Positions 1 to 64,000 of a DNA stretch of 64,000 bases are shown here, in pieces (the first letter of the stretch is position 1; each line of letters opens with the position of its first letter). Made by a program: the position numbers and the translations under genes. The notes below the pieces were generated by a model that saw only the letters and a list, made by a program, of their open reading frames with translations, was not told where the DNA came from and did not search any database. The stretch is taken from the NCBI GenBank assembly GCA_021904315.1, contig CM038918.1:7207349-7271348 (forward strand), written 5' to 3'. Source of the DNA: Sphagnum magellanicum. Lineage: Eukaryota > Streptophyta > Sphagnopsida > Sphagnales > Sphagnaceae.

Positions 1-1720
1 CTTTGACAAACACACCCTTGACATCTAACATGCTACCAATAATATTCAAGACTGTTAAATCAAAGAAGTTGAAATCAACTCCACCCACACTTTGGACGAC
101 ATCAAAAGGATGAAACTTTTGTTTAAACTTCACATAACAAAATCCCTACGCCTTACCCACAACAAAAAACTTAAACCCCATCCTTCGCACAAGGAACAAA
201 AACAAAAAAACTTTGAAAATGAATGCAAAGGGTTAGAAGTTAGAAGGGTGTTCACTTAATGTACTACATGTGTTGAACAATTGATAGATTTAAAGATTGG
301 CTTAGAGCTTTAAATTTAACAAGGTCACAATGCACAACAAATCATTTTAAACTTCCAATTTTGATTCGACAATAGCACAATGCACAAAAACCATTTAGAT
401 GTTTCACATTTGATTCTACAAGAGCATAATGCACAATAAATAACTCAAAGCACAACAAAAAAAAACCTTAGAGCCATTCACTAATAAAAAAATAAAAAAT
501 TGAAGCCTTTGCATTCACCAATGGCTAACACAACACATCAAGATGAAGAGAAGCAAGAGGAACTCACACCTACACAAGGAGAAATGTAAAAAGTTGAAAG
601 TGAAACAACTTGTGTCACACCAAGCTTTGTCAAGTTTCATCATTGCACAATGAGCAACAATGATGACAAAACAAAAAGAATTTGTACTCACCCTACCTTT
701 CTATCATTACTTTGTGTATCTGGGCCACCCAGACATGAAAGCTTGAAAAGGGCTGAAGGCACATATACATATCGTTCAACCCTAAAAAACCTGAAACCCT
801 GAATTCCAGATATGCATAGCTCATAGGATACATATCGGAGCACAAGCACATATTAGGACGGATATGGAAATGTATCAGGTTACTAGGGAAAAAAATCTGC
901 TTGATGGGGAACATGCATCAAGATATACCAGTGAATGACATCTGCTGGAAATTTATAACATTTGTTTTTTGTATAAATCACAACTTCAGGATATGTATCT
1001 ATACATATCCACCATTTATACATGTTTTGATAACCGGACTCAACTGGATAACCAGACGACACTGGTTCAAAACCAGGGCTGCCACACAGTGATAACAAAT
1101 CAACATCCCATCTCAACCTTGCACCCTCATACAGGCTGCTCACCAATACCAAAATGGTTTTGCTTCAGGGCTTCTCAATTCACTTTCCTCCAAATATGAA
1201 AACACCTTGACCTATTATGCTGCCCACATTCATGCCCTTTAACCAAAGCCAACAGCCCAGTATCATTTGGCCAATTAAATTCAATGGAATGATCTATAAA
1301 TTCCAGGTTGTGATCAACAGTTTTGGCAAATCCTTCACCTCCAAGTTACACTTCAAGCTTTCATCTATTTCAGGGTTTGGTCAACCAATTCTCACACAAA
1401 CCTTGAAGTCTCAACTAATTTCATCATTTATTCATGCAAACTGCAAGTTGCAGTTTGTCTTTGTTTTGTTTTGTGGCAAAGTTTTTGCAACTGGGTGACC
1501 AAAAACAGAGGCTGTGACCAAAACATCCTTTAAAGTGCTTCTAAGGGGCTGCCACTCATGCAAAAGATCTTTTCAGGAAAAATGGCCCAAATTTGGCGAA
1601 CTCCTCTTGTGGATGATCCCCACTACCTCACTACCTCACAAAATTGAAAACAAACCCTGATTGCAAGTCTAAGATATTAATTTTATGAAAAATCAGAAAC
1701 TAAAAAGCAACTTATGTCAT
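1..1720. other. non-coding flank, no gene recognised
   Basis: AT-rich sequence with only short open frames on both strands. None shows a recognisable domain, codon periodicity or splice-linked continuation. Around 430-690 the text is rich in AACA and CACAA words, as in much of the intergenic DNA here. It may include decayed mobile-element DNA, but nothing can be assigned. Confidence 0.5.
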
Positions 1721-2370
1721 TATAGATTACTAGTGGGTACCCATGACGGTCGGACACAATCCGCCCGTGCCTGGCTTTTTTTTTTTCTTCACTTGGATGG
1801 TCCTAAGACTCCCATATATACTCAAACCATAGTTAAATGGAATTGAAGGTGAAAGAACCACAACCCAAACCCCCACTCTACCCTTCACCCCAAACCCATC
1901 CCCCAAAAAACCTAAAAATTTGAAGCCTAATACCCTCTTCTTCTTTTTTTCAACAAATTCTTGATATATTGATACCTACACAGAAAACCTAATTTTAGAA
2001 GCCATGCAAGTCCTATTAGGAGCCGCGACACCTGGGTTGCTGCCGTGTTGCTGCATTTGGCTCTCAGGACCTGGCTCTCAGGACCTGGGTCGCTGGTAGC
2101 CGGTGGTCAGTTATCTCTCTGCACGGCTGTGCAAAATGTGAACTTTGGGAGAGCAAGAAGAAGGCAAGCTGTGCGCGATGGCAAGAGCGGTGGCGGCCTC
2201 GTTTGTATCTAAATTATCTGGAGGCCGGGCCGGTTCTGCCATAGAAAACTGCATTGGTATTGCCGCCATAGCTAAATACAGAGGCCGGCCGGTTCTGCCA
2301 TAGAAAATGCAGAGGCCGGAATTGTCGTCGGACAGACAGACAGACAGAACAAGTGAATTTATATAGTAGA
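1721..2370 (+). mobile_element. dispersed element with GACA-repeat tail (unclassified)
   Basis: A block that differs from its surroundings. It opens near 1721 with TAGATTACTAGTGGGTACC, runs through a poly-T stretch and a C-rich stretch, then becomes GC-rich from about 2020. A segment built on GAGGCCGG and CCGGTTCTGCCATAGAAAA occurs twice (about 2220-2260 and 2280-2310). It ends in CGGACAGACAGACAGACAGA followed by an AT-rich tail near 2370. A second tail of the same design lies at 18546-18590. No terminal inverted repeat, coding sequence or clear target duplication was found, so the class (LINE, SINE or Helitron-like) stays open. Confidence 0.45.
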
Positions 2371-3075
2371 TATATTATGTATATGTCGATGTCATGACTT
2401 GTGCCATTGTTAAGATGTACCTTCTAATCAAACTGAACAGCCTTCAAAAAGAAAGCTTGAAGAGCATTGAGCCTCTTCTCAATGATGGTTCAGCACATAA
2501 ATCAAATGGCTGGTTGCTTCATCATTACCAGAAGAGAGACGTAAACAAGACCAATGATACAAAATGCAACACCATTATAACAGACCCACAAAACTTTGAC
2601 CATCCAAGTTTCCTCAGTTACAGTATGAACCAAAATGTCAAAACCCAAAACTTTAAATGTTCAAGTCTCCTAAGTTATTAACCAAAATGTCAAAATTCAA
2701 AACTTCAAATGTTGAAGAGCTTTGCAAGATTACCTTGCAGACTGCTATATTGACAATCATATCCTAATTAGAACATGACCACATATAGCAAATACACGTT
2801 TTCAAAGCAGTTCATTCAGTGCAGGGCTGTGATTACATCATGCCAAGTAGCAGATTGTTGCAGGACTGTTCATAGTCTTACAATCCGATTCATGGTGAGA
2901 CTAACCCAACAAGACCGTGACTGACAAAATTCGCTCCCCTTTCAAATCCCAGAGCACTTGAATCTTCAGACATGAACATAGTAACATAAACATGAGCTTC
3001 ATTTCATCTTTGTAGGAAGATTTGATATCGCAATTCCCGACTGCACAAGGTGAATCATTCATTAATTTCATTCAC
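2371..3075. other. 3' flank of SSRP1
   Basis: Downstream side of the minus-strand SSRP1 gene; it should contain its 3' UTR and polyadenylation region. A short local duplication built on CAAAATGTCAAAA and AACTT(C/T)AAATGTT lies at about 2630-2715. No convincing reading frame was seen. Confidence 0.5.
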
Positions 3076-6000
3076 TCACTCATCATCATCACTGCCTTCA
3101 GATTCTTCCACATCTGCTTCTATTTGTCCTCCACCACTTTTGTAGCCTATCATTTGCTTCTTGTAGCGCTCCTGATCAACCCTTGTTTCAGCTTCGTAAG
3201 GCTCTTTTTCAGTTGCTGTACAAGGTCAAACCACAGAGATCAGGACTGCTATTGGCTCAAATTGAAAACCTCTAGCTGCAGCAGACAAAAGCAAACCATA
3301 GTGAGGATCGAATTTAAGACCCAATCCCCCAAGCTCACTATTTACACTGCTAAATTCTAGAGGCCTGCAGATACAACAAAACCTCCGGAGTTCTTGGTTT
3401 TCTAGGCCATACTACTCAACTTCATGCAACAATGACTATGAACTCTTCCATTTCTAAGCATAGATCTTTCTGACGCATCCTGAATTCGGAGCTACAGAGC
3501 AGCAGTTAATGTGGGAAAAAGATATACCCATTTGGAAAAGAGGAGACCCATCATAGAGTGATCAACATTAGTGGCATACCTGACATTCTTTTCCATTTCT
3601 CACCAATGGACTTTGAAACCTCCTGAAATGCCATGCTTGGCTGGTCTCCATCCTCTTTCATTCTCTGCCAAGCCAAGAAGCACAGGTCTATTATGATCCT
3701 CACTGCTCTAGTCTTCTAATGCAGCAGCTGTAATTGTCATCAAAGAAGTCTGAGGGCAGGTGAGGATGTCCAGAAGTGTACCTTCCGCTCAGCTAGCTGG
3801 AAGCGCATAAAGGCACTGAGGGCCCGTTTTGGTGCATTTGGATCCTTTTTCCTCCGTTTCTTCTTTTTGCTTCCATCTTCATTATCTTTCTCTTTTCTTC
3901 GTTTCTTGGCTGCAGGTTTGGTCAATATGGTTTCCTTCTTCTTTTTATCCTTTTTGGCCGGCCTATCCTCCTGCAAATCAGCAAATGATCGGAGAATTGT
4001 TTACAACAAGAACACCTGCATTCATACTACTGGATAGACCAGTAAAAGCAGTAAAGAATGAGAGAAAACACACACACACAAGAGCACAAACATTGGTTTG
4101 GGGCTTTCCAGATTGCTATGCATCGATGAAATCTATAATGCACATGAGGAAAGAAATCAAGAAATTGGAACTGGGGAAAATGGATGAGACAGCAGAATGC
4201 TGCATGTCAGGGAGAGAACCACATTTGTAACCAAAATGATGGGTCATAAACCAAACCTCAGAATCAGCTTCAGCATCATCACTACCATCTGCATCCTCCC
4301 CCCCAGATTCATCTGTGGGGGACCCAGCATCATCCTTCTCTGCCACGAAATCCTCATCCTGCACTCATCTCATGCAGACAAACCACACAACTCCTAAGCA
4401 GCTGATGGACAGCCACTTGGCTTGCATGTGCTTTTAAAGAGGAACATGAGAGGAGATTGAACAGTGGAGCAAACCCCTTTGACATATTGACAGTATATCA
4501 GGAAAGCAATTATAATGATTAGTTCGTAGAGGGTTTCAGAGGAGAAGGGAGAGCAAGGAGGAGGGAAAACCTCCTCATCACTGTCTTCAGCACCAAGCCC
4601 TGCAGCCCCACTTTCACGTTCACTTCGGATGCGATTGAGATGTGGGTCCACACCATCATCATCTGATCCTTCGAGTGCTGCTGCCACCCCACTTGTACCT
4701 TGTGCATCTCCCAAATTCATGATCTTCAAACTCTTGGAACTGCAAGTGACATAAGGGTTGTTACATCAAACCACTACAACTGAGACAAAAGAACTTTCAA
4801 ACACTTCAAATTACAACAGCAGGCAGATGATGGTACTCAATGTAGGTGAAGGAGCCAGAAAGGGATAGGGAAACCTGATAAAATTGAAGAGGTTGTGGTA
4901 CTCATTACGCTGAATATTTCTGAACTGGTGCTCCTGTTCACTCTTCAGACGGATGAGAAGATCAAAGTAGTGCGAAGATATGCTGCTGGTGCCTGCTGCA
5001 CCATGCCTTTCAAACTCCAGATACTCAATCTGCACCAGACCAGAAAAAAGGACTTAAACTGGTAACATCTCATTGGAAAATCAAATGATACTTTCTTTCT
5101 GTGTTCCAATCTCCAATGAACTAGTCCAATGGATATATGGTCAAGCTCCTACTACCTCCTCATGAAGAATAAGTGTTGGGGGCTTTGGCAGGAAAAAGAA
5201 ACTCTTCTCCAGAGGGTACAATGTGCCCTCCTCTGCTTTGAGTGAAGCTCGCACACAATACCCATCCTGACTGCTACGGAATTTTCCAGGTCGGGTGACT
5301 TTGGCCCCCGAAAGCCCCCGTAAAATTTGTGAGAACACATCATGTGACAAATCCTGTATGCACACAATGTCCTGAGTTCAGAAACATATAATAGTAACAC
5401 CAAGGCCACAGAAACAAATGGGTGTCTGCGAATAATACATGACAAGCAACAGTAACAGGGCAAGGAACCTCTGAAGGTGAACTACAGAAACTCCCAACAT
5501 ACATGTCAGTAGGAAGGTTTGAAAACCAAGAGACCTTGTATGATGGTTGAAGCCGGTCCTTGTATTTAGTGTTGAGAAGCTCCTCATTCATAGAAAGAGC
5601 ACACTCTGCTATCTCCTCTGAAGGAAACTGTGTATTGATAATCCAAAGGAATATGCATAGAGACATTGGCATCAGCAATGAAAAATGAGTATCATCACTT
5701 ACATGTACATGCTAGCAATTCCTCAGTGACCCACCAAAGTGCCATAAATTGGTTCCAACTGAGATCCACTTAACTAAATGACCACTCAATAGACCACCAA
5801 ACAAAACACACATATCATGCATAGGTAAACTGACTTTTACCTGGAGCACAATGTGGGGGTAAAAGGTTTGGCCCTTTCGTATTGGAGGGTCCAAAGTAAT
5901 CACCACAAATGTATGTGGTTGATTGCTCTGCAGTATACAATCTGCATTATTAGATAATAATAATATGTTGCACCAGTTATAGCCTCAGCATATCAAAATG

Positions 6001-8675
6001 CAGAGTGAAGCCCTGTACAGAACAATTGTGAAGATGCTGAAACTTTCAGACACAAATCTAAGTACCCCCAGTTGGTCTAGGAGAAATCTCAAAGAGTAAA
6101 CTTCATTCTTAAAAAGACCAATTTGTCATAATTCTCAAATTAGACCTTCATTTCAATATCAGCTGAACTACGAAAAGTCAAGCCTTGTGTAAATGTAGAT
6201 GCAAAACAACAGTGACAACAATTAATAGTTTTGGAAACTTAAGGGAACACCTTTGGAAGGATAAAAAGGCGGACAACACTATTATATTGAATCTTGAAGT
6301 CATTTGCTTGTCCTTGCAGTCGCAGAAATGATGAATGCAGCTCCACATTGTATCGACCTCTACATGCAAAGATGGAACAATTAAAACCCCCCTAACCTTT
6401 GAATGCAAGCCTAGTGGCACCCATGTCAAAATTTGGCAAATATTCAACTACCTCAAGCTTCATAAATGCAATCATTATTTCAGAGTACACTTGAAAACCA
6501 GTCCAATGTAGCAGGGACATGCTCAGAACTTGATACTAAAAGCATGATTAATGTACTAGATGGAGTCAATCTCAACCAACTGTCAAGATATAGATGCAAG
6601 CAAACATACATTGCAAACCTGTATGGCTAAATCAAATTAGGTCAAGGCTGAAGCAAGCATACCTTGGTGTCAGGATATGAACATCCTCAAACAAGGCAAT
6701 AGCTTCTGCACCTGAGGGCCCAACATCGGCCATAGACAATATCTTCTCACGAAAAACCTGCTAGACAGCAAGGCCAGTATCAGGCACAGGCACATTGTTA
6801 CAGTCTGTGGTTGTGGATGCCCATTCTTCCCAGTTTAAACCCAGGTAACCACATATCCTTTTTAGTGACCCGACTAGCTTTTGTTGGCTGAGTTGGCTCT
6901 TGTGGGTCACACCTAGCATGATGGCTCACATCCATTTGCAAGGTGGTCACAACTCCCAACCACTTCAGCTATTGGCTAGATGCTCCAACAGAATCTTTGT
7001 AATGTGAATTGAATCCACAATCAAACTGAAAGCATGAAGAGTAATTGTGGGGCACCTGAGCTGGTGGATGCTCTTCATCCCCGACATAAGAGGTATTTGT
7101 TGATGGGATATGAAAGCTTAGCTCCATCAGTGTATCTTTCTGCAAAAGCCAGCAAAGTCACAATTCCTCAAAAGTCTAGCGCAACCACTTATGAAGGTAT
7201 GCTGAAACTGTCCTCCTGTTTCTATGCTGTTGAGGACACAGATCACTACTATATAGGAACCTGATCAGCCAACTTCACCAGGATTGCTAGATATAAACAG
7301 GTCAGCTGTCAGAGGTGTCAGCAAGGAAGGTTCAGTCAGCAGTATTCAACAGCAGATAATGGATAATGGAACCTCTGAGAATGGAATCTCAAGGCTTCAG
7401 ACTCTTCACAGGGGGGCCTTTTTCTCTGTGTCATGTCATGGAATAGCAGCTTCACCCAAAAACTTTCAAACAGAAAAGTTCCAAGGCCCATAAATTTCCA
7501 TAAGACAATGTTGTTCAGCAAATATGCAAAAAAGCTTAATGAAAACTCTACTCTGGCAACCTACCTCATTTGCACCAGTAGTGTCATCCACATGGAATTC
7601 GAGTACCACTTCATTCTTGCCTTGCATCTGTGTCTGTGCAACATCGGGTATCGAGACATCGAAAGCATGCTTGCCACCCACAGTGAATGCCAGACTATTG
7701 CCTGACACCATCTCAGCATGATCACTACCCTGCTATGAACTAATATTGGAAGAGCCTACAACAACAACAATAACATTTCCTGAATCCTGCTGCAAAAATC
7801 CACCTACAACTGGTTTGCAACAAAATTGGGACCAAACCCTAAGAGCGAAATGGTAAAGAGAAGAAAACCTTCTAAGACAGCATCGCCCCAATTGCGGCCA
7901 CTGATGGCAAGTGGCTTGTCTTCAGGGGCAATCCCCATGTTCACAGTTATGTATGTGCTCAAGCTTGTCATGTCCTACAAAATTGGAAGAAAGCAAAACC
8001 CTATCTGGGTTTAGTTCAGCCAAACAAAAACAAAAATAACTGAAAATCATCAGTGCAAAAGAAACAGCAGAATGTTTATGACCATTGCAACCTGCTCTCG
8101 GAAGCCATTGAACTTGACATCTTGACCAGCCTTCAACTTGACACCAAGCTGGTATCCCTTGGGCACACGAGTCCAGCTCAAGCTAGAAATCTCATTTTTT
8201 GGCACCTCAACTTCCTTGCCACCCCCTATCTTCCGCCAGTAAAACCCTACTGGATTAATCCTCAATTGCCCCGGATTCTGTTTCAGTTGCACACAGGCAC
8301 ACACACACAAACCCAATATTATGACATTTGAGCACCACCAAAAATTCCAGTTCTGAACTCTGCCTGAAGTGCTAAACCCTAAGGACCCAAAATGACATTT
8401 GAGCACCACCAAAATTCCAGTTCCGAACTCCGCCTGAAGTTCTAAACCCTAAGGACCCAATATGACATTTAAGCACCACCGAAGTTCCAGTTCTGAACTC
8501 CGCCTGCCTGAAGTGCTAAACCCTAAGGAACCAATTCTGTCGGTTAGAAACAGCTGGGGAAAAAAAAGGAAAAAAGACCAGCAATAAGGGAACAGCAGCA
8601 GCAGCATCGCACCGTGCCTCCTCGACCACCAAGTAGTATGTTCCCAAATTGATGCGGAGCTGCAAGATCTGCCAT
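3076..8675 (-). CDS. SSRP1: FACT complex subunit SSRP1 (HMG-box histone chaperone)
   Basis: SSRP1 pairs with SPT16 in FACT, which moves H2A-H2B during transcription and replication in the nucleus. Coding exons on the minus strand: 8675-8613, 8277-8092, 7974-7869, 7701-7565, 7139-7056, 6757-6663, 6359-6251, 5927-5841, 5627-5535, 5353-5156, 5029-4875, 4739-4571, 4358-4257, 3970-3782, 3664-3580, 3215-3076. They total 1998 nt, giving 665 aa, near the usual plant length; all introns are GT-AG and phases join. The start is ATG followed by an N-terminus ending GGRGGT, as in plant homologues. Visible parts are the N-terminal and SSrecog/PH-like region (about 1-330, with LEFHVDDT and DPPIRKGQT), a second PH-like domain (about 340-440), an acidic stretch (about 480-530), a lysine-rich linker, an HMG box from about 571 ([12 protein letters not shown]) to 641, and an acidic C-terminus. 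The C-terminal HMG box is typical of plant and animal SSRP1 and absent from yeast Pob3. Confidence 0.97.
8321..8533 (+). repeat. three-copy ~70-bp tandem repeat in SSRP1 intron 1
   Basis: Three head-to-tail units start near 8321, 8392 and 8462. Each has ATGACATTT, AGCACCACC, TTCCAGTTC and GAACTC, and ends with TAAACCCTAAGGA, which contains a telo-box (AAACCCTAA). The third unit has an extra CCTG. The array lies wholly inside the first intron of the minus-strand gene, just inside its 5' end. Confidence 0.85.
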
Positions 8676-9010
8676 CGTTGCCCCCTTTTTCTTTCTTGAA
8701 AAGTTTCCAAAACGAGGGGGGGAAAACAGCGAGAGAGAGAGAGAGAGAGTGACTGATCACCACGCACCCACCCACCCACCCACTCTCCCACTCTGAAAAC
8801 CTTCCCGCTCCCCCAGTCCTGCAGAGCGATTCTTCTTTTTCCTCCGACTCACTGATGGGTGCTCGGGTCTGATGCAAAGCTAGGTGTCTCCGGCGTTCTA
8901 TGACGTGAACCCCAATAGATCCAGCAAGTTTTAGAAAACAGAGGGACGAAGAGAAACACGCAGAGTTGCAGCTTCCTCCTCGCGTCTCTCTAAACCCTTA
9001 CGCCTCGCGG
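8676..9010 (-). promoter_or_regulatory. SSRP1 5' UTR and promoter-proximal region
   Basis: Lies directly upstream of the SSRP1 ATG. Read on the minus strand it has a (CT)n tract (about 8731-8751 on the plus strand as GA repeats) and a (GGGT)n tract, both common in plant 5' leaders. A TGACG-type motif lies near 8900 and a near telo-box (TAAACCCTTA) at 8991-9000. No transcription start can be placed from sequence alone. Confidence 0.5.
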
Positions 9011-9863
9011 CCCTTGTGCAAGGACCCGGCTTGTGGAGGTCTCCTTTGACGTCTCTGGGTTCTCAAGAGCGTGTCGGTGGCCTAAGGGCCGAGAACTGGG
9101 TCGTTCTGGGAACGAGGGCCCAACGCAAGGTGCGAACCGATCATGTGTCGGACCCAAATTCCCAGAACAGACCCCTTCTTCGAGGGGCTTACCCAGGCTC
9201 TCTAAACCCTGACACTGTCACGGCCCTTGTGCAAGGACCAACCTGTGGAGGTCTTCTTTGACGTCTCTAGGCTTTGAAGAGTGTGTTGGTGGTATAAGTA
9301 CGTAGCTGTAGGGTAAGGACTGAAAATAAGATCGTTCTAGGAATGAGGGCCCAATGCAAGGTGCAAGTCAACCATGAGTGGGACCCCAATTCCCAAAATA
9401 GACCCTTTCTTCAAGGGGCTTACTTGGGCTCTCTAAAGCCTAAAGCCATCACAACCCTTGTGGAGGTCTTATTTGATGTCTCTAGGCTCTGATGTCGGTG
9501 GCATAAGTAAGTAGGTGTAGGATAAGGACTAAGAACGGAGTTGTTTTGGGAGCAAGGGCCTAGTGCAAGGTGTGAGCCAGGCATACGTGGAGCTCAAATT
9601 CCTAGAATGTCCCTTCTTTGAGGGTATTACCCAGATTCTCTAAACCCTAACATTGTTGTGGCCCTTGCGCAAGGACCTTGTGGAGGTCTTCTTCAATGTC
9701 TATAGACCCTAAAGAGTTTGTTGGTGGTTTAGGTAGATAGGTGTAGGGTAAGGATTCAGAAGGGGGTCATTCTAAGAATGAGGGCCCAACGCAAGCTGCA
9801 AATCGAACTTGTGTAGGACCTTAATTCTTATAATGGGCCCCTTTTCTGAGGGGCTTACTTGGA
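9011..9863 (+). repeat. four-copy ~207-231-bp tandem repeat
   Basis: Four diverged direct copies begin at about 9011, 9224, 9455 and 9662, each opening with CCCTTG. Shared blocks in order are TGTGGAGGTCT, GATGTCTCTAGG-like, GTTGGTGG, GAGGGCCCAA, CAAGGTG, GAGGGGCTTAC and CTCTAAACCCT. The first copy is the most GC-rich. Later ones carry many C-to-T and G-to-A changes, as expected from deamination of methylated cytosines. No copy has a conserved reading frame. Confidence 0.9.
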
Positions 9864-11163
9864 GTAGGGCCTTGCCCTAGTGACTCACTAGGAGGCTGAA
9901 TGTGACCTAGGGGATACGTTTTGTGGTGTGAAGGTCCATAGGTAGTTAAGAACGAAATGCCAATAAAGTGTGAAAAAGAAAAAGAAAAACTACAAAGGGC
10001 TTTAACCACCCAACCAAAAACTACATAAGAGTCAATGAAAGAAAAAACAAATTAGGAAAAATTTAAATGTGTGAGAAAAAAAACAACTCAAAATTTCCAA
10101 TACATTTCAAATGTATGACCAAAACCTAAATAAATACACATGACCCAAAAATTGAAATTTTTAATATAACACCAAAAAACTATGATAGGTATATAACTGG
10201 AACAATTGGAATTAAAATTAAATCTTACATCTGTGACCCAAATCTAAATAGAAAAACAAGTTATCAAAAAAATTAAATTAGAAACGAATTTTAAGCATGC
10301 AGCCAAAAATTTCATATACAATTGACCAAAATAGAAGATTAATTAAAAAGTGCAACTGGAAAAAGAGAAATTGAAATTTGATTTAAAATGGTCAACAGAG
10401 GGGAAAAAAAAAAAAAAGTATTTTAAATGTGCAACCTAAATATACATACAATATGCCAAAAAAATTGACAAGTGACAATGTTGTCAACATGCTCAAGGCT
10501 AGAGACTCATGAACAATTGTACCCTGGGATAAACAAATTGTGGACTTCAAAATAGGTTTTCTCACAACTATAAAGACCCAGGATTTGTAGGCTACTGAAA
10601 TGTTAAAATCTGTTTCTTCCTAAAATCTAAACAAATTCAGAAAAAATATCACTCAAAGGCAAAGTTTGGCCCATGCCAGTTTTGAGCCCTGTGAAGCTAC
10701 AAATCACAGAGCACAGGTCATGCCTGTAGAATTCCATTATTCTGTGAAGGTGAATTGCCAGAGAGTAAAAATAGTGGTTTCTAAAAATTCCATTCCCTGG
10801 CCACTAAGGTGGAATTTTAGCGTTTGAAAGTCATTTGTACTACTACTCTTGCACATCTCTCTGTCACTTGTTGCTAATGTACCACCAGACCACTGATATC
10901 TGCAACACCAAGTGAGCTGAGCCAAGAAGATTCTGCGCATAGCCACAGCTTGCCAGTGTTCAATATAGACATAGCAATTGGTTGCAGCTTGTGGGTAATC
11001 AATGGTGCATTGGACCGTGGAGTCTTGAGAGGATTACAGGCAACCCAAATGTGTTAACAAAATGATTTCAGTGCACAAACAGGCACTCACTATCGCATTT
11101 ACAGGCTGCTGTGCAAATTACTACCATGTCTCAATTGGTGATTTATGCTCTGGCCTGGATGAA
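9864..11163. other. intergenic, 3' side of TRS120
   Basis: AT-rich with A-runs at about 9970-10430, then more mixed sequence from about 10480 that may include the TRS120 3' UTR. Open frames are short and show no domain. Nothing else was recognised. Confidence 0.5.
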
Positions 11164-14100
11164 TCAAGAGGCACCAGCAACAAGTACCGCAAAGGGAGGC
11201 CCATTGTAGCACAATGAGTCATGAGAAGTCTGGGACTGAATGACTGCTGCACCCAGTAATGTGTATTGGCCAGGCACTAAGAAGCAAAGAGCAAAGCGGT
11301 GCACCACTTCTCCAACTGCACCCACCTCCACCTCCATTCCATCTAAAGTTCCTGCAAAATACATGCACACCCCCCCATGTCAAAACATGCCCTGAGGCTC
11401 CATAGATGTCCCTTTAGATCCAAACCTTCACCCCCTGTCTGAGGTAATTCTTAATGCTGGTGTAAAATAAGTGGCAAAACTCACCAGCCCAAAGCACAGT
11501 TGGCTTGCTGCCAATAGCACCCAAGCAGCTCGTGCCAGCTACATCTCGGCATGTGACACTCAGTGTCATTTTCATTGCCTCACTTGTGTTATTTCGAACA
11601 AGCATTTCAATGAGAGCCAATTCCCTCACAGCAATGCCACCACCACCTTTACTTTTTGTAACAGCACTGTCCTCCTCTGCTTCAACCTTTGAAAGGCCAA
11701 CCCTATGTGAATTCGGGTAGCTCTCTGGAGATGTGTCCTCACAGGTACTATTCTGTGTTGCAGAGGTTTTGACAAGCCGGAAACCAAATGTCAGAGGATC
11801 AGGCAATAGTATTTTTAGAGCAGATGCCTGCAACGCTTCTCTTAGAGCATCCTTTATTGGCAGAACTCCTGCACTGTTCCGACCAGAGTGCCATTTAACA
11901 CATATTCTTGAACTGAGCTCCTCTATGGCAGAGTTCAGTTCTGCTTTCGCTTCTCGGTCTGCAACATCCTTGGACATGGCATATTGTTTACTCAAGGCAT
12001 CTTTCCGGACTGAAGCCCGTGCGAGGGAGGCTTTATCCAGGCCTGCTAGCTTAAACCTTTCCAATTGTATGAGCACACAGGCAGAGTAATCACGTTCAAT
12101 TCTGGTTCTTGGGTACAAGCACTCTCCATCCTCTGTCAACTTCTCACTTTCACTACCATCTTTTCTGCTCACTGTAATTTCAAAAAGTACATCTGTTGTG
12201 TTCCAGAGTTCCAGCTCCAACAGTCGGAGACCCCAACTCCCTCTGTATGGGTCCATTTTCACTAAGCTTTCTCCATTTTCTGCTGCTGCATCCTTGCTGC
12301 AAATGGGCTCCACAATTGCACTGCTGATATTGGCCGCCACTTCCATGGACAGCAACCTGGCCTGCACCAGACACAAACCTCTCTGCACATGTAGCTGCAG
12401 AGGCAAAGCAACGCGTCTACCTGGTGATATCTCCTCTCCCTCCTGTGACAATGGTCCAGCATAGTGAATGACCAGCATTGGACTTGCTACATCATTGGAA
12501 GGCTTAACTGTATTCACACGTAAATCTGGCTCTGGAGTTGGGGAGCCTGCCTTCAGCACCACTGGCACAACTATAGTGGCACCTGGTAATAGCGGTAGAG
12601 CATCCTCTAAGATACTGTGCCCAATTGAGACAACGTTCTGCTGCTGTTTTCCAGTTAAGGCCAAGTGAGCCTCCACAACCGGAACTACACCAGCATTAGA
12701 AAGGCTGATTTGCACTTCACGAATCTCACCCTCGTACAGAACAGCAGCTCCTTCACCCCCCACCACTCGTGCCACCAAAAGTGGCAATGGTTGAACAACT
12801 TCTACCTTGTTGGACAAAGCTGCATGGTGCACTCGATGCCAACTTTTGAAAGGATCTGCTAAGGTAGTCCCCTTGACCATTTTACCCTCAACTACATCTT
12901 CAAACAAATGCTCTGTTATCATCCCAAAGCATTTGACAATGCAGCCCCGGATCATCAATGTGCCCACTGAAAGGGGCATTCCTGATAATGACAACAGTTG
13001 GCCAGCACTCGGAGGCAAAGTTACAGACACGGTAAAAGCATCAAAGTGTCCATGCTCCACAGACAAAGAAATGCTTTCAACAAACACCTCAAATGCACAA
13101 GGGTTAGCCAACTCTACTAAAACCTCCACCGGCTCACCTACCACCCAGATCACTGGCAGTTTTTCATTGGAGTCTCCTTTTGCAATGAAGGGTGTGTATA
13201 TGAAAGGTCCACTGGAAGCAGGCCCCATCCACCACTCCTTGTCAGTTGTGCGTTTCACAATCTCTCTTTCTGCTGGCATTGGTGGGTAGGAATGCAATCT
13301 TACAAAGGGGAGTACAGCATAGGAGGAGCGAGTGCCTGAAGGCAGGCGATGGGCAGCCATGGAGAGGGCATTGGCAAGACCCAGTTGAGAATGTGGAGTG
13401 ATGAGGGGATAGTGGTGTCTTAGTAGCTGAGCAGCTGCACTCCACGCTGCCATTGCATCGCCTGCCCGCACTGCAGCTGCAAGCATGTCCATGAGCACAT
13501 CCATTTGCAGCGTGCTCCATTCACCTCCTTGCTTATCTTGGCCATCAACAAGAGAGTTGCTGGACTTCATTTCACATCTGTAATAGTGGGCACAGACAGA
13601 CATGACTTGCAAAGAGCTCACAGCTGCCCAATGACTGTTTTGTTGCTTGTACAGCAGAGCAACTTGGCGTGCATAGAAAGCTGCCTTGCGTTCATACCCA
13701 AGAGCACCAAAGATTCCAGCTGCTTCAACATTCACCACCAGCCGGTCATTAGCATCCATCAAAGTCTTGGAGCCCTCAACAGCACCCACCACCAAATCCA
13801 CAACATCTCTGGCCAACTCCTTTCTGCTGCACAAAAATCGAGCTAGCTTCAAAGTTGACTCCAATTCAAAAGACAATGCCGTTGCCCTGCGGTAAAGCTG
13901 GATTGCCTCCATGTACAGGAACTGAACCTCCTGCTCCAGCAGCTCATCCTTCATCCCCAAACGTTCCAGCACAAGAGCACACACATGGCCTTCAACTGCT
14001 CCTGCATGCCATAGGAGATCAGCTGTAAGGCGAGCCAATTCAATGGCAGTGGCATAGTGAGCATTTGCATCGGAAGGTGAGCATGCAAGAAGACAATAGT

Positions 14101-14761
14101 CGCCTATCGTCTTTTGCACGCGTCCCAGCTTCCTCTTCTTATTGACCTCATCAGAGTTGAGAGAGGTTTGAGAATCCAGGGGAGTAGTGAGACCCGCAGG
14201 CTTGAGATGCAGCACCCAGCTCTCAAATGCCATAAGCAACGATGCAGCAAAATCCCGCATCAAGGTTTGCATGTGGAACTCCAGATTCTGACGGTCTGTG
14301 GATGGGAACATTACCAGAAATTCTTTCTTCTTCTCGTCATCCTGCCTCATTTGAGCGTGGGTTGGATGGAAAGCGAAGCACCTGGTCACCTGGGCAGATG
14401 GGTACGCTCGGCACATCGACAGGAACTGCTCATACGCACTCCCCAGATCAGGCGAGAGAGGACAATGACACAGACCGATGACACCCAGTATCTTCCTCTG
14501 CGCTTGGAAATCCTCCCAAGGGCTTTTGGCAGCACCGCCCACCAAGAATTTCAGCAGCAAGCTCCCGCTCTCCCACGGCTGCAGCGCGAAGGGGCTCTTC
14601 TGGTGCTCCGTGTAGTAAGGGTTTACACTGGCAAGCGAGATTCGCGTGTGCTGCACAAGCATGGACACATAATCCCGCAGCTGAGCTGCCGGCATCTCCC
14701 CGACTGCCAGGACTGCCACTCGGATCATGCTCCCGCCCTCTACTCTTAAATCCGTCTCCAT
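11164..14761 (-). CDS. TRS120: TRAPPII tethering-complex subunit TRS120 (TRAPPC9-like)
   Basis: TRS120 is a subunit specific to TRAPPII, which acts on Rab GTPases at the Golgi/TGN; in plants it is needed for cell-plate formation and polarised traffic. Two coding exons lie on the minus strand, 14761-11485 and 11351-11164. They are separated by a 133-bp GT-AG intron that splits a glycine codon in LWAG. Together they give 3465 nt and 1154 aa, close to the roughly 1190 aa of flowering-plant TRS120. The N-terminus (MIRVAVL, YYTEHQKSPF, LGVIGLCHCP, KRKLGRVQKTIGDY, DANAHYATAIELARL) and the C-terminus (HRFALCFLVPGQYTL, GPPFAV) match plant TRS120 closely. The ATG at 14761 gives the expected MxxD..IRVAV start. 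The helical repeat half is followed by a beta-rich C-terminal half. No frameshift or in-frame stop is seen. Confidence 0.97.
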
Positions 14762-15218
14762 CTCTTCTCTTCTAACCCTAAATCCTCCTTCCCTCCCTCC
14801 CTCCTACACCTCGTCCTCCTCCTTCTCCTCCTCCTCCTGCGTCCTTAACCAAAACCACCACAGCAGCAAGCGCACTCCATCCTAAGTTCAGCTCCAGCGT
14901 TCCTCCTACCCGCAATTCTCCTGCACTCAGTCAATCCTGTTCATCCTTCCGGGCCTTGTGTGTCTGTCAACACAAGCAACGCAACGACAAGAGCACAGCA
15001 GCAATTTTAGGGTTTGTTTTCTGCCCGCAAGAGAACGAAGCTGGACACTTATTGATACCCTCCGGTTACACTTCCGGGGATCAAAACTAAGGATCAGAGT
15101 CAGGCCCAAAGTAAGGATTACTTTTAACTTTAGTACCACCAAGAGTCTGTGTCCTCAAAGCCCTACTTGTATTATTTTATGCTACTGTGGTGTGCCTAGG
15201 GTTTCATTTAAGGATTTT
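14762..15218 (-). promoter_or_regulatory. TRS120 5' leader and promoter-proximal region
   Basis: On the minus strand the first 120 bp upstream of the ATG are GA-rich (plus strand: stacked TCC/CTC repeats at 14770-14850), typical of a plant 5' UTR. Telo-box motifs occur at 14774-14781 (AACCCTAA), 15007-15015 (TTAGGGTTT) and 15197-15204 (TAGGGTTT). Plant genes for basic cell functions often carry telo-boxes near their start sites. The exact transcription start is not visible. Confidence 0.5.
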
Positions 15219-15356
15219 GTGTTGTAGTCAAAGTGGCGATCATCTAAAAAATAATTTAGCCAAATTTGGCTACACACTAAATATGAAAGTAGAAAAGAAA
15301 GAAACAAGAATCCTTGTATGTTCTTGACTACCTACTGGAGCTTATCATAAAAATCT
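15219..15356 (-). repeat. dispersed repeat R1, copy a (upstream of TRS120)
   Basis: Read on the minus strand it matches 55600-55748 over its length. Shared blocks are GATTTTTATGATA, TCCAG(T/C)AGGTAG(T/C)CAAGAA, CTACTTTCATAT, TAGCCAAAT, GATGATCGCCACTT and CTACA. Looser similarity continues to about 15580. It lies about 460 bp upstream of the TRS120 ATG. No coding content was found and the ends are undefined. Confidence 0.75.
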
Positions 15357-18265
15357 TATCTTTAGTTGAATTTTCAATTACAAAAATTGCTCAAATTTCA
15401 ACTAAAAACCAAGTGTAGTGGTTTTTATTATTATGTTTCTTTTTTCTAACTAACTATTCAAAACCTCCAAAATCATATAATTTCCAAATTTCTTAATTTT
15501 GTATTACGCTTTTTGGTGAAGCTTCTTCGTCAATTAAAAATAATAATTGGTTTGCACTTGGCAAAATTTGCCTTGGGCAATCTACTCCTTAGTGTTAAAA
15601 TTAGGGAACCCTTTTGGAATGCAAAAAACTTTCAAGGAGCTTGTCATGTGTTTTAGTTTAGCTACCTATTTAGGTCTTAGTTGAGTAGTTAAATTGGGTT
15701 ACAATAATCAATTATATTTTTATTTCAAAATTAATCTAAGTACAAATGAGGTTCAAAATATTTGATGTGTGAGATATAATCTTAATTGATATGTGTCTCA
15801 AATCACTTTTAATGATTCGAATCATTTTTTATGATTGGAGATTCCAACACACACAAGTTATTATACAATTTTTTTCATGGGTTTTGTTTGATGTACATTT
15901 TTTGTTTGCATATTGTTTGGTTTGTTTGTTTTAGGCTTGGATTCTTAGTGTATTGTAAGTGAGTGTTCTTTTTGGTTTAAATGTGATGTTCCATTTATGA
16001 TAATTTTATGTCATATGATATATATGTGTGATGACAATGATAGTTCTAGACATCAACATGGTAGTGCATAGCAAACCTAAAGGAAACACATTTGAATTAA
16101 TGTTTGCCAGTTAGTTTTTTGCAAAAATCTTATCAAAAGGTGACAATTTTTCGAAAATGAAATATTATGTCACAAATATCCTTTCTTTTGAAAAAAATGG
16201 GTTAAAAACCACAATATGGTTTTGGGGAAATTGTGACCACATTTATGTCGATTGGCTTTAATTTCAAGAGTTTCTTGGCATATTGTTGCCAATTATGTCG
16301 AAATATGCATGGGAATGCTTGCCACCCTAGCTCCATCAAGGAACTTGAAAAAAAATAAAATGATACCTACACAATCGCAAGAGGGTCAATTCATTAATAT
16401 TGATGAAGTTGAAAAATAACTATTATGATCCCTAACTTTAATTTGTCTGGTAAAATTGCCCCATTTTTTGACTAGATAATGTTTTTTCTTACAAAATTGG
16501 TCAAGTGAGGTTGGGGCAAAAGGACAACCCATTGGGAAGTTAGGTGGATAGGAAATGGTGGATGAAATTGATTACTTTGTTCTTTGTTTGCATGTTTCAA
16601 ATATTTTGGTGATGAATTTTGCAATACTTATATCGATGCTAGTGTTGCACAACCATGAGTGTTGCTATACCTACTTTTCACCATGGCCAAAAATACTATT
16701 GTTGTAACATAATGAGCACCTAGTTTTGATCCCAAGACCTTTCTAGCATATGAAAAAAAATTGTCTTGACCTACTTGCTTTTCCATAGTCCCCTTTTTGG
16801 CATCACAATGTTACAAAAATAAATATATACCATTAAATATGGGAGCCTTTTGGTTAAAGGAACAACCATTGGGAACACAATGAACCAAAAAGGCTTTTCA
16901 TTAGGATTACATGAAAATAGTTTATTAAACACAATTAGAATTTCGAAATTGAGTTCACAAAAAATCACATGGATTTCATCATGGCTTGAACTACTATGGG
17001 AGATAATACTCATGTATATTTTGTAACTCCTTTTCAAGATTACATGAAAATGGCCAAATTTCCAAGACTATTAAGCCGCATTCTTAAAGTTGAATCAACA
17101 TCATAACTTTCAAAAAACCTAACCTATTGCGATATAAGACATCATTTTCTTAACATTGAAAACTTTTCAACATTATGTCAAGTTTCTCAATGAAACAATA
17201 GTTGTCTTCATAAATTGAGTTGTGAATGAGGAGGAATGTTTTTGGCAATTTTTGTCTTGATTTTTTAAACTTTCATAACTTTAAAACTATTGAAAATCTA
17301 ATTCCAAAAGTGAATTTTTAGGTGAGGAATCATGAAAATGTCAAGTCAAAATTATTCAAATTAATACTTAACTAAATAAAGTTTCACTTGCATATTATTT
17401 TATTTTTTAAACAAATTTCCTACCTAAAGATCTTGACCCTTTTTTTTTAAATGTTTTTTCATTGTTCTAGATCTAGCAAAAGGTTAGTTTCATAGTTTAG
17501 TTCTTGTGCCAATTCCAACAAAAGAGCGTCAACTTGGGTCTAGGTCACAATAACCTAGACTTTAACCCCCAATTTTAACCTTGCAAATTAGATATCCTCA
17601 ACATTGTAGGCCATAAGCATTGAATTTAAATTTCGCTATTTTCTTGCATGTTCACACCAAAAATTTCATGGTACATGGCATTATAAAATAACAATAATTA
17701 TTTGTTCAATGTAATGTATTTACTATAAGACATAAGTTTTCTACAAGGGTTCATTTATTGTTAGAACATAATTTAGTTTAAACATGGTTTTATTTTGTTC
17801 ATGTTTGGGTGGTGTATCCCTAGGGCATGGCTATGAAGTTTCATATTTCATGTTTAAAAAATACACATTTGCAAATACATAATTCCAAGTTCAAACAAAC
17901 ATTGTGTGCAAGTATTTATGCATGTGATTTTGTTAGTTTTGATAATGTTGGGTGCCAATCATAAAGCGCACAACACCACTCATTCACACATCGTGAATGG
18001 TGTTTCAATGATTTTTTGTTTATTTCTTTTCATGATGATTATTCGCCTATATGCCATCTTGCCATCATTTCCTTTACTATATTTTTTTCATTGTGATCAT
18101 GCTAAATAATTGTCAAAAGGCTACATTTTCTATGACATTTATCATTTTTTTCAAATGTTCTTTTCAATTGTTAGAGCCAATACAATTTTAAGAATTAGGC
18201 ATTGGATCATTTAGTTTCATATGCAAATTGTCACTAGTGTCATGATCCTCCACCATTTTTTGAAA
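15357..18265. other. gene desert, AT-rich
   Basis: Nearly 3 kb with strong AT bias and only short unrelated open frames. The part nearest 15357 may be the decayed remainder of repeat R1. Nothing else could be assigned. Confidence 0.5.
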
Positions 18266-18590
18266 ACAGTTTAACTGACACAGAAAACAAAACCCATCCA
18301 GAAAAAAAAAAAAAAAAAAAAAAACAAAGGTCCGGGTAGTTTAACTGAAACAAAAAACAAAACCCATCAAAAAAAAAAAAAAAGGTCCGGACAATTTAAC
18401 TGACACAGAAAACAAAACCCCAAAAAAAAAAGGTCCGAGCAGTTTAATTAACACAGAAAACAAAACCCAAAAAAAAAAACCAAAAAAAAAACCCAAAAAA
18501 AAAAAAAACAAACAAACAAAGGTCCGGGCAGTGCCCGAAAACTGCCCGGACAGATAGACAGACAGACAGACATTATAAATTTAATATATA
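18266..18590 (+). repeat. A-rich minisatellite ending in a hairpin and GACA tail
   Basis: Four decayed units start near 18268, 18338, 18393 and 18440. Each carries GTTTAACTGACACAGAAAAC-like sequence, ACAAAACCC, a poly-A run and GGTCCGG. Length differences come mainly from the poly-A runs. The array ends in a GC hairpin (TCCGGGCAGT, 8-bp loop, ACTGCCCGGA at about 18523-18550). A GACAGATAGACAGACAGAC tail and an AT-rich end follow, resembling the tail at 2333-2370. Confidence 0.8.
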
Positions 18591-21500
18591 AGATTGGTTC
18601 ATTGTTCTTATTGAAAAGGTTGTTTACACAATCAATAAGTTAACACAAAAAACTAACTACCTCCAATGCAATGAACTATTTACTATTGGTTGTTTTATAA
18701 TGTCCCTTGTGATTAAGGAAGACATTCAAGTAGTTAATATAACTTTTGAAACGTGGTAATCTAGCTAATTAGATAAAAATAATAATAACAATTAAAGTTA
18801 AGAAATTGGTACGGGTTTTCAAATGTACATGGTGCTACTTGTGAACCTTACATTTGAATCGCAAAACCTTTAAGCCCATTTGGTGGTTATAGTATTATTG
18901 ATCAAGCTATGGTTGAATATAATAATTAGTTGGGTGTAAGCATGATGAAATAAACAAAAAATATGTAGGTGTCTTGAATGCAATCATATGTTTGCCACAT
19001 AAATGTAGGAAAATATATTTGAAACCTTTTCAAATATTCTATTTATCAAATCATAACCTCAAATCTACTTATTACTTAATTTTATTGTACTAAGTTATTT
19101 TCTCAAATTTTATCTTGAAATTACCTTGGGCATTATTATAAAGCAAACTTTTTGTGAATTGTTTGGTAGGACAAAATTCCATGTGATGTTCATCTTTGAC
19201 ATGGTATGCATTGTGCACTATTGCACAATCATAATCACTAGAAAGGAAATGGATAATATGGAAATTATCATGCCTTTTATATTAAAAGAAATTGAAGTGG
19301 ATGGATTTCATAGTCCACTTGAGATTTCACTCATATGAAAATAAAGACCATGAAATGAGAGATTCAATGAATCAATACACATAATAGTTCGTAGATATGA
19401 AACCAATTGTGAGCACAAACGAATTTAGCTTAAAAAATTTCTTGCTCAATAATGTGATTTTTTGTAAAAAAAATTGTACATCCATTTGATTTCTATCATA
19501 TGATCGGTATTTTGTATTTTTATTTTTTATGCATATCAAAAAATGGAACGACATGTACCTACTTCTATCTTGATTTGCTTGAAATTATATATTCATCATT
19601 AGAATCATTATTTCAATGTTTTTGCAAGGACTCGCAATTTTTTTGTGGAAAGTTGTTGGATTGTTTTTCTTTGAAAGCCATGTCCGATTTTTATGTTAAG
19701 TTAAAACCTGCCTTCATTATGTTCCTATGTGTTCAATATTGGTTACCTAGTTTTGTTGTTTATACTACTTGGGCTTCGCATTGCTTTGTTCTCCCAACAA
19801 CAATGAATTGTTTATATATATATATATATGTCATGTTAGTTGATATTTGGGAAACACTAAACAAAAAAAGACAATATCACTAGAGGAAAGGAGCTGAGAT
19901 GAATGGAGAATAGGAACCTAGCCCATGTATAGAAATTACAACAACAATTTTGTTTTTTCCCTTGAATGATGTGCACCCAAATTATAACTCCAACCTAGAG
20001 GTTAACACATCATAACAAAAAGTGAGTGCAATGGACTTTGGACATGGATTTCTTTGTGTGCGTAAATAGGTTAACATCCAATCATAGAACTATTGGCAAG
20101 AAGTAGAACATGACACTTGGAGACCAGAAACCATTTCAAATATGAAATCCACAGACATGATGCAACTACTAAGCTACTTCAAGATAAACATGAAGTATGC
20201 CAAACTTGGATACCACTAGTTATTTTGTTATGATCTAAAAGACAATTAATTCATGAGTTGCCATTATAAACTAATTACAAACACTTCACCATTTGCAAAC
20301 ATGAATGAAGATTATATTTTATAAAAGACCCTATTGATTGGGATTTCAACTACTAATTCATAAGTGCCATCCTTTTCGAATTTGGCTAGTGGAAATATCT
20401 TCATAACTTAATGTTGGGTTAGAAGCAATTGGGACTTCAAAAGGTGCAAATATCTTAGAAGCTAACACATCACCTTTCACCAGCATTCCATGAAGACTTG
20501 TTGAACAATTAATTGCGATGCATCCAATCCATTTTCAACAAATAGTTTCCTCATTATTAATCCAAATTTACCTTTCACAATTGAAGAAGACAAAAAAACT
20601 TGTGTACTAGGTGCATGTGCTTGTGCATGTCCTTCTACTACTTTTGGTGTTTGCCCACGTGTTAAGGGAATAGAAGCTTCATTATTCTAATTCACAAATT
20701 TCTCTAACTCTTGATCACTTTTAACTGACATCCACATTCCCACAACATCACCATCTCAAATAGACCCCCATTCTCTCTTCAATGTATTATTCTATCATTT
20801 AAAGACCCCTCTAGATCTTGTGTACATGATTTAATCATCTCTTCCACTAGATCACCAACAAATGATTGCTTTGCACAATGATTGGTAATATCTTAAACAA
20901 TGTTAAATGCACAGTAGTAGAATGTAGAAAATTCAGAGATAAAGTAGGTGATAATATGTGTGGGAGGTGTTTATAATCACACAAATCTTTCTACCAACCT
21001 AAACATCCTTCATGCTAAATGGTATGAAAATCTTGGCCATAACTTTATACTTGCATCACACCCCAACAACATTCATTGTCGTGGATGCATGCCATTCAAA
21101 AAACATTGATGGTTTACTGCATGAAGTTCAATAGCTTGTTAGTTGTCCGTAACAACACCACTTGACAACCAAGGAAACAATGGTGTGCAAGGGGAACATG
21201 GATGGTATTGTTGACATTTTGATCTACAATATTGCCATTTTGAACTGCATATGCCTCCTCCATGACAAACCTAGAAGAAAAATGAAGTGACTGAAAAAAA
21301 ACAAGAGCTTCAATGGGTCTCTAGAGACTATATCACAATTATGAAAATTGTTGTTAGATATCAACCTTGCAAAGTTTGCAACATCTAGAGCTTTTGAGGA
21401 GAATTATGGTCAAAAGGAATGTGCAAAGTGACCTATGATTTTAATTGAGATTTTAGACTTGGAAGGAATTTGGGCATGTCTATGAGGAACAATGTTGATA

Positions 21501-23142
21501 TATAGATGAATACATGTAGTTGTAAGGTACATCTCAAAGGGTGCAAACAAGGTAAATTAAATGGCTCACTACTCCTTGTCAAAAAAAATTACATGTAGCC
21601 ATGAAAAAGTTTTAATGTATTGAAAATAGACTTTTTTTTTGTACAATAATTAACATGATAATAATCTTTCATTTTCTGTTTAAAATATTGAAAAACCCCA
21701 TCTTGAAAGTAGAATTAAGTAGAATTAAAAAATAATTTCTACTTGCACAAAATGTCGAATCTTACAAAATGGGCTACATGTAGATGAAATATTGATTTTT
21801 TTTTTAAAAACCAACTTAGTGGAGCTTTTAAAATTATTTATGTATTATCAAATTATGAATGTTATAATCATAATATATCTAATTTTTAATATGAAGTAGG
21901 TTTGAACACCATTTTGACCCAATTAATTTCAAATGTACTTTCAACCTACTTTTATGATACCAAAGTTGTTCAAATTTTGTATCCAACTTCCCATACACTA
22001 AATGTAGGGTCTTATGATTTTATATTTCTACTTCAAAATATTTTGAATCTACTTGCTTGTGTCAATATAAAAAATTGTTCCATTTTTTAATTGGACTTTG
22101 GGTGAACTATTTTTTTAATCTATTTTACTTTGTTGACACCCCAAAGTTCATGGCATTGTGCTCAACTTGTTCTTTTTCAAGCATTGAACTTGGTTAGCTC
22201 ATGAATCATTGAAAGATCTCCAAAACTTTGCACCACCAGTCTTGAACAATCATTAAGGTAATGGATTTTATAGTACGTTGTCTTACTATTCAAAACACAG
22301 TAAAAAAAAATTCCATTAGGTTATCTGCAAAGAAGATAACAAGTTCACCCACCTTTAGTCCTTGCTTCACAAAATCTCATGTTGTGTACCCTTGCACAAA
22401 AAAATTGTAACTTAACAAACGAAAGAAAATCACTTGAACAAATGTTAGGTCGTGGATTATCATCATGTTTGGCTCAATTTAGAGTCTTAGGCTCTGTATC
22501 ATCTAAGGTAATGCATGTGTTACACCATATATGTTGATTTTTTTTTTCCCTTCAACCATTGATTGTCTAGAAACCCAAACATGTATATTTTTAAAAAAAT
22601 CTATACAATACTAATGACACATCCCAACTCCATTAGACATGTAATCATGTCCAAGAAATTCACAAAAAAATTTAGGATAAAATTAATCCTTCAAACTCCT
22701 ACAAGAAAACAAATTAAAAAAATGTACAACCACAAGTTTGTCATGGCAAGTGTCACAGGCACAAAAAACTACAAGAATAGGAATTAAGCCAAGGACATAA
22801 TAAGGAAAAAAAATTACAAAAAATGCAAGCCTAAGTCTAATTTAAAACTAGAACACAAAGACGTAAGGTAATAACATGGTATATGCTAGGAGATGAATCA
22901 AACATAACTTGATTCTGATAACGTATGAAAATAAAACCTTATGACAAAAAAAATACCAAAAATTAATGTTGAACAGACTAAAGATAATGAGAGGTTGTAT
23001 CCCTATTTACACTCCATTAAGGACATAGAGGCTTCCATGTGTGCACTGACACATTGAAAAGCTTCCATAGAAGCTTCAATGTGTGCACCGACCAAAGAAG
23101 TTTCTTAAAAAACTTCATAACTAATAGTGAATTAGAAGTTAA
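18591..23142. other. gene desert with weak relics only
   Basis: AT-rich. The minus strand at about 20480-20690 stays open for several dozen codons and then runs into stops, suggesting a decayed coding sequence of unknown kind. A short (TA)n run lies at 19814-19828. No gene model can be supported. Confidence 0.45.
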
Positions 23143-23559
23143 CTAAAATTTAACAATGATATAAACAATGATGTAAGCGACTATGTTGGTGCAAACGATA
23201 ATGTAAACGACTTTCTTGGTGCAAGTGATAATGTAAGCGATGATGTAGGTGACTATGTTGGTGCAAACAATGATGTAAATGACTATGTTGATGGAAGTGA
23301 TAATGCAAATGATGATGCAGGTGACTATGTTAGTGCAAATGATGATGTAAGCAACTATGTTGGTGCAAGTGATAATGCAAACGATGATTTAAGTGATTAT
23401 GTTGGTGTAAGTGATAATGCAAACGATGATGTAAATGATTGTGTTGGTGCAAGTGATAATGCAAACGATGATGTAAGTGACTATGTTGGTGCAAATGATG
23501 ATGTAAACGACTACATTGGTGCAAATGATAATGCAAGCGATGATACAAACGATGGGTGA
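23143..23559 (+). repeat. 42-bp codon-periodic minisatellite with an open acidic frame
   Basis: About ten decayed units built on 14 codons that read SDNANDDVSDYVGA on the plus strand. Some units are shortened by whole codons. That frame is open for 138 codons, from just after TAA at 23140 to TGA at 23557. It contains no ATG, so by itself it is not a gene. The opposite strand reads as His/Leu-rich repeats and is also open in part. It could be an exon of an undetected or dead gene, or a satellite whose period happens to be a multiple of three. Confidence 0.8.
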
Positions 23560-23850
23560 TGGGTGGTGTCCATGATAACAAATGAAAAATGTGCAACTTT
23601 ATTACATTTGTTGTATTTGTTCTTATTGTGAACCATAGCCATAAATCAAACCAACAACAATACAATTCAAAAACATTATATCCATTCTTCCTTTTTTTTT
23701 AAATTAAAAAAAAAAAAACCACCCACCGAATCATGTAAATTGTAATGTAATAATCTAACCACAAGTAGGTTTGATTCATGTGTTTGGTCAAATAAGCCTT
23801 TTATCTAGCCCCATTTATGCACAACCCTATATTAATGTTATGTTGTGGAA

Positions 23851-23914
23851 GCTTTCAAGGTGATGGGTGGTGTGTTTCAAGAGCTTTCAAGGTGATGGGT
23901 GGTGTGTTTCAAGA
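23851..23914 (+). repeat. 32-bp tandem duplication
   Basis: Two identical 32-bp copies, 23851-23882 and 23883-23914, both starting GCTTTCAAGGTGATGGGTGG, followed by a partial third copy (TCTTCAGGTAATGGG). The identity points to a recent slippage or unequal exchange event in otherwise decayed DNA. Confidence 0.85.
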
Positions 23915-23999
23915 GTCTTCAGGTAATGGGTTTTATGTTTTTGGCATCTTTGAAACAACTCACACAGATCCATCAACATCTTTCCCTAATGACAAACCC

Positions 24000-24275
24000 C
24001 ACTCATTTTCAACTAAATTAGATTGTAGTATCCAAAAAAACATTTTTCAAAGCCAGATCTACTTATTATGGGTTACATCATATTGCAATATCCAAAAAAA
24101 AACTCTCCATAGCCAAATTTGTTTACTCTCGATTACATCTACAATATAAAAAACAAGTTTTCCAAAGTTGCATATGTTTACTTCCAACTACATCAAATGT
24201 TTTCCATAATTGGATCCATTAATTTTCAGCTACATTAAATTACAATATAAAAAAAGGCTTTCCAAAGCCGAATTG
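24000..24275 (+). repeat. ~62-bp degenerate minisatellite
   Basis: Four to five decayed direct units share the order CTACATCAAATT, (T/A)CAATAT, CAAAAAAA, TTTCCAAAGCC and GTTTACTT. Units start near 24003, 24067, 24130 and 24190, with a partial one near 24230. No coding content was seen. Confidence 0.6.
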
Positions 24276-27200
24276 AAATGAAATATCATATGGGACATAC
24301 ATGACATAAACAAAGGTGAGACAAACAACCAAGAACAAAAAAAGAGGGAAAATATGACATCAAACAAAAATTGCCCAAACTTCCATCATTCCGGTGCATA
24401 ATGGTCAAAACTTTGGTCATTATGGTGCATAATTGTTGATTAGGCAACCATTTATAATCATCATGGTCAACGACCATGTTGTAATTGTCTTAGTGATGAA
24501 AAAAGACCTTATATTTGGTTTACATAAACTAATTCCAATTATCATCATCATTAGAATTTTTGTTTTTTATCCATGGTATTTTCAAGCCTTTGCATGTTTA
24601 TCCTCACTTTTTAAGCTTGTAGTTTAAGTTCTATCAAATAATTCAATAAGCATCTTGCTCCCCCATCTATAATCTCCATGTTTTTGTGAATAGAAGATGA
24701 TTGTTTATTCACCTTACTACACCCAATAGTTGGGTCATCCAAGTGGTTTTGAAACCACTTGGACAAACAAGTATGAGTTTTTAAAACTAGAAGTTTAAAT
24801 GCATTTGACATTGCATCTTGAAAGTCATTAATGCATCATGCAATTATAATGTCAAAGCAAATGACAAATCACTGGGTATCAATAATAATCAAATCCCAAT
24901 ACATTGGATTGTGGTTGGTACCCTACATGTAGTTGTGGATATTCTTAAATCAAACCCATTAATCTTTACATGTTGGCCCATTGTGCAAGTGATATGAATT
25001 CCAGTGACTTTAGTGACAACTTCGACAATTCTTCACCATGTCAATACAAAAGGTTCAAATTGGTCTTGTTCATTAACTAGTTCAAGACTAGTAACATATG
25101 CATCTCATTGTGCCTTGATTGATGACATGATTTCAACATTTTCAACATGTTCACATCTGGGCTACTTCAATTTTCAAGAATGCATATCAAAGGATTCTAA
25201 TGCTCCATGTAATTCCAAAAGGTGTTATGTATTGTTTTAAGGGATTTCTTCAATCTTTCCTTTCCCACAACAACCTTTAATTAAACCTTGATCTTGCTCT
25301 CTACAAAATGCATTGACATTTTTTTATGTTGCACATTTAATATCATGCTAATGATTATTTGCTTATGTGTTGTAAAATTCCAAAAAATTGAAAGCTCAAT
25401 TCAAGGCACAATTCAAGACAAAGCCAACAACAAGATTATATAAAATTTTGGTGTCAATTCAATAAGGGATTGTTCACATGTATTGATTTTGTACGTGTTT
25501 TGTAGAATCATACCTTAAGGCCTTGGTGGTTTCACAAATTATATTATTTATTTATTTTTGAAAATTTCAAGAATAATATTCTCTAGAAAAAAAAAATTGT
25601 CAAGTGAAATAAAAAAGTCTTTTGAAATATTTTGAAATATTATAATTTTTGAAATGGAATCTTCAAAATTAATTGATTATTTGGTAAGACATGTGCTGAA
25701 GCTACCCTTTAATCAAGGTAACTAGATCGTTGGTTCAATCCATTATGAATAAAATAAGTAACAATTGGAGGGTTAAAACAAAACAACAATGAAAAAAAAA
25801 ACTTGTTGAATAATGAAATGGATATAATAATTTTGCAATGAAATGAAATGTGTGCAAATAGAATGGCGAGCATGCGGATGAATGTCTAGAGTAAAATTGA
25901 GTGACAAGGCAATAATTAAAGTCCATATGAATTGAACATCGTGCCTTATTATGGGAAGATAATTCATCATTTTGAACACAATGGAAATAAAATATATTCA
26001 GGGGTAATAATCTTGATAAAAAAATCTTTTTCACATGAAAAGCCTTTCAAGTGGTAGGTCCATATGGTGACCCTTATTGCCTAAATGGGCCCATCTCATT
26101 TATAACAAAGGGTGAGACCCAAGGAACAAGGCATTTACATTGTGAATGTTTTGGATTCTCTCAAGGTGTAGGGTGTAAATTCCTTGTTCTTGGGGCTTTA
26201 CCCTACACATAACATTGTATATTAGCTCCCACTAACTTCATTAAACATTGGTTTCCACAAAAACTATCATTTATGTTTCCATATATAGGTCTCCACATGA
26301 GTTTCAAGTAACCCATTATCCTACCTAGATGAGGGTCTAGGGTGGTAGATTATGTCTTTGTTTTGCCACATTCCATGACATAATCTTTCAATGATGATCA
26401 TACATTCATAATAATGATTGAAACGTTTGTTGAACATAATTTTTTTTTAATTGTTGAATCTGCCACCCCATATGTTAATGTAATGGAATGGCCTCACCCT
26501 TGCCCAATATGTTGGGTGCATCACATAACTAACCTTAACATGATGACCTAACACCTTATCCAACATAATGGGCAAAAGGTTGACCATTCCATAATACATT
26601 TAGTCACCTATTAGTCCACCTAAGTGTTGGTCACCTATATTTATTGCAACTATTTATTAGTCATTTATTGTCCTACCTTCATATTAATTATGTGTTAGCT
26701 TTTACCCAACCTACAAATGAGTCACATGTTAATCAATGTTGGGTGGTTTTCAAAATTTTCCAAAATTCATGATGTCTAAGTTTTAGAAGAATTTAAAAAG
26801 CTTGCCCTGATTCTTTAATTTTTTTAAATTTATTTTCCAAGAAACTTGAGCATTTTTTGAAAAAATTTGGATTTTTTCACATAGGTTTCAAAATGCTGAA
26901 TTTCACACATTTTAGACCCATCAATATTCAAATGCAATTTTAAAATACCAATTCTCACAAGTTATATTGTTTTAGACAAAAATGAAGGAAAATGAAAAAA
27001 AAAAAAAAAAACTTTCCAATCCTTTTATATTCACAATTTGATCACATATTCAAATGAACCTTCCAACATTTCTAACTCCTTTTCAAAATTTAAATCCTTT
27101 TCAACTAATTCCACCATATTGGAATGTGATTTACAACCATCTTTAGGATCAACTAGCCATTTTTTCTTAACAAGAATCAATTTTTTAAAAATATGATTAT

Positions 27201-29071
27201 TTTATGATCTAATTTTTTTAATGGATAGATGTGTGTTTGAATACCTTACACTAAGGTCAATTTCATCATTAAATAACCCTCAAAATAATGAATAAAATTT
27301 TGCAAAAATATGAAATTGACATGTTGAAAATCATCATAATTATCATAGGCTATACTATGAATATTTTCACTACTCATATCACAATATTATAATAGATCAT
27401 GAAAAAAATTTTAATTTCAAAAATTTTAAATGAATTCATTGTTTTTAAAAAATTCATTTTGTTAATGTGGAAATTAACCTTAAGTTACAATAGGTGTGTT
27501 TGTTGGCCTTGCACACAACAAACCCAAAAAATAACTCAAAACAAAATTTTACAAACAAAAAAACACCTTAAATATCAATTTAAGCATCTTGAAATTGAAT
27601 GGAATTTGAAAAAACCTCTAGTTTTCTCACACCTACACAAAACAAAAGAAGGAGGACAATACCAATTTGAAGAACAAAACAAAATCATGAAAGGTGTCAA
27701 GGAACAAAGGAGCAATAGTAGTAAAGCCAATAGAGAACTGAGGGTCAACAACAAGGAACCTTAAAAGGTGTCGAACAATAAAACTAAATAAACATTAAAT
27801 ATAAATAACAAAACCAATAAATGCACATGAACTAAAAGAGGCATCGACAAACAAGAGCACAAGAACAAGGAGAGATGCTGATATGCAAAGGAGCAAGAAC
27901 AAAAACCAACCAAAAATCACAATGCACAAAACCTCTTACAACACAAATTGTAAACTTTTTTTTATTGTACCGAATTTTGGAGGGAAAAACTTATTTATAA
28001 TTTGAAAGGCAACCATTGTCTAGCAATGCCTTTTAAACTGTAAACTTAACTTTAAATCTTACCTAACACATAAATGATTGTTGAATGTATTAAAATATTA
28101 GGTGAATTTTATAACCCTAACCTTGGTACAAAATATCAATTTAAAAAAAAAAAACATGATTTCAAATGGCCAATTCTCAATCCAACAAAAACCAGTAAAC
28201 AAGTTTCAAACATGATACAACCTTGGGTAATACCTAAAAACTTCAACTTGAAACCGACATTTTTTTTTTCCTACGGAAATTTTGCTTTATTTCAACCTTG
28301 CTTCATGTGGTGTGAATCTAATGTTTGGATTGAATGGAAAAAATGACCCCTTTTTGTAAATGCAACATTTTGTTAAGATTAAGTTTCGTTAATTTCTTTT
28401 GTAAAAAGTTTTCCCTTTCACCATCACCACAATAGACAATGTGGCTATATTTGCAAAAAACAATTGTCATTGCCATCCTTTTCGCAAAGGAACCACCATT
28501 GCTAACAAGTAAGTCGTAGATTTTTATTGTGGCCTTCATTAATGGATTTGCTTTCATTGCACTTGTAGCAGCATCTATCACATATATATGTGAACATTAT
28601 TTATGTGTCATACATTTCATTTGTGGGTTCAAAGTTACATAAATGAAAAGGCTACAAGTGAGTTTGATCGATCTTCTTGGGTCTTGATTTTTGTTTTGGT
28701 TTAAAAAAAAGAAAAAAGTCTTAAGCTATTGAATAATGAAAATGTTTTTCAAATGTTGTTTAAGTTCTAATGGCGTCATTTTGCAATTACAATGTGGTTT
28801 TGGGAAAAGAGGATCGTGAAATGCTTTCAAAACAGAAGATTTCAATTTGGCTCGTAATGATGGCATTGAGTAGTGGTGTTGGTAGATGCATTGGAGGTGT
28901 TCCAAATGTTAGAGATTGTGCAACATGCAAGCTTGGAATCTTCAAATTTCATGCTACATTTTAAAACCCTAAACCAACCATTTTATTATTTATATATATG
29001 AATGTGAGGAATCATTTGTATCCATGAACTTCTTGTCTCTTCAAGTCTAATCAAATTTCAAGTCTATTTAA
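24276..29071. other. gene desert
   Basis: AT-rich with scattered short frames in all phases and no recognisable domain. It contains the small foldback at 26108-26203. A similar small inverted repeat lies far away at 60424-60498. The minus-strand frame at 28581-28318 (87 codons, ATG start) and the plus-strand frame at 28770-28964 are open but match nothing I recognise. Confidence 0.5.
26108..26203. repeat. small foldback (imperfect inverted repeat)
   Basis: Left arm 26108-26139 and right arm 26174-26203 are imperfect reverse complements, sharing GGGTGAGACCCAAGGAACAA-like and CATTTACA blocks around a loop of about 35 bp. This shape fits a short MITE or foldback fragment. Flanking target duplications are not clear. 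Confidence 0.55.
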
Positions 29072-29437
29072 GTTTTTATTATCATATTTAATAAAGAAAC
29101 TCCTCCCAACTCTAAATTTCAAGCTTTCTTTCATTTTCAAATTCTTGTCAAAACTCTTCCTGCTTCAAGAGATGTTATTTTTTATCACCTTGAAAGTTCT
29201 TGTGTAGTTGAAAGGCATCTTTGGCGTTCTGTTGAGATGCTTGAAATAATTGAAGCTGGTTGTCATGACCTTGATCAATCATTGTTTGGTGATGTGGGTG
29301 CTAATGCAGATATTATTGATGTTGTTTTTCTAGCAACAACTGTAAAGTCGATTGAACTACAACTCGTTTCACATCAAGGCATGCCCAAAAAACCTGAAAG
29401 TGATGTCAATCAAATTTTTAGGAGATATGGTTTGTGA
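29072..29437 (+). CDS. unassigned open frame, possible relic exon
   Basis: Open for 121 codons to TGA at 29435; the first ATG is at 29237, leaving 66 codons. Its composition is more protein-like than the surrounding AT-rich noise (for example ASRDVIFYHLESSCVVERH and IEAGCHDLDQSLFGDVGAN). It belongs to no family I recognise. No partner exon was found on either side, although another frame resumes at about 29352-29567. It is most likely part of a dead gene or mobile element; a real small gene is possible but weakly supported. Confidence 0.25.
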   Translation, partial: VFIIIFNKETPPNSKFQAFFHFQILVKTLPASRDVIFYHLESSCVVERHLWRSVEMLEIIEAGCHDLDQSLFGDVGANADIIDVVFLATTVKSIELQLVSHQGMPKKPESDVNQIFRRYGL

Positions 29438-30207
29438 AGATGCCTTGGTAAAGGTTGTTTTCAATGATATTGGCATCTTGATTACAGTGAGGTGCATTGT
29501 GTGCTCTAGGATTTCAAGTAAAGAAAAGTTGTTTATTTTGAAATGGGATTTATTGGAAAAAACATAAATAAGGGGAAAACAGAGGATGAACAAGTGGTTC
29601 TGGATGCAAAATGTGCACATGTGAATATGAAGTCTAGTATGCAACTATGAAGCATAAGAAGAAACTGACCCAATTTGCTTCCATTTTCTTATTGTTGAAC
29701 AAAAGTAGACTTTTAACTAATTATATATGAAAAGCAAGTGAAAACATAAATTTCCAAAATCTACGAAAGTTGAAGGATATAGTGAATTAGTTTTACATTA
29801 AGAGCAATTTCACAAACACCAACAAACAAGCCTCCAAAAGTGTACTTTGGATGAAGAACACTCTCAAGGGAAGACAATACTTGCCATCACTTTTAATTAG
29901 AACCTTAAGCAATGGTAAGGCTGATTACAGGAGAAGTGACAGGTAATCAATGATGGGATGAATCCTTGTTTCCCTCAAAAATCCAAAATTTGAAGGACAT
30001 TGAAATGAGATGACATGAACATTCATTCCACCATCTGAATGTGATTGCTTAGAAGAAGAGGATCAAATGACAATGCCTTCGAATCATATGTACTAAGATG
30101 GCTTGCTTCACTAAAGCCAAGCGAAAGTGGCATCTAGATGTATGGGAAGACGACCAGCTTGTGTTCAACTTTTCTTTTTCATATCGAACGCAAAGAGTTT
30201 CAGTATT

Positions 30208-32062
30208 TGGTGTGAGGAGCAATGCCAAAGTCCAAAAACTAGAGCTCTAAGAAACATACATGAAGGAATCAGTGTAGAACAAGATTGAACTTTTATCAAA
30301 GTGAATACCCTAAACTTTAGATTTGGGCAAAAACCATGGGAAAGTATAAATTACTTTCACAATTAACAAAGATTTGTGGAAAAGATACATGGTCAGCAGA
30401 AATAAGAGGTTGGAGGCATGTATAAACAATGTCGATTTATGTTCGTGTCTTGCCAGAGCCACCATTGGACGTCACATAACCATCACAAATGTTCGTAAGA
30501 AAGGACACAAAAGTTACAAACCATTACCAATTCTAGAAAAAGTTAACCAAGAAACAAATCAAGCTCGCATTCTGTTATAAAAACTTACCTATTTACCTAT
30601 TAAACGAAAAAATCTCTCACGCTTTCAATTGCTTGCCACATGACATTGTATAAATTTGTCCAAACACCGGTGTCACCACAATGACCTCAATGTTGATCAG
30701 TTGCTCCAAACTTCAACTCCAAGGGATAACATCATAATTAAAATCGTAAACAACAGCAAGCTTGATTACAGGAAGAGTCGTCTAATTATAACAACTATTG
30801 AATGCCAATTTTGAAAGTTGAAACATCATGTACGGTTGCTCAAAGCAAACACAATGAAGGTCCACATGATCATGTTTTATAGTTGATATAGAGGGAAGTT
30901 GTCATGGCCACAACACATGGGTAGTAACCTACTTGCGTGTAGGTAAATCAATTAACTACAAATTAGAGAGTGCAACACCAATATGTGCACCAACAATTGA
31001 CATTTACATGGCACATACAATTCTAATTTTTAGTCAGAATGCAAATTTTTGTAAATGGGTATTAAGAGAGAGGCATCCATATTAGGTGTAAGAACATTCA
31101 CAAGTGAGTTCACAAGCTATTTAGTGAAAATGACACCAACACATTGTTGAACTATATACCAAAGCCAAGCTTGAATATCGACGCCTACATTAAGACCTTA
31201 GAGCTTCACTTTTTCAGATTTGATTTGTATCATGTGACCTCTTCTCTTGAAGAACCCTAGTGCAACATGATGACGATCAGAGAGACATATGCACAAAAGG
31301 AAATGTTTGTGACATTTTAATCCTTAACTCTCCAAGAAACAAATTTGTGGGACTATTTGCATGGTTGAGCCTCTTACAAAATCCCCTAGCACCACAACAC
31401 CAAATGTGCAAGTCACCGAACCCTAACTCGCAGCCTACTTTTTGGTTTTACTGTCGACGAAACTCATAGCTACCCATCATCCATGTGATTCATGGATTGA
31501 CCTCCATGGTTAAACATGCCATTTTAGCAATGAGCACCACCACTCTTGTTCATCCTTCCAAAGACCATTCATCCAATCTGCCCAATGTTGGATCATGCAC
31601 CAACAAGAAAGATCATCCTTCCAAATTCCACTCCCACATTGAACCAACTTTCACCAACATCCATCCATACATCCATCCATGATAAAAGAGGTTGAATATC
31701 TAATTTCATTCATGATGAAAACCCCATGTTGGAAAGAACTCTAGAGTTATGGAAGCACTTTAATATTTAAATTATTTTACACAAAAATCAATTGAAGCTT
31801 CATCTTGAAAATGTGGGAAAGAGGTTTTTAAAAAAATTTCATTAAAATTTTTCTTTGCATTGAGATGGCATCTGTACCACATCCACCCACCAAGTGGGGG
31901 TAAGATAGTTCATTATACATTTTGTCAATTTATAATTTTATCAAATTTTATAATGCATATTGATATATAAAAATCCTTATTGATCAAACAAATAGAATCA
32001 AACATGAATTTTTCTACCTTTTTAAAGGAAAACAAACTTGGCAAAAGGATCATGTTGTATTC
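30208..32062 (+). repeat. tandem segmental duplication, unit A copy 1
   Basis: About 1.85 kb that recurs at 32063-34826 and, lacking its first 270 bp or so, at 37136-38715. It runs from TGGTGTGAGGAGCAATGCC to CATGTTGTA, where it abuts the start of copy 2. Small open frames at 30374-30580 and 31485-31682 recur in other copies but are broken in at least one, so coding is unlikely. Copy 1 looks closer to copy 3 than to copy 2. Confidence 0.85.
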
Positions 32063-32490
32063 TGGTGTGAGAAGCAATGCCAAAGTCCAAAAACTGGAGC
32101 TTTGAAAAACATACATGAAGGAATTAACCAAGAATAGGATTGAACTTTTATCAAAGTGAATACCCTAAACTTTAGATTTGTGCAAAAACCATGGGAAAGT
32201 ATAAATTGCTTTCATATTTAACAAAGATCTGTGGAAGAGGTACATGGTCAGCAAAAGCAAAAGGTTGGAGGCATGTATAAGTAGTGTCGATTTATGTTCA
32301 TGTCTTGCCAGAACCACCATTAGGCTTCATATAAACATCACAAATGTTCATAAGAAAGGACACAAAAGTTATAAACCACCAACAATTCTAAAAAAAGTTA
32401 ACCAAGAAACAAATCAATTTTTCATTCTGTTATAGAGACCTACATGCTTACCTACTAAGCAAAGAAGTTTCTCACCTTTTCCACTACTTG

Positions 32491-33404
32491 TGTCGCGACC
32501 CTAGCCTTGGGCTCACAACCAAAGCAAAGGGTTTGCAAGGGTGCGGGCCAAGACTAAGTCCAGGAGTCGCATTCTCAGGCCCCCGGGAGTGCAAAAGAGT
32601 GTGAAGGAAAGAACCTTCACACTCCCAAATGGACTCCCATGTTGGGAGTTGGAGTCCTTATGGACTTCTGAATGTTCAAAGAGTGATTGCACAAGTCAAA
32701 ACCCAATGGCTTAAGGAGTTCTTCATATCATTGGAAAGCTATTGAAACTTAGATGTTTGAAATGGGCTTGCATCACCCATTTGGACATTTGAAACACAAG
32801 TTATGGCCAAAAGAAGGGTCGAGAGTCAAATTGGCAGTTTGACTCCCGACAAGTAAAAATCAAGAATCGACCCAAATTCCTTGCATGCAGGTGGCAAGCG
32901 ACATACCATTGGAAAGCTCTCGATGAGGGCTACAACTTTAGTTTAAACCTCATTTCAATCAAAGGTCTACACACAAATTTATGGCGCCCTAAAGTTGTGG
33001 GAGTCCCAACTTTAACAATTTCGGGACTCCCACTTGGGAATCTTGGGACGAAAAGCCATTTAGATGTGGGCCTCGTGGAGAGGCACAGAGTATACTATAA
33101 GGGGGAAGGTGGTGGCTTCCCCCAAGTCCGGGCTGTGGTGAGTCTTGTGAGTTTGAATTGCCCGTGGTTCGTCCTAGCACCAAAAGTGCTACAATTATGC
33201 ATTAACCACCTTGTGTTGGTTTTGTGCAGGTCCATGTGAGTAGTTGATGCTTGTCACTCTTCCTAATCCCATCCTGGAGCTCCAGCACGCCCCTCTACCC
33301 CTCAAAGTGTTTCGAACCAGGGAGCATGCCCCGATTCTTTGCTTTTCAACTATTTTTAGTTTGGATTCACATTTGAGTCCGTTAAGGAGCTTGGGGGTGT
33401 GTCA
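32491..33404. mobile_element. solo LTR 1 (914 bp) with 5-bp target duplication
   Basis: Starts TGTCGCGACCC and ends CTTGGGGGTGTGTCA, the TG...CA ends of an LTR. It is flanked by the direct repeat ACTTG at 32486-32490 and 33405-33409. The insertion point is proved by paralogy: copies A1 and A3 run straight through CAATTGCTTGCCA with no insert. A TATA-like TATACTATAA lies at 33091-33100. No internal coding region or second LTR is present, so it is a solo LTR. It belongs to the same family as 40815-41639. Confidence 0.88.
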
Positions 33405-35462
33405 ACTTGCCATATGACATTGTATAAATTTGTCCAAACACCATTGTCACCACAATGATTTCAATGTTGGTCAACTCTTCCAAACCTGAACTCCAAGGGA
33501 TAACATCATAATTAGAACCATAAACAATAGCAAGTTTGATTACAGGAAGAGTCATTTAATCATAACAACTATTGAGTGCCAATTTTGAAAGTTGAAACAT
33601 CGTGTACGATTGCTCAAAATAAACACCATGAAATTCCATGTGATCATGTTTTAGAGTTGCTACAAAGGGAAGTTGTTATGGCTACAAAACATGGTCAGTA
33701 ACTTGTTTGCTTGTAGGTAAATCAATTAACTACAAATCAAAGAGTGCAACACCATATGTGCACTAGCAATCGATGTTTACATGGCACATAAAGTTCTGAT
33801 TTGGTCAAAACACAAGATTATACAAAGGGGTATTGAGAGATAGGCACCCATATTAGGCGTAAGAACATTGGCAAGTGAACTCACAAGCTATCAAGTGAAA
33901 ATGACACCAACACATTATTGAACTTTATGCCAAAACATGGCTTGAATATTGATGCCTCCACCAAGACCTTAAAGCTCAACTTTTTCAAATCTGAGTTGTA
34001 TCATGTGACCTTTTCTTTCGAAAAACCCTAATGCAACATGACGACAATGACAAAAACATATGCACAAAAGGCGATGTCTATGAAATCTTAGTCCCTAACT
34101 TTCCAAGAAACAAATTTCTGAGACTACTTGTTTAGTTGAGCCTCTTACAAAACCCCCTAGCACCACAACACCAAATGTGCAAATCACCGAACCCTACCCT
34201 ACTCTCTTTGGTTCTATTGCCAACCAAACTCATAGCTCCCCATCATCCATGTGATTCATGGATTGACCTCCATGGTCATACATAGCACTTGAGCAATGAG
34301 CACCACCACTCTTGTTCATCCTTCCAAAGACTATTCATCCAATCTACCCAGTTTTGGATCATGCACTAACAAGAAAAATCATCCTTCCAAAGTCCACTCC
34401 CACATTGAACCAACTTTCACCAACATCCATCCATACATCCATCCATGATAAGAGAGGTTGAATAGTTAATCCCATCCCTGACAAGAACCCCATGTTGGAA
34501 AGAACTCTAGAATTATGGAAGCACTTTAATATCTATTATTTTACACAAAAATCAATTGAAGCTTCACCCTGAAAATGTGAGAAAGAGGTTTTTAAAAAAA
34601 ATTCACCAAATTTTTTCTTTGCATCAAGATGGCATCCGTACCACATCCACCCACCAAGTGGGGGTATGATAGTTCATTGTACATTTCAATTTTCAATTTA
34701 TAATTTTAACCAATTTTATAATGCATACTAATATATAAAAATCCTTATTAATCAAACAAATAGAATGAAACATGAATTTTGCTACCTTTCTAAAGGTAAA
34801 CAGACTTGGCAAAAGGATCATGTTGTAATCGTTCCACCAAATGTTTTCCTTCCCCAATAAAGTATAGATTTGGATTATTTGAGAATTAAAGTTATTTCAA
34901 GGTTTATATAATCATTAAAATTTGATCAAAACTTACAAATTCAAGAAAACACAACATTATTTCCTCAAGAACAAGACTTGTTTTAATATGATGAATTTTG
35001 GTGCAATTAAAAACAAATATAAAAATGTAATGATGGAAATTTCAAATGATATTTTTAAAATTTTAAATAAGGATATATTGTGTTCAATATAAATGTTAAA
35101 TATTTTATATATTGGAAAACATTTAATCTGAATTTTTTCTTCTACATGATTTATATTTTACATTAGTAGTAATGATTTTATTTTATTTTTTTTATAATAT
35201 AGCATCATTGGTTAACATCTAAAGAAGGGTTTAGTAATAAGTGACAATAGTATAGGAAGTGCATTGTAATCTTTTATAAACTCCCTTTTATTTCTAAACC
35301 TCTAGGAGGAGGTCATTTAAATCAAGCAAACCCAATCATCTAAAACTAAATGATGTTGGTCACAAAAGGCACAAACCATATTCACCATGTTTACCAATAT
35401 AACATAGTACCTTGTCATGTTCAATGGCAATTAACATGGTGGCTTGATGTTAGTGGGGAGGG

Positions 35463-36100
35463 TAAAAATCATGTGAAAAAAAAAAAGAAAAAAAAGGTAA
35501 AAACAGAAAATATGGCAAGAAAAAAAGAAACACCAAGTAAGAAAAAGAAAAAATAAATAAAAAGGAGAAGAAAAAAAAATGATTAAGGGAAAAGAGAGGA
35601 GGATAGAAATAAAAAAAGAACTAAGCAAAAAAAATGAAGGAAAACCAAATAAAAACCAAAGAACAATTTTTTTGAAAATGAAGGAAAGCCAAAAAGACAA
35701 ACAAGAAAAAAGGAAAGATCCAAAATGGGGTAGCTTATGGTGGGGTAGCTTATAATCCTGAGTATTTATGTTAAAATAGTTGTGAGAGAATGCATGGGAA
35801 AGAAAAAAACAAAGGTCAAATGGTTCATAAAATGTTTGAAAAATAAAATAAAATAAAGATCAAGAAAAAAATGATTACACAATTTTACAAAATCAAACTA
35901 GAGAGTTAAACATCAAATTATGGGCATGCGAAAAAAATAACAAAAGAAAAAAAATAGGAAAGAAGAAAAAACAAGAAAAGAAATAAAATGAAAAAGAAAG
36001 TTATGAGGGGAAAAATGGAACAAACCAAGGGGAATGGGCTATACATTACATCTTCAAAAAGTCGTGAAAGAAAAGGGAAAAAAACTAAGGTGAATAACCC
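35463..36100 (+). repeat. purine-rich low-complexity tract in unit B2
   Basis: Long runs of A and G with few pyrimidines on the plus strand. The paralogous tract is at 39358-40080 in unit B3, with different run lengths. Apparent lysine- or phenylalanine-rich proteins here are artefacts of composition. Confidence 0.8.
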
Positions 36101-37135
36101 TTGCATTACATCCCTAAAAAGTTATGAGAGAAGGGAGAATATTCCATCCCCTTTTCACCCTCAAGACAAAAGAAAAGAAAAACTTCACATCCCCTCACTC
36201 AAATATATGGTTGGACAATGTAGTAAATGTGGATTGTCCACACATAGTTTAACATATTCACTGACTTTGCACCTTCCCTCACTTCAAAACACATAAGAAG
36301 AATAAAAAACCCCATCCCTTCACCTAAATTGTTGGACTGTCCACACATTTATAAAAGGGTCAATGGTCTCCTTAGTAAAAAAATTTGTGGACAATCTATA
36401 ATAATACAACATCCTAGAGGCTATTAAGGGAAAAAAAAGTTCCAACCACCCTATTAAACCCTATATCCTACCTACATATATGGGGGAGTTCCTGCTTGAG
36501 GATAAAGCTATTTTTATAGAGGGGGTAATTGCCCATCTGCCTGCAAATGTGCCCATATCTCCCAAATCATAGTATGAGGTTTGGTAACATGTAGAGTTTG
36601 TCCTAAAACTTTAACATTGTTCTCATTGCACCATGGGTCTCATGTGTCGCATATTTCCTGCCCAAATGCACATGTTTTGAATATACATATCTTGACAAAC
36701 TAAAATTGAATTGTAAAATGTTCTTTCTTGCCTTGTCTACAACTTTGAACAATTCTTTTGGGCAAAAGGTTGGAGGCCACAAGGCCCATGTTGTAAAACA
36801 TAAAGTTTGAACTTTTAAACAATACCCTATAATTACTTTATAAAAATCACGATAACATTACTTGTTTTTGAAACAATGACAAATAGTTTGCCACAATCCA
36901 AACATGCCTTAAATGATGGGACCCAAACTTGTGGATATTTGGACAAATATTTCAATAACTTTCAAATCTTGTTTGTGCATAATAAACTGGCCATCGGCAT
37001 AATTGTTTTTCATTTCCAAATAACCATGGTTCATATGGACAATTGTTTTTTGGGAAGACATTCATTATAAAAAACAAACTTTTCTTTTAACGAAATAGAA
37101 AATAGTTTGGAAAAAATGGATAAAATATACTTAGC

Positions 37136-40100
37136 CATCACAAATGTTTGTTTGAAAAGACACAAAAGTTACAAACCACTGCCAATTATAGAAAAAGTTA
37201 ACCAAGAAACAAATCAAGCTCGCATTTTGCTATAGGAACTTACCTATTTACCTATTGAGCGAAAAAATCTCTCACCCTTTCAATTGCTTGCCATATGACA
37301 TTGTATAAATTTGTCCAAACATCAGTGTCACCACAATGACCTCAATGTTGATCAGTTGTTCCAAACTTCAACTCCAAGAGATAACATCATAATTAGAATC
37401 GTAAACAACAGCAAGTTTGATTACAAGAAGAGTCATCTAATCAGAACAACTATTGAATGCCAATTTTGAAAGTTGAAACATTGTGTACGGTTGTTCAAAA
37501 CAAACACAATGAAGGTCCACATGATCATGTTTTAGAGTTGCTACAGAGGGAAGTTGTCATGGCCACAAAACATGGGCAGTAACCTACTTACGTGTAGGTA
37601 AATCAATTAACTACAAATTAGAAAGTGCAACACCAATATGTGCACCAATAATCGACATTTACATGGCACATACAATTCTAATTTTTAGTCAGAATGCAAA
37701 TTTTTGCGAATGGGTATTAAGAGAAAGACACCCATATTAGGTGTAAGAACATTCACAAGTGAGTTCACAAGCTATTTAGTGAAAATGACACCAACACATT
37801 ATTGAACTATATGCCAAAGCCGAGCTTGAATATCAACGCCTACACTAAGACCTTAAAGCGCAAATTTTTTAGATCTGATTTATATCATGTGACCTCTTCT
37901 CCTTAAGAACCCTAGTGCAACATGATGACGATCAGAGAGACATATGCACAAAAGGAGATGTTTGTGACATTTTAATCGTTAACTTTCTAAGAAACAAATT
38001 TGTGAGACTACTTGCCTAACTGAGCCTTTTACAAAACCCCCTAGCACCACAACACCAATGTGCAAGCCACCGAACCCTAACTCACAGCCTACTCTTTGGT
38101 TTTACTACCAACAAAACTCATAATTACCCATCATCCATGTGATTCATGGATTGACCTCCATGGTTAGACATACCATTTTAGCAATGAGCACCACCACTCT
38201 TGTTCATCCTTCCAAAGACCATTCATCCAATCTGCCCAATGTTGGATCATGCACCAACAAGAAAGATCATCCTTCCAAAATCCACTCCCACATTGAACCA
38301 ACTCTCACCAACATCCATCCATACATCCATCCATGATAAAAGAGGTTGAATATCTAATCTCGTCCATGATGAGAACCCCATGTTGGGAAAAACTTTCGAG
38401 TTATGGAACCACTTTAATATCTAAATTATTTTCCACAAGAAAAAATTGAAGCTTCACCCTGAAAATGCGAAAAAGAGGTTTTAAAATTCTTTTCATTAAA
38501 ATTTTTCTTTGCATCAAGATGGCATCCATACCACATCCATCAGCCAAGTGGGGGTAAGATGGTTCATTGTACATTTCAATTGTCAATTTATAATTTTATC
38601 AAATTTTATAATGCATATTAATATATAAAAATCTTTATTAATCAAACAAATAAAATCAAACATGAATTTTGCTATCTTTTTAAGGGAAAACAAACTTCAC
38701 AACATGATCTTGTTATAATGGTTCCACAAAATGTTTTCCTTCCCCAACAAAGTATAGATTTGCATTATTTGAGAACTAAAATTATTTCAAGGTTTATATA
38801 ATCATTAAATTTTGATACAACCTTACAAATTCAAGAAAACACAACATTATTTTTTCAAGAATAAGATTTATTTTAATATGATGAATTTTGGTGCAATTAA
38901 AAACAAAGATACAAATGTAATGATGGAAATTTCAAACGATATTTTTTAAAATTTAAATAAGGATATATTGTGTTCAATATAAATGTTAAATATTTTATAT
39001 ATTAGAAAACATTTAATGTGAATTTTTTTGTTCTACACGATTTATATTTTACATTGGAAATAATGATTTTTTTATTTTTTTAATATAGCATCATTAGTTA
39101 CATCTAAAGAAAGGTTTAGCAATAAGTGGCAACAAGACATGAATCGCATTGTAATCTTTTATAAACTCCCTTTTATTTCTAAACCTCCAAGAGGAGGTCA
39201 TCTAAATCAAACAAATTCGATCATCTAAAACTAAACGGTGTGGGTCACAAAAGGTTTGAACCATATTCAACATGTAACCAACATAACATAGTAGCTTGTC
39301 ATGTTCAATGGTAATTAACATGGTGGCTTGATGTTAGCGGGGAGGGTAAAAATCACGTGAAAACAAAAAAAAAACAAGTAAAGAATAGGCAAAAACAGAA
39401 AATATGGCAAGAAAAAAAAAAAAAAAAACACTAAGTAAGAAAAAAAAATTAAAAAAAAATTAAAAAGGAGAAGAAAAAAAATGGTGAGGGGAAAAGAGGG
39501 GGGGATAGAAATAAGAAAAGAAAAGAAAAGAACTAAAGAAAAAAAATCAAATAAAAACCAAATAAAAACCAAGAAACATTTTTTTTTAAAAAGAAGGAAA
39601 GCTAAAAAGATAAACAAGAAAAAAAGGAAAGATCCAAAGTGGGGTAGCCTATGATACTGTGACCACCAAAAAAAACACCCTCCTTTGGAAGATTTGCAAA
39701 ACAAAACAAAAAAGACTTGCAAGTTAGAAGTACCCCTTTAAGGGAAAAGGAAAAAAATATATCACTAACCATCCACAATCTATGGGAAGAAAAAAACTAT
39801 TTCAACACCCTCCACCTTTATGAATTGTGACCAAAAATGAACCAACAAGTATTTATGTTAAAATAATTGTGAGAAAATGCATGGGAAAGAAAAAAACAAA
39901 GGTCAAATGGTTCATAAAATGTCTGAAAAATAACATAAAATAAATATCAAGAAAAAAAAATGATTACACAATTTTACGAAATCAAAATAGTGAGTTAAAC
40001 AAGAAATTATGGGCATGCGGGAAAAAAAAAGAAAAAAAAAAGAGATAAAATGAAAAAGAAAGTTATGAGGGGAAAAAAGGAACAAACCAAGGGGAATGGG

Positions 40101-42032
40101 CTATACATTACATCTTCAAAAAGTTGTGAAAGAAAAGGGAAAAAAAACTAAGGTGAATAACCCTTGCATTACATCCCTAAAAAGTGATGAAAGTTACGAG
40201 AGAGGGGAGAATATTCCACCCCTCTTCCACCCTCATTCACCCTCAAGATAGAAAAGAAAAGAAAAACTTCACATCCTCTCACCCAAATATATGGTTGGAC
40301 AATGTAGTAAATGTGGATTGTCCACACATAGTTTAACATATTCATTGACTTTGCACCTTCCTTCACATCAAAACACACAAGGAAAAAAAAAACCCATCCC
40401 TTCACCTAAATTGTTGGACCATCCACACATTTATAAAGGGGTCCATGGTCTCCTTAGTAAAAATTTTATGAATAATCTATAATAATACAACATCCTAGAG
40501 GCTATTAGGGAAAAAAAGAGCTCCAACCACCCTATTACACCTTATATTATACTAGATATGGGCGAGTTCCTGCCTAAGCATAAAGCCCTTTTTATAGGTA
40601 GGGGTAATTGCCTAGTTGCTTGCAAATGTGCCCATATCTCCCAAAACATAGTATGAAGTTTGGTAACATGTAGAGTTTGTTTAAAAACTTTAACATTGTT
40701 CTCATTGCACCATGGGTCTCATGTGGCACATATTTCTTGCCCAAAAATACATGTTTTGAATATACATATTTTGACAAACTGGAATTGAATTGTAAGAATT
40801 TTTTTCTTGCCATGTGTTGTAACCCCACTTTGAGGGAAGTGTGAGGTCACCACTCACATTCTTGAAAATGGGACTTGGGAGTCCTTTGGGACTCCTAAAA
40901 ATTCACAATTCGATTGCAGGGGTCAAAACACCTTGCATTGAGGTGTTCTTTATACCGTTGGAAAGGTCTCGGAAGGTAAATGTCCAAAATGGCCTTGCAT
41001 GACCCATTTGGACATCTGCAACACAATTTATAGGCGAAAGAAAGGTTAAGAGTCAAATTGGCAATTTGACTCCCAACCACTAAAAGTTGGGAATCGACCT
41101 AATTCCGGTGTGTGCAGGTGGAGTGCGACACACCGTTGGAAAGCTTTCAAGGAGATCTACAAGTTTACTTTAGACCACGTCCTAATTGGAGGTCAGAGCA
41201 AGAAGTTAAGAACGCCCAAAGTCCCAGGAGTCTAAACCGGGACAGTTTCGGGACTCCACTTTAGGAGTCCTGGGAAAAAATGCCATTTGGATGCAAGTGC
41301 GGCGGAGAGACGCAGAGAATACTATATGGAGGAAGGTGGTGACTTCCTTCGAGTCCAAGCCATGGTGAGTCAAGTGAATCCAAGGTTGCCCGTGGCTTGT
41401 CCCAACACTAAAAATGTGCAGAATGAGTTCTAACCAACTTGTTGGTTGGTTTTGGATGTAGGATCGAATAACTAAGTAGCTTGTCCCTCTTCCTAGTCTA
41501 ATCCTGCAGCTTTCAGCACGCCCCTCTCACCCCCCCCTTTAGTGCTGGAAGCTAGGAGCGGCACCAAGTTCCAACTATTTTCGCTCCTTAACATAGTTGG
41601 ACCCTTTTTGGGTCTAACAAGGAACTTGGGGGCGCATCACCATGTCTAAGGCTTTGATCAATTCTTGTGAGAAAAAAGTTGGAGGCCATAAGGCCCATGT
41701 CGTAGAACATAAGTTTGAACTTTTAGGCAATACTTTATAACCATTTGATAAAAATCACGATAACATTACTTGTTTTTGAAACAATGAAAATAGTTTGCCA
41801 TAATCCAAACATGCCTTAAATGATGGGACCCAAACTTGTGGATATTTAGATAAATATTTCAATGACTTTCAAATCTTGTTTGTGCATAATAAATTAATTA
41901 TCGGCATAATTGTTGTTCATTTCCAAGTAACAATGGTTCATATGGATAATTGTTTTTTGGGGAAACATTCATTGTAAAAAACAAACTTTTTTTTTAGGGA
42001 AATAGAAAATAGTTTGGAGAAAATGGATTAAA
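37136..42032 (+). repeat. tandem segmental duplication, units A3 (5'-truncated) and B3
   Basis: A3 begins inside unit A at CCATCACAAATG, so about 270 bp of its left end are missing, and runs to about 38715. B3 follows to about 42032, where similarity to B2 stops at TGGATTAAATATATTTG. B3 carries the second solo LTR (40815-41639) and about 190 bp near 39650-39846 that B2 lacks. Confidence 0.8.
40815..41639. mobile_element. solo LTR 2 (825 bp) with 5-bp target duplication
   Basis: Starts TGTTGTAACCCC and ends CTTGGGGGCGCATCA. It is flanked by CCATG at 40810-40814 and 41640-41644. The matching place in B2 (near 36735-36745) is uninterrupted. It shares many blocks with solo LTR 1, including CGTTGGAAAG-like, GGAAGGTGGTG, ACTCCCA and CAGCACGCCCCTCT, and the TATA region ATACTATATGG near 41319. 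The two differ enough to be separate, fairly old insertions of one family. Confidence 0.88.
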
Positions 42033-44423
42033 TATATTTGTCAAATTGAGAGTTTCTACAGTTAAATAATTATTTAAGCCCCATCACAAAATAAATCAAG
42101 ATTTTTTTTTATTCCAACCAAATAACAACTAGGCTTTTTTGCCAAAAGGAACATTATGGCAATGATTTATGGCATGCATGTCATTGAAGTATTGTATCGT
42201 GTTGAGTTGTGGTAAATTGTAACTAACAAATATTTTGGGACATTTTTGGTAAATTTTAAGTTTCACACTTGCACAAAGTTTAATATATCACATATCCTTT
42301 TAATTTATAAACATTAATTGCAACAAAGATTTGTTGGGATGGAGGATGAATTAATGTTTATTGAACAATGACAACAAGAATCAGATTTATTTCCCACCAA
42401 ATATACAAAGATAAATTGGCCTTGAATCATACATGTTCGTAAATGTTATGTGATTACATATGTGATGGATTCTCTTATTGAAACACTTTATTACACCTTT
42501 CTAAATAGTGTTCACCAAGCCACCAATTTTTTTCCCCCCGCCTAATTTCCATTTGCTTCTCTAACCTTGCCCAATGGCCCTTGTAAGCCTTTTAGTTCAA
42601 GGTTTTTTTATAAAATATTCTACAAAGTTACTTCAATGGTGACATTTTGATGGGTAGTCAAAAGCCAAATATAATGCTAACATAAATATTTAAATTACAC
42701 ACAAAAACACAAAACAATTCAAACCATGTTACGATAAGTTATATTATAATTGAGTATAGTGAAAAAGAAGGAAAAGGAAACCACTTAGGGTGCCATCAAG
42801 TGAGCTTGCTTTAAAAAATTTCTTTAAAAATTTAGTGGAATGATAGTAAAACCCAAATTCAAGTCAAAATTTGGTGACTTTTTACCATAAAAAAATAAAT
42901 TATTTTAATTATAATTTGTGATATGCCATGATATAGAAAAATGACATGTGATAACACCATGAGGAAATGTTATATGCATCAATCTATGCAACATGTAAAA
43001 GTTATAAAATATGATACATATATGGTACACATGATTTTTGTACAAGCCATATTAAATACCTCAAACTATGTTCAACATTTTCCCAATTGTATTAAAAGAG
43101 TTTGCACCCATATTGTAATGACTACATAATCACATCAAATGCAACACAAAGTGATTTACCTTTTTACAAAATTAGATTCCATTTATCCAGAAAAATAGCA
43201 TATATGCATGGATGGCAATAAAAGGTTGCACAACGTGTTACAAAAGCCAAAATACATTTAATTATGTAATTTATCACTTTACTCAAACATAATGAAATTG
43301 AAGTAGGACACATGATAAACATGGGGGGTTTAAGATTTTTTCAAAAAACTTTATTGTGTGTGCAATAGGAATTTGTCTCGCAAAATCTTATGATTTGGAA
43401 AACCAAAAGCACTTGTGTATGTGTAGTATAGCGATGTACAACACAAGACTTTTGTTCCTAGTCTTTAGATAAGGTAAAATTAGGTTTTGGTTTAGTAAAT
43501 GTGCACACAATAGTGCTTTTTCAAATGCACTATACACAAAAAATGACCGCTTTTGATTGGTGGACTAAAGTGATTGCCAATCAAATGGTTGCATTTAAAA
43601 TAATCTTTCACCTTAAGCTATTCAATTTCTCATGTGTATGGGTTGGGGATGGGAAAACAATTAACACTCTATGTTGGATGCCATAGACCTTGGAAGAGGC
43701 CTCCATAAGAGGTATTGTAAGAGATGTTTTAATGTATTGAAAGATTTGGTGGTTCTTCATGCCATGGCTCACATATACCATCAAAAGTTGGCCTCTGGTC
43801 TCCTTGTAACACTTTTGCAAGAAACATGTGACATTTTCAACTTCAAGTGAAACAAAAAGTGACCCTAGATTGCATTTTGTTTGAAGAATCCTCTCTCACA
43901 AATTGTTATCCTTGTTTTTGAAGTATCAGTCATGTTTGGTTAATTGAAATGCCATTTACAAATTGAGTTCAAAACTTAGTTGATAAGAAAAATATCCACA
44001 AGAGAAAGAAGACGCTAGGTGAAGAATAGTAGTTTTCCCATTAAGGCAATGAACTTAGGTTGAGATCAAAACCTAATAGCCAAAAAAATACATTGGTAAT
44101 AAGCGAAGCTTGAAACTCCCTTTTCTCAATAGGTTGGAGGTAAAAATGAGTTCCAACTTTAGTTTTGATTTTGATTTCATTTTATGTTGGTTTACATTGC
44201 TATGAATGTAATGTAATAAATGGCCGTTCATGAAAAAACTATGGCTCTTCACCTTCCTTTATAAAAAAATATTCATCTTTGTTTGAATCTGGTTTTTTTT
44301 GTTTTTGGATGACTAATATTTAAGGATGAAACAAAGATTCAAAGTGAAACAAGGATTCAAAGATAAGGTTATTTAAAAGTTCTATTTGATTTTTTAATGT
44401 TGAATTTTTTTTTGAAAAAACAT
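42033..44423. other. intergenic, no gene recognised
   Basis: AT-rich. A plus-strand frame at 43501-43686 ends VWVGDGKTINTLCW, faintly like a segment seen in plant LINE polyproteins, but it is too short and isolated to call. Nothing else was seen. Confidence 0.45.
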
Positions 44424-46114
44424 TGGAATGACTTTGTTGCTTGGGAGATGGCAGATTACATCCATAACCAAAATCATGGCAACATCGAAAGTGGCCATGG
44501 TCAATGTTTCATATGTTGCATTGATAATTGATAAAGCCACAAGCATGGACAACCAAAATTGGATTTGAATACATGGATATGTGTTAAAAGATTAGTGTCA
44601 AATTTCAATTTTGTTGATTATGGAATAGATTGTGCATAGTTCTAATTCAAACAACCTTACAAAGGTGTTTATGAACTATCTTAAACTTTGTGGAGGGATT
44701 TCAAAAAAACACATTGTTAATACGCTTGTTTCCTTTGGGGCAGATGGAATTAATGTGTTTGAAGGAACGCAAAATGGAATCACAATGTAAATCTAGTGGG
44801 ACTACACACCATTCATTGTGGGCATGCATTGCATGGCTCACCAATGCAATTTGGTGATGCAAACATTTTCTAATCTACCAACAATTACAAGGTTAAAAAA
44901 CCTCATGCAATATTTGTATTCATACTTTGCAAAAAGCCTAAAGAGATACTTGGAGTTTATTAAACTAGTAGAGATTATGGAAACAAAGGGAAATAAGATC
45001 TTGCGCAATGTGAAAACACGTTAGATCTCTATGTTATTAGTTGTGAAACATGTTCTTTGTGAATATCACCCCCTCTTGATGAAGATGGCTTTGGATTCTC
45101 TCACCATTGCCTTGGCTACCTCCAATCTTGAGTTGTTATATGATGTGGAAATTATGTTGTCCTTGGCGTGTTTGGTCCCAATGCTAGAAATTTTTAATAC
45201 ATTAGTGAAATTTGTCCAATCGTGTGATTTTGTGGTAGCAGTGAAGATTTGTCAAGATGATATAAACAAACTCTATGTTGATCATTTCTAGCTTTTATTG
45301 GTGACCTTTCTCGAGGCTTTTATGGGTTGGTGGAAGCAAATCATGATCATATTAGTTTGAAATGGATCATAGACCCAAACATTGGAATTGATCACTTGGG
45401 CTTTGAATGTAAAAGGCAGCATGTTTGGACAAGGCATAGGAACTTGGAGATTAAGGTGGTAGCCTTTGTGACCCTAGAAATTTATGCTACTATCATGAAT
45501 GGGGTGAAACAACAAGCATCGGTTGTTGTTGTTTAATTGATTAATGAACTGGAAGTGTGATTTCTTTCTTAGGAACTCATGGATGTTCTAAAGGTGGTCT
45601 ACCCCCAAAACTAGTTACAAGATGACCTAGAGGGCTAGTTTGGATTACATCTAAACATTATCAAATCCTTCTACTATACCTTTCGGAAGGTTGGTCTTGT
45701 AAAGTTGGGGGTTCTTCCATTGTTGGATGTCACAACACTAGATTTACATATATCCACATTTTTTTAATCCATGAATAATAGTACGTGGGCTGTTGTGGTC
45801 CCTTCGCATTTAGTTCATCCTTTGATTTGATTGTGGAGGGGATTGATTACTAGCTAGATTATCAAGCATCGCATTTTGGAGTACATAACATTAGCAAAGG
45901 TTGCAATTGTCCAAGTGATTGGATTAGTGGAGGACAAACGCATTTTCAACACTTTAAGCTTCATGAAATCCAAGCTCAAAAATACCTTACCACTCACCTT
46001 GATTTGGTGATATGTATGTTTTCACAACATTTTAACACTTTTGAGAACTTTCCTTATGATGTAGCCATCAAGGAATGGAAGGAAATGCCCATTCGATATG
46101 GGTTTGATGCATAA
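44424..46114 (+). pseudogene. degenerate hAT-superfamily transposase
   Basis: Decayed plant hAT-like transposase whose pieces follow family order: an upstream part with KATSMDNQNW and SFGADGINVFEGTQNG, then MHCMAHQCNLVMQTF (from 44824), METKGNKILRNVKTR, a middle helical part to 45290, and the C-terminal hAT dimerisation region (about 45890-46111) with FNTLSFMKSKLKNTLTTHL and NFPYDVAIKEW, ending at TAA 46112. The frame is broken by several stops (for example TAG directly after VKTR at 45022) and by frame changes around 45290-45900. No terminal inverted repeats or 8-bp target duplications were identified. It cannot encode an active enzyme. Confidence 0.85.
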
Positions 46115-47324
46115 CTTGAAGTTGTGTTTTGATTTTGTAGAATATTTAGAATGTGAAGCGAGTTGCTTCTTTAATTCTTGTTATGTTAGTTGCAATTAGT
46201 AAAGATTTAAGCTTTGAATGGATGGCATTGGGCATGATGGTGAGGGGCTAGACCACAAACTTGATGTTCATTAGTGACCTTTGTTTCCATAATCATGGCT
46301 TGTTTGGTAAGCAACAATTGACAAATTAGCAAATCAACATGCAAAGGCCATTTGATGATTTTTCTTAAAAACAATAACCTTGATTACTTGTGCAAGTCAA
46401 CCATGTGCTATAATGGGTAGGGCGGTCTTTACCAGGGTTTGATTCCCCCACATGACACATTTGCTATAATTTTAAACTTTAGTACAACATGTTTGCTAGA
46501 TTCTTAGGTTGTGTTTCCACATATCGCTACTTGTTCAACATTGAAATTTTTACATTTGCTAATTCCATTTGAAAAACAAATAATTAGTTTCGCATAATAT
46601 TAAAATTTAAAAATAAAAGATGGTTTACAAGTTCGATCAATGACATGCACATATCAATAACGATTTTGGATCTTGCCACATAATATTGCCAATAAATTTA
46701 CTTCTGGAAATTGAAAAAGAAAACATGACTTGAAACTTGGATTAAAACATTGATTGGTTTTCAACCATTTTTTAATATTTGCCCAACATTCCTATAAACC
46801 TACCTACATGTTATTTTACCTACTTACATAATAATCACCTATTATTCTACCTTCATTCTACTCACCTATTCCAATCATACCTCCATATGAGTGCTTGGTC
46901 ACACCAAGCACCCACAAACCCACCACCCTCAATTATCCCTTAAACCTCGAACATTATTATCCACAAAGTGAGGAGATTTTCTTAAATTTTCATATGAATT
47001 GTTAAAAACACAACATTAATATTTCTAATGCAAGAGATTTGAGATAATAATAACATTATTATTATTATTATTATTATTAAAATTAAATTTATCATTAGAC
47101 ATAATAATCTTTAATAATAAATATCTTAAGGCCAGAACCTCATTTAAACTTTGGATGTCCTGGCAATAGCCTGGTTGTGTAAAGAAATGTCCAAAACAGG
47201 ATTTCTTCTTCCTGGAGAAATTTTGCCAAACAGAGAAATTAAAAAATAAAATAAAATAAAATAAAAAATGAATCAATTTTGGAGGGCATTAATTGCTAAA
47301 AGTGAGGGAAGACAAATAGTTAAT
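46115..47324. other. intergenic with microsatellites
   Basis: AT-rich sequence without a supported gene. An (ATT)n run lies at about 47053-47080 and an (AAAAT)n run at about 47243-47268. At 46795-46920 there is a C/T-rich stretch of ACCTATT and CTACCTTCAT words, similar in style to 26600-26720. Confidence 0.55.
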
Positions 47325-47460
47325 CGCCAGATTTTGATATTTAGTTCTCAGTGCGAAGCCATACAAAAAGAATGTTGATTTAAAGATGTGTACATCATAT
47401 CTGGTTTATAGCCAGATTTGGCTAAATTTTCCTAAAGGTGATCGCCATTTTTCTACATCT
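47325..47460 (+). repeat. dispersed repeat R1, copy b (upstream of B-box gene)
   Basis: Same order of blocks as copy c at 55600-55748: CGCCAGATTTT, AGCCA(T/A), TATAGCCAGATTTGGCTAA, TGATCGCCA and CTACAT. It lies about 790 bp upstream of the B-box ATG, in the same orientation as that gene. It is the most diverged of the three copies. Confidence 0.65.
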
Positions 47461-47694
47461 TTCATATGGATGATTGCCAACTTAAGCGCTACATAATAAA
47501 ATTCCTAAAAAAATCCCTGGTCCCAAAGGCATATCTGTTTCTCTTCCTTCTGGTCTGTCGATGAAGTTCCACGAATATCATCCCTTCTTGCTCAGCAACT
47601 TTGGTTGAGTAAAAATGAGACTTAGATGAACAGAAAAGAAAGAGACTTGGATGAATAGGAAGGAAGGAGACTTGCACTTTCGTGTTTCTTGGAT

Positions 47695-47703
47695 TTAGGG
47701 TTT
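47695..47703 (+). promoter_or_regulatory. telo-box motif upstream of the B-box gene
   Basis: Perfect TTAGGGTTT (AAACCCTAA on the other strand), about 550 bp before the ATG at 48252. It sits where AT-rich intergenic DNA gives way to GC-richer sequence that probably marks the promoter and 5' leader (47700-48251). The motif alone does not prove function. Confidence 0.4.
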
Positions 47704-48251
47704 TTCGCTGGCTTTGTGTTTTGTTTTGCAGCAGTTCTCTTTTGCTCGACCCCGCGCGCTTGCTTGCTTGCTTTCTTTCATGTCAAGATAATTCTGAGAT
47801 GTACAGAAAAGGAATGCTGCGTAGGAAGGTCAGGTGCTCTCTTGCGTGCTCGTTGTTTGGAATTCGCAAACGTTTGTTGTTATAGAAGAGGAATAATAGA
47901 TTGCGTGATTCCGAGACAAATCCGTTTGCCTAACTCAATTCCCTTGCTTGACTCCAACACTTGGGGGTTTTGCCTAACAGAATGAGAAAGCAGCTGTTGC
48001 TGCTGCCAATGGATGGCAGAAATCGAGTGTGTTAGAGGGGAAAGCGACTCGGGACGAGTCGGACAGGGATGGACCTTAGTAGTAGAAATCGTGCGGAGCC
48101 TGAGTCGACTCTCGTAGCTTATTATCTCTGATCATCACCAACTCCCTCGTCATAGGTATTCAGCGAAGGAGGTCTTCACTGGACGGTTGCAGCAAAGATA
48201 CCTCCACGGATAGACGAAAAGAAAAAAACGGCTTTTACTGGAGAGACACCG

Positions 48252-50557
48252 ATGAAAATTCTTTGTGACGTCTGTGAGGGGGCGGCAGCTCGCATGTTCT
48301 GCGCAGCAGATGAGGCGGCTCTGTGCCTTAGATGTGACGAAAAGGTAGTCGAAATCCCGTTTATTTTTTTCCATCATTTTCCGGGGACAAGAAGAAGAAG
48401 AAGCTCGCACCAACGATCCGGGGAGGGAAAGGATCAGAACTAGTATCTGTATAAGGAAGTATGTATTCAATGTTGTCCTTTGGTTGTCTGGTTTTCTCCT
48501 TCTCTTTTCATTATTTTGTCGGTGTTCTTATTCAATGACAGTGTCTCATGCACATTATGTACAAGCAGGAATGTGTTAGAAACACCCTTGGATGTGGTTC
48601 TGTTTTGCTGGGGGAGTTTCAGACCAATTCTCATTGCAAAATTCTCCTTTTTGTTTGTTTGTTTAGGAGGCTTGCTTTATGCGACATATTGATGCTTAAC
48701 AAGGTGTTTCTGTTAGAATAGATTGACTAACATCTGTAATATTTTTTTTGCACTTCTATTTGGAAACATCAATGTCTTTTTACCTGGTACCTTCAGCTTC
48801 ATTAGCTTCTGGTGCTTGCCTTGGCTTCTATCATTGAGATATGTATAGTTACCATGGCCATCTGAGAATCAGAGCTAAGAAGGGGTCTTTGAGGAAGCTT
48901 TTGGCAGGGTATCAAAACTGTTCTGCAGGGCCTGTGTGTTCTGATGTGGAAGCTTTTGTGTTAGTAACAGGGCTAGACAGTACAGCATCATGTATTGTCA
49001 TTGAAGCCATGCTAGTTGTTCATGCATCAAGTGGTTGAGACACACACATACACACATGTGCACTCAGAGGCTCCATCAAATACTGACAGAGAGGAAGTGC
49101 AGGTTCATGGCTGCAACAAGTTGGCAAGCAGACATGTGCGGTTGGAGCTGGCAGAATCTAGAGCTGTGCCTCGCTGTGACATCTGTGAGAATGCTCCAGG
49201 TACTTTCCTTTTCCCAGGAAATAACATTTTAAAAGCCCATACTAGTCATCTGCATGTTTAAACCATGATGAGGGTACTCAAGTTCATGAATATGTTGAGC
49301 ACTTGGTACTGCAAGAAAAAGATGTACAAGGGTTAGCTTAAAACTAAATTTGTGCTACAAGCTCAACATAACTCTGTTCTTTATTCCCAAAGCTTTCCAT
49401 ATTTAACATGTGCAATGGATGGTGCCATTGCTTGTGTTACAGCTTTTTTCTTCTGTGGGATTGATGGGACATCCCTCTGTCTACATTGTGATATTGATGT
49501 GCATATAGGAGGGAAAAAGACACATGAACGTTACCTTTTGACAGGCCAGAGAGTGGAGGCAAGACTCTTCCTATCTTCCTATTTCCCTGTCGTGTCAAAT
49601 GAGGAGTCTTGTACATTAACTGGCTTTGAAGAATTGCCCTTGTGTAGGGCAGGGATTCTACAGATTATGGCTTCCTGGGAATGTTGACTTGTTCTCGAAT
49701 TTATGCTTCTGAAGGTTGTCAAATCTAAGTTGGGCCTTCAGACTCTGGATCACATACTGCTAGGTAGTAATTCACATTTTCTGCTATGATAGCCTACAGG
49801 GCATACACAGAATGCTCTCATGTTCTGTTTGATATTCCTTTGTAGATGAAATGCAAAGCTTTTGTATCAGCATTGATCCTTCAGTTTGAGTTTGAGTTCA
49901 GACTGATGTCTATTCTCTCAAAACTTCTGGCACTGCTTGAATTGCAATGTTCAGCTTCCTACAAGAAAGCTGACACCTGAGGAGACCATCGATGTTGATC
50001 AAGAAGCAGGGGATTTTAATAAAGACAGGACTCAGCAGCAGCAGATTATTCACCACCACCACCACCATCACCACCATCACCATCATGATGAGGTGCTCCA
50101 AGTGGAGAAGATAATTATTTCCAATTCAAGTTGTGAACATAAGAGTAGCAACACATTAGCTGTTGCAATTGTAATGGGTGATAAGGAGCCTCTGTTGCTT
50201 GAGAGCAACCAGCCTGCATCACACATGATTGATTTGAATGCTCAACCCAAACACTTGCTCACTCAAGCTTCCCTTCCTGACAAGGTATTGTGACTTGCAA
50301 CCTTTATTCAATGATATTAAGGTTTCTACACTTCATGTTTCAGAAACTGAGACTTTCAAATATGGAAAAAATGGAAGTATTACAGGGAAGTTTGACTTCG
50401 GGGTTCCTTTGCTTGAAGAAAGAAAGGCTTGCAAATCTTATTTGGTGTGTAATTGCAGAGAGATGGACCTGAAGAGCCCCTGTACACAACCAGTGACAAT
50501 GGTGCTGGTGTGGTTCCTAATTTGCCACCCACTGCACTGGAAGTGACTGGGAGCTAG
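48252..50557 (+). CDS. double B-box zinc-finger transcription regulator (BBX18/19-type)
   Basis: B-box proteins of this class tune light and clock-linked transcription in the nucleus through protein contacts. Exons 48252-48344, 49103-49199, 49443-49558, 49955-50284 and 50459-50557 give 735 nt and 244 aa; all phases fit. B-box 1 has Cys5, Cys8, Cys17, Asp20, Cys25, Cys28 and His33. B-box 2 has Cys56, Cys59, Cys68, Asp71, Cys76, Cys79, His84 and His91. [21 protein letters not shown] is characteristic of the BBX18/19 branch; there is no CCT domain. Residues 129-146 are QQQQII plus twelve histidines. DLNAQP (195-200) fits the DLNxxP EAR repressor motif and the conserved MIDLN block of this branch. 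Intron 3 (49559-49954) appears to be GC-AG. The gene is convergent with the PGK-like gene. Confidence 0.92.
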
Positions 50558-51661
50558 TTTGTTCAACACAATGGAGATTTGAGCGATGACTCACATATCA
50601 GACTAGAGCTCAATATGCTTAGTGTGCCAACCTGGAAGGTTGGCCAGGTGTAGATATTGTCAGTAATAGTGTTAGTGTGATGTTGGGATTTCCTAGTCTG
50701 CATGTCCCAAGTGATGTTGATATTTCTGCTTGTATTGATTAGGTCAACAAAACATGCATGCGGCCTTTCTGTCTCACTTTCTAAACCCTTGTCAGAAGAC
50801 TTGTAATGGGCTCAGACGCAGCAGGGCAATAGATAGATTGAGGTCTTGAGATTTGTGACACAGAAGGGCGTAATGAACTAAAAAGGTTTTAACACTCAAA
50901 TTAGTACAGGTTGTAAGGTGATACAGAAAGCACTTGTACCAGATTAATTGCAATAGACTAGTGTGGACTAATTTCACAAATGATTTTTGCCAACTACTTT
51001 GGAATTTCTTGAAATGAGGTAATTGATTGGGTTTTGGACCATGTTTCAGTTGTGGTTCTCAAAATGATTGGGTTGTGGTGTGTTTCAAATTAGATAAGAA
51101 GTAACCTAGTGATCAGATATGATGTGCTGAGCAAGAAAAGTTTCTTAATAGTAGATGTTCAAGGTGCTGATTTCTCATTTAATTATGCTTCCAGAAATTA
51201 TACCTACTGTCAACCTATATTGTCAAGTATTCTGTAGGTTGCAGCTTCATAAGTGGCCAAAAGAGAAAAAGAAAAAAGGAACTGGGTACTGGGTTACCAC
51301 ATGCACTTTCTGTGAAATTTGCCATAAATTCACACAAAAGCAGTTTTAATAAGTAATGAGGTATGACATATATATTCAAATACATGAAATAATGTTAAAA
51401 GTTTGGTGATGACTGAAATGACTCAAAAATGATATTTTAGTATGTCTCAAAACTTTGTCATTGACATCCTAGTTTTTTCTTTTTTAATAAATTTGATGGA
51501 GAAGCAGCATATTCAATCAACCCTAAATTTGATGAATCTGGTAATGCCTTCTGCAAATGGGTTGTGATGTAAATAGGCTTCTGAATCATATAAGGAGGCA
51601 GGAAAAGATTGGGGTGGCCATAATTGAACTCTTCAGAAGAGTGAAAAGGAGCTTTTGAATG
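50558..51661. other. convergent 3' intergenic region
   Basis: Lies between the stop of the B-box gene and the stop of the PGK-like gene on the opposite strand, so both 3' UTRs should fall here. Short frames show no domain. AT content rises toward 51400. Confidence 0.6.
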
Positions 51662-54600
51662 TTAAATCTGGGTGGTGGGCACCTTGTAACCATGTTCCTT
51701 GCCATTCGCAATGAGAGCTTTCACTGTAGGCAAAGCAAAGGGATCCCCCTCTTCAATCACCTTCAAAACAGTGCCTCCCCCAGTGAAAAGATAGTACTTG
51801 GGACTTTCAAGTGCCTTCTGATACAGCCCAGGATGCAAACTGTCAACCATTGACAAACAACCAACAAAAAGCTTGTCAGATTTTCTGACCCATTCTCTGC
51901 AGCAATTGGGGCTTTATGTTTAAAAGCATCAGAATTTGGGTGCCAGTTGCATGCTGTAATCCCCAAACAAATGTGAAAACCAGAAAGTCATCATTTGTTC
52001 ATTACCTCTTGAATTCCTGCAGGGTATCCCCACCACCGAAAAACTTCTGGGCAGCACGATTGCAATCAATCCTTTCATCCATTTTGGAAGTGCCATGCCA
52101 GAAGTATGGCATTAAGCCCATTACTGCATTGACAAAGATGGTCCTTGACGAGTCTACGGCCTCAACCACATGTGGTTCATCAAATGACGAAGGATCCACA
52201 TCAACAACATAGCTATACTCCTTGCCTGGAGTGAAGTCCTGTACACACACAAGAAAAACTTGGGATTCTAAACAGAGGTAACTGATGCCATTAAGTTGGC
52301 TACAATGAGGATGTAATGAATTTCTAGAATGCTCTGGAAATGAGCAGGCCACACATATTATTGAATTGCAAGTTTCTATTGATAAGTCCAAACCTTGATG
52401 CCAATTGTGCGATATTTTCCTTCAATTCGTGCCTCAAGTGTATCTGATTCAACCAGGAATGGCAGCTCTACAATTTTGTGGCCCACCTTATCCTCCTCAA
52501 CCAGCTCTTTTGCTAACTGAATATCTGAATCCTGCATCACTTTGTGGGAACAGATTTCTGCATTAGCAACTGATGCTTCAACATACATGAACGACTACAA
52601 TCAAGGTTTCCAACATTTTCAGGCTGTTCTTCTAGTACACAAAATGACTTCATGAACACCTCTGTCAGGAAACCCTCAATGATATATCAAAATGGACCTG
52701 TTACTCATACTGTGAAGAAGCTTTACCTCCACACCTCGAATCTTGACACCATATTTGGCACAAAGGAAGGTGTTGTATATTAGGCCACCAAGAATGAGCC
52801 TGTCCACTTTCTTGTACATTGCATTTAATGGCCCAATTTTTGTGTCATACTTGGCACCGGCAACAATTGCAAGAAATGGCTTCTTTGGGTTCAGGATTTC
52901 TCGCACATGAGTCAGCTCATTCTGCACAGGGTAAGAATTTGTGAAGAATATTTTTAGCAAGCTAACATAGTAATAAAAGCACTACCATACTTCAATACCA
53001 AACCTGTTTCAATATGAGACCTAGCAGTTCAATACTGCAACAGTCAGTTTGCCATCATGACCACCTGTAAGACTACACTCATGATGAGTTTATGGATCAC
53101 ACACTGTTGAACACTAATCAGCACTTGCCCTGGACAAAAGCATGCATCAAATCTTACCATTCCAATCTGCACATAGACTTTAGGCACAATATGCTCAAAG
53201 GCTTTACATGCTATACAATTTTCCTTGTTTACACATTCAGAATCCTCCTGGTTACAGTTAGGAACTGTACCTGCATGCAAAGTCCAGCAAATGAAGGCAA
53301 GTACTTTGTGATGTGGTAAGTGGATGCATGAGGCTGCCAAGATCCAAATGCATCATTCACAAACACATCTGCTAGACCAGCCAGCTGCACTACAAAGCGT
53401 TCCATCTTTTCACCTTTGTCTTCTTCCCCCTGCAATTACATACTTCACATGCTTAAAAACCAGTTCCAAATGCATATTATGCAGCTTGCAATATCAAGCC
53501 CACATGCACAGAGGTGATTGCACAGAGTCACTTAGAATAATAGTCTCATACAAGGCATAGTGCATGAAGACCACCCATCAAAGTGATTTAGAAGCAGAGA
53601 CAGTACCATGTCAAGTCACAGATGCAAGCTCTGCAGCAACCAGAAAGGTTCAAAAGAAGATGGAGAAAAACAGTGAAACTTACTGCAAACCATCGGGTAT
53701 TCGGCAAGTAGATGCCACCAATCTTGCGTTCACGAAGATCATGGATAAGCCAATTAATGGAAGTGTCAATATCGTGAATGCCCTCATTGTCAGTCACATT
53801 GAATAAGGGGACAGCAAACTTGATGTGCAATTTGCGTTGCAAGTAGGCCACCACTGGATCAATTGTCTCATCATTGCGCTTCACAGTCAAAACTTTTGTC
53901 TTTTTGTCATATGGACGCCCGACATGAGTCATTATGATTGGCCTGTCAATGAAAGCAAAAGAAGCCCCCCCTCCCTTTTAATAAGAACAAAGTATCTGGC
54001 ATTGTGCATCGAAAGATATTGCTAATGTACTTTTTAAAAAAATTACAAGACTGCAAATACTGAGTCGACAATAAACAATTTAGGTATTTTCACATAGACT
54101 GCAAATTGACAAATGCAAGAGTGACAGGAGAGAACAAGATCTGGGTCTCACCTCCCACCACGTTCAATGATGTTGTACATGGTTGCCAATGTTACTTCAA
54201 TCCGATACTGATCCATTATTTTGCCTGAGTCCAATGCAGATTACCACCAGATAGATGATCAAAGCCCAAACTTATCTCAACAACAAACCTAATGCTTTTG
54301 TGGTGCAACGCTATCTCTATATACATAGCTCAAAATCTCTCCTAGTTCACACCACACATTAGCATGTGTAAACGCCACGAATCAATCAATCAACTGATCT
54401 GGGTGCAATCATCAATTAGTCGAATTTTTTTCATCTATGTTCCTTTTGCTTTAGTACTTCATATACTAAATCCTTATCCTTAAGAATAGGGTAGGGACTT
54501 ATACATATATATATGAGAAGAGTGTTTTATGGGGATATAGTTATTTATGGTTTACCTTTCTTCACAACATTGTGATCCACCCGGAGGAGCACAACTTTGT

Positions 54601-54727
54601 CCTTGAGGTCGGCATGTTGGAGCAGAGGCAGAGACGGATCCAAGAGCTCATGTCCATCCTCCTGACCCTCGGGTACCGTGTACCCCACTTTCCCCAGCCC
54701 TGGTGGGTATGGCACGTATGGCACCAT
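51662..54727 (-). CDS. divergent phosphoglycerate kinase-like protein
   Basis: PGK transfers phosphate between 1,3-bisphosphoglycerate and ADP. Minus-strand exons 54727-54556, 54224-54152, 53942-53684, 53429-53271, 52921-52727, 52531-52394, 52238-52006 and 51839-51662 total 1407 nt (468 aa, against about 400 for cytosolic PGK); all introns are GT-AG and phases agree. Kept PGK marks: LRVDHN (Asp51, Asn53; normally DFN), YRIEVTL (Arg65), THVGRP (His88, Arg91), LPNTRW (Arg165), FVNDAFG, AGAKYDTK (Lys245, Lys249), FVNAVMG (Asn369), GGGDT (400-404) and FTGGGT. Lost: the usual HRAHSS after NDAFG reads WQPHAST, so its arginine is Gln200. The roughly 40-aa N-terminal extension (many Pro and Gly, several acidic) does not look like a plastid transit peptide. 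It is clearly PGK fold, but not the ordinary plant type; activity is unproven. Confidence 0.88.
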
Positions 54728-55599
54728 GTGGACCAACCGCCCCTTCCTTCTTGTTCCAACACCACACAGAAGACACTACTCTCACTCAGGAGTCGGATCC
54801 TTCTCCCCCCGCGCGCACCCCAACCTGTCCAATGTACTAAGAAAGCAATCAAACAAAACCAGAAACCAAACCAAACAGAAAAAACAAAATTCCTGAGCAG
54901 CACTACTACTACCACTTCGAATCCCACTTCTTCAATGCCCGACTTGAATGGATCCCAAGTCTGCCTCAAAAACCCTTTCACTCCCCCAAATCCAAATCCG
55001 GACTCGAGTAGTTTATACCGGCATCGATGGAGCTATGCCGAGTAGACATCGGCAAGCAGCAAGGAATACTTAAACAAATATCCTCTTTCTGTCTCTTGCT
55101 GCGTGGCGTCTGCTGTTTCCACGCTCGGTCGCTCGGTTTGTGTGCTGCAGCGGTTTTTTCCCCACCGAAGTTTCGCCACTTGGCGACCAAAAAAACAATT
55201 TGGCAATGCAGCAGCGAATCAGTGAATTTGTTTTGGGGAATTTTCTGGTGTTGTGTCACTGGCTGACATAGAGAACAAAGAGAGATTTAGCATTCAATAA
55301 TGGCGACAGGTTTTTTGAGCCTGTCTAAATATTTAAACTGATAGTTTTAAACATGCTACCAAACTAGATTCAGAGTCCAAACTTAGCGAAACTCTTCCCC
55401 CCCCCCAGGGGATTTTGGCTATTTTCTTCAGGGAGAAAAAAAAATTGCTTTAGAATATTCCTTTTTTTCATTTTGGCGAAATTTTCCGCCGAAAAGAATC
55501 ATCGCCAATAAGTGTTTTTTCTTTGGCGAAATTTCGACCTGAAAAAAATGATTTCGACCTATACAAAGGATTTTCCATGAAAAATAAATGATTCGCCAG
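54728..55599 (-). promoter_or_regulatory. 5' flank of the PGK-like gene
   Basis: Upstream of the ATG at 54727. About 54730-55090 is GC-richer and probably holds the 5' leader and core promoter. A long frame at 54981-54562 overlaps exon 1 in another phase and looks like chance in the leader. At about 55160-55580 GGCGA and CGCC words recur (GGCGAAATTT, CCGCCGAAAA, CGCCAATAAG), leading into repeat R1. Confidence 0.45.
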
Positions 55600-55748
55600 A
55601 TTTTTATGATAGGTTCCAGCAGGTAGCCAAGAATATAGAAGGATTCTGATTTTTCATATTTTCTGATTTTCCTACTTTCATATCTATAGTCTGTAGCCAA
55701 ATCTAGCTAACTCATCTTCCGGATGATCGCCACTTCAGCTACATCACG
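55600..55748 (+). repeat. dispersed repeat R1, copy c (upstream of PGK-like gene)
   Basis: Best-preserved copy, used here to define the family. Blocks in order are GATTTTTATGATAGGTTCCAG, AGGTAGCCAAGAATAT, CTACTTTCATAT, TGTAGCCAAATCTAGCTAA, GGATGATCGCCACTT and GCTACAT. It lies about 870 bp upstream of the PGK-like ATG and opposite in orientation to that gene. Confidence 0.75.
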
Positions 55749-56150
55749 AAATTGGCCCCCAAAAAAAAAAGAAAACCCCTGTCGCCAACCCACCTACCTC
55801 ACAAAAACTGGAAAAGATCAAATAAAATCCCTGGTCTGCTGCGTAAGTATTTTCGCGTGCGCGTAGCCGTGCGACACAAGGGAAGAAGATCAAGAGTCGA
55901 GGCCCACGTAGAGCAGAATATGGTGTGCCGGGGACTAAGTGGAGGAAGGAAGGACCGCGCAGTCGAAATCGCGGTTCTGTGCGTGGTTTGCTGCAACAGC
56001 GTGGAAATACACGTGGCGAATATGCTTAGTTGTCATAACGCAGAACGCTGGCACGAGTTTACACGTCTGCCAATTTGTTGTTTATGGAGTAGGGTATGTA
56101 CTTCTTTTACTTTGCTGACAAGGAAAGGGACCTACTAGAAACACTGCCTG
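55749..56150 (+). other. GC/CpG-rich island with an open frame, no ATG support
   Basis: Between 55850 and 56060 the sequence is CpG-rich (GCGTGCGCGTAGCCGTGCG), unlike its surroundings. A plus-strand frame is open from about 55752 to 56136, but it starts on TTG in an A-rich run and matches nothing known. It resembles plant promoter or first-exon composition, so a cryptic transcription unit or a remnant of one is possible. Confidence 0.3.
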
Positions 56151-57862
56151 CACTTTGGGTACTCTTTCCTTCCAACTTCCACCTGACACCTTGGTTGAAC
56201 CAGCACCCACGTTGATACCATGGTAAAAACCTTAAACCCCCAAAATCCAATCTAATTATTTCTAAATATTATAGTTATCCCTGAAGTCACCCTCTCTTTC
56301 ACCCTCTATCCTCTCTGCTTTCACCCCCTATTCCCTCTTTGAGTGGTATCCGCAAAGTAAAGAAATTTTATTTAAATCTCAGTATGAAATGCTGACACTT
56401 AGCATTTAATGCACAAGGTTCGAGACTAAATATAGTAGTTGTACAGGTAGGAGCAGTGAAAATACATGTAGCAGCGGTCACGGCGCTCACGAAAACGGAA
56501 AGAGGGGATGAAACTCAGTTTACCAGCAAAATTGGTGAAAAAACTAGTTTGGGTCCCAGTTATTTCGTTTTGTAAAATTTCATTCCCAGTTACACATTTG
56601 ATGCCCTATTATGACGAAACTGACCGTTCTCGCCCCCTAATCGCATGACGACTTTACTGATAACTTTATTACAAATGTCTCGTGCTTAGACTTAATCAGG
56701 GCTTCTAAGCTCAAATCTAACATTTTTTGGGCTTGATATGACCACTAAGAGGCACCACTCAAAAAGGCAAAGGTACCAAAGTGGGTGCTCACCCATGCTT
56801 GGTACTGTGGTTAAATTCCAAAAACTCATTTAAATTATTTCAAAATATTGCAAATACCATATCCCAATTTCCCTTGTGGACCAAATCCAGGTATCTGAGT
56901 CCAAAACTTACATTTCTCAGGTTACATATACTGTAATACCTTGATAGCTTCAAAACAAATTGTATTAATTTTAGAGATGCTGATTTTTATTAAAAAATCC
57001 TCAAAAAAAATTGTGAAGGAAAATGAAAAATCTTTTTGGAATATTGGAATATTTTATTTTTCGAATTTAAATCTTCAAAATTAATAAATTACTCGACAAA
57101 GTCTCAACATATGTGAAGCTACCTTACTAAGTGCTATTGTAGATAGTACAAGGCTTTGCTCAAGAAGGTTTCAATTAACCTCTTTTCAAACCTAAAGTAA
57201 TATTTGCTTTTTTTTTCTTTGTATTTGACAACATCTCCCTGCATGGATTTTTTTTCTTTGTAAGTATCTGGAAAGCACCTCCCTGCCCGTAAGACAAATA
57301 ATAATAAAAACCTTGTAAATAAAAATCAAGGATGTGAACCCATCTATCAAAAGTACAAGGCAAATGAGAACACAAGTAGATGTAAACCAAAAACAAAAAA
57401 ACAAAACCGAACAATTAACAAAAATCAGGTTAAGACCTTATGCAAAGAGGACTGATAGTTACGAATAGACAAACAACAACAAACAACGATAACAAAGAAA
57501 ACCTAAGATAAAAAAGTTGTCATTTACCACAAATTGACTAGGGATAAAGATGCACAAGCTATGATATGTGGAAGAGATGAAAAATCCCGACCAAGTGCAA
57601 TAGCCCACTAAAAAAATCTTTATGGCTTGTGTATGTTGCAAGGCTATGGACACATGTTGTTGATTATAAAAAACAAACATAAAGAGGACTAAGAAAGATC
57701 ATTGAAAACGCATAATAATGAAATGTGCACAAGTAATCAAAAATGAATTAAAACAAGAATGAAGACACCTATATGTTTCGATAGGAAGGAAATGAAATCA
57801 AATAAGCCTTGAGCCTAAATGTTTCTACCATATGTTTAATATAATGGAAGGCATGCTTCCAA

Positions 57863-57942
57863 GGGCCTCCCCTAATTTGTAATTTGAGGGTAATAGCCAT
57901 CCAAGGTGGTAGCCCCAAGTTGTAGGCCATTAGGGGAGGCCC
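57863..57942. repeat. 80-bp foldback
   Basis: Perfect 13-bp arms GGGCCTCCCCTAA (57863-57875) and TTAGGGGAGGCCC (57930-57942). Weaker pairing extends outward (GCTTCCAA against TTGGAGCAAGC). Likely a MITE or foldback remnant. A related GGCCTTCCCCTA word occurs at about 60212. Confidence 0.6.
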
Positions 57943-58319
57943 ATTGGAGCAAGCCTTCCCCTACCCTAAAGCAAGAAAGGTTTTTCTTATTGCAATGGTA
58001 GAAGTTCTACATGTGATCAGGGAAAGGGTCTCTCAATTAATGAATGAATATTCCATCAAAGGAAGTGTATTCATCAAGGGAGGTGTTTTCAGATGGCAAA
58101 CATTAAACAATAGTGACAAATTAAATGCTAAAGTATGCATGCCCAACAAGAAACCAGTTTTTTTTATAATTTTTTTCAAATTATGATGACTTTGTTGATT
58201 ATGGTTGTGATAATACGATTAAGATGTAATTTGATGTGGCATAGTGGTTGATCATTTCCACTTTAATTTAAAGAGAATGTGCTCAAATCTTTTTTATCAT
58301 CTCCATCTTTTATTTTGGA

Positions 58320-58700
58320 TTGTTTTCATTTGAGAAAGAAGGACATTCATTTTTGAGAAAATGGTTGTGTGTTCCAAGGATATGCTTGTTCTTTTCAAGA
58401 AAATGTTTTTTCATCCATACAACTTTGTTGAATTGCCTTTTAAGGTTAGGTTTCTTGTAGAAATGCTTTGCGTCAAGACAAGTTTGTTAGATTGCTCATG
58501 TTTTTTCATGGAGAAGCTCCATTGAATTGCCCTTTAGAGTTGTGTTCATCATGGAAATGCTTTCCACAAAGACAAATGTTAGATTGCCCCTTTAGGGCTA
58601 TGTTCTTCAAGTGAATGGTTGTGTTCCTTAGGGACAATTGTATTGAACTATTGCCTTGAGTTGTAGTCCTTGGGGTTATGGTTGTGTTCTCGGGGGGAGT
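58320..58700 (+). repeat. degenerate tandem repeat
   Basis: About five loosely matching units of 60-90 bp carry GTGTTC(C/T), (A/T)GGACAA, TTGAATTGCC, TTTA(G/A)GGTT and GAAATGCTT words in recurring order. It is strongly decayed, so unit borders are uncertain. Confidence 0.45.
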
Positions 58701-61700
58701 ACTTTTGTTCCCTCCCCCTCACTTGCCCGCCCCTCAATCACCTCCTCAAGTTTTAGTTAGGGTTGAAAGATTTAAAGATGGAAAAAAAAAATGACACATT
58801 CATACATTGTACAACAATTAAAAATTCTAAGGCCTTGCAACTTCCTTGGATGTTTTCCCTATGTAAATGTAGTCAAAGTCTTAAAAGAAAACATGATCCC
58901 AATTTCTCTTCTCCAAGTAGGTAAGTTGACTTAACCCTTTTTTTTGTTTTGCCAACTTGAAGTTGCACAAAGAAAACATCTCAAGAACAACCTTCTTCTT
59001 TTGATGGTTTCCTGAAATGAACATAAAAAAAAAACTTCATATAGAGGAATCATATTGGGAAGAAGATGGTTGTTGGGAAAATGACTTGAACTCAAAATCT
59101 ATCCCTTCAAAAGATGGTTGTTAAAAGGTAAAATCCTACCTTTAATTATTTAATTATGTTAGTAAGGTAACTTCATAACTTAAAAAGTATGTTTACATAT
59201 TACTTCCATTAACTTAAAAAATGTTGCCAATTATTTTAGCTTGTTTTTTGAAAATGGCAAGTGAAAAAACAATTTAACTAGTTTAAACTAGTTTTTTAAA
59301 AATTAGTTAGCCAACTAACTAACACTAAAAAAAGTCTTATAATGAATAATTTGGGGAGTTTTCTTAACTTGTAGAAGGCAAATAACCTTACACTCTACCC
59401 CCTAAATTTATTTATTGTTTATATTGGCATGATTCCAAAAATACTTTTGGTGCCAAACAAATTGGTACCCCACGATATTTTGGTTACAAGGTAGATCACT
59501 TCCACTCATGAACTAATCATCACATTCTTGTTTTCTAAATGTTATCTATTTAGTAGAATCAACTAAGCAATAATTTTGATGTAAAGTACCACTAGTGGGG
59601 AGTATGGTTGTCTCTTTGTACATTCTTTCTTGTTATTTATAATATAATATGATTTAATTGTAATATTCAATAGTTTTTTTTCCTTTTATTCAACACCCAG
59701 CTTTAGGATTTAGACTTAGACAATAATTTTTGATCCCCTTAACTGGCCATATTTACAATGATTCTTATTCATTGCATCACAAACCTTTATTTGAAAAATA
59801 AAAGATAATATATAGTTATTTTGTTTATGATAATTGAGGTCCAATTTCTTTTGTTTAAGAAAACAACTTTTAGTTGGGCACTTGTCTTGCAACATCATCA
59901 AGCCCAATGCCATGCATTTTATTCATTGTTCATGTTTAGTACATCCCTTTCAATTTTTTAAAAGAACCTTGGGTTGTTTCACAGTTAGTAGGGATTTGTT
60001 ACTATATATTAGTATTGTGCTAAATTTTTTAAAAATTTGTCTAATTTTCCAAGAAAGTACGAGTCAATGTCCATAATTAAGAACAATAAAAAGGGTTTTT
60101 AAAAAAACATATGTTGAAAACATTTATTTGTATTTTACACTAAAAAAGGTTTGTTATTGTGGACATTTAATTTGGGGGGTTGAGGCCCCAAAAGGGGCAT
60201 GGGAGTAGGCCTTCCCCTACACATAATGATGTTGGAGGTCATTCCTTTTATGAAATAGAATGGATAATACAATAAGGACTCTTGCTCACACAATATGAAA
60301 TTACAAAATGCTAGTACAACCCTCTCATTCATGTGACAAGAAATTAGGAAACTATAATTTCATGAGATATGAATTGGAAGGCTTGCATACTAACTTGCTT
60401 CCATCATTACACCTAGTAATGCTTTGGGAACAAGGCATCACACCTTCAACCTTGGACTTCACATGCAATTTATAAGGTGTAATGCCCTTCTACCAAGGTA
60501 TTAGGTACCCTGCACACAAAGTCTACATGAAAAGGGCTCTTTCACCTATGAATTAATGACATGAATTGTGAGTTGTTTTGGTTGTTGTCACAATTTTTTT
60601 AATAATATTTCCCCCTTTGTGAAGGATATGATAAAAAAGAGGAAGGGAGATTTTTTTAGGGATGGGAAGGGGAGGCTAGGATGAAAATACCTCTCATAAT
60701 ACATTGGCATTGTTATTGAATTTATTAAAACTATGAAAAAATTAAGTTGCAAGAAAACAACAAAGGTCAAACTATATGGTTTAACTTTAGCAAGATTATT
60801 TTAAGTATTTGATAAGTCAAATTCTTTAATCAAAGATAGTTTTAGAGATTGTCTTGGAGCATTTAAAAACAATAAACCTAAATATTCCAAGGAAAATTAT
60901 CATGCCTTCATTGAAGAGAGTATTATATGTTTAAAATCTCTTATAGAAAAATAAGAAAATCATCCCAAGAGGCATTAAATGTGCAATGAGTTCAATGTGC
61001 CTAACACGAATCCTTTTTTTTTAGTCTATTCAATTTTATAATAAATTGATTTGATATTGTCTAATATCAATTTTTTGAACAAAAGAATGTGGTGCACTAA
61101 TTTATGCCTCATTTTTGGATTTCACGTACTAAAGTTGGAATCTAACAAAAATACACTTATTCATCATCTTAAATAATCAACTTTCTTAGATGTCAACTTG
61201 TGTAAAAGAATTTGATACTTTAAAAGGTTCAACAAGAATGAAAATAGAATTAGATGAAAATGTTTTAAAATTTTCAAAATGGATAAAATTAACAAAGTTA
61301 GATGGATAAACTTATGGAAGTTCAAAAGGCTGAGTTCTAGGATTATGTTGAAAGCCTTACCATGATCTTTTGTCCATGTGAGTTCATGGAGTTTTACTAA
61401 CATAAATTATCAATTTATGGTTTCAAGAAAAGTACTTAAGCCCTAAGTTTTAAGGCTTGAATACAATTCCTATTCAAAATGTTACAAAACAAACATCCAT
61501 TACTTTTAATTTAGTATTGTAGGAGAATATAAAAGTTCATCAAATTTTCATGTTTTTTTTTTGAAATTAGTTTTCAAAAACATTTTGAGGTTAGCTTGAA
61601 AACATGACATGATCTTGACTAGTACTGTTTTTTTGTGTCAAAATGTGAAAAATAAAATAAAAAGGGAATAAGTTGTTCCCATATTCCTTTTTATAAAGAA

Positions 61701-62949
61701 AAAATACCAAAATTTGGAATCAAATTGAAATTATTTTACCACATTTCGACTCTTATTTTAGTTTGGTAACAAATTTTCATTTAAAACTTAGGGTGTTAAC
61801 CAATGACATGGCATCAAAAAAATGATAAAATATCATTGTCCAATAGACCTCATTGATAATGACCTACATGTGTTCAAATTTAACCAATGATGAAGGTGTG
61901 AATATGAAGCTTTCTTTTATCAAAAGGATATAATGTAATAAAATATTCACACATGAAAAAAGTTTAATATGGACCATGCCCAAGAGGCCATTAATGTCTT
62001 CCACAACCAATCAATGAAGAAACATAAGAAGTTTTAAATTGTGAGGAGGACATTGCCTTTCTTTGAGTTAGGATAAATTACCAAACATGTATTAATTTCA
62101 ATTGCATGCAAATAAAACTAAAGACTTCCCATAATTGATATTGTAAATATTGAGAAATGATGTTAGAAAATATTAACATGTGAAAAATCAATTATATCAT
62201 TTGCATTGAAATCAAAATGAAGCCTCCCCTTCAAGTCCAAGGCCATGGCTAAGAGGTGCCAAAGTAGTTACATGAATAAAAAACATGTAATCATTTTTTA
62301 ATCTGCACATTTTTTAATAGGGAATCAAATTCATGTTGCATGATGTAGTTGTAGCAAAATTTTAAAAATATCAATGTACCATAAATTTGAAATGAATTCA
62401 ATAAATATATAATATCAAAAAATAGTTTGCAAATAACATAACCTTGATTTATGTAATGTATGTGAGTTTGTGAATCCTAATCAACCACAACTTTAAACAT
62501 TGACTCAAGGACTATCTAATTGGGCATGCGTGGCTTGTATTATTATGTTGTGCCTTTGCATATCCCACTAAATTTAAATTTTAAAATTGAAATTTAGTTG
62601 TGTATTAGTTCATAATGACCGCATGATTGAATTGGTAAAATATGGGTTAGATAATGCTAGTCATGTTAATGGACCATGAATGTGACATTTTTATGTAGTC
62701 CATATCTTCACACCACATGGGTTGGAATTACCTATTGTAACCTTCTTGCAAGTAGGGCATACAATAATCAATTAATGTTGATCAAAACCCTCCACTTGGC
62801 AATTGATGTCTCAAATTGGTGATCCATTTGCAAATTAAAAAGCTACCTAATTTCTTAACATGATAATCATATTAAATGATGTCTTTATTTTAGTTGTAAA
62901 GTTGCAAACTAATTGCATGTTAATTGCTTAGGACAGATGATCATTAGGT

Positions 62950-63680
62950 TCACCCATCACCCAAAATTTTCATTGTCATCCTTTATCCCAATTCTATGAA
63001 CAACTTGGGTGAGCTTTAGTCTTCCTAATGTTCACACATTGTCCCACTTTCCAAATAATTGGATAGCTTCCAAGGTTCATTCAATGTCCAACTTCTTTGG
63101 GTCATCCACTACTTCACTTATCCAATTCCATGAAAAAGGTGGGCAAAGTTCCCCATGTTCGTCCATTGTTTAATTTCCATGAAGGAATTGAGCCTAAAGC
63201 CTTCCCAATGTTCATGCATTGTTCAATTGGCCCAATTCATCACCTATGCCATGTCCTTGACCCACCCACCTTCCATGGGTTCATCCATCGTCCCATTTTT
63301 AGCCCAACTTCCTCAAATTGATTTTTAACCATCCAATTTATTTCAGAAGTTAGGCCAACTTGCCCTAGGGTTCATTCATTGTCCAATTACCCTAGATCAT
63401 TTCACTACCCTATTTTGTAAGGAATTTGGGTCAACTTCCATGAGTTCATCCATAGTTTGACTTTTAACAAATTTTATGAATTTGTTGTCCCGTTTCCTCA
63501 TACTTTCATATTTTTCATTTTTGTGAAAAAACATTTTACACAATTTAACACATCATTAAATCACATGGGTTCATCCGTTGTTCAACTTTTAACAAACTTT
63601 GTCAAGTTCATTCGTTGTCTCATTTCCTCATTTTTCAGTCTTGTGAAAAAATCATCTTACAGAACCTAACACATCAATAA
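62950..63680 (+). repeat. degenerate tandem repeat built on TTCATCCATTGTCC
   Basis: Roughly ten decayed units of about 55-90 bp repeat GTTCAT(C/T)CATTGTCCAA, CCCAATT(C/T) and ACTTCC-like words. The last two units (from about 63440 and 63565) match best, sharing TTTAACAAA, TTTGT and GTTTCCTCAT blocks. No protein family is evident. Confidence 0.55.
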
Positions 63681-64000
63681 ATCAAATGTTAACGAACATG
63701 AAGCATAAAAAGAATTGATCTCTACCATATCCAAACTTCAATCCTTCCATTAAAGGATAATTTGAAACCAATCCACCACATTCCCCCCTACAACATTTGT
63801 TATTTATAATCAACAAATCAAAAATTCAATTTGGTTATAAATAAAGCAAGTTATGTATTTAAATTTGATTGTAAAAACAATTACATTCAACAAATTTAAC
63901 AATAAAGTTCTTGTTGGGTGTCACTAATTGTCCCAACCCTTGCTTTAAGTTCATCACCAAGGTTGGGGCATGAAAAGGGAAACATGTTGGGAGTGAAGCC

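Follow-up and report, generated by a model that had tools for sequence, protein, structure and literature searches.

The window analysed here, a 64,000-nucleotide stretch of Sphagnum magellanicum DNA, carries on its minus strand (positions 51662-54727) a gene whose eight exons join in frame to encode a 468-aa protein of the phosphoglycerate kinase (PGK) family. PGK is a central enzyme of glycolysis and of the Calvin cycle and is commonly regarded as having a single conserved substrate site and, in plants, a single main evolutionary origin. The explanation that we consider probable as a whole is that the window gene encodes a PGK of a distinct type, called GSW type below, that it would have been acquired from a bacterium and have gained introns, and that its three copies would perform the PGK reaction in the cytosol of the moss.

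The window gene and its copies in the moss genome

The gene model consists of the following exons.

Exon 1, 54556..54727, minus strand: ATG start and LLRVDHNV motif, GT donor; length equal in the paralogue at locus L009
Exon 2, 54152..54224, minus strand: contains DQYRIEVTLATMYNIIERGG; length as in both paralogues
Exon 3, 53684..53942, minus strand: MTHVGRP and YLPNTRWFA; length as in both paralogues
Exon 4, 53271..53429, minus strand: VNDAFGSWQPHAST, the diagnostic motif; length as in both paralogues
Exon 5, 52727..52921, minus strand: AGAKYDTKI, with the nucleotide-side lysines; length as in both paralogues
Exon 6, 52394..52531, minus strand: length as in both paralogues
Exon 7, 52006..52238, minus strand: FVNAVMG and GGGDTLQEF; length as in both paralogues
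Exon 8, through the stop codon, 51662..51839, minus strand: SLHPGLY and FTGGGTVLK; acceptor 51839 as in both paralogues

GT..AG borders are found at all seven introns (7/7) and the paralogues agree with the model, so that the eight exons joined in frame to 468 aa in the initial annotation are borne out exactly; the odd PGK motifs quoted there are all present in the protein. A 487-aa model with an earlier exon-8 acceptor was dropped, since acceptor 51839 gives 468 aa, in agreement with both paralogues. With the 487-aa version as query, PF00162 (PGK) was the sole Pfam family found (E 1.5e-76; 258 bits against a cut-off of 27; profile positions 2-377 of 379), and the solved structures nearest by sequence were plain PGKs, 3uwd being at the top (E 2.6e-39). 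An NCBIfam search with that version returned a single match, far below its cut-off (176 vs 883 bits). The same protein, with exons 2-7 of equal length, is encoded at two other loci, and the window gene and the copy on contig C6 have a dN/dS of 0.10, which places the gene far beyond chance. Elsewhere in the window, a long minus-strand open frame (11414-14803) matches TRAPPC9/Trs120, and degenerate NANDDVSDYVGASDN-like repeats make up another open frame (23143-23559), probably a repeat array.

The moss genome (438,994,042 bases in 31 contigs) was searched for PGK loci. Three intact copies of the divergent type were found, on contigs C12 (the window), C6 (at 18.76 Mb) and C8. They encode 468, 464 and 474 aa, with identities to the window protein of 89% and 74% for the two others. 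Their seven intron positions are the same, and exons 2-7 are equal in length. The dN/dS between the window gene and the C6 copy is 0.104; the two comparisons with the C8 copy give 0.051 and 0.065, with synonymous sites near saturation. As judged from these ratios, the three copies are under purifying selection. A further locus on C7 (10230585-10232497) matches parts of exons 5, 6 and 8 of the divergent gene; a TGA interrupts two of these matches, and the locus is probably a decayed fourth copy. Ordinary PGKs are encoded at four loci, on C10, C16, C17 and C6 (at 12.06 Mb); they belong to the same family as the window protein but are only 29-30% identical to it. A decayed piece on C4 (7303048-7303227) resembles the ordinary gene of the C10 type.

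A bacterial-like protein in a plant assembly could point to contamination by bacterial DNA. This explanation is refuted by the introns and copies of the divergent gene, namely seven introns of spliceosomal type and the presence of three copies, with the same intron positions, on three contigs (C6 and C8 measure 25-26 Mb); the eukaryotic TRAPPC9-like gene lies, moreover, within the same window. We give contamination practically no credence. It might also be argued, from the C7 locus, where only parts of the protein match and stops are present, that the divergent copies are decaying or inactive. This seems very improbable in view of three intact frames, dN/dS values of 0.05-0.10 (the C8 comparisons being near synonymous saturation) and the retention of the catalytic residues.

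A bacterial PGK subfamily and the placement of the moss genes

Relatives were sought in prokaryotes, with one genome per species, using the motif V-N-D-A-F-G-x-W. The scan gave at least 118 loci; among the 118 matches listed, 111 encode relatives of the window protein with 46-65% identity, some of them cut by contig ends, and seven do not (L016, L049, L057, L089, L094, L117 and L129). The top relatives among the matches listed (64-65%) come from metagenome-assembled genomes labelled Desulfobacteraceae, Deltaproteobacteria, Desulfatibacillum, Proteobacteria or Pseudomonadota, followed by Nitrospirae (61-62%). The nearest relatives among these matches thus belong to anaerobic bacteria and not to the moss's own set of ordinary PGKs. 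From sequence comparison, these relatives are a distinct PGK clade, which we name GSW type after its mark, VNDAFGSWQ in place of the usual VNDAFGTAHRAH. Because the pattern scan had itself selected for W, a profile (A2) was added. With a threshold of E <= 1e-100, matches were obtained in 30 of 247 genomes from the phylum of G006 (G006 and G009 being already known), in 15 of 148 from the phylum of G001 (G001 and G008 being already known) and in one of 149 from each of the phyla of G016 and G021, the match being the centre genome itself in both cases. GSWQ was present in all of the 12 best-scoring Cloacimonadota loci (12/12).

Other scans yielded no GSW relatives among the matches listed. A peptide-pattern scan of genome contigs built on the single 487-aa protein gave 13 stretches, none of them a relative. 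With viral contigs, one scan gave 68 stretches without relatives, a second gave none, and a third gave five loci of 28-31% identity that are ordinary-like. In tblastn searches of plasmids and phages, made in part with the 487-aa version, none of the matches listed exceeded 33.3% and every record stayed below 60%. A contig labelled Altiarchaeales archaeon (L091) carries a Bacteroidota-like GSW PGK, which reflects either a transfer or a mislabelled contig. Some open frames, roughly 800 aa long, encode two successive ordinary PGK domains (L083, L017, L060, and on contigs C505 of G015 and C135 of G016); a few of them lie near a GSW gene.

Compared with ordinary PGK (PF00162; EC 2.7.2.3), the moss protein matches the family over its full length and has the same main catalytic residues. 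It is, however, only 26-31% identical to 11 ordinary PGKs from bacterial genomes, has SWQ for AHR with one residue deleted and NAVMGxxP for NGPMGVF(D/E), and carries extra residues before YLPNTRW. Its likeness to the bacterial GSW proteins (Desulfobacterota, Nitrospirota, Bacteroidota, Cloacimonadota and others) is much closer: besides the identity given above, 35 columns are diagnostic, two of which (S and W) were partly chosen by the scan pattern; all three moss copies agree with the GSW type in 33 of them, and SWQ, NAVMG and PNTRWF are among the diagnostic residues present. The moss copies differ from the bacterial proteins by their seven introns and by an N-terminal extension that is acidic and some 25 residues long.

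For tree building, 151 GSW proteins were thinned to 106 at 85% identity; 17 of the 111 pattern loci, whose products fell outside 400-560 aa, were excluded. In a quick tree of 124 rows, the three moss proteins group with seven bacterial rows (support 97), inside sets of 50 rows (95) and 65 rows (100). A careful analysis of 60 selected rows recovers the same group within the GSW clade (99/98), as does, with 100/96, a tree of 54 rows without outgroup. The seven nearest rows are mostly Desulfobacterota, one being labelled planctomycete. In the 60-row tree, GSW rows and moss copies together are separated from ordinary PGKs with 100/100 support. Approximately unbiased (AU) tests rejected the joining of the moss GSW copies to the ordinary PGKs, those of this genome being the only ones included (p 8.5e-5). 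Grouping of moss with Nitrospirota was borderline (p 0.045). Four arrangements were not rejected: bacterial GSW as a clade apart from moss, the outgroup then joining the moss branch (p 0.18); separation of moss from the 28 Desulfobacterota-Nitrospirota rows (p 0.18); moss with the Bacteroidota-Cloacimonadota set (p 0.18); and moss with the six nearest rows that remain once the planctomycete-labelled one is set aside (p 0.42). These p values should be read in the light of groups that were named after the tree had been seen and of a very long outgroup branch.

On this basis, assignment of the moss genes to the GSW clade is firm, the AU tests leaving their exact attachment unfixed. As the alternatives at p 0.18 stand, the case for the donor and for the direction of transfer is made by branch support and by the wide spread of the type among bacteria. 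The moss stem branch (0.41 changes per column in the quick tree, 0.56 in the 60-row tree) implies that a close donor is absent from the sample. The initial annotation had proposed a separate PGK clade, perhaps common to some bacteria, which agrees with the identities and diagnostic columns, and the window product indeed falls outside the ordinary PGK clade of this genome in a tree with bacterial and moss ordinary PGKs. Of the two origins it had offered, the AU test rules against retention of an old paralogue derived from the plant's own PGK, and gain by transfer, with introns acquired since, is the best-supported reading from the trees and introns, the exact branch being left unfixed.

The initial annotation also spoke of a third PGK type in a plant. 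The gene would not be the first divergent one of this kind, since maize ZmPGK5 precedes it in the published description (PMC7761438). As described there, ZmPGK5 and its angiosperm relatives resemble the moss protein as a third, divergent sort of plant PGK with a reported likeness to bacterial enzymes, and its authors also link it to a bacterial transfer; in ZmPGK5, however, PGK is joined to a methyltransferase domain, and four PGK motifs are missing (PMC7761438). In contrast, the window protein (487-aa version) gave no methyltransferase match, only PF00162. In a survey of transferred plant genes, the words 'phosphoglycerate' and 'PGK' are absent from the main text (PMC9667741). No description of the moss GSW gene or of the GSW subfamily was found in the parts of the literature consulted, which is no proof of absence from print.

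Active site and probable function

The active site was compared between the 106 non-redundant bacterial GSW rows and 15 ordinary rows (4 moss, 11 bacterial). Window residues R49, D51, N53, R65, H88, R91, R165, K245, K249, N369, D403 and T404 are identical in 106/106 GSW rows. The exception among the catalytic residues is the arginine of the HRAH motif. Human and window residues were equated by us from the alignment, so that window position 200, for instance, is taken to correspond to human Arg170. This position is R in 15/15 ordinary rows; among the 106 GSW rows, 101 have Q, four have R and one has G, and it is Q200 in the three moss copies. Beside it, GSW rows show a one-residue deletion, and NGPMGVFE is replaced by NAVMGxxP. 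In PGK, Arg122, Arg65, Arg170, His62, Asp23, Asn25 and Arg38 are reported as substrate-binding, and Arg65 and Arg170 as forming salt bridges upon closure, in the parts of the two sources consulted (PMC3900376, PMC7729029). The Arg-to-Gln change at the 3-phosphate-binding site suggests a changed affinity or regulation rather than a lost activity. Loss of human Asp218 together with Arg170 was also considered and dropped, because ordinary rows vary there too.

The distribution of the two types in bacteria bears on function. Of 78 Cloacimonadota genomes, 62 have the GSW type only (four of them as pieces), 10 ordinary PGK only, one both and five neither, although short PGK fragments occur in one of the five. 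GSW and ordinary PGK are thus nearly mutually exclusive across this phylum, to which G019 belongs; genome completeness was not given, so that absence from a single genome is weak evidence and the phylum-wide pattern strong. Since the GSW type is the sole PGK found in 62/78 genomes and GAPDH is matched in 61 of these 62, the PGK reaction is probably its task. A different situation is met in a set of 24 GSW-bearing bacterial genomes: 19 also have an ordinary PGK (at least 389 bits), so that in those the GSW protein need not carry out this reaction; three of the five without ordinary PGK have two GSW copies.

In the moss, the GSW protein most likely catalyses, like any PGK, the reversible transfer of phosphate between ATP and the carboxylate of 3-phosphoglycerate. 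Its N terminus is acidic (5-6 D/E and 1-3 K/R in 38 residues) and three ordinary moss copies have basic N-terminal extensions, a contrast that suggests a cytosolic location for the GSW enzyme. We infer reaction, location and expression alike. The idea that all ordinary moss PGKs are plastid-targeted was dropped: the C10 frame has MEKKKKS at its first Met and no in-frame transit peptide, and this copy may be an ordinary cytosolic PGK.

Origin and significance

Two other explanations deserve to be weighed. GSW proteins could phosphorylate a carboxylate other than 3-phosphoglycerate, the moss gene serving that reaction. The replacement of the Arg170 equivalent in 101/106 rows, with the adjacent deletion and the NAVMGxxP motif, would fit such a change, as would the ordinary PGK found alongside in 19/24 bacteria and a gene of one formyltransferase-like family following the GSW gene at eight pattern loci (L032, L038, L039, L053, L055, L093, L099 and L101; one representative tested by Pfam). 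However, the other substrate-site residues (D51, N53, R65, H88, R91, R165) are kept, the Cloacimonadota pattern with its GAPDH genes speaks for the PGK reaction, and the formyltransferase-like gene is not among the neighbours listed for six of the loci nearest moss. The bacterial gene neighbours, in general, point to no common pathway. A different substrate is on balance unlikely. Slightly less likely still is old vertical inheritance, by which early eukaryotes or plants would already have had the gene and other lineages would have lost it, without transfer into the moss line. That the root position of the GSW tree is not fixed leaves room for it, but paralogy with the ordinary moss PGKs is rejected by the AU test and the spread over bacterial phyla is patchy (in a sample without Cyanobacteria as a group). 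Moreover, the profile matches none of the 398 sampled genomes in the phylum of G789 (Pararobbsia), the Pseudomonadota, which is the phylum of the mitochondrial ancestor.

Acquisition from a bacterium remains the reading that we prefer. An ancestor of the moss would have received a GSW PGK gene from a donor most likely near Desulfobacterota; we infer both this donor and the direction of transfer from the trees. The gene would then have gained seven introns in the moss line and, once intron-bearing, have been duplicated to give the three intact copies that purifying selection appears to maintain.

A broader proposal can be put forward tentatively, as a possibility that we rate somewhat below even. 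The GSW type may be an unrecognised second class of PGK with a rebuilt 3-phosphate site, which would have replaced ordinary PGK in most of a bacterial phylum. The peat-moss line would then have captured it, and its three copies there would provide the cytosol with a bacterial PGK whose kinetics or regulation are unlike those of any plant PGK. Annotation is affected in any case, since Pfam calls both the moss protein and the bacterial GSW protein tested plain PGK. A bacterial subclass with an altered site, the sole PGK found in most sampled Cloacimonadota, has probably entered a peat moss and been retained there in three copies, which makes it testable whether a plant can carry out the PGK step with a foreign enzyme.
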